NCBI GenBank assembly: GCA_002868905.1 | Contig: PKUA01000048.1 | Coordinates: forward strand, 1-48,793 | Reading direction: 5' to 3' | Origin: Desulfuromonas sp. | Lineage (GTDB): Bacteria; Desulfobacterota; Desulfuromonadia; Desulfuromonadales; Geothermobacteraceae | Length of the DNA stretch: 48,793 nucleotides | Shown here: positions 1 to 48,793 of the stretch, piece by piece | How the letters are laid out: each line of letters starts with the position of its first letter | Numbering within the stretch: position 1 is the stretch's first letter | Translations under genes and position numbers: made by a program | The notes under the pieces: model-generated | The model's input: the letters and a program-made list of their open reading frames with translations, nothing else | Told to the model about the DNA's origin: nothing | Database searches by the model: none

Positions 1-138
1 GAAGCGAGCGGCGAGCGGGAGATCCTGGCCTGGCTCTATTCCTACCTGCCTGATGTTGAAGTGCTGTCTCCGCCCGAACTTAAGAAACGCTTTCTCGATG
101 GTTTGCAAATGGCCATTGATAAGCAGACCTCGTTCTGA
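1..138 (+). CDS. WYL-domain transcriptional regulator, C-terminal fragment
   Basis: The reading frame is open from the first base and ends at TGA 136-138, giving the last 45 residues of a protein that begins outside the window. The sequence EILAWLYSYLPDVEVLSPPE, followed by a basic and leucine-rich helix, resembles the C-terminal end of WYL-domain (YafY/PafC-like) helix-turn-helix regulators. In that family a WCX extension ends with a tryptophan-containing helix and a 'vevl.P..L' strand-helix unit. The ligand and targets cannot be inferred because the DNA-binding half is missing. The call rests on this short similarity only. Confidence 0.55.
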   Translation, partial: EASGEREILAWLYSYLPDVEVLSPPELKKRFLDGLQMAIDKQTSF

Positions 139-424
139 AATCGATTATTTCCAGCCCCGATTTAAAAATCAATGGTGTTGAAACCAAGTTCCTAAGTTGC
201 TGAAAAATATTTCTTTTCCCTCAGGGAGAAATTCCTCGTAAGGGCAAATGAGGGAGTTTTTGTTGAACTTCCCCCCTCGCTGTAGCTTGAGCCACCCTCG
301 CCCTGGGGGATGGCGAATATAGCCATTATCATCATTAAATACGAGGCCTTGCCAATGGCGTGACATATTGTGACGCTCGGGTCGTTTATACCTTGAACCA
401 TAACCTGTTTGAAAGGAGTTCAAC
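139..424. other. Intergenic leader with two possible hairpins
   Basis: This 286-bp gap has no convincing gene. It can form two hairpins. In the first (250-278), GAGGG pairs with CCCTC and AGTT with AACT, leaving a 4-nt bulge and a 7-nt loop. In the second (291-314), GCCA pairs with TGGC and CCC with GGG. A good ribosome-binding site (AAAGGAG, 412-418) precedes the ATG at 425. I found no clear -35/-10 pair. The stretch may be a structured 5' leader of the next gene or simply spacer. Confidence 0.3.
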
Positions 425-796
425 ATGGTCTGGTTGCAGGAAACGACAACGGCTGGTCACGGGCTTTACTTTGAAATTCGTTCCTTGGAGCGAAAGTTGA
501 GGAGCGGATCTCCGGTTGCTATTGTAACGGCGACACTCGGGGATGGAAGCTACGAGGGTGATGTCCTGGTTGAGTTCGGCTTGAGCACGGATGTCTGTTT
601 CGTCGATCAATGGCTTGCCCCGGAAGCACTCAGGGGTTTTCTCGGACAGATCAACCTGCACCGCCTGAAGGACGAAATCGTTGCGGTGTGCGAGGACGGG
701 GTGCAGCCGCAGAGAACCATACAGCCGCATGGAACCGCACCGAGACGCCTGGAAATCCCGCAGGGGGTGGTTTCAGCTTCTGAATCAATTCAGTAG
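425..796 (+). CDS. Hypothetical protein, 123 aa
   Basis: I do not recognise a family. The start is well supported: AAAGGAG lies about 6 bases upstream of the ATG. The first 90 residues look like a compact globular domain of alternating strands and helices, with a GDGSYEGDVLVEFG stretch. The last 30 residues are rich in Pro, Gln, Arg and Ser and look disordered. There is no signal peptide, membrane segment or cysteine cluster. It lies upstream of maf in the same direction with a 90-bp gap. It could be a lineage-specific protein. The ribosome-binding site and codon use favour a real gene. Confidence 0.5.
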   Translation: MVWLQETTTAGHGLYFEIRSLERKLRSGSPVAIVTATLGDGSYEGDVLVEFGLSTDVCFVDQWLAPEALRGFLGQINLHRLKDEIVAVCEDGVQPQRTIQPHGTAPRRLEIPQGVVSASESIQ

Positions 797-886
797 GTCC
801 GAACCAGGGCAGCGGACGCCAAGCAACGGATTGCAATCCCTGCGTATCTGCGTTACAACATGGCATCTCATTTCTCGAGGATTGCC

Positions 887-1483
887 ATGCGTACCCTGGT
901 GCTCGCATCAACCAGCCCTTATCGAAGGCGCCTACTACAGCAACTCCGCCTGCCATTTCAGGTTGCGACCCCCCGTTTCGAAGAGAAACTCGACCAGGGA
1001 GTGTCGCCGGAATTGCTGGTCAAGCATCTTGCGGTTGGCAAAGCAAAGAGCCTTGTCAGAGCCTTCCCGGATGCCTTGATCATTGGCTCGGACCAAGTGT
1101 TCGTCGATCCCCGCGGACGTATCCTCGGCAAAGCTGGCACCAGGGAAAAAGCGGTTCGTCAGCTGGTGCAGATGGCCGGACGCAGTCATACATTCTATAC
1201 CGGCCTGACCGTGTTCGATGCACGAGATGGTCGTCATTTGGTGGAAGCCACACAGTACTCCGTAACATTGAGGGACCTCTCCGAGGAACAGATCCGCGAT
1301 TATGTTGAGAGGGAGAACCCGGTTGATTGTGCCGGTTCCTTTAAGATCGAGGGGCTCGGTATCGCCTTGATGCAGCGGATGGAGGGGGACGATTTTAACA
1401 GCCTCATCGGCCTGCCGTTAATTCGCCTGGTGCATATGCTGGAACATTTCGGAGTGGCGGTTTTCGATACGTCCCCCCGTTGA
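887..1483 (+). CDS. maf: Maf-like nucleotide pyrophosphatase (YceF/7-methyl-GTP type)
   Basis: The 198-aa protein opens with the Maf signature LASTSPYRRRLL and carries IIGSDQV around residue 75, TFYTGL and CAGSFKIEGLGI, matching the YceF subgroup of the Maf/HAM1 superfamily. Members hydrolyse non-canonical nucleoside triphosphates; E. coli YceF prefers 7-methyl-GTP. The phosphate-binding loop (STSPYRR) and the metal-binding Asp of GSDQ are present. I chose ATG 887 because CGAGG lies 6 bases upstream and the family starts right before the LAS strand. An in-frame ATG at 860 has no ribosome-binding site. The subgroup substrate is inferred from similarity alone. Confidence 0.9.
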   Translation: MRTLVLASTSPYRRRLLQQLRLPFQVATPRFEEKLDQGVSPELLVKHLAVGKAKSLVRAFPDALIIGSDQVFVDPRGRILGKAGTREKAVRQLVQMAGRSHTFYTGLTVFDARDGRHLVEATQYSVTLRDLSEEQIRDYVERENPVDCAGSFKIEGLGIALMQRMEGDDFNSLIGLPLIRLVHMLEHFGVAVFDTSPR

Positions 1484-1509
1484 CCCCCTGTTCTTACGGG
1501 TGGTAAAAT
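1480..1509 (+). promoter_or_regulatory. Probable sigma-70 promoter for dnaE
   Basis: TTGACC (1480-1485) and TAAAAT (1504-1509) are 18 bp apart, five of six matches to each consensus box. The predicted start is near 1516, giving a leader of about 90 bases before dnaE. The -35 box overlaps the maf stop codon. Confidence 0.45.
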
Positions 1510-1607
1510 CCGCCCACGATTTTTCGGCGTCAATTTCGTCGTAGTATCAATTTAAACAGAGTCCCAATACCTTTCGCTGTGGCGCATCTGCTGGTCACGT
1601 CGATGAT

Positions 1608-4600
1608 ATGAGTCAGTCCATGAAACACGCCAATTTCGTACATCTCCATTTGCACAGCCAATACAGCCTGCTCGACGGCGCCATCAAGATCGGCCCCCTG
1701 GTGCAGCGCGCCCACGACCTGAAAATGCCCGCGATTGCAGTGACAGATCACGGCAACATGCATGGCGCGATCGAATTCTACGACAAGGCACGCGAGGTCG
1801 GCGTCAAGCCGATCATCGGCTGCGAGCTTTACGTGGCACCGGAATCCCGGTTTAAAAAGACCGACGCACGAGGCTCGTCCGAGGCATCCTATCACCTGGT
1901 CCTTCTTTGCAAGAACCAGCTCGGCTACCGGAATCTTTGCCACCTGGTCAGCGCGGCGAATCTTGAAGGTTTTTATTATAAGCCGCGTATCGACTGGGAA
2001 CTGCTGAAGAAACACAACGAGGGGTTGATCGCCATGACCGCCTGCCTCGGTGGTGAGATCCCGACCCTGATCACCCTCAAGCAGCTTGAAGAGGCAAAAC
2101 AGCGAACCGCGGCTATGGCCGAGGTGTTTGACAATAACAGGTTCTTTCTGGAGCTGCAGGAGAACTTCATCCCGGAGCAGGCGGTTGTTAATTCCGGGTT
2201 GAAGAAAATCGCCACGGATCTTGGACTGCCGCTGGTGGCGACCAACGACTGTCATTACCTGACTCGCGAGGATGCCTTCGCCCACGAGGTCCTGCTCTGT
2301 ATCCAGACCGGCAAGACCATGGACGACCCCAAGCGAATGAGGTTTTCCAACGATGAATTCTACGTCAAGACCCCGGAGGAGATGACGACCCTGTTCAAGG
2401 ACGAGCCGGAGGCGGTCGCCAACACGGTCCGGATTGCAGAACGCTGCAACCTCGAGTTCGACTTCAATACTTACCATTTCCCACAATATGAAAAACCGGT
2501 CGACAAATCCCTCGATGAAGTGCTCGAAGAACAGTCGTTGATCGGGTTGGAACAGCGGTTGGTGGAAATCCGCAAGGTTCGAACTGATTTCAGTGATGAG
2601 GATGAAACGGTTTATCGGGAGCGACTGGCCAGCGAGCTGTCCTGCATCAAGGAGATGGGTTTCCCGGGTTATTTTCTTATCGTCGCTGACTTCATCAACT
2701 GGGCCAAGGATAACGATATCCCGGTCGGTCCCGGCCGCGGTTCGGCCGCCGGTTCCCTTGTTGCCTACGCGATCCGCATTACCGATATCGACCCGATCCC
2801 TTACAACCTGCTGTTCGAACGTTTCCTCAATCCGGAACGGATCTCGATGCCGGATATCGACGTCGATTTCTGTATTTACGGACGAGAGGAGGTCATCGAG
2901 TACGTCAGGGAAAAGTACGGCGACAAGAATGTGGCGCAGATCATCACTTTCGGCACCATGGCGGCCAAAGGGGTCATTCGTGACGTCGGGCGTGCCCTCG
3001 GCATGAGCTACGGCGACGTTGATCGCATCGCCAAGTTGATCCCCGGTGTTCTGAACATTACCTTGAAAGATGCGCTCAAGCAGGAACCGAAGCTTGCTGA
3101 AATCCAGGAGAAGGATGCCAAGATCAAGGAGTTGATCCGCATCGCCCTCGCCCTTGAAGGGCTGACCCGGCACGCTTCGACTCATGCCGCCGGGGTTGTC
3201 GTCACGCCGAAGCCCCTGCCGGAGTACCTGCCGCTCTACAAGGACCAAAAGTCCGGTTCCCAGGTGACCCAGTTCGCCATGGGGTATGTCGAACAGATCG
3301 GCCTGGTCAAGTTTGATTTTCTCGGATTGAAAACCTTGACCGTCATCGCCAACGCGGTCCGCCTGATCCGGGGTGGCGGCAATCCTGATTTCGACCTCAA
3401 CCTGATTGCGGATGACGACAAAAAATCGTTCGACCTGTTAAGTCGGGGGGAAACCACGGGAGTTTTTCAGCTCGAATCGAGCGGGATGAAAGAGTACCTG
3501 GTTAAGCTTAAGCCGAGTTGCTTCGAAGACCTGATCGCCATGGTCGCGTTGTACCGTCCCGGTCCCCTCGGGTCAGGCATGGTTGATTCCTTTATCAAAC
3601 GTAAGCATGGCCAGGAGGAGTTCGGTTACGATTTCCCTCAACTTGAAGCGATCCTGAAAGACACCTACGGTGTTATCGTTTACCAGGAGCAGGTCATGCT
3701 GATCGCCCAGGTCCTGGGCAACTACAGTCTCGGTGGTGCAGACCTGTTGCGGCGGGCGATGGGCAAGAAAAAGGCCGAGGAGATGGCGAAACAGAAGGAG
3801 ATTTTCCTCGCCGGCGCCAAAGAAAACAAGCTGAACCTGAAAAAGGCGGAAGGGGTCTTCGACCTGATGGAGAAGTTCGCCGCCTATGGCTTCAACAAAT
3901 CCCACTCGGCTGCCTATGCCCTGGTCGCTTACCATACCGCCTACCTGAAGGCTCATTATCCGGTCGAATTCATGGCGGCACTGTTGACCGAGGACATGGA
4001 GAACACCGATAAGGTGATCAAGAACATCAACGAGGTTCGGTCCATGGGGGTCGCGGTCCTGCCGCCCGATATCAATGCCTCGGACCGGAGATTCTCCGTT
4101 CACGATGGAGAGATCCGTTTCGGCCTCGGAGCAGTCAAGGGGGCGGGAAGCGCCGCCCTTGAAGCAATCCTGGAAGCGCGGCAAGAGGGGCCGTTTCTCT
4201 CCCTGTTCGAATTCTGTGAGCGAGTTGCCCTGCAGAAAGTGAACAAGCAGGTGGTCGAAGCGTTGGTCAAATGTGGTGCCTTCGATTCCCTTGGCGGGCA
4301 TCGAGCCCAGTACCTGCACGCTCTGGAAGACGCCATGGAGGTCGGGAAAAAGGTCCAGCAGGATCGCAACAGCGGGCAGGAATCGCTGTTCGGCACGGAA
4401 GAGATCTCCTTCAAGGGCAACGGTAACGGCGAGTTGCCGAATGTCGAAGCGTGGGACGATAAGCTTAAGCTCGGGTTCGAAAAGGAGGCCCTCGGTTTTT
4501 ATATCTCGGGGCATCCTTTGAATCGCCATCGCGAGGTGATGAAAAGATTTGCCACGGTCGATACGGCCAGGTTGTCAGAATGCAATGACAAGGAAGAGGT

Positions 4601-5090
4601 CAGGATCTGCGGCATTATCACCGCAGTGAAGGAGCTGACGACCAAGAAAGGTGATCGAATGGCCTTCGCGACCCTCGAGGATCTTTCAGGGTTTGTCGAG
4701 ATGGTGGTTTTCCCCGAGGTCTATTTTGCCGGTCGGGACCTTATCCAGGGTGAGGACCCGGTATTGATCAGTGGGGCGGTCGATGTCGGTGAAGAGAGCA
4801 ATAAAATCATGGTCAACGACGTCAAGGCTTTGGCCGAAGTCCAGTCCGTCCAGACAAAGCGGGTTCATTACCGTTTGACCACACCCGGACTTGATGAAGT
4901 GCAGTTGCGGCAACTGAAGGACCTGGTTGCCCGTCACCGTGGCGACTGTGACGCATTTCTTCATCTGGTGATTCCGGATCGGAGCGAAACAATTTTGCAG
5001 CTGCCGGAGACATTGCGGGTTGCAGCGAGCGATCAGATGATGGATGATGCCGAGAAGCTTTTCGGCTATAATATCGTGACATTCGAGTAA
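1608..5090 (+). CDS. dnaE: DNA polymerase III subunit alpha
   Basis: This 1160-aa C-family polymerase is the catalytic core of the replicative holoenzyme. An N-terminal PHP domain (about 1-270) has VHLHLHS, VTDHGNMHG and NDCHYL. The polymerase domain has GRGSAAGSLVAYAI and the catalytic PDIDVDF near residue 420. A helix-hairpin-helix region and a C-terminal OB fold (VRICGIITAVKEL, about 1000) follow. Length matches the E. coli enzyme (1160 aa). Unlike E. coli, the PHP metal ligands look intact. ATG 1608 is taken as the start; ATG 1620 is a possible alternative and neither has a strong ribosome-binding site. It is followed by accA after 90 bp. Confidence 0.97.
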   Translation: MSQSMKHANFVHLHLHSQYSLLDGAIKIGPLVQRAHDLKMPAIAVTDHGNMHGAIEFYDKAREVGVKPIIGCELYVAPESRFKKTDARGSSEASYHLVLLCKNQLGYRNLCHLVSAANLEGFYYKPRIDWELLKKHNEGLIAMTACLGGEIPTLITLKQLEEAKQRTAAMAEVFDNNRFFLELQENFIPEQAVVNSGLKKIATDLGLPLVATNDCHYLTREDAFAHEVLLCIQTGKTMDDPKRMRFSNDEFYVKTPEEMTTLFKDEPEAVANTVRIAERCNLEFDFNTYHFPQYEKPVDKSLDEVLEEQSLIGLEQRLVEIRKVRTDFSDEDETVYRERLASELSCIKEMGFPGYFLIVADFINWAKDNDIPVGPGRGSAAGSLVAYAIRITDIDPIPYNLLFERFLNPERISMPDIDVDFCIYGREEVIEYVREKYGDKNVAQIITFGTMAAKGVIRDVGRALGMSYGDVDRIAKLIPGVLNITLKDALKQEPKLAEIQEKDAKIKELIRIALALEGLTRHASTHAAGVVVTPKPLPEYLPLYKDQKSGSQVTQFAMGYVEQIGLVKFDFLGLKTLTVIANAVRLIRGGGNPDFDLNLIADDDKKSFDLLSRGETTGVFQLESSGMKEYLVKLKPSCFEDLIAMVALYRPGPLGSGMVDSFIKRKHGQEEFGYDFPQLEAILKDTYGVIVYQEQVMLIAQVLGNYSLGGADLLRRAMGKKKAEEMAKQKEIFLAGAKENKLNLKKAEGVFDLMEKFAAYGFNKSHSAAYALVAYHTAYLKAHYPVEFMAALLTEDMENTDKVIKNINEVRSMGVAVLPPDINASDRRFSVHDGEIRFGLGAVKGAGSAALEAILEARQEGPFLSLFEFCERVALQKVNKQVVEALVKCGAFDSLGGHRAQYLHALEDAMEVGKKVQQDRNSGQESLFGTEEISFKGNGNGELPNVEAWDDKLKLGFEKEALGFYISGHPLNRHREVMKRFATVDTARLSECNDKEEVRICGIITAVKELTTKKGDRMAFATLEDLSGFVEMVVFPEVYFAGRDLIQGEDPVLISGAVDVGEESNKIMVNDVKALAEVQSVQTKRVHYRLTTPGLDEVQLRQLKDLVARHRGDCDAFLHLVIPDRSETILQLPETLRVAASDQMMDDAEKLFGYNIVTFE

Positions 5091-5095
5091 ATCCC

Positions 5096-5154
5096 GGCCG
5101 ATGTCGGGAAAATCGTCGGCCACTCCCGGGGCCGATGTCCCGCCTGATTGGCGG
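5096..5154. repeat. Repeated 10-mer and hairpins between dnaE and accA
   Basis: GGCCGATGTC occurs twice, at 5096-5105 and 5130-5139. The first copy can pair with TCGGCC just downstream, and CCGCC-TGATT-GGCGG (5140-5154) forms a tight 5-bp hairpin. There is no T-run, so this is not a standard terminator. It could modulate accA translation or be incidental. Confidence 0.35.
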
Positions 5155-5180
5155 CGGGCAATCTAAATAGGAGTCATTGA

Positions 5181-6134
5181 ATGCGTTCTTATCTCGATTT
5201 TGAAAGGCCGTTGGCCGACCTGGAACAGAAACTTCACGAACTGCGCGAGTATTCTACCGACAGCGTCGATTTCAGCGGTGAGATTAAAAAGCTGGAAAAG
5301 AAGGCGACCAAGCTGAGGGAAGAGATTTTTTCGAACCTGACCCGCTGGCAGAGAACCCAATTGGCTCGCCACCCGGAAAGGCCGCACACCCTCGATTATA
5401 TCGAAAAGGTCTTTACCGACTGGTTCGAGCTTCATGGCGATCGCAACTTCCGTGATGACCCGGCGCTGGTTTGCGGTTTTGCGCGGCTCGATGGCGAACC
5501 TGTTGCGATCATCGGACACCAGAAAGGGCGAGACACCAAGGCAAAGGTGCATCGCAATTTCGGGATGCCGAACCCGGAGGGTTACCGTAAGGCATTGCGG
5601 GTCATGCAGATGGCGGAGCAGTTCGACATCCCGGTTTTCACGTTTGTCGATACACCCGGGGCATATCCGGGGATCGGTGCCGAGGAGCGTGGCCAGGCGG
5701 AAGCGATTGCTCGCAATCTGCGGGAAATGGCGGCATTGACAGTGCCGGTCATCGTCACGATTACCGGTGAAGGCGGCTCCGGCGGCGCACTGGCGATTGC
5801 CGTCGGCAACAAGGTCTTGATGATGCAGTACTCTGTCTATTCAGTTATCTCTCCCGAAGGATGTACCGCGATTCTCTGGTCCGACGGAACGCGCGGTCCT
5901 GAGGCGGCCGAGGCGCTTAAGCTGACGGCGGCCGATATCAACGAGCTGAAATTCGTCATCGACGAAGTCATTCCCGAACCGGCTGGTGGTGCTCACAATG
6001 ATCCCGCCGCTGCCGCTGAGATGATCAAGGCAGTTCTGAAAAATCAGCTTGCCGAACTGCAGAAGCTGACGAAGGATGAACTGGTTGAACAGCGCTACCA
6101 GAAATTCCGTGCCATGAGCATGGTCGAAGAGTAG
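5181..6134 (+). CDS. accA: Acetyl-CoA carboxylase carboxyltransferase subunit alpha
   Basis: The 317-aa protein matches AccA over its full length, including the coiled N-terminal helix ([18 protein letters not shown]), the [17 protein letters not shown] block and the oxyanion-hole glycines of [14 protein letters not shown] near residue 195. With AccD it forms the alpha2-beta2 carboxyltransferase that moves CO2 from biotin to acetyl-CoA. This makes malonyl-CoA for FabD and FabH, encoded at the other end of this window. The partner accD lies separately at 21956. AATAGGAG precedes the ATG. The dnaE-accA neighbourhood is common in proteobacteria. Confidence 0.97.
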
Positions 6135-6170
6135 TTATCGGTCTCTCCTGATCGGTCAGTGAGCCTCGCC

Positions 6171-7082
6171 ATGCCGAACTCCCTCCCGCATGTCGTCGGC
6201 CTGGGACAATGTTCATGGGACATCCTGGGCCATATCGAACAGTTCCCCGCGGTCGATGCGAAGACCGAACTGCTGGATGTTGTCGAGCAGGGTGGAGGCC
6301 CGGTGGCGACGGCCCTGGTGGCCTTGGCCAGGCTCGGGTGTCATGCCACCATGCTTGGTACCATCGGCAATGATCCATACGGTGAGAGTATCACTCAGGG
6401 GCTGGAAGCCGAATCGGTCGATTGCAAACTGCTGCAGAAAGATCCGCGGGGAAAAAGCCAATGTGCGTTCATTGCCGTCGAGGCGGATACCGGGCGCCGC
6501 AACATTTTTTGGACCAGGGGCGAAAAACGCCCCTTTGTTTTAGGGGCTGAAGAGAAAGCAACCATTTCGCATGCGGATTTTCTTCATCTCGACGGACTCG
6601 ACGAGGCCGCAAGTTACCAGGCGGCAACTTGTGCGCGGGAGCGAGGGGTTCCGACCATGCTTGATGGCGGTACTTGCCGTGATGGCACCATGCGGCTGCT
6701 CCCTCTCATTGATCACCTGGTCGTAAGTGAAAAGTTCGCCCGCCAATTCTGTGATGGGGATAACCCTGAGGCGGCGCTTGAGCAGCTCTCCAGCTTCGGT
6801 GCGTCGTCGGTGACGGTCACCTGCGGAGCTGACGGGAGTTGGACCAAGGGTGGCAACGGCACGACGTTTTTTCAGCCGGCATTTTCAGTAAAGGCGATTG
6901 ATACAACCGGTTGCGGTGACGTGTTTCATGGCGGATACCTGTTCGGCCTCCTGCATAACTGGTCCTTGAAAAAAACGGTTCGTTTTTCCGCGGCCTGTGC
7001 GGCTTTGAAAACACGGGCCATGGGGGGGAGGACCGCAATCCCGGTGATCGGGGAAGTCGAAGATTTTCTAAAAAGAAACTGA
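6171..7082 (+). CDS. PfkB-family carbohydrate/nucleoside kinase
   Basis: This is a ribokinase-like sugar kinase of 303 aa. It shows the N-terminal substrate-binding region (GLGQCSWDILG), the glycine motif QGGGPVATALVALARLG around residue 45, and the C-terminal PfkB signature DTTGCGDVFHGGY around residue 245. The second Asp of that signature is the catalytic base. The phosphate acceptor is probably a sugar or nucleoside, but the sequence does not say which. ATG 6171 is preferred; a GTG at 6159 in the same frame is possible and would add four residues. It starts 36 bp after accA and may be co-transcribed. Confidence 0.85.
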   Translation: MPNSLPHVVGLGQCSWDILGHIEQFPAVDAKTELLDVVEQGGGPVATALVALARLGCHATMLGTIGNDPYGESITQGLEAESVDCKLLQKDPRGKSQCAFIAVEADTGRRNIFWTRGEKRPFVLGAEEKATISHADFLHLDGLDEAASYQAATCARERGVPTMLDGGTCRDGTMRLLPLIDHLVVSEKFARQFCDGDNPEAALEQLSSFGASSVTVTCGADGSWTKGGNGTTFFQPAFSVKAIDTTGCGDVFHGGYLFGLLHNWSLKKTVRFSAACAALKTRAMGGRTAIPVIGEVEDFLKRN

Positions 7083-7111
7083 TTTCATTTGAACGGTTCA
7101 GGTGTTTCAAA

Positions 7112-7885
7112 ATGAGGATAAAGAGTTTTTATCTCAAAACAGTTTTCATCTGCCTCTTGCTGATATTGTTCCCTCTTTCGGGTTGCGGTCCGAGTTATAA
7201 CACCCGCGTTTTGGATACGCCGGAGACAGTCGGTCTCAAAGGGCACGAAAAGCCTTATATCGTCAACGGAGAACGATACGATCCGCTGCGGGACCACTCG
7301 GGATTCGAGCAGGAGGGAATCGCAAGCTGGTACGGCAAGGATTTCCACGGTAAGAAAACCAGCAATGGCGAGATCTACAATATGCATGCGATGACGGCCG
7401 CCCACAAGACGCTTCCTCTTGGCGTGTACGTTGAGGTGGCCAACAAAAATAACGGCAGGAGAGCGGTGGTCAGGGTGAATGATCGAGGACCATTCGTCGC
7501 GGGCCGGATCATCGATCTTTCGTATGCCGCCGCCAAGGATCTTGGCGTCGTGGGACCGGGAACCGCCCCTGTTAGGATTGCTGCACTCGGCTATCGGGCC
7601 ACCGACCGGGCCAGTGACAAAGTTTTCACTGCGCCAAAGAGTTGGGACGTCGGCAGCTACACGGTCCAGTTGGGCGCGTTTGCCGATTCCAGCAATGCCT
7701 ACCGTTTTGCCGACAAAATGCGTAAGAAGACCGGCTTCGCCACGGTGACCAAAGGGTGGGTCAAGGGCCGTATGTTCCATCGGGTCTGGGCAGGGAAATT
7801 TACCAGCCTCGAGCAGGCCGAGCTGGCGAAAATCGAGTTCGCGGCAGAAGGATTGGGCAATGGCTTTGTTGTTGCCCTCGAATAG
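7112..7885 (+). CDS. rlpA: RlpA-type septal lytic transglycosylase lipoprotein
   Basis: This 257-aa outer-membrane lipoprotein has a lipobox ending LFPLSGC (Cys25 lipidated). A double-psi beta-barrel domain follows (about 70-160: GIASWYGKDFHGKKTSNGE, MTAAHKTLPLG, VRVNDRGPF). A SPOR domain (about 185-257) completes it and would bind denuded peptidoglycan at division sites. In Pseudomonas, RlpA cleaves stem-peptide-free glycan; the key acid and His residues of that domain (the E of NGE and the H of AAHKTLP) are present. The gene follows the kinase by 29 bp. The next genes are also envelope proteins, and another SPOR protein is at 28548. Confidence 0.93.
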   Translation: MRIKSFYLKTVFICLLLILFPLSGCGPSYNTRVLDTPETVGLKGHEKPYIVNGERYDPLRDHSGFEQEGIASWYGKDFHGKKTSNGEIYNMHAMTAAHKTLPLGVYVEVANKNNGRRAVVRVNDRGPFVAGRIIDLSYAAAKDLGVVGPGTAPVRIAALGYRATDRASDKVFTAPKSWDVGSYTVQLGAFADSSNAYRFADKMRKKTGFATVTKGWVKGRMFHRVWAGKFTSLEQAELAKIEFAAEGLGNGFVVALE

Positions 7886-7960
7886 GGTATAGTACCCTTT
7901 TTGCGGAGATCAACCGTTCAGGTTTTATTCAACTTTTTCTCGTTTTTGAGGAGGTTCCGG

Positions 7961-9829
7961 ATGCTCAGGAGGTTCGCGTTTCTATTGCTGCTCGTGCCGC
8001 TGTTTGCCGGTTGCAGCGCCGACAGCCCCAGTCATCCCAATGATTTTATCCCTGTTATCGGCTTGTCGCTTTCCTCGGCCGACAATGAGATCGCAATCCA
8101 GACCAGCACCCGCCTGACCGCAATCGGTGAACTCGAAAACGGGCAGAGTCGGGAGGTCACGGAAGATGTGGTCTGGACCAGTTCCGATACGAACATCGCC
8201 TTTTTCGATACCGCCGAGGGGGCTGAAAACCGTCTGGTCGGCGTTTCGGCCGGGACCGTTTCGGTCACCGCCACGCTTGAGGATCTGACTGCGCAGATTG
8301 ACGTGGTGGTTGGCGATCTCAGTGTTGTAGGGGTGACGATCTATCCACGGAATCCGGAAGATACCAACGCTTCGGCCGCAGCTTACCTCCCGGTCGATGA
8401 GACGCAGCAGTTCAGTGCCATCGCCGAAATGTCGGATGGGTCGGAGCAGGATCTTACTGATGACGTGACATGGTTTGTAACGGATTCCTCGACCGAAAAG
8501 GTTATTGCCACAATCAGCAACAGCATCGGCACCAAGGGTATCTTGACTGCAGAAGAAGTTGGTGAGGCCAAAATCAACGCTATCTACCAGTCGATTGCGA
8601 TTGACCCGGTGGATATCGAAGTTGTAACTGGAGAGCTTAAAACGATTCGTATTGTCCGCAGGGATCAGGCTGACACTGATGATGTCGATGGTTCGACGAC
8701 CACTGTCCTGAGCACCCTCTATTTCAAGACCTTGGCTTCCTTTTCGGTGGATGACCAGGACCCAACAGATTATCCCATTACCCAACAAACGGTTTGGACG
8801 TCATCGAATCCTGACATTGCCAGCATCTCCACCCGTGCCAACGATATCGGGTTGATGGAAGTTCAGGCATTAAAGAGCGGCAAGACCACTTTGACCGCGA
8901 GGGCCTTTGGCCTTACCCAGAACTTCGTACTCACGGTCGAAGAAATCGAGGAAATTCTCCCCATCGGGCTGACAATTGAGCCTGCTGACATTTCCATCGC
9001 CCGTTTTACCAGGGGAGAAGTCAGGGCGATCCTCGAATACGATAATGGGGCGACCCGTGATATATCCATTTTCGAAACCGGTTTGCTGTCGGTTGAAAAC
9101 CTTGATATCGCCACTGTCGAAACGGACGAGGGGGTTGCCTTGATCCGAGCTCGCGCAGCTGGCCAGACCAAATTGTTCGCTACATACGAGCATCCGGTGG
9201 CTGGAACGCTGATCGCCGAAGCCGACCTTGAAGTGACTAATGCTGCCCTGACTGGAATGGTTCTCGGTCCGAATTCGTCACGAGTTCATGTTGGCACGAC
9301 CATTCGTCTGACCGCGACCGGGTTTTTCAGTGACGGTAGCCAACAGGAGATTACTTACGATGTGGTCTGGGATGAATTTGAAGGGGACGGGCTTTCGGCG
9401 AATCAGAACTTCAAGGGTTGGTTTGAAGGAGTCGACGACAACCTGGAGGACGAGGAGACGGTGTCAACTGTAATCGCCAGTACCACGGATGGAATTTATT
9501 CTGCCACGCTCGACGTGACGGTTGACAAGTCACTGCTTGATTCGTTGTCCATTACTCCGCCAAACCCCAATCTGCCGGTCGGGAGCGATCAGCAGTTCAG
9601 CGCCATTGGCAGATTTGGCAGCCGGACTCAGAATATTAGCCTGGATGTAGACTGGAGCTTGGTCCCCGGCGATGATGTAAACATCGATGACGCAGATATT
9701 GAGAATTCCGGTCCGGCGAAGGGTCTTGCATATGGTGTGCGGGTTGGAAGTTTCCTGATCGAGGCGAACACTGAGAGTAATAACAATTTGACCGATCTCG
9801 CCGCCTTTACCACTCTGAACCTGGAATAA
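7961..9829 (+). CDS. Lipoprotein with about six BIG2 Ig-like repeats
   Basis: ATG 7961 follows TGAGGAGG and opens a 622-aa lipoprotein. The signal peptide ends in a lipobox LFAGC (Cys18). The rest is about six tandem units of 90-100 residues, each with a pattern like 'QQFSAIAEMSDGSEQDLT..V.W' and a following 'G.A.ITA' strand, typical of bacterial Ig-like group 2 (BIG2) domains. The protein is very acidic and lacks any enzyme motif. It is likely exported and anchored by its lipid, acting as a stalk or adhesive surface protein. That role is inferred. A beta-barrel protein follows after 25 bp. An upstream in-frame extension to 7901 has no ribosome-binding site and would spoil the signal peptide. 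Confidence 0.82.
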   Translation: MLRRFAFLLLLVPLFAGCSADSPSHPNDFIPVIGLSLSSADNEIAIQTSTRLTAIGELENGQSREVTEDVVWTSSDTNIAFFDTAEGAENRLVGVSAGTVSVTATLEDLTAQIDVVVGDLSVVGVTIYPRNPEDTNASAAAYLPVDETQQFSAIAEMSDGSEQDLTDDVTWFVTDSSTEKVIATISNSIGTKGILTAEEVGEAKINAIYQSIAIDPVDIEVVTGELKTIRIVRRDQADTDDVDGSTTTVLSTLYFKTLASFSVDDQDPTDYPITQQTVWTSSNPDIASISTRANDIGLMEVQALKSGKTTLTARAFGLTQNFVLTVEEIEEILPIGLTIEPADISIARFTRGEVRAILEYDNGATRDISIFETGLLSVENLDIATVETDEGVALIRARAAGQTKLFATYEHPVAGTLIAEADLEVTNAALTGMVLGPNSSRVHVGTTIRLTATGFFSDGSQQEITYDVVWDEFEGDGLSANQNFKGWFEGVDDNLEDEETVSTVIASTTDGIYSATLDVTVDKSLLDSLSITPPNPNLPVGSDQQFSAIGRFGSRTQNISLDVDWSLVPGDDVNIDDADIENSGPAKGLAYGVRVGSFLIEANTESNNNLTDLAAFTTLNLE

Positions 9830-9854
9830 ACCGATGAAATCCGAGGGAGTGACC

Positions 9855-10505
9855 ATGAAAAACTGTTTGTCTGTTCTGGTTCTGATTGCGCTGCTCGTCA
9901 TGCCCGGCGTGGCCATGTCGGCGCAGGACTCCGGGCCTTACTTCGGTATCCAGGGGGGCGGCGTGCTGCTCGACGATATCGAGAACAAAGACAACGAAGG
10001 GACATACAACTATTCGTTCGACCCCGGCTACTACGGGGCCGTGGTGATCGGGGCGCATCTCGATAAACATTCGAGCCTCGGTGAGGGACGGCTCGAGGTG
10101 GAAGTCGCTTATCGCGCCAACGATCTGGACGAGATGGATTTCGAAGAGGGGAGCGAGGCCGCCGGGGGCGAAATGACCGTGATGTCCGCCATGTTCAACA
10201 GCATCGCCGAGTATCGCGGTCGTTATATCTGGGTCCCCTACCTCGGGGCCGGGGCCGGTTGGGCGATGGTTGATCTGAAAGATGCCACAGTCGGGGGACA
10301 AGCTGTTGCCGATGCCGATGACAACGCATTCTGCTACCAGTTTATGACAGGGTTCGTGGCCGAAGTCAGTTCGGCGGTAAATTTCGATCTCGGCTACCGA
10401 TACATGCGCACGCTCGATCTCGAATTCGAGGATGTTCAGGGGCGGAGCGTCGATTCCGAGTACAGCAGCCATACCGTCTCCCTTGGGTTACGGATCGACT
10501 TCTGA
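9855..10505 (+). CDS. Small outer-membrane beta-barrel protein
   Basis: The 216-aa product has a signal peptide (hydrophobic LSVLVLIALLVMPGVA, likely cut after AMSA near residue 23). The mature part is made of alternating strands with glycines and aromatic residues. It ends in HTVSLGLRIDF, where the C-terminal Phe fits the outer-membrane insertion signal. The size suggests an eight-stranded barrel of the OmpA/OmpX/OmpW-like kind. GAGGGAG precedes ATG 9855; an ATG at 9834 would only extend the signal region. It may be co-expressed with the BIG2 lipoprotein. Ligand or function is unknown. Confidence 0.75.
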   Translation: MKNCLSVLVLIALLVMPGVAMSAQDSGPYFGIQGGGVLLDDIENKDNEGTYNYSFDPGYYGAVVIGAHLDKHSSLGEGRLEVEVAYRANDLDEMDFEEGSEAAGGEMTVMSAMFNSIAEYRGRYIWVPYLGAGAGWAMVDLKDATVGGQAVADADDNAFCYQFMTGFVAEVSSAVNFDLGYRYMRTLDLEFEDVQGRSVDSEYSSHTVSLGLRIDF

Positions 10506-10507
10506 CG

Positions 10508-10819
10508 TTGACCAACCGGGAGCTGCTCAAGTCTCTGTCGCAACAGGCTCCGCCATTGGTCGTGGACGTGCGAAACGGTTGGGAATATCGCAAATCCCAT
10601 ATCAAGGGGGCGTTAAACTTGCCGTTGTGGAAACTGCCGGTCTGGAAGATGCTGGTCCCGTCCGATCGTGAAAGGGCGCTGGTGGTAACCTGTGAGCACG
10701 GCCCGCGCGCCCAATTGGCCGCCGGTTTTCTGAAGCGACTCGGCTTCCGCAGGATTGACCTGCTGAAAGGGCATATGCGTGGCTGGAAACTCGCCGGATT
10801 GCCCCTGGAGAAAGAATGA
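10508..10819 (+). CDS. Single-domain rhodanese-like protein
   Basis: The 103-aa protein has the rhodanese fold markers VVDVRNGWEYRKSHIKGALN (about 18-37) and an active-site loop CEHGPR with the persulfide-carrying Cys near residue 60. Such proteins move sulfane sulfur or act in redox signalling. No export signal is visible, so it is probably cytoplasmic. The only usable start is TTG 10508, two bases after the barrel gene stop, so translation is likely coupled. It overlaps the next gene by four bases (ATGA). The start codon is the least certain part. Confidence 0.82.
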   Translation: MTNRELLKSLSQQAPPLVVDVRNGWEYRKSHIKGALNLPLWKLPVWKMLVPSDRERALVVTCEHGPRAQLAAGFLKRLGFRRIDLLKGHMRGWKLAGLPLEKE

Positions 10820-11151
10820 GCAAGCAGAAACGGCATTACCGCATCTTCTTCACCTGTGAAGGCAAGAACTACGAGATCTACGCCCGGAAAGTCGAACAGT
10901 CCGACATGTACGGTTTCGTGACGGTTGAAGACGTGGTCTTCGGCGAGCGCTCGAATATCGTCGTTGACCCTTCCGAAGAGAGTCTGAAGAACGAGTTCAG
11001 CGGGGTCAAGCGCTTCATGATCCCCCATCATTCCATCTCGCGAATCGACGAGGTAGAAAAGAGTGGGGCCGGCAAGGTCGTTCAGCTTAAGGGGAACGGT
11101 TCGGTCACGGCTCCGGCCCCTGGTTTTCCACCCAGGGGCGGCAAGGGGTAG
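10816..11151 (+). CDS. DUF1820 family protein
   Basis: The 111-aa protein matches the DUF1820 family: YRIFFTCEGKNYEIYARKV, then DMYGFVTVEDVVFGE, then VVDPSEESLKNEF and HHSISRIDEVEK. Members are small soluble beta-rich proteins of unknown function found across proteobacteria. The last 20 residues are Gly/Pro-rich and look unstructured. It overlaps the rhodanese stop (ATGA), and a strong terminator follows, so it closes this transcription unit. Confidence 0.85.
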   Translation: MSKQKRHYRIFFTCEGKNYEIYARKVEQSDMYGFVTVEDVVFGERSNIVVDPSEESLKNEFSGVKRFMIPHHSISRIDEVEKSGAGKVVQLKGNGSVTAPAPGFPPRGGKG

Positions 11152-11167
11152 CCGGCTGATAGTCTTG

Positions 11168-11212
11168 AAAAAAAACAGCGACTCGACCTGTCTGGGGAGT
11201 CGCTGTTTTTTT
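11168..11212. terminator. Strong intrinsic terminator before trpE
   Basis: ACAGCGACTC (11175-11184) pairs perfectly with GAGTCGCTGT (11197-11206) around a 12-nt loop. Eight A residues precede the hairpin and seven T residues follow it, so it could terminate in both directions. It separates the rhodanese/DUF1820 unit from the trp genes. Confidence 0.9.
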
Positions 11213-11247
11213 ATAGCCAGTTCGGCTGGGATTACCTCCTGCGCTGC

Positions 11248-11276
11248 TTGACGCTCCGGCTGCAACATGCTACTTT
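11248..11276 (+). promoter_or_regulatory. Possible trp operon promoter
   Basis: TTGACG (11248-11253) and TACTTT (11271-11276) are 17 bp apart. The -35 is good and the -10 weak. The predicted leader to trpE is only about 20-25 bases, too short for a leader-peptide attenuator. No TrpR-type operator is apparent. Confidence 0.35.
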
Positions 11277-11305
11277 GACGGACTTTTTTCCAACGATGTG
11301 AGCCG

Positions 11306-12784
11306 ATGATTATCCCAAAAGAACAAGACTTCCTGACCCTTTCTAAACAGGGGAACCTGATCCCGGTTTTTCGGGAGATTCTGGCCGATATGGAGACGCC
11401 TGTTTCGGCGTTTCGTAAAATCGATGACGGCGAGACCGCTTTTTTGCTCGAAAGTATCGAGGGGGGTGAGAAGTGGGGCCGATATTCATTTCTCGGCAGC
11501 GGTCCCTGCCGCATCTTCCGCAGCCGTGATCGCCAGTATGAAATCCTTGAAAACGGAGAGGTTGTCCAGTCCGGGGAGAGCGATGATCCGTTGGGCGAAC
11601 TGCAACGGCTGATGGCGGGGTATGCCCCGGTCGAGGTTCCCGGTTTGCCGCGTTTCTTCGGTGGCGCTGTCGGTTACCTCGGATACGATATGGTCCGATT
11701 CGTCGAAGCGTTGCCTGATGACAATCCAAGGGACATCAACGCCTGGGATTCCTGTTTTCTGATCACCGACCGACTGCTGATTTTCGACAACGTATTGCAG
11801 AAGATTAAAGTCGTCTGCAACGTGCATCTGTCGCCCGGAGATGATCCGTCACAGGCTTACCGGAAAGGGTGTGACGAGATCGATGCCATGATCGCGCAAC
11901 TCCGGCGACCGTTGTCCTATGAGGAAGCTGACCGCGATCCGACCGCGGGAGACCTCGAGCCAAACTTCTCCCGCGAGGAGTTTGAGAGCGCCGTGCGGCG
12001 GTGCAAAGAATATGTCAAGGCCGGCGATATCTTCCAGGTTGTTCTTTCACAGCGTTTTTCCGGCCACCTCGGTGCTGATCCGTTTGACGTCTATCGGGCC
12101 TTGCGAACCCTCAATCCATCTCCTTATATGTTTTTCCTGCGATTCGGTGAGACCCTGGTGGTTGGCGCCTCTCCGGAAGTGCTGGTCCGCAAGGAGGGCT
12201 CCATGGCCGAGGTCCGTCCCATAGCCGGAACCCGGCCACGGGGAGAGACTCCGGAAGAGGACGATAGGCTGGCGGAGGATCTCCTGGCGGATGCCAAGGA
12301 GCGGGCCGAGCACATCATGCTGGTCGACCTGGGAAGGAACGATATCGGTCGGGTCTGCCACGTCGGATCGGTCGAGGTCAGCGAGTTGATGGTCATTGAA
12401 CGTTATTCCCACGTCATGCACATCGTTTCGAACGTGCGCGGACTGCTCGATGCCGGGCGGGATGCATTTGAAGTTTTCAGGGCAACTTTTCCGGCCGGTA
12501 CCTTGTCCGGTGCGCCGAAGATTCGTGCGATGGAGATCATCGACGAGCTCGAACCGGTGCGCCGGGAAATTTATGGTGGAGCGGTCGGGTATTTCTCCTT
12601 CTCCGGCAACATGGACATGGCGATCGTCATACGGACGCTCGTTGCCCAGGGTGACCGGGTCCATCTGCAGGCCGGCGCCGGAATTGTCGCCGACTCGGAT
12701 CCATCCATGGAGTACCAGGAGACGATAAACAAGGCACAGAGTGTCTTCAAGGCGATCAAGATGGCGCGTGCGGGGTTGGAATAG
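11306..12784 (+). CDS. trpE: Anthranilate synthase component I
   Basis: The 492-aa enzyme converts chorismate, with ammonia from TrpG, to anthranilate, the first step of tryptophan synthesis. The feedback site motif LLESIEGG near residue 48 is intact, so inhibition by tryptophan is expected. The catalytic part includes [30 protein letters not shown] and [19 protein letters not shown]. It is a stand-alone subunit, not fused to trpG, which starts two bases after it. The tight spacing down to trpB supports one operon. Start ATG 11306 has a modest GTGAG site. Confidence 0.97.
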
Positions 12785-12786
12785 CC

Positions 12787-13353
12787 ATGTTGTTGATGAT
12801 TGATAACTACGACTCGTTCACTTACAACCTGGTCCAGTACCTGGGGGAGCTCGGGGCCGAGGTGACCGTCTACCGGAACGACAAGATCTCCGTTGACGAG
12901 ATTCTGGACCTGCGGCCACAGCAACTGGTGATCTCTCCCGGGCCGTGCACCCCCAACGAGGCGGGAGTCTCCGTGGAAGTGGTTCAGAAACTCGCCGGGA
13001 AGATCCCCATGCTCGGCGTCTGTCTCGGCCACCAGTCGATCGGGCAGGCTTTCGGCGGTCGCGTGATCTCCGCGCCATCTCTGATGCACGGGAAAACGAG
13101 CCATATCGAACACGATGACAGCGGCGTTTTCAAGGGGCTCTCACAGCCGTTCATCGCGACCCGCTATCATTCCCTGATCGTTGAACGTGAATCGCTTCCT
13201 GAATCACTCCGGATCACGGCCTGGTCATCCGACGGTGTCATCATGGGCCTGGAACACCGCGAACTGCCGGTCTGGGGGGTCCAGTTCCACCCGGAATCGA
13301 TTCTGACGACCGAGGGGAAACGTCTGCTGCAGAATTTCCTGGATATGAAATAG
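12787..13353 (+). CDS. trpG: Anthranilate synthase glutamine amidotransferase (TrpG/PabA)
   Basis: The 188-aa class I glutamine amidotransferase releases ammonia from glutamine for TrpE. The catalytic triad is visible: Cys in [15 protein letters not shown] (about residue 79), and His and Glu in [10 protein letters not shown] (about 170). [17 protein letters not shown] marks the start of the family. It may also serve aminodeoxychorismate synthase for folate, as single PabA/TrpG proteins do in some bacteria; no pabB is in the window. It starts two bases after trpE and 12 bases before trpD. Confidence 0.96.
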
Positions 13354-13365
13354 GGAGGACCGATC

Positions 13366-14421
13366 ATGATCAGGAAGGCGATTGCCAACGTGGTCGAAGG
13401 GAAGGACCTGAGCGAAGGTGAGATGGTTGAGGTTATGAACCAGATCATGGGAGGAGAGGCGACTCCAGCCCAGATCGGGTCATTCATCACCGCCCTGCGG
13501 CTCAAGGGAGAGACCGTTCCAGAGATCGTCGGAGCGGCGCGCGTCATGCGGGAACGGGCCACGCCGATCAGGGTCGGTGAGACGGTTGACCTCGACCGGG
13601 ATGAGATTAACCTTGACCGGGAGACGATTCTTGACACCTGCGGTACGGGTGGAAGCGGCACCAAGTCTTTCAATATCTCCACCACCGTCGCCTTCGTTGT
13701 CTCTGCCTGTGGCGTCAAAGTGGCAAAACATGGCAACCGGAGCGTCTCCTCGGCCTGCGGCAGCGCCGATGTCCTCGAAGCGCTCGGCGTCAATCTCAAT
13801 TCCACCCCGGCTCAGGTCGAGACGGCCATCAGGGAGTGCGGCATCGGCTTCCTGTTTGCCCCGGCCCTGCACGGAGCGATGAAGCACGCCATCGGTCCTC
13901 GTCGAGAGATCGGCATCCGCACCATCTTCAATGTGCTCGGGCCGCTGACGAACCCGGCAGGGGCCAACCGCCAGGTCCTCGGGGTTTACCGGGAGGACTT
14001 GGTTGAGGTTCTGGCCGAAGTTCTGGTCGGACTCGGCTGCAAGCGCGGTTTCGTCGTGCACGGTCGGGACGGGATGGATGAAGTTACTCTGACCGGGCCG
14101 ACAAGGGTCGGCGAGATCAAGGATGGAAAGGTTGATTGTTATACGGTCGAACCTGAAGATTACGGTTTTTCGCGCTGCACCCTCGAAGATCTTCAAGGCG
14201 GAGATGCGGTGCAGAATGCTGAGATTGTTCGTGCAATTCTCAACGGTGAGAAGGGTCCGAAGCGGGATGTCGTTCTGTTGAATGCCGCCTTCGGTATGGT
14301 CGCCGCCGGTCAAGCCGATACAGTTGAGGTTGGCCTGCAGCTGGCTGCCGCCGCAATTGATGAAAAGCGCGCCCTTGAACAGTTGGAGAGCCTGGTTAAA
14401 ATCACGAATCAGGATGGTTGA
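13366..14421 (+). CDS. trpD: Anthranilate phosphoribosyltransferase
   Basis: The 351-aa enzyme joins anthranilate to PRPP. The PRPP loop [16 protein letters not shown] lies near residue 90, followed by [21 protein letters not shown]. The [15 protein letters not shown] segment and an acidic metal-binding DGMDEVTL are also present. Length is normal for TrpD. GGGAGG precedes ATG 13366. A 48-bp gap separates it from trpC. Confidence 0.97.
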
Positions 14422-14469
14422 GACCTCCGGGTCGGCAACCATAGTTGAGGAGCATCGTCGTTAAATAAT

Positions 14470-15267
14470 ATGTCGATTCTTGCAAAAATTCTACAACGTA
14501 AGCAGGAAGAACTCTCCACCGCCAGGGGGCGGCTTCCGCTGGCCGACCTTCGAAGCCGTTGTCGGGACCTCTCGGAAACCAGGGGGTTTGCCAACAGCCT
14601 GGCGATTATGGGCGGGGAGAAAACGGCGGTTATCGCCGAGGTGAAGAAGGGAAGCCCCTCGAAAGGGGTGATCCGGGAAGACTTCGATCCCATTGCGATT
14701 GCCCGTTCCTATGAGCAGGGTGGGGCAGCATGCCTGTCGGTTCTGACGGATCGCGATTTTTTCTTTGGCGACCTTGCCTATTTGGGCCAGATCCGTGAGA
14801 CGGTCGACCTGCCGTTGCTACGAAAAGATTTCATGATTGATCGTTACCAGTTGTTCGAGGCGAGGGCGGCCGGTGCGGATGCGATTCTGTTGATCGCTGC
14901 GGCCCTGGAACAATCCCAGATGGAGGATTTCGCGGCCGAAGCGGCCGAACTTCAGCTCGATGTCCTGCTCGAGGTGCATGACGAGGTCGAGGTTGAAAAG
15001 AGTCGTTCGGTGGCGGCGCAGATGTTCGGTATCAATAACCGTGACCTGAAGCGGTTTGTCACCGACCTCGCGACCACTGAGCGGTTGTTGCCACTGCTGC
15101 CGCCGGATGCCCTGCCTGTTAGTGAAAGCGGCATATACCGTCGAGAAGATATCGAACGACTGCAGTTGGCCGGTGCCAAAGCGTTTCTGATCGGTGAAAG
15201 CTTAATGCGGGAGCCGGACCCCGGTATGAAATTAGCTGAACTCTTGACGTCTAACGGTTCAAAATAG
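14470..15267 (+). CDS. trpC: Indole-3-glycerol phosphate synthase
   Basis: The 265-aa TIM-barrel enzyme ring-closes carboxyphenylaminodeoxyribulose phosphate to indole-glycerol phosphate. Signatures are VIAEVKKGSPSKGVI (catalytic Glu and Lys), LRKDFMIDRYQ, and FGINNRDLKRF with VSESGIY. TrpC is a single-function protein here, because TrpF is encoded separately downstream. The ATG is preceded by a weak GAGGAG about 17 bases away. Confidence 0.96.
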   Translation: MSILAKILQRKQEELSTARGRLPLADLRSRCRDLSETRGFANSLAIMGGEKTAVIAEVKKGSPSKGVIREDFDPIAIARSYEQGGAACLSVLTDRDFFFGDLAYLGQIRETVDLPLLRKDFMIDRYQLFEARAAGADAILLIAAALEQSQMEDFAAEAAELQLDVLLEVHDEVEVEKSRSVAAQMFGINNRDLKRFVTDLATTERLLPLLPPDALPVSESGIYRREDIERLQLAGAKAFLIGESLMREPDPGMKLAELLTSNGSK

Positions 15268-15295
15268 TGATTTTTTTTAAAGGGAGGTGTTGCCA

Positions 15296-16654
15296 ATGAA
15301 GACAACTAAAATCCTGCTGCCTGAAGATAAGATTCCACGTCAGTGGTATAACATCATCCCCGACCTTGCTGGTGCGATGGCGCCTGTCATTCACCCCGGC
15401 ACCAACCAGCCGGTTACGCCGGATGATCTTCTCCCGCTATTCCCGATGCCGCTGATCGAGCAGGAGGTTTCGACCCAACGTTGGATCGATATCCCGGACG
15501 AAGTTCGCGAAATTCTCGCCCTCTGGCGGCCGTCGCCGGTCTTCCGTGCTCACCGGCTGGAAAAGGTCCTCGGTACCCCGGCCAAGATCTACTACAAGTA
15601 TGAAGGCGTCTCACCGGCCGGCAGCCATAAACCGAATACCGCCATCCCCCAGGCTTATTACAACAAGGTATTCGGGACCAAAAGAATCGCCAGCGAAACC
15701 GGTGCCGGCCAATGGGGCTCGTCGATCGCGCTCGCCTGCCAGATGTTCGGTCTGGAATGCACCGTCTACATGGTCAAGGTCTCCTTCACTCAGAAACCTT
15801 ATCGCAAGAGCATGATGCAGCTCTGGGGCGCGGAGGTTATCCCCTCGCCGTCCAACCTGACCAACGCCGGACGTGGCATCCTGGAAAAGGACCCGGAGAG
15901 TAACGGATCCCTCGGTATTGCCATCAGCGAGGCGGTCGAGGACGCGGTCACCCATGAAGATACCCGTTATTCCCTCGGGAGTGTGCTCAATCACGTCTGC
16001 ATGCATCAGACAGTGATCGGACTGGAAGCGAAGGAGCAGATGGCTCTTGTCGGGGATTATCCCGACGTCGTCATCGGCTGCCACGGTGGCGGTTCGAATT
16101 TTGCCGGGTTGGCGTTCCCGTTCGTTGCCGACAAAGCGAACGGGAAGGATATCCGCATCCTCGCGATGGAGCCGATTTCCTGTCCGACCCTGACCAAGGG
16201 CGTTTACAATTTCGATTACGGCGACACCGCCAAGATGGCGCCAATCTCCAAGATGTACACTCTTGGTCATGATTTCATGCCGCCGGGGATCCATGCCGGG
16301 GGGTTGCGCTACCATGGTGCGGCACCGCTGGTTTCCCAACTGGTTCACGAAGGTGTGGTCGAAGCCGAGGCGGTCGGCCAGGTCGAGTGCTTCGAGGCCG
16401 CGGTCCAGTTTTCCCGCAGCGAGGGGATTATCCCCGCGCCGGAATCGTCCCACGCCATCCGCGGGGCCATTAACGAAGCGATGCGCGCCAAGGAAGAGGG
16501 GAAAGAGAAGACGATACTTTTCAACCTCTCAGGGCACGGCCATGTCGACATGGCGGCGTATGATGCCTATTTCGCAGGGAAACTCGAGAATTACGAGTAC
16601 CCCTCCGAAACTATTTCCGAGTCACTGAAAAACTTGCCGGATGTAAAACTTTGA
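15296..16654 (+). CDS. trpB2: TrpB2-type tryptophan synthase beta chain
   Basis: This 452-aa PLP enzyme belongs to the TrpB2 (TrpB-like) group, about 50 residues longer than the usual beta chain. It has the extended N-terminus ([20 protein letters not shown]), the lysine of [14 protein letters not shown] that would bind PLP near residue 110, and the phosphate-binding [11 protein letters not shown]. TrpB2 enzymes typically act without TrpA, and one proposal is that they salvage free indole by condensing it with serine. AAGGGAGGT precedes ATG 15296, far better than a GTG at 15287. A normal trpB lies only two genes downstream in the same operon. Confidence 0.93.
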
Positions 16655-16698
16655 TTCTCCGGTTGGAGGGTAGACCTTCCTGGGGAGTTCGATGACCG

Positions 16699-17313
16699 AT
16701 GCGGGTTAAAATTTGCGGTATCACCAATAAAGAGGATGCGTTGCATGCCGTTGCCAGCGGTGCGGATGCCCTCGGTTTCGTTTTTTATGACGGCAGCCCG
16801 CGTTGTGTCAGTCGGGAGCAGGTTGCGGCAATTGTCGCGGACCTGCCGCCGCTGGTGACGACTGTCGGCTTGTTTGTCAATGCGGCACGGGAGACGATCT
16901 CCGAGACAATTCGCGTATGCGGTCTCAACGTGATACAGTTGCACGGCGATGAGACCCCGGAAGAGTGTTCCTACTCGGGGGTTAAGGTTGTCAAGGCGCT
17001 CCGCTTGCGCCAACAGTCAGGGCTAGCAGAGGCCGCTCGGTTTTCCAACCAGACACTTTTGGTTGACGCCTATGTCCCCGGGGAATACGGAGGGACCGGC
17101 AGTTTGAGTGATTGGGAGTTGGCCCGCCAGCTGGCCGTTCAGCGCCCAATCATTCTCGCTGGAGGTTTGACCCCCGAGAATGTCGCCGCCGGAATCAATG
17201 CGGTGAAGCCTTATGCGGTCGATGTCTCAAGCGGAGTCGAGGCCTCTCCGGGCAAGAAGGACCCGCGCAAGGTTACACTGTTTATCAAGAAAGCCAAGGA
17301 AGCAGCCGTATGA
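16699..17313 (+). CDS. trpF: Phosphoribosylanthranilate isomerase
   Basis: The 204-aa TIM-barrel isomerase has the N-terminal [11 protein letters not shown] with the catalytic Cys, [10 protein letters not shown], and the active-site Asp of [16 protein letters not shown] and [14 protein letters not shown] near the C-terminus complete the family pattern. It performs the Amadori rearrangement between TrpD and TrpC. Its TGA overlaps the ATG of trpB (ATGA at 17310), so the two are translationally coupled. It sits between the two different trpB genes. Confidence 0.96.
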
Positions 17314-18509
17314 ATGACTATCAATTCCCTGACAAGGCAGGCCACTTCGGCCAATTCGGGGGACGTTATGTTGCCGAAACACTGATGCCCGCCCTCGCCG
17401 AGCTTGAGGAGGCCTATCGCAAAACGCAGGGTGATCCTGCTTTTCAGCGGGAGTTTGATTACCACCTGCGGCATTACGTCGGACGTCCGAGTCCCCTCTA
17501 TTTCGCACGGCGCCTCACTGAACATCTTGGCGGCGCCAAGATCTTTCTCAAGCGGGAGGACCTGAACCACACAGGAGCCCACAAGATCAACAATACCGTC
17601 GGTCAGGCATTGTTGGCGCGCCGTATGGGGAAGAAAAAAGTTATCGCCGAGACCGGGGCAGGTCAGCATGGTGTGGCCACCGCGACCGTGGCCGCCCTGT
17701 TCGGTATGGAATGTGATGTCTTCATGGGGACGGAAGACATTCGACGTCAGTCATTGAATGTCTTCCGGATGAAACTTCTCGGCGCCAGGGTCCACGGAGT
17801 CACCAGCGGGACGGCTACCCTCAAGGATGCCATGAATGATGCCCTGCGCCATTGGGTCACGCACGTGCGCGACACATTTTACGTGATTGGCACCGTGGCC
17901 GGACCCCACCCTTACCCGGAAATGGTCCGGGATTTCCAGGCGGTCATTGGTCGGGAAACCCGCCAACAGATCCTTGATGCCGAAAAGAAGCTGCCGGATG
18001 TCGCTGTTGCCTGCATCGGTGGTGGATCGAACGCGATGGGACTGTTCTACCCTTTTATCAAGGACAGTTCCGTCAGGTTGGTCGGGGTCGAGGCTGCCGG
18101 CCATGGAGTCGATACCGGTAAACATGCGGCAAGCATCGGGGCCGGAAAAGTCGGTGTTCTCCACGGGAACAAAACGTTTTTACTGCAATCCGAAGATGGC
18201 CAGATCGAACATGCCCACAGCATTTCCGCCGGTCTCGACTACCCAGGCGTTGGGCCGGAGCATGCACACCTTAGCGACCTTGAGCGCGCGGAATACGTCA
18301 ACGTGACAGATGATGAGGCGCTCGAAGGTTTTAAACTCTTGACCAGCCTGGAAGGGATCATCCCCGCACTTGAAAGTGCCCACGCAATCGCCCATGTCAT
18401 GAAGCTTGCAAAGGAGCTCAAAAAGGACCAGACGATTGTCGTATGCCTCTCCGGACGTGGTGACAAGGATATCCATACTGTGGCCGAAGCAATGGGAGTC
18501 AATATTTAG
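17310..18509 (+). CDS. trpB: Tryptophan synthase beta subunit (TrpB1)
   Basis: This 399-aa canonical beta chain condenses indole, channelled from TrpA, with serine. It has [16 protein letters not shown] at the N-terminus, the PLP lysine in [11 protein letters not shown] near residue 87, [19 protein letters not shown] and the phosphate site GGGSNAMG. The start is ATG 17310, overlapping the trpF stop; the longer open frame upstream is trpF sequence in another phase. The partner trpA is not adjacent but lies 2.6 kb downstream behind three unrelated genes. Confidence 0.97.
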
Positions 18510-18512
18510 AAT

Positions 18513-19769
18513 ATGAAATTTTCCGAACTCGATTTGCCGGACCAGGTCAGCCGGGGGATTGCCGATACCGGTTTTACCAGGCTCACTCCTGTCCAGGAAG
18601 AGTCAATCCCGCTTGCGCTCGAAGGGAAGGACGTGGCAGGGCAGGCCCAGACCGGCACAGGAAAGACCGCTGCGTTCCTGATCTCCCTTTTTACCAGGCT
18701 GCTCCGCTCTGACAAAAAGACCACAGCCAATCCTCGTGCCCTGATCATGGCTCCCACCAGGGAGCTTGTGGTCCAGATCTGCCAGGATGCCGAGGCGCTC
18801 GGTGCTCATTGTCCTTTCAAGGTCCAACCGATTTTCGGAGGGATGGACTACGAGAAGCAGCGGCAGGCCCTGCGGGACGGCGTCGATGTCATCGTCGCGA
18901 CCCCGGGCCGGCTTATCGACTACGCCAAGCAGAAGGTTTTTTCCTTTCACAAGGTCGAAGTGGTGGTTATCGACGAGGCGGATCGAATGTTCGATATGGG
19001 GTTTATCCGCGATTTGCGGTTTATCCTCCGTCGGCTGCCACCGTTCGATCAACGACAGACCATGCTTTTCTCGGCGACCTTGAGCTCCAGGGTCATGGAG
19101 CTTGCCTACGAGTTCATGAACCTGGCCGAGAAGGTCACAATCGAACCGGAGAAAGTAACGGCCGATAAGGTCGAACAGGTTCTTTACCACGTCGGACGCC
19201 GTGAAAAATTCGCTTTAATGTTTGGCATTTTGCAGCGGGAACCGGAGATGGAACGGGTTTTGCTCTTTGTCAACACGAAGAAAGAGGCCGAACACCTTGC
19301 CGAAAGGCTGAAAGCGAACGATTATAAGTCCGCGGTTATTTCAGGGGATATCCCGCAGAAGAAGCGGATGCGGCTGCTTGGGGATTTTCGGGACGGGCGG
19401 TTACAGTTTCTTGTCGCGACGGACGTCGCTTCGCGGGGTATCCATGTCGACGATGTGACGCACGTCGTCAATTACGATCTGCCTCAGGATTCCGAAGATT
19501 ACGTTCATCGTATCGGCAGGACGGCACGAGCCGGTGCCGGCGGAAAGGCGATCTCGTTTGCCGACGAAGACACTGCCTTTTACCTGGCTGATATCGAGGA
19601 GTACATCGGCAGGAAAATCCCGAGTCTTTTTCCCGAAGATGAGGACTTTAACTGGGATTTCAAGCGGCCGTCTCTGAGAAAGAAAAAAGCGCCTGTGCCG
19701 GAGAAGTCGGCTGCCCGTAAGGGGCCTCCTCGGCGCCGTCGTCGAAGCAATCGCCCACCGAAGGGCTAA
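18513..19769 (+). CDS. rhlB: DEAD-box RNA helicase, RhlB-like
   Basis: The 418-aa ATP-dependent RNA helicase has all core motifs: Q motif GFTRLTPVQEESIP, Walker A AQTGTGKT (about 47), PTREL, TPGRL, DEAD in VIDEADRMFDMGFIRDLR, SAT, and the C-terminal ATDVASRGIHVDDV and HRIGRTARAG. The RMFDMGFIRDLRFILRRLP stretch is close to E. coli RhlB, the degradosome helicase. A basic tail (KKKAPVP..RRRRRSNRPP) would bind RNA. It starts three bases after trpB, so it is probably co-transcribed with trp genes, which is an odd position. Confidence 0.9.
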   Translation: MKFSELDLPDQVSRGIADTGFTRLTPVQEESIPLALEGKDVAGQAQTGTGKTAAFLISLFTRLLRSDKKTTANPRALIMAPTRELVVQICQDAEALGAHCPFKVQPIFGGMDYEKQRQALRDGVDVIVATPGRLIDYAKQKVFSFHKVEVVVIDEADRMFDMGFIRDLRFILRRLPPFDQRQTMLFSATLSSRVMELAYEFMNLAEKVTIEPEKVTADKVEQVLYHVGRREKFALMFGILQREPEMERVLLFVNTKKEAEHLAERLKANDYKSAVISGDIPQKKRMRLLGDFRDGRLQFLVATDVASRGIHVDDVTHVVNYDLPQDSEDYVHRIGRTARAGAGGKAISFADEDTAFYLADIEEYIGRKIPSLFPEDEDFNWDFKRPSLRKKKAPVPEKSAARKGPPRRRRRSNRPPKG

Positions 19770-19817
19770 TCCTGAAATGCACAGCATGCTTGTTTGAACA
19801 CATCGGGAGCGGAACAC

Positions 19818-20333
19818 ATGAAAAAACTGATTATAGCCGCTATTGTTATCATTGTCGCTGTCGTCATCCTGTTGTTTGTTGCACAGCGTTCGGTTTACCA
19901 GACCCCTTCATCCAGTGCGTTGTTGAAGGGGAACCCGGCCCAGGTCTGGCACGTCTTGACCGATATTCCTTACTGGGCCGACTGGTGGCCGGAGGTCAAA
20001 AGCGCCGGCCTGAAAGGACCAATCAAGGTTGGTTCGGAATTGAACGTTGAGGTTCGAAATGGCGAGGGGGCATGGGTTGCCACGCTGACGACGGTGGAGC
20101 CGTTGAAGCAACTCTCCTGGCTTCGTACGGATGATGCTGACAGCGGCATGAAGTTGACGTTTGACGTCAAGCCGGTAGAAGGTGGGACGGAACTGGTCTT
20201 GACCCAGTCTATGGCCGGTCTCGAGGCCGCTCTTGCCAAGATGAACGGCGGCAAGGATCTGATCGGCCGGCAAGAGAGTATCGTCGAGGGTTTCGGCCAG
20301 CAGTTCGCGAAGAAGTTCGGACCCAAGAAATAG
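19818..20333 (+). CDS. Membrane-anchored SRPBCC (START-like) protein
   Basis: The 171-aa protein has one N-terminal membrane helix (about residues 3-20, LIIAAIVIIVAVVILLF). An SRPBCC/polyketide-cyclase-like domain follows: NPAQVWHVLTDIPYWADWWPEV, EVRNGEGAWVATLTTVEP and EGGTELVLTQSM. Such domains hold hydrophobic ligands in a helix-grip fold. The domain would face the periplasm if the helix is an uncleaved anchor; the ligand is unknown. GGGAGC lies upstream of ATG 19818. It follows the helicase by 48 bp and ends two bases before the uracil-DNA glycosylase gene. Confidence 0.8.
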   Translation: MKKLIIAAIVIIVAVVILLFVAQRSVYQTPSSSALLKGNPAQVWHVLTDIPYWADWWPEVKSAGLKGPIKVGSELNVEVRNGEGAWVATLTTVEPLKQLSWLRTDDADSGMKLTFDVKPVEGGTELVLTQSMAGLEAALAKMNGGKDLIGRQESIVEGFGQQFAKKFGPKK

Positions 20334-20335
20334 CC

Positions 20336-21001
20336 ATGTTGGGAGCCGATCTGCCCGGATTGACAGGGTGTCGTCGTTGTCCGCGGTTGGCTGAATATCG
20401 TGAAGGGGTCGAGCCGAAGAGGGGACGAACCTCCGATCATTACTGGAACAGGCCCGTACCTGGTTTCGGCGACCCCGAGGCGAGGATCTGCCTGGTCGGT
20501 CTGGCTCCCGGGGCACATGGCGCCAACCGGACCGGAAGGCCCTTTACCGGTGATGGAGCAGGTGACTTTATGTACCCGTTGCTGCACCGGGCCGGATTGA
20601 GCAACCAGCCTGAAGTGACAGCTGCCGATGACGGTCTGGAGCTTAACGATTTATATCTGACCAATGCGGTTAAATGTGTTCCGCCCGGTAATAAGCCGCT
20701 GGCAGTGGAATTCCACTCCTGCCTGCCGTACCTTGCGGAGGAATTGAAAAGTCTGCCTCATCTGCAGGTTGTTATCGCTCTTGGCGGGGATGCGTTTCGC
20801 AGTATGCTGAGACTTTATGCCAGCCAGGGGCACGTGACGCGGATGGCTGAATACCCTTTCGGGCACAACAGGCTGTACAGGTTTAGGGGCGCTCCGACCC
20901 TGGTCGCGAGTTATCACACAAGCCGTTACAATATTCAGACAGGACGTCTGACGGAGCGGATGTTCCTGGACGTTCTGGATCAGGTTAGGGAGTGCGTCTA
21001 A
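20336..21001 (+). CDS. Family 5 uracil-DNA glycosylase (UdgB type)
   Basis: The 221-aa enzyme would remove uracil and other deaminated bases from DNA. Motif A, GLAPGAHGANRTG (about 55-67), has Ala/Gly in place of the Asp or Asn used by other families, which is the mark of family 5. Motif B contains SYHTSRYNIQTG. Four cysteines (Cys12, Cys15, Cys114, Cys129) are placed to bind an iron-sulfur cluster as in families 4 and 5. The ATG lies two bases after the SRPBCC gene. It is the last gene before the likely trpA promoter. Confidence 0.88.
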   Translation: MLGADLPGLTGCRRCPRLAEYREGVEPKRGRTSDHYWNRPVPGFGDPEARICLVGLAPGAHGANRTGRPFTGDGAGDFMYPLLHRAGLSNQPEVTAADDGLELNDLYLTNAVKCVPPGNKPLAVEFHSCLPYLAEELKSLPHLQVVIALGGDAFRSMLRLYASQGHVTRMAEYPFGHNRLYRFRGAPTLVASYHTSRYNIQTGRLTERMFLDVLDQVRECV

Positions 21002-21014
21002 ACAGCGGAAAAGG

Positions 21015-21044
21015 TTGAAATGGGTTGAACCCTTAATTTATATT
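21015..21044 (+). promoter_or_regulatory. Probable promoter of trpA
   Basis: TTGAAA (21015-21020) and TATATT (21039-21044) are 18 bp apart, five of six matches each. The start would lie near 21051, about 22 bases before the trpA ATG. This gives trpA its own transcription despite the three genes between it and trpB. Confidence 0.5.
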
Positions 21045-21072
21045 GAGTGGCTTTCCGGGAAAAGTATCGAGA

Positions 21073-21873
21073 ATGAATCGTATTGAATCGACATTTAATA
21101 AGTTAAAAGATCAGGGACGCAAGGCCTTGGTACCTTTCGTGACGGCGGGAGACCCTTCCCTCGAGGCGACGGCCAGGTTGATCCCGGCCCTGGCTGAGGC
21201 AGGGGCTGATATTATCGAACTCGGTGTGCCGTTTTCGGATCCTATGGCTGACGGGCCAACCATTCAGGCATCTTCTTTGCGCGCCCTTGAACAGGGTGTG
21301 ACTCTGAAGAGGATACTTGACATGGTCGCTGAGGTTCGCAAAAGTTGCGAGGTGCCGATTGTCCTGATGGGGTACTTTAACCCGGTGTTCTGTTACGGCG
21401 TTGAGCGATTTGCCGCCGATGCCGGCAGCGCTGGTGTCGACGGGATTCTTATTGTCGACCTGCCACCTGAAGAGGCTCAGGAGATCCGTCCTTACCTCAA
21501 GAAACACCAGATCGACTTCATTACGCTGCTCGCACCCACGACTCCGGAAAATCGGCAAAGGCAGCTTGCCGCTGAGGCAGAGGGGTATATATATTATGTA
21601 TCAATGACCGGGGTGACCGGGGTTGCGACAGTGAATCGCGACGCCATTGCCGATGCGGTCACAAGTCTGCGTCAACACAGCCCGGTACCCGTGGCTGTAG
21701 GTTTTGGCGTGAATTCACCTGAGACGGCTGCAGGTATTGCAGCTATTTCCGATGGAGTTGTCGTCGGCAGCGCATTGATCAAAAAGATAGAAGAGGCTGA
21801 CGACACCGAAGCAGCCATCGCACAGGCGACAACGTTCGTCCAGGCTTTGCGTCGGGGAATCGACCAGGTTTGA
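21073..21873 (+). CDS. trpA: Tryptophan synthase alpha subunit
   Basis: The 266-aa alpha chain cleaves indole-glycerol phosphate and passes indole to TrpB. The catalytic Glu is in [19 protein letters not shown] (about 50) and the catalytic Asp in [10 protein letters not shown] (about 138). The loop YVSMTGVTG and the phosphate-binding GFGVNSPE and GSALI are present. ATG 21073 matches where the family begins ([19 protein letters not shown]); a TTG at 21043 is possible but lies on the predicted -10. The gene is 82 bp upstream of accD. Confidence 0.95.
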
Positions 21874-21955
21874 ACTGCGTTTTGGGGGATCGTTCCTGGT
21901 TCGGGAGCAGAGCCTCCGTCTCGCCCAAAAGTTACCGACAGGGAGAATAGCTATC

Positions 21956-22807
21956 ATGGCTTGGTTTAATCGTCGCAGCAAACCGCCGATTTCCGCAAAG
22001 GAATCGAAAAAGGTTCAGGTTCCCGAAGGTGTATGGACCAAATGCAAGAATTGCGATGAAATTATTTATAGCAAGGAAATCGAGCGGAATCTCAACGTTT
22101 GCCCGAAATGCGACTACCACTTTCGCATCTCGGCCCGAAACCGGATAAGCCTCGTTCTGGATGAAGGCTCCTTTGTCGAGATGGATGCCGGCATGGAGTC
22201 GGTCGACTTTCTTGAGTTCAAGGATTCAAAAAAGTACAAGGATCGCATCAAGACTGCCGTAGCAAAGGCAAACGGGGGAGATGCTATCGTCTGTGGCGAG
22301 GGGACTATCGAAGGACTCCCGGTGGTCGTCGGCGTTTTCGATTTCGGTTTCATGGGCGGAAGCATGGGATCGGTCGTCGGTGAGAAAATCACCCGTGCCA
22401 TCGAAAGAGGCCATGAGATGAAGAAGCCCGTTCTTATTTTCTCATCCTCCGGTGGTGCCCGGATGCAGGAATCGATTCTCTCCTTGATGCAGATGGCCAA
22501 AAGCAGCGCAGCCCTCGCCAAGTTGAAGGCTGCCGGCATCCCATTCCTTTCCATTCTGACCGATCCGACGACGGGAGGCGTTACCGCCAGCTTCGCCATG
22601 TTGGGGGACCTCAACATCGCCGAGCCGAAAGCGTTGATAGGTTTCGCCGGGCCTCGGGTCATCGAACAGACCATTCGCCAGAAACTTCCGGAAGGGTTTC
22701 AACGTTCCGAATATCTTCTTGAGCACGGGATGGTCGACATGATCGTCCGCAGGCCCGAAATGAAGGCGAGGCTGTCCCAGATCCTGCATATCCTGACCAA
22801 GAGTTAA
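21956..22807 (+). CDS. accD: Acetyl-CoA carboxylase carboxyltransferase subunit beta
   Basis: The 283-aa AccD partners AccA (encoded at 5181). A four-cysteine zinc ribbon, CKNC then CPKC 15 residues later (about 26-48), lies ahead of the crotonase-like domain. That domain has [30 protein letters not shown] and [17 protein letters not shown]. In E. coli the zinc ribbon also binds RNA and represses translation of accA and accD mRNA, so the same control is possible here. CAGGGAGAA precedes ATG 21956. folC follows after 4 bp. The accD-folC pair is conserved in many proteobacteria. Confidence 0.97.
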
Positions 22808-22811
22808 GTTA

Positions 22812-24110
22812 GTGGAAACACGTCACGGGCTTGATTTCCTCTACGGCCTGCAGCGATTCGGTATCAAGCTTGGTCTCGAAAAAGTTCGTTGCATGCTGCA
22901 AGCCCTGGAGAATCCGGATGACGGGTTGCGGTTTCTCCACTTAGCAGGTACCAACGGCAAAGGCTCGACAGCCTTCATTCTCAGTCGGCTTCTCTCTGCC
23001 GCCGGACAACGCACCGGTCTTTACACTTCGCCGCACCTCCACCGATTCAATGAGAGAATCCAGGTCGATGGGAACCCGATCGCCGATGGTGATCTGGATC
23101 GTCTCATAGAGCGGGTCAAGCCACTATGTCTGACACATCAGGCGACGTTCTTTGAGGCGGCTACGCTTATCGCTCTGTTATATTTTTCCGAGTGTGCTTG
23201 CGATTGGGTCGTTCTGGAGACCGGCCTTGGTGGTCGTTTTGATGCGACCAATGTCGTTTGCCCGCATCTCTGCCTGATGACACCTGTCGCAATGGATCAC
23301 GCCGAATATCTTGGTGAAACCCTGGCCGATATCGCCGGCGAAAAGGCTGGTATTTTTAAGCCGGGGGTGAAGGTTCTATCCGCGCCACAGGAGGCTGTCG
23401 TTACAAACCTTTTTCATCGAAAAGCCTCGGAGCTTGGCATTTCAATGTTTGAGTCAGGACAAGACTGGACCTGCGATCCCGAAGGCAAGGGGTTCCGCTT
23501 TGAAGGCTTTGGTCGAATCCACGTGCAGGAGAATTTTCGATTGCTCGGCTCCCATCAAATCGTCAATGCCGGACTCGCTCTGGCCGCATTCGCCGATTTG
23601 TGCAATACGGGTGAATGTGTCTGGCCGTCTGACTTGAACGATACATTACGGGATATGATATGGCCGGGCCGCCTTGAATGGATAAAGGCACCCAGGCCGG
23701 TTTTGCTCGATGGTGCGCATAACATGGCCGGTGTAGAAACTTTGCGTTGTTACCTGGAGGCGGAAGGAATCAGGGGTGTCGAGCTTCTTTTCGGGTGTAA
23801 GCAGGATAAACAATGGCGGGAAATGCTCGAATTGTTACTGCCGTTTTGTGAAAGGGTTTTCCTGGTCCAACCGCCGATCGAGGGAGGTGTGCCCCCCGAT
23901 GACATGGCAGGCTGGGTTTCTCGGCAAGGAGTGGACGTTACGGTTGCGAAAGGCGTTGAAGATGCTGTCCCATTCCTGGTGCAGGGCACTCGGAAGCACA
24001 AGGCCCTTGTCGTGGCCGGCAGCCTCTTCCTGGTTGCGGCAGTTCGGGAAAAGATACTGGGTCCGGTTGTCTCCGGAAAATCTTGTGACCGCTTGATCAG
24101 GGCGATGTAG
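22812..24110 (+). CDS. folC: Dihydrofolate/folylpolyglutamate synthase
   Basis: The 432-aa Mur-ligase-like enzyme adds glutamate to dihydropteroate and to folates. The P-loop AGTNGKGSTAFILSRLL is near residue 45, followed by GLYTSPHLHRFNERIQVDG and LETGLGGRFDATNV. The VAMDHAEYLGETLADIAGEKAGIFK block and LDGAHNMAGVETL (second domain) are complete. The start is GTG 22812, four bases after accD, consistent with translational coupling. The stop is three bases before lptD. Confidence 0.94.
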   Translation: METRHGLDFLYGLQRFGIKLGLEKVRCMLQALENPDDGLRFLHLAGTNGKGSTAFILSRLLSAAGQRTGLYTSPHLHRFNERIQVDGNPIADGDLDRLIERVKPLCLTHQATFFEAATLIALLYFSECACDWVVLETGLGGRFDATNVVCPHLCLMTPVAMDHAEYLGETLADIAGEKAGIFKPGVKVLSAPQEAVVTNLFHRKASELGISMFESGQDWTCDPEGKGFRFEGFGRIHVQENFRLLGSHQIVNAGLALAAFADLCNTGECVWPSDLNDTLRDMIWPGRLEWIKAPRPVLLDGAHNMAGVETLRCYLEAEGIRGVELLFGCKQDKQWREMLELLLPFCERVFLVQPPIEGGVPPDDMAGWVSRQGVDVTVAKGVEDAVPFLVQGTRKHKALVVAGSLFLVAAVREKILGPVVSGKSCDRLIRAM

Positions 24111-24113
24111 TCG

Positions 24114-26222
24114 ATGCCGACAATTCGATATATATGTGTGTTGCTGATTTGGGGGGCATTGACATCGTCTGCTTTCGCCGAGAGGGTCGGTTGGGACAAT
24201 TTCTGGGAAAGACAGCAGGGCCAGCCTGTTGAAGTCGATGCCAAGAAACTTGAAATTGACAAGGATGGTTCCAGTTTTACTGCGACCGGAGATGTCAGGC
24301 TGAAACAGGGAGAAATTCAGCTGCATGCTGATCAGGTTCAGTGGGATCAGGATGAAATGAAGGCGCTGGCCAAGGGTGGAGTTCGATTGGAGACGAGTTA
24401 CACTCTGATGACCGGCGAGGAAATCTCCATTGCCTTTGCCGACGGCGCCGGTTATTTACGCCAGGGGAAAATTATGTTGAAGGATCGCCCTTTTGTGCTG
24501 TCGGGCGACCTGATCGAGCGACTCGATTCGACGCACTACCGTTTTCAACGCGGAGAATTTACAACCTGCCAGGGGGACAGCCCCGCTTGGCATGTGTCGG
24601 CCGAAGAGGTCAATGCATATCCGGACAGTGGGTATGCGACCGGGAAACACGCTGTTTTCTATCTTGCTGATATCCCCGTTCTGTATACGCCTTATTTCAT
24701 AGTTCCTATTGGGGAAAAACGGCAGACCGGTTTTTTGCTGCCTAAGTTCGGCTATTCGGAACGGCGTGGACAAATTGCCGAGATACCTTTTTTCTGGGCG
24801 ATTGCGCGTAACCAGGATGCAACCTTTTACCTCGATTATCTCTCTGATCTGGGGGTAGGGAAGGGGGTCGATTATCGCTACGTGTTTGGCCGGGATAGCC
24901 GGGGGCAGTTGCGCTATTATCATATCAACGGCCTGAAGGATGCCAGCGACCGTTACGCCATTGCATGGGAGCATCTAAGCGTCATGAGCCGAAAATGGCG
25001 CATGACCGCCGATGTCGAGTACGTCAGTAAAAAAGATTATTTTGAAGATTTCGGTGAAGCTGCAGACGAATATACCAAGGATGAGAGCCGTTCGGAGATG
25101 GTGCTGAGCCGTGCCTGGGACAGACACGTTGTGACAGGCCGAGTCAAATACCTGCGGTCGCTCATTGCTGATAATGACGCCACTTTGCAACGGTTTCCGG
25201 AGCTCAGGTACGACCTGCTACCGCAAAGGCTGTTTGATGTCCCTGTTTACATGGAATGGGAACATTCTCTGACCCATTTCTGGCGTCGGGACGGGGAAAC
25301 AGGTGGGAGGCTGGTTCTTTATCCGAAAGTCTGGGGAGAGTTCGAACCGGTTCCGGGGATATCCCTTATGCCGGAGTTGGCGGCCATTGGCCGATTTTAC
25401 CGGGTTACGGATAGCGAATCGTCCAGGAGCGAAGATCTTCTTCCGGAATTCCGAGTGCAGGCGCGGGCACAGTTTGCAAGGCATTTCCCTATTGAACGCT
25501 CTAGCTGGTTAGGGTTCCGACACCAGTTCAAGCCAGTGATCCACTATCGTTACTTGCCGAAACATGGACAAAATGGGCTGCCGTTGTTCGATCAGTTTGA
25601 TCGCCTTGCTCCGAGCAGTCGCATCGGTTATAGCCTCGGCAATCGGATTATCGGCAAATATCAGAACGCAGCAGGAAATACCTCTTACCGCGAGATCCTT
25701 TATTTGGAACTGAGCCAATATCACGAAATGGCTGACTTAACAGAGGAAGAGCGCATTCGAGAGGGGCTGGAGGGGGATTGGTCGCCATTGCGTCTTCAGT
25801 TTGAACTGCGCCCGACTCCCCATTGGCTTTTTGAGGGGGACTTAAGTTACCAGGCCAGCGATGACAGGCATGATTGGACCGATGTCCACATTTTTTCATC
25901 GCTGGGAGATCAAAAAGCCAACAGCTACCAGGTCGGTTGGAGCTACCGGCGGGACGAGTTCAGCTATCTTGCCGGTAGTTTTGACACCTCCTTGCTTGCA
26001 CCGGTTTATATCCACGCCGAGGAACGGTTCGACCTCGATAAGGGAGGAAGCTTCGAGGAGGTTGTCGAAGCCGAATACCGCGGTGCCTGTTGGAGTGTCA
26101 AACTCTCATTTCGAAACCGGGACGATGACAGGCAGTACATTGTCTCTTTCAACCTGACCGGCCTCGGAAGTTCTGTCAGGTTTGGCGGAGAACTTGAGGG
26201 GAGCGGCTCCCTGTTTGAATAG
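24114..26222 (+). CDS. lptD: LPS-assembly protein LptD
   Basis: The 702-aa outer-membrane protein has a signal peptide (about 1-22, ending SSAFA). A periplasmic beta-jellyroll domain (about 38-150) resembles LptA: VEVDAKKLEIDKDG, FTATGDVRLKQGEIQLHADQVQW. A long C-terminal barrel follows. It would receive LPS from the Lpt bridge and insert it in the outer leaflet with LptE. Apart from one Cys in the signal peptide, only Cys152 and Cys659 remain, so a single interdomain disulfide is possible, against two in E. coli (which has 784 aa). It starts three bases after folC. Confidence 0.9.
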   Translation: MPTIRYICVLLIWGALTSSAFAERVGWDNFWERQQGQPVEVDAKKLEIDKDGSSFTATGDVRLKQGEIQLHADQVQWDQDEMKALAKGGVRLETSYTLMTGEEISIAFADGAGYLRQGKIMLKDRPFVLSGDLIERLDSTHYRFQRGEFTTCQGDSPAWHVSAEEVNAYPDSGYATGKHAVFYLADIPVLYTPYFIVPIGEKRQTGFLLPKFGYSERRGQIAEIPFFWAIARNQDATFYLDYLSDLGVGKGVDYRYVFGRDSRGQLRYYHINGLKDASDRYAIAWEHLSVMSRKWRMTADVEYVSKKDYFEDFGEAADEYTKDESRSEMVLSRAWDRHVVTGRVKYLRSLIADNDATLQRFPELRYDLLPQRLFDVPVYMEWEHSLTHFWRRDGETGGRLVLYPKVWGEFEPVPGISLMPELAAIGRFYRVTDSESSRSEDLLPEFRVQARAQFARHFPIERSSWLGFRHQFKPVIHYRYLPKHGQNGLPLFDQFDRLAPSSRIGYSLGNRIIGKYQNAAGNTSYREILYLELSQYHEMADLTEEERIREGLEGDWSPLRLQFELRPTPHWLFEGDLSYQASDDRHDWTDVHIFSSLGDQKANSYQVGWSYRRDEFSYLAGSFDTSLLAPVYIHAEERFDLDKGGSFEEVVEAEYRGACWSVKLSFRNRDDDRQYIVSFNLTGLGSSVRFGGELEGSGSLFE

Positions 26223-26308
26223 CCGGGACTAAAAGATGACCCTCCAATGTGGAATATGCTATCGTGAGTCACCCGGGACATTCCCTTGGGTGGACCTTTA
26301 GAGCGGGC

Positions 26309-26665
26309 ATGAGTGAAGAAAAGCACGAAAATACACCTGACAAGCGTTACCGTCTTCCTCGCTGGTGGGGGGTCCTGCTGTTCCTGTTGATCGGTTTTGC
26401 TCTTTTTGGCGAAAACGGGCTGTTGCGTCTTTACAGAAGTTACCAGTTCGCGACAACTCTTGAAGCAGAGGTGGCAGCACTGCAGGAGAAGAATCGTCAA
26501 CTCGAACATGAGATCAGGATGTTACGTGAGGACCCGGACTATATCGAGCGAATAGCCAGGGAACGACTCGGCATGGTACGCAAGGACGAAGTCGTCTACC
26601 AATTTCAGGAGACACGTCCCGATGTGGCCGTTCCGGAAAACAACATTCCGTCGTCGGATTATTGA
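26309..26665 (+). CDS. ftsB: FtsB/DivIC-like septum formation initiator protein
   Basis: The 118-aa bitopic protein has a short cytoplasmic N-terminus, one membrane helix (about 19-34, WWGVLLFLLIGFALFG) and a coiled coil (about 48-74, LEAEVAALQEKNRQLEHEI). The conserved end is DYIERIARERLGMVRKDEVVYQF. This is the FtsB/DivIC layout; with FtsL and FtsQ it helps activate septal peptidoglycan synthesis. I chose ATG 26309; an in-frame GTG at 26249 would add an atypical 20-residue tail. The last 15 residues are unstructured. Confidence 0.85.
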   Translation: MSEEKHENTPDKRYRLPRWWGVLLFLLIGFALFGENGLLRLYRSYQFATTLEAEVAALQEKNRQLEHEIRMLREDPDYIERIARERLGMVRKDEVVYQFQETRPDVAVPENNIPSSDY

Positions 26666-26700
26666 CCAACTTTTAAAATTTGTGTCGAAAGAGGTTGAGC

Positions 26701-26874
26701 ATGAGCGAAGACCGGCGTAAAATCTGCCCGGTTTGTGCCTGGCGGGCGAATTGTGCCAAGCGGTTTTCCATGGGGGATGATGCCACCCTTCATTGCCCCG
26801 ATTTTTCAGAGGACGTCTCCCTGCGCAAATTGCAGGGGGCAGAGGACGACAAAGATAAGAATCGAGAAAAATGA
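26701..26874 (+). CDS. Four-cysteine mini-protein coupled to argS
   Basis: A 57-aa protein with cysteines spaced C-x2-C-x5-C-x13-C (CPVCAWRANCAKRF, then HCPDF), followed by a charged, probably disordered tail (DDKDKNREK). The arrangement could bind zinc or an iron-sulfur cluster. I recognise no named family. AAGAGGTTGAGC upstream of ATG 26701 gives a good ribosome-binding site. Its TGA overlaps the argS ATG (ATGA at 26871), so argS translation is likely coupled to it. The coupling and regular cysteine pattern argue that it is real despite its size. Confidence 0.72.
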   Translation: MSEDRRKICPVCAWRANCAKRFSMGDDATLHCPDFSEDVSLRKLQGAEDDKDKNREK

Positions 26875-28535
26875 AACAGAGACTTGGCGATCAAATTCAA
26901 AAAGCAATCGAAACCTGTTTCCGGACAGGGAGCCTCGATTCCGGCCAACTGCCGGATGTTCACCTGGAAATCCCGGCTCACGCCGAACATGGGGATTTTG
27001 CCACCAATGTCGCCATGACCATGGCGAAGCAGGAACGGAAGGCTCCGCGTAAAATCGCCGAAGCACTGGTCGCCGCTCTTGGCGATGGTGAAGGGCTCTG
27101 CAGCAAGATCGAAATTGCCGGGCCAGGTTTTATCAACTTCTACCTCGCTCCCGGTTGCTGGTACGGTGTGCTTGACCAGGTGATGCGTCAGGGTGCCGAT
27201 TACGGCAAGTCGGATGTCGGCGCAGGCGTGCCGATCCAGATCGAATTCGTCAGTGCCAATCCGACCGGTCCTCTCCATATCGGGCACGGTCGCGGCGCCG
27301 CCGTCGGTGACGCCGTCGCCTCGCTTCTGACGGCTGCCGGGTACGATGTGCAGCGCGAATATTATGTCAACGATGCCGGGAACCAGGTCGGTTTGTTGGG
27401 CCGGTCCATCTGGCTGCGGTTGAAAGAGCTGCGCGGTGATACCATCGACTTCCCTGAGGATGGTTACCGTGGTGACTATATCAAGGATGTTGCAGCCTCG
27501 CTGAGGGACGACCAGGGTTACGGTGTCCTCGACCTGGCGGAGGATGAGTCGATCGAGGTGTGCGGTCTGTACGGCATGAAGGTTCTGCTCGGAATGATCG
27601 AGAAAGACCTGCAAGAGTTCGGCATCCGCTTCGACAACTGGTATAGCGAGAAGAGCCTTTATACCAGGGATATGGTGAATACGGAACTTGCCAAGCTCGC
27701 CCAGAAGGGATTGACATTCAAAGAGGATGGCGCCCTGTGGTTCCGGACGACCGAATACGGTGATGATAAGGATCGAGTGTTGATTCGATCTGACGGGACG
27801 CCGACCTATTTCGCTTCTGATGTCGCCTATCACATGGAGAAATTCGAGCGAGGCTTCAAGAAGGTCATCGATGTGTGGGGAGCGGACCACCATGGTTATG
27901 TCCCCCGTATGAAAGCTGTGCTGAAAGGTCTGGGGCATTCTCCAGAGGATCTTGAAGTGCTGATGATTCAAATGGTCAACTTGCTGCGAGGCGGAGAACC
28001 GGTGACAATGGGGAAGCGCTCCGGTTCGTTCGTCACCCTGCGGGATGTGGTCGAAGAGGTCGGGAAAGATGCCTGCCGTTTCTTTTTCCTGATGCGACGT
28101 GCAGACAGCCAGCTTGATTTCGACCTCGCCCTGGCCAAGGAACAGAGCAACGACAACCCGGTCTATTACGTCCAATATGCCCATGCTCGCATCTGCAGCA
28201 TTAATCGGAATGCAGCGGACGCGGGGCTTGAGCCTCCCGTCACCGGCAAGGTCGATGTTTCGAAACTTGTTCTGGATGAAGAGCTCGACCTGGCGAAGCA
28301 GCTGCAACGCTACCCCGAGAGCGTTGTGGGTGCCGCCCAGGCTCTGGAGCCGCACCGGATCATCTACTATCTCCAGGAACTTGCCACCCAGTTCCACAGT
28401 TATTACAACCGTCAACGGGTTATGACAGAAGACCTCGAAACCAGCAAGGCACGACTTTACCTGGTTAACGCAGTCCGGACCGTTTTGGAGAATGCGTTGC
28501 TGTTGCTCGGTCTGAACGCACCCGAACGGATGTGA
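26871..28535 (+). CDS. argS: Arginyl-tRNA synthetase
   Basis: The 554-aa class I synthetase charges tRNA-Arg. The N-terminal additional domain (about 1-110) has EIPAHAEHGDFATNVAM. The HIGH motif is in NPTGPLHIGHGRGAAVGD (about 123-140), YYVNDAGNQVG follows, and the KMSK region reads VTMGKRSGSFVTL, the relaxed form usual for ArgS. The C-terminal anticodon-binding helical domain ends in VLENALLLLGLNAPERM. It overlaps the four-cysteine mini-protein gene and is followed by a SPOR protein gene after 12 bp. Confidence 0.96.
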   Translation: MKQRLGDQIQKAIETCFRTGSLDSGQLPDVHLEIPAHAEHGDFATNVAMTMAKQERKAPRKIAEALVAALGDGEGLCSKIEIAGPGFINFYLAPGCWYGVLDQVMRQGADYGKSDVGAGVPIQIEFVSANPTGPLHIGHGRGAAVGDAVASLLTAAGYDVQREYYVNDAGNQVGLLGRSIWLRLKELRGDTIDFPEDGYRGDYIKDVAASLRDDQGYGVLDLAEDESIEVCGLYGMKVLLGMIEKDLQEFGIRFDNWYSEKSLYTRDMVNTELAKLAQKGLTFKEDGALWFRTTEYGDDKDRVLIRSDGTPTYFASDVAYHMEKFERGFKKVIDVWGADHHGYVPRMKAVLKGLGHSPEDLEVLMIQMVNLLRGGEPVTMGKRSGSFVTLRDVVEEVGKDACRFFFLMRRADSQLDFDLALAKEQSNDNPVYYVQYAHARICSINRNAADAGLEPPVTGKVDVSKLVLDEELDLAKQLQRYPESVVGAAQALEPHRIIYYLQELATQFHSYYNRQRVMTEDLETSKARLYLVNAVRTVLENALLLLGLNAPERM

Positions 28536-28547
28536 CAAGGGGGAAAC

Positions 28548-29255
28548 ATGGCACAACAGGCAAGAACCCGTACGCAGCGGCGCATGGATAAAAAACAGGC
28601 GATTCTCCTCCTTGTGGTGCTTTTGGTCGCCTCTTTGGTCAGCTTTTCCCTCGGTGTCATGGTCGGCAAGCGACAAGCGAACCAAGGTGTCGTTGAAACG
28701 GTGATGTCACCGGTGCCGGTTCGGGCGGTTCCGCCGGTAGCCTATCCCACCGGCACGGCCCCAAACCGTAAGCCGGTCGATTCAACTCAGCCCGGCGAGT
28801 TGACCTTCTATGACACTTTACCCAAGGGGAGCCAGGCTCTCGGCAGCGGAATCAACATGCCGCCGAAACAGGCATCCGAGACGGCAGAGCAGGTCACGGA
28901 ATCGACCTCAACGGTTGTACCACCGGCCCCTAAAGAGGCGACTGCACCTCGTCCCGAGATCAAAACAGAAAAGGTGGCGAAGCTCCCGCCTGTCGAGTCG
29001 ACTCCACAAGCCACCTCGAGTGGTGACTATGTGGTTCAGGTCGCTTCATTCCAAAAAGCTGAAGCCGCAATTGAGATGTCGACCAGGCTCTCGGGTAAAG
29101 GGTATTCGGCATTTGTCCAGCAGGCCGATTTGGGTGCCAAGGGTATCTGGCATCGGGTTTATTGCGGGCCATATGCCGACAGGGACGCAGCCGGGAAGGT
29201 GATTGTTCGTTTGCGGGACAAGGAGAAACTGAACGGGTTGGTCAAGAAAATCTGA
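28548..29255 (+). CDS. SPOR-domain bitopic membrane protein
   Basis: The 235-aa protein has a basic cytoplasmic tail, one membrane helix (about 18-39, AILLLVVLLVASLVSFSLGV) and a Pro/Thr/Ala-rich linker of about 110 residues. A C-terminal SPOR domain follows (about 158-235: GDYVVQVASFQKAEAAIEM, RVYCGPYADRDAA). This FtsN/DedD-like layout suggests a role at the septum, binding denuded glycan. Placement after argS is common in this lineage. GGGGGAAAC lies before the ATG. It has no enzymatic motif. Confidence 0.85.
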   Translation: MAQQARTRTQRRMDKKQAILLLVVLLVASLVSFSLGVMVGKRQANQGVVETVMSPVPVRAVPPVAYPTGTAPNRKPVDSTQPGELTFYDTLPKGSQALGSGINMPPKQASETAEQVTESTSTVVPPAPKEATAPRPEIKTEKVAKLPPVESTPQATSSGDYVVQVASFQKAEAAIEMSTRLSGKGYSAFVQQADLGAKGIWHRVYCGPYADRDAAGKVIVRLRDKEKLNGLVKKI

Positions 29256-29283
29256 TTTTTCCCACTCTCGAGGAGAATAACTC

Positions 29284-29312
29284 TTGACAAAGGGACTCGG
29301 GCCGAGTAGATT
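29284..29312 (+). promoter_or_regulatory. Promoter of the initiator tRNA gene
   Basis: A perfect TTGACA (29284-29289) lies 17 bp from TAGATT (29307-29312). The tRNA begins 13 bases after the -10, leaving a very short leader to trim. Confidence 0.65.
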
Positions 29313-29325
29313 CTCAAACTCTTGA

Positions 29326-29402
<77 letters not shown>

Positions 29403-29410
29403 AAACAATT

Positions 29411-29441
29411 AAGGGCTTGCCTTTTGGCAAGCCCTTTTTTT
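29411..29441 (+). terminator. Intrinsic terminator after tRNA-fMet
   Basis: AAGGGCTTGCC pairs with GGCAAGCCCTT around a TTTT loop and runs into seven T residues. It ends the single-tRNA transcript nine bases after the CCA. Confidence 0.92.
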
Positions 29442-29476
29442 GTTTTCTGGTTTCTTTTCAAGGACGGCCATCCCGG

Positions 29477-29505
29477 TTGTTTCTGCCGGAGTCGCTTGAT
29501 ACATT
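29477..29505 (+). promoter_or_regulatory. Possible promoter of the DUF123 gene
   Basis: TTGTTT (29477-29482) and TACATT (29500-29505) are 17 bp apart. An overlapping TATATT at 29505-29510 is a better -10 but has no matching -35. The gene follows a terminator, so a promoter is needed here. Confidence 0.3.
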
Positions 29506-29538
29506 ATATTGAGTGAGTCAAACTTGGCTGGATAAAAA

Positions 29539-29982
29539 TTGGATTCAAAACCTGGAACCTACATTCTTGTCCTGGAAAGTTCATCCGATACCATCGTAGA
29601 AGTAGGGCGGTGGGGTCTCCTTGAACTTAAACCGGGTTATTACCTTTATGTGGGAAGCGCATTTGGCCCGGGTGGGGTCAGGGCAAGGGTAGCGAGACAC
29701 TGTCGATCAAAAAAATCGAATCGATGGCACATCGATTATTTGCGGGCATATACCAGTCTCAAGTCAATTTGGTACTGCCTTGACCCTGAACATCTTGAGC
29801 ATCAATGGGCTGAGGCTCTTGCCGACCTGCACGGCATGGTGCCTATCCATGGATTCGGTTGCTCTGATTGCAAGTGCTATTCGCACCTCTGTTTCAGCCG
29901 GTACCAACCTGAATTAGTCACCTTCGTCCACGCCGTCGGACAGTCTGTTCTGACTGGGAATTGTGATTTGTTTGAGACCTAA
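29539..29982 (+). CDS. DUF123 (GIY-YIG-like) protein
   Basis: The 147-aa protein matches DUF123: PGTYILVLESSS, KPGYYLYVGSAFGPGGVRAR, RHCRSKKSNRWHIDYLRAY and the C-terminal GFGCSDCKCYSHLCF. The family is related to GIY-YIG nucleases and is sometimes fused to endonuclease III, so a DNA-repair nuclease role is plausible but unproven. The GYYLYVGSA core and RWHIDYL are intact. The start is TTG 29539 with a weak ribosome-binding site. The Cys/His cluster near the end (CSDCKCYSHLC) could bind metal. It is transcribed alone. Confidence 0.82.
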   Translation: MDSKPGTYILVLESSSDTIVEVGRWGLLELKPGYYLYVGSAFGPGGVRARVARHCRSKKSNRWHIDYLRAYTSLKSIWYCLDPEHLEHQWAEALADLHGMVPIHGFGCSDCKCYSHLCFSRYQPELVTFVHAVGQSVLTGNCDLFET

Positions 29983-30009
29983 CAATTTGAAGTCGCTGCT
30001 ATCTTGCAT

Positions 30010-30050
30010 TGTCCGACCTCCAGGCGACCGATAACCTCAGAGGTCGGACA
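30010..30050. repeat. 11-bp perfect inverted repeat
   Basis: TGTCCGACCTC (30010-30020) and GAGGTCGGACA (30040-30050) are perfect inverse copies around a 19-nt loop. No T-run follows. It lies 28 bp after the DUF123 stop and could be a transcript-end stabiliser, a protein-binding site or part of a small RNA. Confidence 0.6.
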
Positions 30051-30102
30051 GGTCTGAATCTTCATCTTTGGCATCGAACCCTTCCTGCCGCATTGTATCC
30101 AA

Positions 30103-30131
30103 TTGTCCGTTCAAATGCCTTGCTTTATATT
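30103..30131 (+). promoter_or_regulatory. Probable promoter of the AsmA-like gene
   Basis: TTGTCC (30103-30108) and TATATT (30126-30131) are 17 bp apart. The predicted start near 30138 leaves a leader of about 60 bases. Confidence 0.42.
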
Positions 30132-30198
30132 GTCGAGTAGATTTCGTTCCATCGAATGATACCCTTACAAATAGAGACTTTCAGATTGGGAGGTAACT

Positions 30199-30975
30199 AT
30201 GAAAGCGGGCAAAATCATCCTGGTTGTCATCGGTTTGATCATCGTGGTCATTGCCGCGGCGGTCTTTTTTCTGGTCCAGAACCTTGATTCGATCGTCAAG
30301 GCGGGTATCGAAAAATTCGGCTCTGAAGCGGCCGGAACAGCTGTACGTGTCGAGTCAGTCGATATCGGACTTCAGGAGGGGAGGGGGTCGATTCTCGGCC
30401 TGAGTGTTTCCAACCCTCCAGGTTTCAGCGGGGGACCGCTGTTCAGCCTTGGTGAGATCACCCTCGATATCGATACAGCCACGGTTACAAAAAAGGTTCC
30501 GGTGATCGAAGTGATCCGCATCGGCCAAACCGGTTTTCAATTTGTGGTTGATGCCAAGGGGGAGACCAACCTCGGTATGTTGAAGAAAAACATCAGCCGA
30601 TCGTCATCTTCTGGAAAATCTGAAACCACGACGGGTGAACAGGCCCCCATCCGATTACGGGTTAAGCGGCTAACCGTCGCGGACGGTCAAGGGAGTATGG
30701 ATTTGACTGCCGTCGGGGGGGAAGTGCTGGAAGGTGGTTTCAAGGGTTTTACCCTGACCGACATCGGTGGCCGGGAAGGCATCACCCCGCAAGGCCTGGG
30801 TGAGAAGGTGCTGGAGGTCCTGATTGCCCGACTGGAACAGAGTGCGGCAAGGCAAGGGGCAGAAAAGATGATTCGGGAAAAATTCGGAAAAGAGGCTGGA
30901 CGTTTGCAGGAAAACCTGGATGAAAAACTCGGACCAGGAGCAGGGGATACGCTCAAGAAGATGTTCGGTCAGTAA
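30199..30975 (+). CDS. AsmA/DUF748-like membrane-anchored protein
   Basis: The 258-aa protein has an N-terminal membrane helix (about 5-27, IILVVIGLIIVVIAAAVFFLV). A periplasmic part follows whose beginning, AAGTAVRVESVDIGLQEGRGSILGLSVSNPPGF, has the pattern of AsmA-type proteins ('..V.V..V.I.l..G...l.gl.v.NP.GF'). AsmA-like proteins are linked to lipid transport and outer-membrane homeostasis; this one is much shorter than typical members. The C-terminal 60 residues are helical and charged. GGGAGG precedes ATG 30199. It faces the minus-strand ygiQ gene, 30 bp away. Confidence 0.7.
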   Translation: MKAGKIILVVIGLIIVVIAAAVFFLVQNLDSIVKAGIEKFGSEAAGTAVRVESVDIGLQEGRGSILGLSVSNPPGFSGGPLFSLGEITLDIDTATVTKKVPVIEVIRIGQTGFQFVVDAKGETNLGMLKKNISRSSSSGKSETTTGEQAPIRLRVKRLTVADGQGSMDLTAVGGEVLEGGFKGFTLTDIGGREGITPQGLGEKVLEVLIARLEQSAARQGAEKMIREKFGKEAGRLQENLDEKLGPGAGDTLKKMFGQ

Positions 30976-31005
30976 AGCCGGAGCTGGTTGAATCTGCTTG
31001 GCCGG

Positions 31006-32874
31006 TTAATGCCGACCCGGTTTCTTCCGCGTACGACGGGGGTGTTTGGTCGCATTGCGATCCGATGCGCCGAGTTTGTTGTCGGTCTTGGGAGGTTTGA
31101 TGCCCTGACCGAGTAATTTTCCGGTTTCCTCCATGCGATGGCAGCGCTGCAGGGCTTTTCTGACCAGGTTACGCATCTGCGGTTGATGGTAAAGCAGAAG
31201 TGCTTTTTGCAGTTGCCGCTCCTCAGGGTCGCGTGGAACATGGATCGGATCATCGGTCATCGGGTGCCGGCCGGTGTGGTAAATACAGGTCGCCAGCGAG
31301 CCCGGAGTCGGCGTGAATTCCTGAACCTGTTCAACCCGCAATCGGTGCTCGCGAAGGAAGAGAGCGACATCGACCATGTCGGAGATGGTGCAGCCGGGAT
31401 GGCCGGCGATCAGGTAGGGAACGACGCCCCGCTTGCGCCCGAGCTGCTTGTTCTCCTTCCAGAACCAGCGCAGGAACTTGAGAAAGGATTCCGGTCCGGG
31501 TTTGTGCATGATGCGGGCGACGGTATTGACCGTCGTCTCCGGGGCAACCTTCAGCAGGCCGCCCGTGTGATGCAGGATCAGCTCGGAGAAGTAGGCCTGC
31601 TGGCGTTCCAGCAGGTCCGTACGGAGTCCGGAGGCGACGAAAACGTGCTTGACTCCGTCTGTTGTGCGCGCCTGTCGCAGCAAGCGACTCCCTCTGCGGT
31701 CCGACGTTTCCAGGTGAGGGCAGATTTCCGGCCAGAGGCAGCTTGGCCGTTTACACTTCCGGCGCGCGGCAGGATCACCGCAACCGGTGCCGTACATGTT
31801 GGCGGTCGGACCGCCGAGGTCGCTGATCGTGCCACGGAAATGCGACGTGTGCGTCAGGGCTTGAATCTCTTTCAGAATCGAACCGGATGACCGGGAGACG
31901 ACATCTTTCCCCTGATGGGCGGCGATGGCGCAGAAAGAACAGCCACCGTAACAGCCGCGATGAGTGGTGATCGACCACCTGATCTGTTCGTAGGCAGGGA
32001 TCGTTTCGGTGTAAGAGGGGTGCGGTTCCCGTCGGAACGGGAGCGCATAGATCCGATCGATTTCCTCAGCCGTCAATGTCGGTGCCGGTGGATTAACCAC
32101 GACGAAACGTTTGGCGTGCCCCTGCGCCAGAGTTTTGGCCATCGAAGGGGTGTTTTGCTTCTGGGCAAGACGAAAGGCCTCGTTGTAGGCCATGGGATCG
32201 GCGGCAACCTGTTCGAACGAGGGTACCCGTTCAATATCTTTTTCGATCGCGCTGACCTGGCAGGCCGTTCCGCGTAAGTCGGATATCCCCTTGACACACT
32301 CACCGGAGTCAAGCCGCTGCACCACCTCCAGCAAGACGTTCTCCGCCATGCCGTAGATCAACAGGTCGGCTTTACTGTCGACCAGGATGGATCGCCGCAC
32401 CTTGTTGTCCCAGTAGTCGTAATGGGCCAGCCTGCGTAAACTCGCCTCGATACCCCCAATAATGACCGGCAACCCCTTGAACGCCCTCTTGACCAACCCC
32501 GTGTACGCTATGGTCGCCCGGTCGGGACGGAGTCCGGCTCTGCCGCCCGGGGTATAGGCATCATCGTTGCGGACTTTTTTTGCAGCGGTGTAATGGTTGA
32601 CCATTGAATCCATCGCACCCGCGCCGACGCAGGCGCACAGCCTCGGTCGACCAAGAGCTTTTAATGGTTCAGGATTGTTCCAGTCCGGCTGGGCGATAAT
32701 GGCGACGCGATAACCATGGGCTTCGAGCCAGCGTGCCAGCAGGGGAACGCCGAAGGCGGGGTGGTCGACATAAGCATCGCCGCTGATGAACAATACGTCG
32801 AGTTCTTGCCAGCCGCGGGCGGTCATTTCGGCACGGCATGTCGGGATGAAGCTGATCGGGGCGATGGCAGACAT
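31006..32874 (-). CDS. YgiQ-family radical SAM protein
   Basis: The 622-aa protein carries the radical SAM cysteines in HRGCYGGCSFCAIAAHQG (CxxxCxxC, about residue 310). An N-terminal B12-binding-like region precedes it (ELDVLFISGDAYVDHPAFG, GGIEASLRRLAHYDYW). Further cysteines in TGCGDPAARRKCKRPSC and the VAPETTV strand match YgiQ (UPF0313). Substrate and product are unknown for the family. A basic lysine/arginine-rich C-terminal tail follows the conserved part. Several long frames on the plus strand here are shadows of this gene. The start ATG at 32874 has only a weak ribosome-binding site. Confidence 0.92.
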   Translation of the reverse strand: MSAIAPISFIPTCRAEMTARGWQELDVLFISGDAYVDHPAFGVPLLARWLEAHGYRVAIIAQPDWNNPEPLKALGRPRLCACVGAGAMDSMVNHYTAAKKVRNDDAYTPGGRAGLRPDRATIAYTGLVKRAFKGLPVIIGGIEASLRRLAHYDYWDNKVRRSILVDSKADLLIYGMAENVLLEVVQRLDSGECVKGISDLRGTACQVSAIEKDIERVPSFEQVAADPMAYNEAFRLAQKQNTPSMAKTLAQGHAKRFVVVNPPAPTLTAEEIDRIYALPFRREPHPSYTETIPAYEQIRWSITTHRGCYGGCSFCAIAAHQGKDVVSRSSGSILKEIQALTHTSHFRGTISDLGGPTANMYGTGCGDPAARRKCKRPSCLWPEICPHLETSDRRGSRLLRQARTTDGVKHVFVASGLRTDLLERQQAYFSELILHHTGGLLKVAPETTVNTVARIMHKPGPESFLKFLRWFWKENKQLGRKRGVVPYLIAGHPGCTISDMVDVALFLREHRLRVEQVQEFTPTPGSLATCIYHTGRHPMTDDPIHVPRDPEERQLQKALLLYHQPQMRNLVRKALQRCHRMEETGKLLGQGIKPPKTDNKLGASDRNATKHPRRTRKKPGRH

Positions 32875-32937
32875 AGGGATAGTGTGGCATAAATCATATT
32901 AAAGGTGTGAAAAATTGATATGTTATCTGTCTATCCC

Positions 32938-32966
32938 TTGATTTTCCATAGCCAAATTTTTATATT
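32938..32966 (+). promoter_or_regulatory. Promoter of the moxR-bat operon
   Basis: TTGATT (32938-32943) and TATATT (32961-32966) are 17 bp apart. The start would be near 32973, leaving about 63 bases before the GTG of moxR. This rules against an upstream GTG at 32967 as the start codon. Confidence 0.55.
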
Positions 32967-33035
32967 GTGCGACCGACTGGGAAAATTGGTCTATTCGTTA
33001 ATGCGACAATCCGTTCAGGAGTGGGAGGAGTCATC

Positions 33036-34004
33036 GTGGAGCCTGTGCAACCGGTTTTTACCGAACTTAAAAATGCCCTCAACAACAAGATAGTAGGGCA
33101 GCCACACCTGGTCGAATCCCTGATCATTGCCCTGCTGGCCGATGGACATCTGCTGGTTGAGGGAGCCCCGGGGCTTGCCAAAACCCGCGCCATCCGCATG
33201 CTGGGAAATCACCTGGACGGGAGCTTCCACCGGGTCCAGTTCACTCCCGACCTGTTGCCGGCCGACCTGACCGGCACCGAAGTTTTCCGACCACAGGACG
33301 GAACATTTGTTTTTCAGCAAGGGCCCCTGTTTCATAACCTGATTCTCGCTGACGAGATCAACCGATCCCCGGCCAAGGTCCAGTCGGCCCTGCTCGAGGC
33401 AATGGCGGAGCGACAGATCACGGTCGGCAAGGTCACATACCGTCTCGAGGATCCTTTCCTGGTGATGGCGACTCAAAATCCGATTGAGCAGGAGGGGACT
33501 TATCCGCTTCCGGAGGCTCAGCTTGATCGATTCCTGCTTCATGTTCCGGTTGATTATCCCGATGCCGTTGTCGAGCGTGAAATCCTGAAGATCGCCCGGA
33601 ATGAGGTTTTCTCTGAAGAGTCTGAAGGCGAACCGGTCGTGGTCGTGAATAAAGAGCAACTGCAGGCCGCACGCAGAGAGGTTATGGAGCTTTACCTGGC
33701 TGAAAACCTGGAGGAGTACCTGGTACAACTGGTGCTGGCGACGCGACGCCCCGAAAACTACGGCGGTGAAGTCGCTGAACGTATTCAGTACGGCGCCAGT
33801 CCGCGGGCGACGTTAGCGCTTGACCGCTGCTCAAGGGCCAGGGCCTGGCTCGCTGGCCGTGATTTTGTGACCCCCGAGGACATTCAGGCCCTTGCCTTCA
33901 ATGTGCTGCGCCACCGGGTGTTGCTGACTTACGAGGCGGAGGCGGAAGGTTGGACCGTGGATCGCCTGGTTGCCGACCTGATTCAAAGGGTTCCCGTCCC
34001 CTAG
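33036..34004 (+). CDS. MoxR-family AAA+ ATPase
   Basis: The 322-aa ATPase has Walker A in VEGAPGLAKT (about 41), Walker B in LILADEINRSPAKVQSALLEAM (about 110), and sensor 1 in MATQNPIEQEGTYPLPEAQ. The lid domain has YGASPRATLAL. MoxR proteins act with von Willebrand factor A proteins as chaperones that assemble or activate complexes, and the Bat genes next door are the usual partners. GGGAGGAG just before GTG 33036 fixes the start; an open frame reaching 32967 has no such site. It is the first gene of the operon. Confidence 0.93.
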   Translation: MEPVQPVFTELKNALNNKIVGQPHLVESLIIALLADGHLLVEGAPGLAKTRAIRMLGNHLDGSFHRVQFTPDLLPADLTGTEVFRPQDGTFVFQQGPLFHNLILADEINRSPAKVQSALLEAMAERQITVGKVTYRLEDPFLVMATQNPIEQEGTYPLPEAQLDRFLLHVPVDYPDAVVEREILKIARNEVFSEESEGEPVVVVNKEQLQAARREVMELYLAENLEEYLVQLVLATRRPENYGGEVAERIQYGASPRATLALDRCSRARAWLAGRDFVTPEDIQALAFNVLRHRVLLTYEAEAEGWTVDRLVADLIQRVPVP

Positions 34005-34022
34005 TCCTGAGAGTCGGTTCAG

Positions 34023-34955
34023 ATGTTTAAACACCCATCTTCCAATGTCCAACTCGACCTGGCAGAGCTGATTGCCCTGAGGGGAGACGCAACAGGGTTT
34101 TCCCTGGCACCACGACGTCTTTTGTCAACCCAGGGTGGTGATTACCGTACCCGGTTTCGCGGACGTGGGATGGAGTTCGCCGAGGTGCGTGGGTACCAGG
34201 CAGGTGATGATGTCCGCACGATTGACTGGCGGGTGACGGCCCGTCGCGGCAAACCTCACACAAAGCTGTTCCAGGAAGAGCGAGAACGCCCCTTGTTGCT
34301 GGCGATCGATTATCGGCGCCCGATGTTCTTCGGCACCAGGGGGTGTTTTAAAGCGGTTCAGGTTTCGAGACTTGCCGCACTCTTCGGCTGGCGTGCTCAG
34401 CAACAAGGAGATCGGGTCGGGGCCTTCCTCTTCTCCGAAGAACAACACCGGGAAATACGGCCGCAGCGCGGCAAAGGTGCGGTATTGACGCTTCTGCGCG
34501 CCCTGGTCAACGATCCGTCCTGGCAGCGGCCCCTCCATCAACCTTTCGAACCGAAACAACGACTGGTTCAGACCATCGTCCGGCTTCGCAGGGTGGCGCG
34601 TCCTGGGAGCCTGGTAATCCTGTTGAGCGATTTCACCCAATGGGATAGTGAAGTAGAGAAGCAGCTGAGCCTGCTTCAGCGGCATAACGACCTCGGTCTG
34701 GTGTTCTGCTACGATCGTCTGGAGCGGGACCTGCCGCCAGACGGGACCTACCGGGTCAGCGACGGTTCTTCAGACCTGACCATAATGACCCAGGACGATA
34801 CGGCGCGGGACCTGTATCGACAGCGCTTTGCCGACCACCTGGGGAGACTGCGGCAGTTCAGTCGCCAACAAGGTTGCCTGTTGGTGCCTTGTGCCACGGA
34901 TGACGCTCCTGGCAAGGTTTTGCGGGACAGTTTCCCTGCAGCGAGGGGGGCATAG
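34023..34955 (+). CDS. DUF58 domain protein
   Basis: The 310-aa protein has the DUF58 core FAEVRGYQAGDDVRTIDWRV near residue 52 and then a von Willebrand A-like region (LLAIDYRRPMFFGT, SLVILLSDFTQWD). The first metal-site motif is degenerate (DYRRP rather than DxSxS), as is common in DUF58. These proteins almost always sit between moxR and batA and likely form part of the same complex. The start is ATG 34023, 18 bp after moxR. The end is two bases before the DUF4381 gene. Confidence 0.9.
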   Translation: MFKHPSSNVQLDLAELIALRGDATGFSLAPRRLLSTQGGDYRTRFRGRGMEFAEVRGYQAGDDVRTIDWRVTARRGKPHTKLFQEERERPLLLAIDYRRPMFFGTRGCFKAVQVSRLAALFGWRAQQQGDRVGAFLFSEEQHREIRPQRGKGAVLTLLRALVNDPSWQRPLHQPFEPKQRLVQTIVRLRRVARPGSLVILLSDFTQWDSEVEKQLSLLQRHNDLGLVFCYDRLERDLPPDGTYRVSDGSSDLTIMTQDDTARDLYRQRFADHLGRLRQFSRQQGCLLVPCATDDAPGKVLRDSFPAARGA

Positions 34956-34956
34956 G

Positions 34957-35472
34957 ATGGCGGCCGGGAAGGATATGGCGGGGTCGTTGACGGACTTGCG
35001 GGATATTCATCTGCCACAACCGATTTCATGGTGGCCGCCGGCTCCGGGTTGGTGGCTCCTTCTCAGCCTGTTGCTGTTGTTGGTTCTGGCTGCTGTGTTT
35101 GTTTCACGACGTCGAAAGCAGGGACGCTATCGTCGCGCGGCGTTGTCCCGCCTCGATCTCCTCAAGACATCCTACCGCTCGGATGGTGATGGACGGAAAC
35201 TGCTCCGGGAACTGTCGCAACTGTTACGGCAGGCGGCTGTCTGCCATTTCCCCCGGGAAGATTGCGCCGGGCTGGTCGGTGATGACTGGCTCGCTTTCCT
35301 TGACCAAGGGTTCAAAGATGCCCCGTTTTCATCCGGAGTCGGGAGGGTGCTGGCTTCGGCACCTTACGCTCCGGTCCCGGCCGATTTCGAGGCTGAACAG
35401 TTGACAGAATTGTGCAGACGCTGGATGCAACAACTGCCGAGTGGGACTCCGGTCCGCGGGGGCGAGCGATGA
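34957..35472 (+). CDS. DUF4381 domain membrane protein
   Basis: The 171-aa protein begins LTDLRDIHLPQPISWWPPAPG, the hallmark of DUF4381. One membrane helix follows (about 29-49, WWLLLSLLLLLVLAAVFV), then a cytoplasmic helical domain. The family is a standard member of moxR-bat operons, with no known activity of its own. ATG 34957 follows GAGGGGGG; the frame is open further upstream, but that part is DUF58 sequence in another phase. The stop overlaps the batA start (ATGA). Confidence 0.85.
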   Translation: MAAGKDMAGSLTDLRDIHLPQPISWWPPAPGWWLLLSLLLLLVLAAVFVSRRRKQGRYRRAALSRLDLLKTSYRSDGDGRKLLRELSQLLRQAAVCHFPREDCAGLVGDDWLAFLDQGFKDAPFSSGVGRVLASAPYAPVPADFEAEQLTELCRRWMQQLPSGTPVRGGER

Positions 35473-36467
35473 TCGAGTTCGCCTGGCCCTGGGTGTTTTT
35501 TCTGCTGCCGATGCCTTACCTCGTCCGGCGTTTTGCTCCGCCAGCGCTGGCCGGTGAGGAAGCGGCTCTGTGGGTCCCGGTGTTGCAGCCGTTCAGCCAG
35601 GCCAGACATCGACGTGGCTACCAGCGTTTACCTGTTTGGATGGTCGTGTTGGCCGTTCTTTGCTGGATGTTTCTGGTCGGAGCGGCCGCCCGTCCCCAGT
35701 GGCTGGGAGACCCGGTCGAAATACCGGTCAGCGGCCGGGACCTGGTTTTGGCGGTCGATCTCTCCGGCAGCATGAAAACCGAAGATTTCCAGCTCGGAGG
35801 ATCGAAGGTCGATCGTCTTTCAGCCCTGAAACGGGTTGCAAGTGATTTTATTTCCCGTCGGCAGGGGGACAGGCTTGGGCTGATCCTGTTCGGGGAACAG
35901 GCCTACGTACAAACACCCCTGACCTTCGACCGGACGACAGTGGCGACGCTGCTTGAAGAAGCTGTTATCGGCCTGGCTGGAGAGAAGACTGCCATCGGTG
36001 ACGCTATCGGTCTTGCCGTGAAGCGGCTGCAATCGGGCGACACAGACGAACGGGTGCTGATTCTGCTGACAGATGGGGCCAATACCGCCGGCCGGATATC
36101 GCCTCTCAAGGGCGCTGAGCTTGCGGCAGCCAAGGGGTTGAAAATCTACACGATCGGCATAGGCGCCGACGAGATGATGGTGCGGAACCTGTTTTTCGAG
36201 AGAAGGGTCAATCCCTCGGTCGACCTGGATGAAAAGACCCTGCGGAAAATTGCAGAGCTGACCGGCGGTCGTTACTTCCGGGCGCGGGATACCGCAGGCC
36301 TGGTCGGGATCTACTCACTGCTTGACCAGCTCGAACCGATTGAGAAAGAGGTTGAGGTTTTTCGCCCGGTAACAGCCCTCTACCCCTGGCCTCTCGCTTC
36401 GGCCCTGATTGGGTTCATCCTCATGCTCCTGCTGCAGCGTGGATATCGGGGGAGGTGGCAGGCATGA
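35469..36467 (+). CDS. batA: BatA-like von Willebrand A protein
   Basis: The 332-aa inner-membrane protein has an N-terminal helix (FAWPWVFFLLPMPYLVRRFAP) and a second near 60-75. A VWA domain has the complete metal site DLSGSM (about 100) and LLTDGANTAG (about 205), and a C-terminal helix ends the protein (ASALIGFILMLLL). This is the BatA layout. Bat proteins were linked to aerotolerance in Bacteroides; here the likely role is envelope stress or complex assembly together with MoxR. It overlaps DUF4381 upstream and batB downstream by ATGA. Confidence 0.9.
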   Translation: MIEFAWPWVFFLLPMPYLVRRFAPPALAGEEAALWVPVLQPFSQARHRRGYQRLPVWMVVLAVLCWMFLVGAAARPQWLGDPVEIPVSGRDLVLAVDLSGSMKTEDFQLGGSKVDRLSALKRVASDFISRRQGDRLGLILFGEQAYVQTPLTFDRTTVATLLEEAVIGLAGEKTAIGDAIGLAVKRLQSGDTDERVLILLTDGANTAGRISPLKGAELAAAKGLKIYTIGIGADEMMVRNLFFERRVNPSVDLDEKTLRKIAELTGGRYFRARDTAGLVGIYSLLDQLEPIEKEVEVFRPVTALYPWPLASALIGFILMLLLQRGYRGRWQA

Positions 36468-38311
36468 TGACCGACTTTCATTTCCTGCGACCCGCCTGGT
36501 TCATTGTGTTGGTCCCGGCGTTGGTATTGCTGTGGCGGGTATGGCGACAGCAGTTGCGCAGTCGCAGCTGGGAGGCGGCCTGTGACCGTGAACTGCTGCC
36601 GTATCTGATTCTCGGGAGGAGCAGGCGTCGACAGAACTGGCCCTTCTGGATGGCGCTGGTCGGTTTGTTGCTGGGCGTTGTCGCTCTGGCCGGTCCGGTT
36701 TGGAAACGGCAACCGGTACCGTTGTTTCGTTCCGATTCAGCTCTTGTGCTGATCCTGGACCTGTCGCGATCCATGAATGTCGCGGATGTGAAGCCGAGCC
36801 GACTGGAAAGGGCTCGGTTGAAGCTGGAGGACATCCTGCGCGAGCGGCGTGAAGGACAGACTGCGCTGGTTGTGTTCGCTCATGAAGCATTTGTGGTAAC
36901 GCCGCTTACCGATGACGTTAAAACCATAACCGCTTTGTTGGCCAGTCTGGAACCGGAACTGATGCCGGCGCAGGGGAGTCGCCCGGACCTGGCGATTGCG
37001 GAAGCGATTTCCCTGTTGCGCCAGGCGGGTTTGCAGAAGGGGGATCTGCTGCTGGTGACGGATGAAGAACGACCGGAAGAGTTTCTCGCCGCGGCCAGGG
37101 AAGCGAGAGAGCAGGGGGGAAAGCTCGGTGTGCTCGGTGTCGGTACGAATGAGGGAGCGCCGATCCCTTTACGCGAGGGCGGGTTTCTTAAGGATGTGGA
37201 CGGGCAGATGGTCCTCCCGCGCATTAATGGAAAAGGTCTGGCCGAACTCGCCGCCGCCGGTGGAGGGGTGTACCAGGGGATGACCGTTGACGACAAGGAC
37301 ATACAGAGCCTGATCGGAAGTTTCCGGCAACTGCCTATCGATGCCGAACAGACAAAGGATGAAAGGTACGGTGATCGTTGGCGGGAGGACGGGGTCTGGC
37401 TGCTCTTGCCGCTGCTGTTTCTCGCTGCGAGCGCCTTTCGCCGCGGCTGGCTGCTCGTCATTGTGTTCTGTTGCTTGCTCCCACGTCCGGCTGCGGCCTT
37501 TGAGTGGTCTGATCTCTGGTTGCGCAACGACCAGCAGGGGGCAACCCAATACGATGCGCAGAATTATGAGGCTGCCGCAGAGCGGTTCGATAACTCACGC
37601 TGGAGAGCTGCAGCCCTGTATCGCGACGGAAAGTTTCAAGAGGCTGCAGACCTGCTTTCGGGCAGCGGTGAAGTTGACGATCTCTATAACCGTGGAAATG
37701 CCTTTGCCAGGCAGGGAAAGCTGACAGAAGCGCTCGCATCCTACCAGGAGGCTTTGAAGCGCAACCCGGAACATGATGACGCACTCTATAACAAGCGCCT
37801 GGTAGAAGATGCTCTCCAGCAGCAACAATCGGGACATCAGGGATCCGGCGAAGGAGAGCAGAACAGAGATGGGTCGGACTCACAATCCAAAGAGTCATCC
37901 GATCCAAGCGACAAATCCGGACAACAGGAGAATAACGATGACGGCTCCGCTTCTGGACGACGCGAAGATCAATCGTCTCAGCAGGAGTCGGATCAAAAAG
38001 GGATGACAGGGGGCAAACAGCCGCAGGATGAGACCACTGGCCTGACCGAAGAAGATATGGCGGGAAATGGTAGGGAGGGCCAGGCGGAAGGCGCCAGGAT
38101 AACGGATGAAGACAGCGGGCAAGAACAAACCTCCGAGGAGTTAATGGCCGGTTCCGAAGCGTTACAGGATCCGGAGGCGCTGGAAGAGGATCGGGCAGTT
38201 CAGCAGTGGTTGAAGAGGATACCGGACGATCCCGGTGGCCTGTTGCGGCGGAAGTTTCTCTACCAGTCGCGGCAGCGGCAAAATCAAACCGAAGGAGAGC
38301 GCAGATGGTAG
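36464..38311 (+). CDS. batB: BatB-BatC fusion: VWA domain plus TPR
   Basis: The 615-aa protein joins two Bat functions. The first half has an N-terminal membrane segment and a VWA domain with metal site DLSRSM (about 104), VVTPLTDDVKTI and LLLVTDEE. A hydrophobic stretch (about 308-345) follows. The second half has TPR-like repeats (about 355-450: YRDGKFQEAADLL, YNRGNAFARQGKLTEALASY) as in BatC. It then has a long acidic Gln/Ser/Asp/Gly-rich region (450-580). ATG 36464 overlaps the batA stop and follows GGGGGAGG. BatB and BatC are separate genes in Bacteroides. Confidence 0.88.
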   Translation: MMTDFHFLRPAWFIVLVPALVLLWRVWRQQLRSRSWEAACDRELLPYLILGRSRRRQNWPFWMALVGLLLGVVALAGPVWKRQPVPLFRSDSALVLILDLSRSMNVADVKPSRLERARLKLEDILRERREGQTALVVFAHEAFVVTPLTDDVKTITALLASLEPELMPAQGSRPDLAIAEAISLLRQAGLQKGDLLLVTDEERPEEFLAAAREAREQGGKLGVLGVGTNEGAPIPLREGGFLKDVDGQMVLPRINGKGLAELAAAGGGVYQGMTVDDKDIQSLIGSFRQLPIDAEQTKDERYGDRWREDGVWLLLPLLFLAASAFRRGWLLVIVFCCLLPRPAAAFEWSDLWLRNDQQGATQYDAQNYEAAAERFDNSRWRAAALYRDGKFQEAADLLSGSGEVDDLYNRGNAFARQGKLTEALASYQEALKRNPEHDDALYNKRLVEDALQQQQSGHQGSGEGEQNRDGSDSQSKESSDPSDKSGQQENNDDGSASGRREDQSSQQESDQKGMTGGKQPQDETTGLTEEDMAGNGREGQAEGARITDEDSGQEQTSEELMAGSEALQDPEALEEDRAVQQWLKRIPDDPGGLLRRKFLYQSRQRQNQTEGERRW

Positions 38312-40029
38312 TTCATCGAACCCGGAACATTCTCCTGCTGATTATCTGCCTTGTCCTGATCTCTGCCGGAACAGGTTTTGCCGCCAAAGTAACGGCATCT
38401 GCCGAACGCGACCGTGTCGTCGATGGAGAGAGCTTTCAGCTCGATCTCAAGGTTGAAGGGGGCGCCGAGGGGGACGCGAACCTGGAGGCACTCGAAGCAG
38501 AATTTGAAATCCTTGGAAGGTCTCAAAGTTCTCAGATGAAATTCGTCAATGGCGATTTCAGTCGTTCCTTCGTCCTGTCGTTGACCTTGATGCCTCGCAA
38601 TATCGGCGTCCGGCAGGTTCCATCGATTTGTTTCGGGCAGGATTGCAGCCAGCCACTGAAAATCACCGTGCTTCCCGCCGGAAGCAATACCGGAAACCGT
38701 GGCGCGCAGGACGACCTGCTGCTTGAAGTCGAGGTGGAGCCGGAAACGGTTTATGTTCAGGGGCAGATTCTGCTGACGGTGACGTTGCTGAGCCGGATTG
38801 ACCTGTTGCAGGCAGGTTTGAGCGAGCCTCAGGTTGAGGGGGTTGAGACGGTCGTGCAACGCCTGGGTGATGATCGCCAAACCCAGGTCATGCGGAATGG
38901 TTTCCGTTACCAGGGGATCGAGCGTCGCTATGCCCTGTTCCCCCAGCAGAGTGGTGCCCTGCGCATTGCACCATTTCAATTCGACGGGCAGGTGGCGGAT
39001 GGTAGGCAAAGGCGTTTCGACCTGTTTCCTCGGGGAGGAAGACAGGTCAGGCGACATTCAAGGCCGATCGATGTCAGGGTCGATCCGGCTCCCGATTCGG
39101 CTGCAAACCGTAGTTGGCTCCCGGCGCTTGAACTGGAACTGGCCGATGATTGGCAAGGGAAGACCCAGGAGATGACGGTTGGCGAACCGCTCACCAGAAC
39201 CCTGTCGCTCCGTGCGACTGGGCTCCCTTCCGCCCAGCTTCCCCAGGTCGACTTTGATGTGCCGTCTCAATTCAAGACGTACCCGGATCAGCCCTTGAGA
39301 AAAGACTTCAGCTCCGATGCGGGCATTGTCGGATCTCTGGAACAGAAACTGGCACTGGTCCCGACGCATCCGGGAGAGTATGAATTGCCGGAGATCAGGA
39401 TTGATTGGTGGGATGTTTCAAGCCGGCGATGGCGTACCGTAACCGCTGCTTCGGTTTCGGTCGAGGTCAGGGCGGTAGCAGAAACCAAGCCATCTTCCTC
39501 AGAACCGGTTGCCGATGAACCGGTCGAATTTGCGGAAAAGTCCCAGGTCGGTGAGACGGGGACTCCGCAGACGATGAAACCAGTTACCCGTGATCCCGGA
39601 GTCTGGCCGTGGCTTACCCTGTTGGTTGGGCTTGGTTGGCTCGGTACGTTGTTTCTCCTGCTCAAGGCGCGACGGGGCAATAGCCCGGTTGAGCCGAGCG
39701 ATGATGACGCTTATGTCCAAGAAAAACAGGCCTATCGTGATTTGCAACAGGTGCTGAAGAATGGGAACCCGCAACGTATCCGAGCCGCGTTGCAAAAATA
39801 TATAAAAACAACGACGACCGGTGGAGAGAATCTGAGCCTGGAACAATTTGCTGCAAGGGCCGGGGATCCTCTGCGGCACGAGCTGGAAACCCTCGATGCT
39901 TCTCTCTACGGCAAAGAAAAACCTGTCATGGACCCACGGCGCCTCGAGCGTGCCATAGAGCAGTGGCGGACAACAGGAGCCAGGGAGCGTACGCGTGATG
40001 AGTTGCCGGGTTTATATCCGCCGAAGTGA
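38305..40029 (+). CDS. batD: BatD-like oxygen tolerance protein
   Basis: The 574-aa protein has a signal peptide (LLLIICLVLISAGTGFA). Ig-like beta domains follow, with the BatD opening KVTASAERDRVVDGESFQLDL and FRYQGIERRYALFPQQSGALRI. A membrane helix lies near 435-455 (WLTLLVGLGWLGTLFLLL) with a cytoplasmic helical tail. Most of the protein would lie in the periplasm. ATG 38305 overlaps the batB stop and follows GAAGGAGAG. It is the last gene of the moxR-bat operon. Confidence 0.88.
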   Translation: MVVHRTRNILLLIICLVLISAGTGFAAKVTASAERDRVVDGESFQLDLKVEGGAEGDANLEALEAEFEILGRSQSSQMKFVNGDFSRSFVLSLTLMPRNIGVRQVPSICFGQDCSQPLKITVLPAGSNTGNRGAQDDLLLEVEVEPETVYVQGQILLTVTLLSRIDLLQAGLSEPQVEGVETVVQRLGDDRQTQVMRNGFRYQGIERRYALFPQQSGALRIAPFQFDGQVADGRQRRFDLFPRGGRQVRRHSRPIDVRVDPAPDSAANRSWLPALELELADDWQGKTQEMTVGEPLTRTLSLRATGLPSAQLPQVDFDVPSQFKTYPDQPLRKDFSSDAGIVGSLEQKLALVPTHPGEYELPEIRIDWWDVSSRRWRTVTAASVSVEVRAVAETKPSSSEPVADEPVEFAEKSQVGETGTPQTMKPVTRDPGVWPWLTLLVGLGWLGTLFLLLKARRGNSPVEPSDDDAYVQEKQAYRDLQQVLKNGNPQRIRAALQKYIKTTTTGGENLSLEQFAARAGDPLRHELETLDASLYGKEKPVMDPRRLERAIEQWRTTGARERTRDELPGLYPPK

Positions 40030-40079
40030 TATACTCTCCAATATAAAGGTGGTTGAAGGTGAACTGTCGGAGTTGAAAT

Positions 40080-40907
40080 ATGCTCGGTGCCATCATCGGT
40101 GATTATGTCGGGTCGCGTTTCGAATTTTCTCCGCACAAGAGTGTTGATTTTCCCCTTGTTACCGAACAATCTCACTGGACCGACGATACCGTCCACACGG
40201 TCGCCCTGGCCGAACATCTGCTGACGGGAGCGCCGTACGCCGCATTGCTCAAACGCTACTTTCGTGATTTCCCCGATGCCGGATATGGTGGACGATTCAC
40301 CGTCTGGGCCGCGTCCGACGACCTGACCCCCTACAACTCCTTCGGGAACGGGTCGGCCATGAGGGTCAGTCCGGTCGGCTGGTTCTTCGCTGACCTTGAA
40401 ACGGTTCTGCTGGAAGCTGAGAAGAGCGCCGCGGTTACGCATGATCATCCCGAAGGCATCCGCGGGGCGCAGGCGGTTGCCGGAGCCGTCTGGATGGCCC
40501 GTCAAGGTGCCGACAAGATGGAAATCCGGACTTTCATTGCCGATCGATTCGGATACGACCTTGACCGCCCCCTGGAGGCAATCCGCCCGGGATACAGATT
40601 CGATGTTACCTGTCAGGGTTCGGTCCCGGAAGCGATTATCTGTTTTCTTGAAGCGACTTCCTACGAAAATTCGATACGTAACGCCGTTTCACTCGGGGGA
40701 GATGCAGATACCCAAGCCTGTATCGCCGGGTCCATCGCCGAAGCGTATTATCGGAACATCCCAAGCGTCCTCCTGAAGACGGTCAGGGGGTCTCTTCCAG
40801 GGCCATTCTTAGATGTCATCAATGCGTTTCACAGAATAAAGATGTCCGGTGAAAATGGTTTTCCCAACGATGAGAAAGGGTTTGAATCGACCGAACGAAT
40901 CTGGTAA
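40080..40907 (+). CDS. ADP-ribosylglycohydrolase family protein
   Basis: The 275-aa enzyme belongs to the ARH/DraG family, which removes ADP-ribose from proteins or small molecules using two metal ions. The metal-binding motifs are complete: HWTDDTVHTVALAE (about 33-45), NGSAMRVSPVG (about 90) and SLGGDADTQACIAGSIAEAYY (about 215). No ADP-ribosyltransferase (DraT or other) or nitrogenase gene is nearby, so the target is unknown. It begins 50 bp after batD and may be read through from that operon. A promoter for the next gene lies in its 3' end. Confidence 0.9.
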   Translation: MLGAIIGDYVGSRFEFSPHKSVDFPLVTEQSHWTDDTVHTVALAEHLLTGAPYAALLKRYFRDFPDAGYGGRFTVWAASDDLTPYNSFGNGSAMRVSPVGWFFADLETVLLEAEKSAAVTHDHPEGIRGAQAVAGAVWMARQGADKMEIRTFIADRFGYDLDRPLEAIRPGYRFDVTCQGSVPEAIICFLEATSYENSIRNAVSLGGDADTQACIAGSIAEAYYRNIPSVLLKTVRGSLPGPFLDVINAFHRIKMSGENGFPNDEKGFESTERIW

Positions 40908-40910
40908 AAT
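40882..40910 (+). promoter_or_regulatory. Probable promoter of the small membrane protein gene
   Basis: TTGAAT (40882-40887) and TAAAAT (40905-40910) are 17 bp apart. The sequence overlaps the end of the ADP-ribosylglycohydrolase gene. The ribosome-binding site AGGAGATG follows at 40925. Confidence 0.5.
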
Positions 40911-40935
40911 ATCGTTATAAAATAGGAGATGAAAG

Positions 40936-41298
40936 ATGATTCGCCTATTGTGTCTCGCATTTTTCGGTTTTGCCATGGCCATCATTTCGATGATGCGTCT
41001 GCTGGGTGACGTTGAGCCAGGCTCGCTGGTCAAACTGAAACGTATTTTCGGGCGAAAGGTCGGACTCGCGGTTCATTTTTCCGGTCACGTGGCGCTACCA
41101 CTACTGGTCGGGGTCATTTTTACTTGCGAATCGATCCTTGCCTTTTCGCCTCAGGTGTTTGACCGGCGTCAGTTCCCGATACAGGGGACCGTGCGTCAGA
41201 TGGTTGTAGAGGCAAGCCATAAGTATCATCGTTCTCTCGCCATGCTTGAAGCCGGCTACCTGATGACCGACCTTCATTACCCCCCTCTCTGCCCCTGA
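40936..41298 (+). CDS. Small membrane protein, unknown family
   Basis: A 120-aa protein that I do not recognise. It has a hydrophobic N-terminal segment (about 3-21, LLCLAFFGFAMAIISMMRLL) and a second one (about 48-71, VHFSGHVALPLLVGVIFTCESILAF), with a polar C-terminal half. The ribosome-binding site TAGGAGATGAAAG is strong and it has its own likely promoter. There are no enzyme motifs. It lies between the ADP-ribosylglycohydrolase and htpG genes. A stable hairpin (CGGGG-TTCGT-CCCCG, 41304-41318) follows five bases after the stop. Confidence 0.6.
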   Translation: MIRLLCLAFFGFAMAIISMMRLLGDVEPGSLVKLKRIFGRKVGLAVHFSGHVALPLLVGVIFTCESILAFSPQVFDRRQFPIQGTVRQMVVEASHKYHRSLAMLEAGYLMTDLHYPPLCP

Positions 41299-41320
41299 TC
41301 GAACGGGGTTCGTCCCCGAC

Positions 41321-41349
41321 TTGACAATCCCTCACAGGATGATTACCTT
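41321..41349 (+). promoter_or_regulatory. Possible htpG promoter
   Basis: A perfect TTGACA (41321-41326) lies 17 bp from a weak TACCTT (41344-41349). No sigma-32 type CCCCAT box is seen. The predicted start (about 41356) falls in the inverted repeat below. Confidence 0.4.
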
Positions 41350-41353
41350 GCCG

Positions 41354-41378
41354 AGCGTCCAAGGCCGGTTTGGACGCT
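41354..41378. repeat. 9-bp inverted repeat upstream of htpG
   Basis: AGCGTCCAA (41354-41362) and TTGGACGCT (41370-41378) are perfect inverse copies around GGCCGGT. The repeat sits at the predicted transcription start, 57 bp before the htpG ATG. It does not match the CIRCE element. It could be an operator or a 5' stem-loop of the mRNA. Confidence 0.6.
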
Positions 41379-41434
41379 GGTACCACTAATTCTATCAATC
41401 CGTAGCCTTATTATATTTTCAAGGAGATGAACCC

Positions 41435-43294
41435 ATGAGTGATCAGGTCGAGCTGGAACAGGGAAACATATCGATCCACACGGAAAATATTTTTCCGATT
41501 ATCAAAAAATGGCTCTACAGTGAGCATGACATATTTCTTCGCGAACTCGTGTCCAATGCCGTTGACGCAATCCATAAACTGCAGCATGTAAACCTGGTCG
41601 AAGGATTACAGTTGTCAGAGGACTACGGGGTCGATATTACCGTCGATGAGAAGGCGAAGACCCTGACCGTCAAAGATAACGGGGTCGGGATGACGGCCGA
41701 CGAAGTCCGCAAATACATCAACCAGATCGCCTTTTCTTCGGCCGAGGAATTTGTCGAAAAATTCAAGGACCTCGAGGATAAGAATCAGATTATTGGCCAC
41801 TTCGGTCTCGGCTTTTACTCGGCATTCATGGTCGCAAGCCAGGTCGAAATCCGAACTCTCTCCTACCAGGAAGGGGCTGCTGCGGTTCACTGGAAGTGCA
41901 ACGGATCAACCGACTACCAGATCGGCCCGTGTGACAAGGCCGAGCGTGGAACTGAAATTATCCTGCATTTGAGCAATGAGGAGGAGCAGTACCTCAAGCC
42001 GTCTCGGGTGCGCGAAGTGTTGAAGCGCTTCTGCAACTTTCTCCCGCTTCCGATTCGTTTGGCCGGTGACCAGATCAACGACAGCGACCCGTTGTGGTGC
42101 AAGACGCCGAGCGAGGTGACCGACGAGGAATACCAGGAGTTTTACCGGAAGCTTTATCCTCTTGCTGTTGAGCCGCTCTTCTGGATTCATCTGAATATCG
42201 ACTTCCCTTTCAACCTGAAAGGGATCGTCTATTTCCCTAAGCTGACCACTGAATTCGATCTCACAAAAAGCCATATCAAGTTGTTTTGCAACCAGGTTTT
42301 CGTGTCGGACAATTGCCAGGAGATGATCCCTGAATTTCTCGTTCCTTTGCAGGGATGCCTCGATGCACCCGATTTACCATTGAATGTTTCGCGCAGCTAT
42401 TTGCAGAACGAACCCCAGGTGAGGAAGATTCGCGAGGTTCTTGCCGGTAAGGTCGCCGCAAAACTGGGTGAAATTGCCAAAGGGGATGCAGAGGAGTATG
42501 CCCGGATATGGGACGACATCCACACCTTTATCAAATACGGGGTGTTGCAGGACGAGAAGTTTTATAAGAAGACCAAGGACCACTTGCTGTTTCGTACGAC
42601 CGACGCGAGCCAGCATACGACCTTGAAAGACTACCTGGAGCGGGGGAAGGAAAAATATGCCGACCAGGTCTACTATGCCAGCGACGAAAGCGCTCAGGCA
42701 AGTTACCTGCGCATGTTCCGTAACCAGGACATCGAAGTGCTGCTTCTCGATGCTCCGATCGACAGTCACCTGATTTCGTTTCTTGAACACCAGGAAGAAA
42801 ACCTTAAATTCCTCCGTATCGATTCCGAGGCGACCGACAACCTGCTTCAGGGAGAGTCAGGTCCGGATCTCGTCACCGGTGAAGATGGCAAGAGCAGTAA
42901 CGAGAGAATTGCCGACCTGTTCAAGGGAGAGCTTGACCAGGACGGTCTGACCATCCGGGTTGATGCCCTCAAGGATGGGAGTGTGCCGGCTGTCATTCTC
43001 CTTGACGAAGGAATGCGTCGCTTCCAGGAGATGACCCGTATGCTCGGTAAGGAGGCGAAGGAGATCGGCGAGCACACCTTGTTGGTGAACGCAGCCTGTC
43101 CGACGATCAAAAACCTTCTTTCCCTGAATGAGAGCGGGGAGACCTCCGCTGTGAGCTCGGTCGTTCATCAGGTTTACGACCTTGCCAGATTGGCCCAGGG
43201 AGGTTTCGACCAGGCGAGTTGGGAGGCCTTTATCGGCCGCAGCCAGGACCTTTTGCAGCTCGCCAGTCGTCCTGGCAGCGAAAATACAGAATAA
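41435..43294 (+). CDS. htpG: Chaperone HtpG (Hsp90)
   Basis: The 619-aa dimeric ATP-dependent chaperone has the GHKL ATPase domain: IFLRELVSNAVDAIHKLQ (about 29-46), DNGVGMTADEV and GHFGLGFYSAFMVA. The middle domain has KGIVYFPK, LFCNQVFVSDNCQEMIPEFL and LPLNVSRSYLQNE with the conserved Arg. The C-terminal dimer domain ends without MEEVD, as in bacteria. The N-terminal lid is normal. AAGGAGATGAACCC precedes the ATG. It is a single-gene unit, converging on fxsA. Confidence 0.96.
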   Translation: MSDQVELEQGNISIHTENIFPIIKKWLYSEHDIFLRELVSNAVDAIHKLQHVNLVEGLQLSEDYGVDITVDEKAKTLTVKDNGVGMTADEVRKYINQIAFSSAEEFVEKFKDLEDKNQIIGHFGLGFYSAFMVASQVEIRTLSYQEGAAAVHWKCNGSTDYQIGPCDKAERGTEIILHLSNEEEQYLKPSRVREVLKRFCNFLPLPIRLAGDQINDSDPLWCKTPSEVTDEEYQEFYRKLYPLAVEPLFWIHLNIDFPFNLKGIVYFPKLTTEFDLTKSHIKLFCNQVFVSDNCQEMIPEFLVPLQGCLDAPDLPLNVSRSYLQNEPQVRKIREVLAGKVAAKLGEIAKGDAEEYARIWDDIHTFIKYGVLQDEKFYKKTKDHLLFRTTDASQHTTLKDYLERGKEKYADQVYYASDESAQASYLRMFRNQDIEVLLLDAPIDSHLISFLEHQEENLKFLRIDSEATDNLLQGESGPDLVTGEDGKSSNERIADLFKGELDQDGLTIRVDALKDGSVPAVILLDEGMRRFQEMTRMLGKEAKEIGEHTLLVNAACPTIKNLLSLNESGETSAVSSVVHQVYDLARLAQGGFDQASWEAFIGRSQDLLQLASRPGSENTE

Positions 43295-43337
43295 ACCTAC
43301 CAGGTGTTTGCGGCTGTTTGATGCCAAAGAGGCGGTT

Positions 43338-43730
43338 TTACCGTTTGTGAATGGTAATCGTTCCTGATCGGAGATGCTGCTCGAGCCAGATCCGCAACCA
43401 CCCCTTGATGATCCGGCGAGTCGTCGGTACCAGCAGGAAAAATCCGCAAAGATCGGTCCAGAAGCCGGGGGTCAACAACACCAGACCCCCGGCGAGGATC
43501 ATAGCCCCGTCCAGGAGTTGTTCGGCGGGAAGACGACCGCCATTCATTTCCTCCTGGATCTCCCGTAGTACATCAATCCCCTGGGTCCGTAGGAGTAAGG
43601 TTCCTGCGATGCCGGTCAGTACGACCAGGGCAATGGTGGCCCACACCCCTAAAAGACCGCCGATCTGAATCAGGGTGTAGATTTCCAGAATTGGGACAAA
43701 AATCAATATAAAAAAGATCTTTATAAACAT
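43338..43730 (-). CDS. fxsA: FxsA family membrane protein
   Basis: The 130-aa protein matches FxsA: FVPILEIYTLIQIGGLLG, a second hydrophobic stretch, LRTQGIDVLREIQEEMNGG, and the diagnostic GLVLLTPGFWTDLCGFFLLVP near residue 85. It has about four membrane segments. E. coli FxsA can relieve phage T7 exclusion when overexpressed; its normal role is not known. The gene converges with htpG (43-bp gap) and is preceded by the palindrome-rich region that contains the DnaA-like boxes. Confidence 0.92.
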   Translation of the reverse strand: MFIKIFFILIFVPILEIYTLIQIGGLLGVWATIALVVLTGIAGTLLLRTQGIDVLREIQEEMNGGRLPAEQLLDGAMILAGGLVLLTPGFWTDLCGFFLLVPTTRRIIKGWLRIWLEQHLRSGTITIHKR

Positions 43731-43751
43731 CGTAGCACAATTACGCCCGTA

Positions 43752-43763
43752 TTCAGATCTGAA
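43752..43763. repeat. 12-bp palindrome in the fxsA leader
   Basis: TTCAGATCTGAA is a perfect palindrome 21 bp upstream of the fxsA start. A second palindrome, GGGCGCCC (43766-43773), lies two bases further out. Either could be a regulator site. Confidence 0.5.
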
Positions 43764-43819
43764 ATGGGCGCCCTCTAATTAACGCCGGGTGGGTTTGTAC
43801 CCGACATGGTAACTTACTG

Positions 43820-43847
43820 AAAATACATAGAAATTAGTGTGGTTAAA
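43820..43847 (-). promoter_or_regulatory. Possible fxsA promoter
   Basis: Read on the minus strand, TTTAAC (43847-43842) and TATTTT (43825-43820) are 16 bp apart, giving a leader of about 80 bases. A DnaA-like 9-mer (TTAACCACA) overlaps the -35. Confidence 0.3.
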
Positions 43848-43940
43848 AATTAGGCACTTTGTTGGATGTTGTTTTTTTGGGCCGAATGACATTTCTGTAC
43901 ACAGGGTTTTGCACACCTTGTCCACAAAAAGTGTGGACAA
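43838..43940. promoter_or_regulatory. Cluster of DnaA-box-like 9-mers
   Basis: Two identical boxes TTGTCCACA face each other at 43918-43926 (plus) and 43932-43940 (minus), five bases apart. TTTTGCACA (43907-43915) fits the TTWTNCACA consensus. CTGTACACA (43895-43903) and, on the minus strand, TTAACCACA (43838-43846) are one mismatch from looser consensus forms. The flank toward fxsA is A+T-rich. TTGTCCACA is a known DnaA-box form in high-G+C bacteria. No dnaA or dnaN gene is nearby. Confidence 0.5.
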
Positions 43941-43976
43941 CAAAAAAAAGTCCCGAGATCACGGCCAGTTCCCGAT

Positions 43977-44783
43977 TTATTTTGAGAAGTCATCTTTTTT
44001 GGCACGGTTCCAGAATACTTCCTGTCCCTCTACGAGAAGATCGTTGATGTCCCGATTTTGTTCGCTGGCGCGTCGTTCAATCTCCTCAAATGTCTCAGTA
44101 AAGCGTCGGTTGGCCTGTCTGAGGGAGTCTTCCGCCGAAATGCCGGAAGCATGTGCCAGGCTGACAATCGCCAGGAGGAGATTTCCGATTTGCAGCTGTA
44201 GGGAGTCCCTGTCCGGTTCTGTGTCTGCTTGGTCAATCTCCGTCAATTGCTCAGCAATCTCCCTGCGGGATTGATATTGGTTTTCCAGGGGAAGACCGCA
44301 GCGAGACGCACGTACCATTAGTTTCTGGGTATGTTGCAGGGCGGGCAGACTCTTCGGAATGCCCGCGAGTGCGGATGCGGAATGGTTCCTCTTTTTTCTT
44401 TCGGAGCGCTTGATGGCATCCCATTGTCTATGGAGGTCGGCTTCATCAGAGAATGCAGCATCTGCAAAAACGTGGGGGTGGCGTCGAACCAGTTTGTCGC
44501 TGATAGCGTTGGCGACGTCCGCAGGATCGAAGCAGCCCCGCTCCGAAAAGATCGCTGACTGGAAAACAACCTGCAACAGCAAATCGCCAAGTTCGTCGCG
44601 GATTTGATCTGAGTCTCCCTCGTCAATCGCCTCCAATAGCTCGTAAGTCTCTTCGACGATATAGTCCTTGAGCGTTTCGGGAGTCTGTTCAGCATCCCAG
44701 GGGCAGCCATCGGGCCCCCGCAATTGCTTCATGATATCGCAGAGTCTGGAAAATGCTTTGCCGGATTCATCAGATTGCTTCAT
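43977..44783 (-). CDS. mazG: MazG nucleoside triphosphate pyrophosphohydrolase
   Basis: The 268-aa protein has two tandem MazG domains, like the 263-aa E. coli enzyme. The first has GCPWDAEQTPETLKDYIVEE, the metal-binding EETYELLEAI and DELGDLLLQVVFQS. The second (about 165-235) has LTEID..., QIGNLLLAIVSLAHASG and RRFTETFEEIE. It cleaves NTPs to NMPs and pyrophosphate; in E. coli it also lowers ppGpp. A promoter is visible upstream (minus strand). It shares direction with fxsA but is 246 bp away. Confidence 0.94.
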   Translation of the reverse strand: MKQSDESGKAFSRLCDIMKQLRGPDGCPWDAEQTPETLKDYIVEETYELLEAIDEGDSDQIRDELGDLLLQVVFQSAIFSERGCFDPADVANAISDKLVRRHPHVFADAAFSDEADLHRQWDAIKRSERKKRNHSASALAGIPKSLPALQHTQKLMVRASRCGLPLENQYQSRREIAEQLTEIDQADTEPDRDSLQLQIGNLLLAIVSLAHASGISAEDSLRQANRRFTETFEEIERRASEQNRDINDLLVEGQEVFWNRAKKDDFSK

Positions 44784-44846
44784 GGGGATTCCCGGGGAAG
44801 AAATTCATGTCGTATGCCGGAGCCGAACCTGGATGCTTCGGATGCA

Positions 44847-44875
44847 ATTGTAGCATGAGGAGAGGGTTAAGTTAA
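44847..44875 (-). promoter_or_regulatory. Probable mazG promoter
   Basis: On the minus strand, TTAACT (44875-44870) and TACAAT (44852-44847) are 17 bp apart. The start near 44840 leaves a leader of about 57 bases to the mazG ATG. Confidence 0.5.
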
Positions 44876-45019
44876 TAACCTGGAAAAAGGTTGTGAACGG
44901 TCTGATTGAAGTGGCGGAAGAATAGAGTGGAAAATGAAAATTACATTTGAAATTAATCACTTGCAAATTATTGGAGAATGGGTTAATAGAAGACCTCCGG
45001 TCGGGGTGGACAGAATGTC

Positions 45020-45047
45020 TTGACAGGAATTTTCAAGGAATTATACT
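45020..45047 (+). promoter_or_regulatory. Promoter of the DUF177-rpmF-plsX-fab operon
   Basis: A perfect TTGACA (45020-45025) lies 16 bp from TATACT (45042-45047, five of six). The start near 45054 is 19 bases before the GTG of the DUF177 gene. No FapR- or FabR-like palindrome was noticed. Confidence 0.65.
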
Positions 45048-45072
45048 ACCGGATTCCATCTACGGGTATATC

Positions 45073-45615
45073 GTGCTTGTTGTAAATATAGAACAGATCA
45101 GGGACCGCGGTATTTCCCTGGCCGGAGATGTCCCCGTTGATCAACTTCCGGAGCTGGGAAAACTTGATCCCCGCGATGGTCTGTTTCTCGGTCCGGTAAA
45201 GGTTGATTTGCGGCTGGAAGTCGCCGGTGGGATGATTCTGCTTCGCGGTCACTTGGGTGCTGCAGTTGAGCAACCATGCAGTCGTTGTTTGAACGATTTT
45301 ATTCTCACGCTTGACGTTGAAGTCAGCCTGGCGTTCGAACAACGTAACGATGAAAACATGGAGGTGACGGAAGAGGACCTTGAGTTGAGTGCCGAGGAGC
45401 TCGGTGTGGTCCGGTTCGATGGTGACACGCTCAATCTGGCTGACGCTATTGGCGAACAGCTGATGCTCGCTTTGCCATATCGTCCACTCTGCAGCGAACA
45501 GTGTGAAGGTCTTTGCAGCCGTTGCGGTGCCGATTTAAACCAGGGGCCGTGCGGGTGTCAACCTGATGATAAAGAGAACCCATTTGCCGTACTCAAGAAC
45601 CTGCGCATCGACTGA
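45073..45615 (+). CDS. DUF177 (YceD) protein
   Basis: The 180-aa protein has the DUF177 opening MLVVNIEQIRDRGISLAGDV, then EQPCSRCLNDFILTLDVEVS near residue 78. The C-terminal CEGLCSRCGADLNQGPCGC holds a second cysteine group. YceD is encoded next to rpmF across bacteria; in plants and E. coli the family is linked to 23S rRNA accumulation. GTG 45073 is the start because the promoter lies just upstream and family members begin with this segment; an open frame back to 44947 would place the promoter inside the gene. rpmF follows after 49 bp. Confidence 0.9.
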   Translation: MLVVNIEQIRDRGISLAGDVPVDQLPELGKLDPRDGLFLGPVKVDLRLEVAGGMILLRGHLGAAVEQPCSRCLNDFILTLDVEVSLAFEQRNDENMEVTEEDLELSAEELGVVRFDGDTLNLADAIGEQLMLALPYRPLCSEQCEGLCSRCGADLNQGPCGCQPDDKENPFAVLKNLRID

Positions 45616-45664
45616 GCAGTTCACGGGACGGCATTTATAACGTTAGACGAAGGAGCCGAAAAAA

Positions 45665-45844
45665 ATGGCAGTTCCAAAGAAAAAGACTTCAAAATCCAAG
45701 CGCGATATGCGCCGTTCCCATGACTCCCTGAATGTCCCGGGGATTTCCACCTGTCCCCAATGCAAGGAACCGAAGCTTCCACATCGCGTTTGCCCGAGCT
45801 GTGGCAGTTATAAAGGTAAGGACGTCGTAGTCAAAGAAGACTGA
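45665..45844 (+). CDS. rpmF: 50S ribosomal protein L32
   Basis: The 59-aa protein begins [20 protein letters not shown], the L32 signature. A zinc ribbon of two CxxC pairs (CPQC and CPSC, ten residues between) marks the zinc-binding form. Basic residues dominate the N-terminus, which contacts rRNA. AAGGAGCCG upstream of ATG 45665 is a good ribosome-binding site. The rpmF-plsX pairing is widely conserved and may tie ribosome supply to lipid synthesis. Confidence 0.97.
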
Positions 45845-45854
45845 GACAGATCCC

Positions 45855-46916
45855 TTGCACCAGTCGATTACAGTAGCAGTTGACGCCATGGGGAGCGACA
45901 ACGCCCCCGTTGTGGAAGTCGAGGGAGCGGTTCAGGCCGCCAGGCAGCACAACATTCCGATCATACTGGTCGGAGATGAAGAGCGTCTGGAGCGGGAGCT
46001 GAGCACCCATTCCATTGAAGGCCTCGATATCAGCATCCACCATGCCAGTGAAATCGTCGGTATGCACGATTCCGCGTCGGATGCCGTGCGCAAAAAGAAG
46101 AACTCTTCCATAAGGGTCGCCTTCGAGCTCGTCAAGGAAGGGACCGCAAACGCCGTTGTCAGTGCCGGAAACTCCGGGGCGACCATGGCTGCTGGTAAGT
46201 TCGTCTTGAAGAGGATCAGGGGAATCGACAGGCCCGCCATCGCAACGGTGATGCCCAACCTGGTTGACCATACCCTGGTTCTCGATGCCGGCGGAAATGT
46301 TGATTGTAAGCCTCAGCATCTGGCCCAATTCGCCTTGATGGGCGCGGTTTATGCGAAGTGCATCATGGGTAAGTCATCGCCTCGCGTCGGCCTGCTTTCA
46401 AATGGCGAAGAAGAGAGCAAGGGGAACGAACAGACACGGCAGACCCATCTGGCTCTTAAAGAGTCTGACTTGAATTATGTCGGTAATGTCGAGGGGCGTG
46501 ATATCTACAATGGTCACGCCGATGTCGTCGTCTGTGATGGTTTTGTCGGTAACGTGGTCTTAAAGACTTCCGAAGGGCTGGCCGAGGCGATTGCGACCAT
46601 GCTCCGTCGGGAGATCGAAGGAAGCCTGCTCGCAAAAATAGGTTTCCTGCTCGCCCGGCCGGCTTTTTCCAGGTTTAAACGGAAAATCGATTATGCAGAA
46701 GTCGGCGGTGCGCCGTTGCTCGGTATCCAGGGTACTGGAATGATCTGCCACGGCGGGTCAAATCCCAAGGCGCTGATGAACGCCATTCGTTCAGCTCATG
46801 ACTATGTTGCAAAAGGGGTTAACACTCAACTCGCTGCGCAACTCGAGCCTTTCAAGGAAGTCGTCGGTAGTTGTCTGACCGGTTCGGGGGAGGACCGACA
46901 GACACAAGCCGGGTAA
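45855..46916 (+). CDS. plsX: Phosphate acyltransferase PlsX
   Basis: The 353-aa enzyme makes acyl-phosphate from acyl-ACP for PlsY, the first step of phospholipid synthesis. It has [18 protein letters not shown] at the start, [14 protein letters not shown] near residue 100, [19 protein letters not shown] and [16 protein letters not shown], then GAPLLGIQG. The start is TTG 45855, ten bases after rpmF, with a modest site (TGAGACAG). Length is normal. A peripheral membrane location is known for the family. Confidence 0.95.
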
Positions 46917-46944
46917 ACTCTGGCATTGAATGGGGAGTCGAATC

Positions 46945-47928
46945 TTGAAAACACGTGCACGCATTATCGGTACAGGGTCATATGTACCGGAAAAAATTCT
47001 GACCAACGCTGACCTGGAAAAATTTGTTGATACATCCGACGAATGGATTCGGACTCGAACCGGCATTTGTCAACGGCACATAGCTGCTGAAGATGAGCAG
47101 ACCTCAGATCTCGCCTCCAAGGCCGCTCAAGCGGCACTTGATATGGCAGGTGTTACAGCAGAAGAAATTGATTTACTGATTGTCGGGACCATCACAGGGG
47201 ACTGCCCCTGGCCGGCAACGGCTTGTCTGGTCCAGGAAAAGATCGGGGCCAAGAACGCCTGGGCCTACGACATCAGTGCTGCCTGCAGCGGTTTTGTCTA
47301 CTCCCTGGACGCGGCAACCCGGCAGATTGAAGCAGGTGCCATTCAAAAGGCGCTGGTGATCGGCGCCGAAATTCTGACCCGCTTTATCGATTGGACCGAC
47401 CGGAACACCTGCGTCCTCTTCGGTGATGCTGCCGGGGCTGTGGTCCTCGAAGCGCAGGAGACCGAGAGTGGAGTCCTTTCCACCCACCTCCATTCCGACG
47501 GAAGTTACTACGAACTGCTCTACCAGCCCGGATTCGGGTCCGTCCATCCTCCGAGTGAAGAAGGACTGAAGAACAGAGTTCCCTATCTCAGCATGCAGGG
47601 CAACGAGGTTTTCAAGGTTGCAGTTCGATCCCTCTATAACGTTGCTGTTGAATGCCTCGAAGCGAACAACATGTCCGTTGCAGACCTCGACCTTTTTATC
47701 CCGCACCAGGCCAATATCCGGATTCTCGATGCGGCGGCGAAACGACTCGGTTTGAGTGAAGAGCAGACTTATATCAACGTGGAACGTTTAGGGAACACCT
47801 CTGCTGCCACCATTCCGGTTGCCCTGGATGAGGCGAATCGTGCTGGTCGGATCAAGGAGGGCGACCTGTTGATGTTTGATGCGTTCGGCGGTGGGTTTAC
47901 CTGGGGGGCAGCCCTTGTTCGCTGGTAA
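46945..47928 (+). CDS. fabH: 3-oxoacyl-ACP synthase III
   Basis: The 327-aa KAS III enzyme condenses acetyl-CoA with malonyl-ACP to start fatty-acid chains. The catalytic triad is visible: Cys114 in DISAACSGFVYSL, His in FIPHQANIRI and Asn in RLGNTSAATIPV. RTRTGICQRH and the C-terminal FDAFGGGFTWGAALVRW are typical. I prefer TTG 46945 with GGGGAG eight bases upstream, starting MKTRARIIGTGSYVPE; ATG 46930 would add five residues but has no ribosome-binding site. It follows plsX by 28 bp. Confidence 0.95.
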   Translation: MKTRARIIGTGSYVPEKILTNADLEKFVDTSDEWIRTRTGICQRHIAAEDEQTSDLASKAAQAALDMAGVTAEEIDLLIVGTITGDCPWPATACLVQEKIGAKNAWAYDISAACSGFVYSLDAATRQIEAGAIQKALVIGAEILTRFIDWTDRNTCVLFGDAAGAVVLEAQETESGVLSTHLHSDGSYYELLYQPGFGSVHPPSEEGLKNRVPYLSMQGNEVFKVAVRSLYNVAVECLEANNMSVADLDLFIPHQANIRILDAAAKRLGLSEEQTYINVERLGNTSAATIPVALDEANRAGRIKEGDLLMFDAFGGGFTWGAALVRW

Positions 47929-47968
47929 AAGGTTCTTTTTTTAGATTATTTTTGACGAAGGTATTTGC

Positions 47969-48793
47969 ATGTTAGCTTTTGTTTTTCCGGGACAGGGCTC
48001 CCAGGCCGCAGGGATGGGAAAAGACCTGGCCGAACAATTTCCGGTTGCTCGTCAGACCTTTGAGGCCGCCAATGATGCCCTCGGGGAAGACCTGGCAGCC
48101 CTCTGCTTCAATGGTCCCGATGAGGACCTGAAGTTGACCGCCAATACCCAGCCGGCCATTTTGACGCACAGCGTTGCTGCCTGGCGGGTGCTCTCGCAGG
48201 AAACCGATCTGAAGCCTGATTTCGTCGCCGGCCACTCGCTTGGCGAATATTCGGCTTTGGTCTGCAGCGGTGCGCTGACGTTTGAAGATGCCGTGCGCAC
48301 CGTGCGCCAACGGGGTACATTCATGCAGGAGGCCGTACCGGTTGGTACCGGAGCCATGGCAGCTATCCTTGGCCTTGAGGTTGAACCGCTTCGTGACATT
48401 TGTGCAGAGGCGTCTCAGGGCGAAGTCGTTTCGCCGGCAAACTTTAACAGCCCGGGGCAGGTGGTGATCGCCGGTTCTGCGTCAGCCGTTGAGCGGGCGA
48501 TTGAACTCGCCAAGGCGAAGGGGGCAAAGCGGGCGTTGCCCCTCCCGGTCAGCGCCCCGTTCCATTGCGCTTTGATGCAGCCGGCTGCAGATCGGCTGAA
48601 GGATGTTCTTGCCCAGGTCGGAATTGGTTCGCTGCAGGTACCGGTGGTAACCAACGTTGAGGCTCAGGCGAACCGTGAGTCGGAGCGAGTTGCCCCGTTG
48701 CTGGTGGAGCAGGTTTGCGCCCCGGTTCGTTGGGATGAATCTGTCCGGTATATGGTTGATCAGGGGGTTGACCGCTTTATTGAAATCGGGCCC
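47969..48793 (+). CDS. fabD: Malonyl-CoA:ACP transacylase (3' truncated)
   Basis: The first 275 residues of FabD are present and the frame runs off the window; the family is about 310 aa. FVFPGQGSQAAGMGKDLAE opens the protein. The nucleophile Ser is in GHSLGEYSALVCSG (about 92). NFNSPGQVVIAG and the catalytic His of PVSAPFHCALMQPA (about 200) are complete. It loads malonyl onto ACP for FabH. GAAGG lies 9 bases before ATG 47969. In this lineage fabG, acpP and fabF usually follow outside the window. Confidence 0.95.
   Translation, partial: MLAFVFPGQGSQAAGMGKDLAEQFPVARQTFEAANDALGEDLAALCFNGPDEDLKLTANTQPAILTHSVAAWRVLSQETDLKPDFVAGHSLGEYSALVCSGALTFEDAVRTVRQRGTFMQEAVPVGTGAMAAILGLEVEPLRDICAEASQGEVVSPANFNSPGQVVIAGSASAVERAIELAKAKGAKRALPLPVSAPFHCALMQPAADRLKDVLAQVGIGSLQVPVVTNVEAQANRESERVAPLLVEQVCAPVRWDESVRYMVDQGVDRFIEIGP

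Follow-up and report, generated by a model that had tools for sequence, protein, structure and literature searches.

Among the described systems closest to the locus reported here are the Escherichia coli DnaA-recharging sites DARS1, in the bioD-uvrB gap, and DARS2, in the rppH-mutH gap (NC_000913). In published accounts, DARS boxes I and II are described as acting head to head (PMC8682772), DARS2 as needing IHF and Fis (PMC8682772, PMC4245941, PMC5742627), and DARS1 as acting in vitro without additional factors (PMC5742627). DnaA boxes are also reported to overlap the Fis sites of DARS2 (PMC8682772), and a 2014 paper describes conservation of the DARS2 core together with Fis as specific to those gammaproteobacteria that are relatives of E. 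coli (PMC4245941).

Here, we describe a 131-bp non-coding element of a Desulfuromonas sp. that reads on the minus strand at positions 43810-43940 of the window, by which we mean the whole analysed stretch of 48,793 nucleotides. Its architecture is rigid, its conservation is deep, it goes its own way from the gene downstream, and it lies away from the origin. The element very probably binds DnaA and exerts some form of control, and we give a probability of about one half to the reading that this chromosomal locus would work like E. coli DARS2. Judging from sequence, we infer that the element would be bound by DnaA, IHF, and one further protein and that the outcome would be recharging of DnaA rather than hydrolysis or titration.

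Box array and accessory motifs of the element

The original prediction had placed four DnaA-box-like 9-mers within 46 bp (43895-43940), and we found all of them there. With box I (TTGTCCACA; 43932-43940, minus strand) taken as position 0, box II is a second copy of TTGTCCACA on the plus strand at +14 (43918-43926). Boxes I and II thus form a 9-bp perfect inverted repeat around a 5-bp spacer, agreeing with the earlier description of two identical boxes in opposite orientation, five bases apart. Box III (TTTTGCACA; 43907-43915, plus strand) begins at +25 in the same orientation as box II, and box IV (CTGTACACA, with one mismatch; 43895-43903, plus strand) begins at +37, with distances between box starts of 11 bp from II to III and 12 bp from III to IV.

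Single boxes are ordinary in this DNA. TTWTNCACA matched twice in the window, where 1.9 matches were expected, and TTGTCCACA had 16 matches genome-wide against 19 for its reversed control. In contrast, among 500 first-order Markov windows, four boxes (≤1 mismatch) fell within 46 bp in one, and neither three exact boxes in 46 bp nor an inverted box pair with a 5-bp gap appeared in any. The box clustering is therefore real and beyond chance, bearing out the view that a single box would be unexceptional here and this density would not.

Next to box IV is a 38-bp spacer (43857-43894), which is nearly constant in length among relatives but not in sequence, and beyond it lies a Fis-like motif, TGCCTAATTTTTAACCA (TGC-N12-CA; 43840-43856, minus strand), which starts at +84 and contains a full match to GNNYAWWWWWTRNNC. 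An IHF-like motif, TTTCAGTAAGTTA (43810-43822, minus strand), follows at +118, 17 bp past TGC-N12-CA. The consensus sequences used, as given in the sources cited, were GnnYAnnnnnTRnnC for Fis (PMC4245941) and WATCAANNNNTTR for IHF (PMC4585315). The 9-mer TTAACCACA (43838-43846, minus strand), originally counted as a fifth box, overlaps the conserved Fis-like motif, and the extent originally given to the cluster (43838-43940) takes in the boxes but misses the IHF-like motif.

We searched the genome for candidate binding proteins. One protein each reached the cut-off for IHF alpha and for IHF beta, in both cases with one of the two NCBI models used, and a second IHF-beta-like protein scored just below the cut-off. 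A stand-alone Fis gene was not found among the 20 PF02954 matches of this genome, 19 of which lie in frames of at least 343 amino acids and one of which is cut by a contig end. This truncated frame, on contig C40, had at first looked like a stand-alone Fis.

Conservation and spread

We searched for FxsA in 39 genomes, including this one, and obtained a match in 25. When the DNA upstream of fxsA was aligned among relatives, much as the original prediction had proposed for the mazG-fxsA gap, the same array was present in 23 of these 25 genomes; the two loci without it (L015 and L017, from G010 and G024) were set aside before aligning. All 23 aligned pieces measure 141-143 bp, even though conservation does not extend to the sequence of the spacer. 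Scored against TT[ATG][TA]NCACA with ≤1 mismatch, boxes I and II are each recognised in 20/23 elements, box III in 17/23, and box IV in 18/23, box III being degenerate (>1 mismatch) in the remaining six. The Fis-like motif starts at +84 in 21 elements and at +85 in two; TGC-N12-CA is exact in 20/23 and TG-N13-CA in all 23, and the Fis consensus GNNYANNNNNTRNNC fits at a fixed place in 21/23, with an all-A/T centre in 19/23. A DnaA-box-like 9-mer (≤1 mismatch) overlaps the Fis-like motif in 11/23. The relaxed IHF motif, which is a loose one, occurs at the aligned place in 12/23 elements, and three of its columns, C-N6-TT, are invariant in 23/23.

From these 23 fxsA-upstream elements we built a model, R1, that uses sequence only. 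In the 39-genome search, with at most 82 candidates scored per genome, R1 matched with E values of 7.6e-12 to 3.4e-22 in ten genomes not used in the model (G007, G009, G010, G012, G016, G024, G027, G029, G031, and G038). Matches in G005, G006, G026, and G037 had E values of 2.6e-7 to 1e-5, and G018 and G025 gave no match below E 0.004 in this search. Calibration of R1 was judged only by matches of E 0.1-1, of which we counted 40 by hand against about 35 expected over the 39 genomes. With stricter filters, R1 matched at E ≤ 1e-5 in 140 of the 146 genomes of a class sample (the exceptions being G025, G094, G037, G079, G093, and G129), the opposite of the loss of boxes in close relatives that had been named as a ground for doubt. 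A phylum sample gave matches at this threshold in 65/148 genomes and none in the other 83; five of the 65 are this genome or members of its order or class, and among the others the count is 60/143.

To look further afield, we searched 84,980 species genomes with an exact three-box pattern (34 bp). At least 118 stretches were returned, 80 of them listed and chosen by the first three boxes only, not by the accessory motifs. Among these 80 listed of at least 118 loci, 41 have TGC-N12-CA at +84 to +86, over a background of 0.06 at each other offset, and 17 have the IHF-like motif at +118 to +120, likewise over a background of 0.06; a mazG match lies within 280 bp in 22. At least three of the 80 (L205, L210, and L269) are not independent, since they correspond to G011, G015, and G028, whose elements built R1. 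Titles among the listed loci include Geobacter, Geomonas, Desulfuromonadales, Thermodesulfobacteriota, Syntrophorhabdaceae, Aminicenantes, Nitrospinae, Manganitrophus, and Schekmanbacteria. Some listed loci belong to Firmicutes or other groups, which argues against specificity of the triad, and a dnaA match lies within 300 bp in 8 of the 80 listed (of at least 118), indicating that the triad alone also stands at probable origins and is not specific. The loci near dnaA are L203, L206, L211, L253, L257, L261, L265, and L270.

R1 itself was run on 76 of the 80 listed loci and on two E. coli stretches; it did not find the DARS2 core and matched DARS1 weakly, at 12.3 bits. Separately, we observed a variant second motif, roughly TTTGCACAAG followed by GTCA, in four loci titled Aminicenantes (L222, L234, L242, and L267), and a dense DnaA-box region on a Thermosporothrix hazakensis contig (L223:352-1651), with more than 12 R1 matches on both strands in 1.3 kb.

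Many genomes carry more than one R1 match. Second copies in G033, G017, G028, and G013 lie 0.9-1.3 kb from a trigger-factor gene (loci L140, L150, L148, and L152), a second copy in G008 lies about 2 kb from clpP (L138), and other extra copies in G017 and G033 adjoin gltX (L142 and L149). These extra copies have a good inverted pair and a weak third box. The copies near trigger-factor, clpP, and gltX genes possibly represent a second class of site. The genome under study also has a second, weak R1 match on contig C72 (972-1077; locus L153, from 971 onward; E 0.0024), with four box-like sites and TGC-N12-CA at +86.

Chromosomal position, neighbouring genes, and rival readings

In this genome, dnaA is on another contig, C38, and the gap upstream of it contains one TTATCCACA and one TTTTCCACA. 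To either side of the element, over the full 83 kb of its contig, GC skew stays positive. In G036, from 20 sampled stretches, skew turns at dnaA and again from positive to negative between 1.53 and 1.70 Mb, a terminus-like turn, with the element placed at 1.73 Mb; G023 shows loose agreement with G036, and skew in G017 was too noisy for placing the terminus. For 21 complete genomes, several with rounded lengths and all related and so not independent, we let the position of dnaA represent oriC. On average, the best element in these genomes is 0.74 of the half-chromosome away from dnaA; it lies beyond 0.5 in 16/21 and, in the nine complete genomes of this order, at 0.73-0.94. Best copies are oriented against the fork in 18/21 genomes, but weaker extra copies are in only 7/18, indicating that orientation follows no general rule.

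Good boxes, an IHF-like motif, and a location away from dnaA would also suit a datA-like site for DnaA titration or DnaA-ATP hydrolysis, where boxes and IHF bind DnaA off the origin and lower the active pool. E. coli datA has DnaA boxes and an IHF site outside oriC, as the element does, but the K-12 site has no inverted pair at +14, and this geometry gives the titration site of the original prediction less support. Additionally, terminus-proximal copies would be few per cell and would double late, which would likely make this a weak place for a sink. We regard a datA-like function as less likely than recharging.

The element lies directly 3' of mazG (43977-44783, minus strand), with fxsA (43338-43730, minus strand) on its far side. 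We searched for MazG in 53 genomes and found a match in 50; in 41 of the 50, compared by eye and with the C52 copy counted for G013, mazG is followed within 300 bp downstream by an R1 match on its own strand, and in the other nine it is not (G005, G006, G010, G024, G025, G026, G037, G075, and G172). Between the end of mazG and box I (window 43941-43976), a TTTCA is weakly conserved in relatives. The far-side gene is fxsA in much of this order and is replaced in other orders by murJ or by a gene that encodes a methylguanine-methyltransferase DNA-binding domain. In seven genomes (G041, G045, G055, G070, G095, G124, and G137; leaving aside G065, G066, and G084), mazG and the far-side gene are convergent.

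These neighbours bear on the reading that DnaA, with IHF and a Fis-like regulator, controls fxsA or mazG through the element as its promoter or operator. DnaA is described as acting also as a transcription regulator (PMC11317965), the element is upstream of a controllable gene, fxsA, in this order, and the distance from box I to the fxsA start is near-constant (193-215 bp in 20/23 loci with a recognised box I) and otherwise unexplained. However, the element sits 3' of mazG, and G010 and G024 have fxsA without the element before it and carry the element on another contig. Eight of the ten genomes outside the model, all except G010 and G024, have no FxsA match and still carry the element (E ≤ 5.7e-13), and in the seven genomes with convergent neighbours it is upstream of neither, making control of a neighbouring promoter unlikely. 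By this distribution the element is independent of the downstream gene, and we rejected as improbable the control of fxsA or mazG that had been proposed. A transcription terminator was also rejected, as none of the three terminator-like sites found falls at the element, and so was an RNA family, as no Rfam match reached gathering score in 40000-48793.

A 9-bp perfect inverted repeat might alternatively be the landing site of another protein that binds such repeats, with its likeness to DnaA boxes coincidental, but the variable 9-mer positions in the 23 loci follow DnaA-box degeneracy and boxes III and IV stand in tandem, and we hold this reading to be very improbable. Finally, a secondary or former replication origin, to which the A+T-rich DNA adjoining the box array and the listed triads beside dnaA in other groups might point, is the most improbable reading, as the original prediction had also leaned, because dnaA is elsewhere, skew is positive on both sides with no turn at the element, the G036 element is near a terminus-like turn, and R1 matches beside dnaA are weak (E 0.002-0.9 in G001, G002, G008, G032, G033, and G041).

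A candidate DnaA-recharging site among known systems

Of the options in the original prediction, a DnaA-reactivating site is the best supported, by the geometry of boxes I and II, which is that of DARS1 and DARS2 and is absent from datA and oriC, and by accessory motifs at fixed distances. In such a site, ADP-DnaA would bind head to head on the inverted pair of boxes I and II, and the DnaA oligomer would extend over boxes III and IV. IHF and another protein at TGC-N12-CA may then bend the neighbouring DNA, giving a compact complex that would loosen ADP, so that the freed DnaA could rebind ATP for the next initiation at oriC.

A broader reading, which we advance tentatively, is that DnaA recharging of the DARS type may be a widespread system rather than a gammaproteobacterial invention. 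It would consist of a rigid element that combines inverted DnaA boxes, TGC-N12-CA for a Fis-like factor, and a site for IHF, and that occurs throughout the class, in part of the phylum, and in records titled Aminicenantes, Nitrospinae, Manganitrophus, and Schekmanbacteria. The element of this order is terminus-proximal and 3' of mazG; being duplicated late there, it could act back on the initiation that follows. If true, a conserved DARS-like site in a further class and phylum would allow a test of whether dedicated DNA sites serve many bacteria in cycling DnaA between its ADP and ATP forms, and would point to a new DNA-binding partner at TGC-N12-CA. Our literature search, in which most subscription journals were outside coverage so that an earlier description is possible, found no such site described outside gammaproteobacteria. 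Vibrio cholerae is a gammaproteobacterium. Its DARS-like sequences, reported outside E. coli, are described as sharing their loci with those of E. coli (PMC6090056).

Compared with known sites, the element is unlike E. coli K-12 oriC, which has no inverted pair at +14. DnaA-box clusters that are not origins also occur in Bacillus subtilis and Streptomyces. DARS1 has the same geometry of boxes I and II, with box III at +26, not +25. DARS2 also has box III at +26, and due to this difference in spacing we do not call the element a DARS but only probably DARS-like in its working. It differs from DARS2 as well in its fourth box, its neighbouring genes, the outcome of the Fis gene search among the PF02954 matches, and the order of its parts, which is core, Fis-like, IHF-like rather than core, IHF, Fis. 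DnaA boxes overlie the Fis sites in DARS2, as a box-like 9-mer does the Fis-like motif in the 11 elements noted above. The element and DARS2 share the inverted boxes I and II at +14 with a 5-bp spacer, a third box oriented like box II, matches to the Fis consensus and, with one mismatch, to that of IHF, which start <150 bp from box I, and a non-coding location away from oriC.
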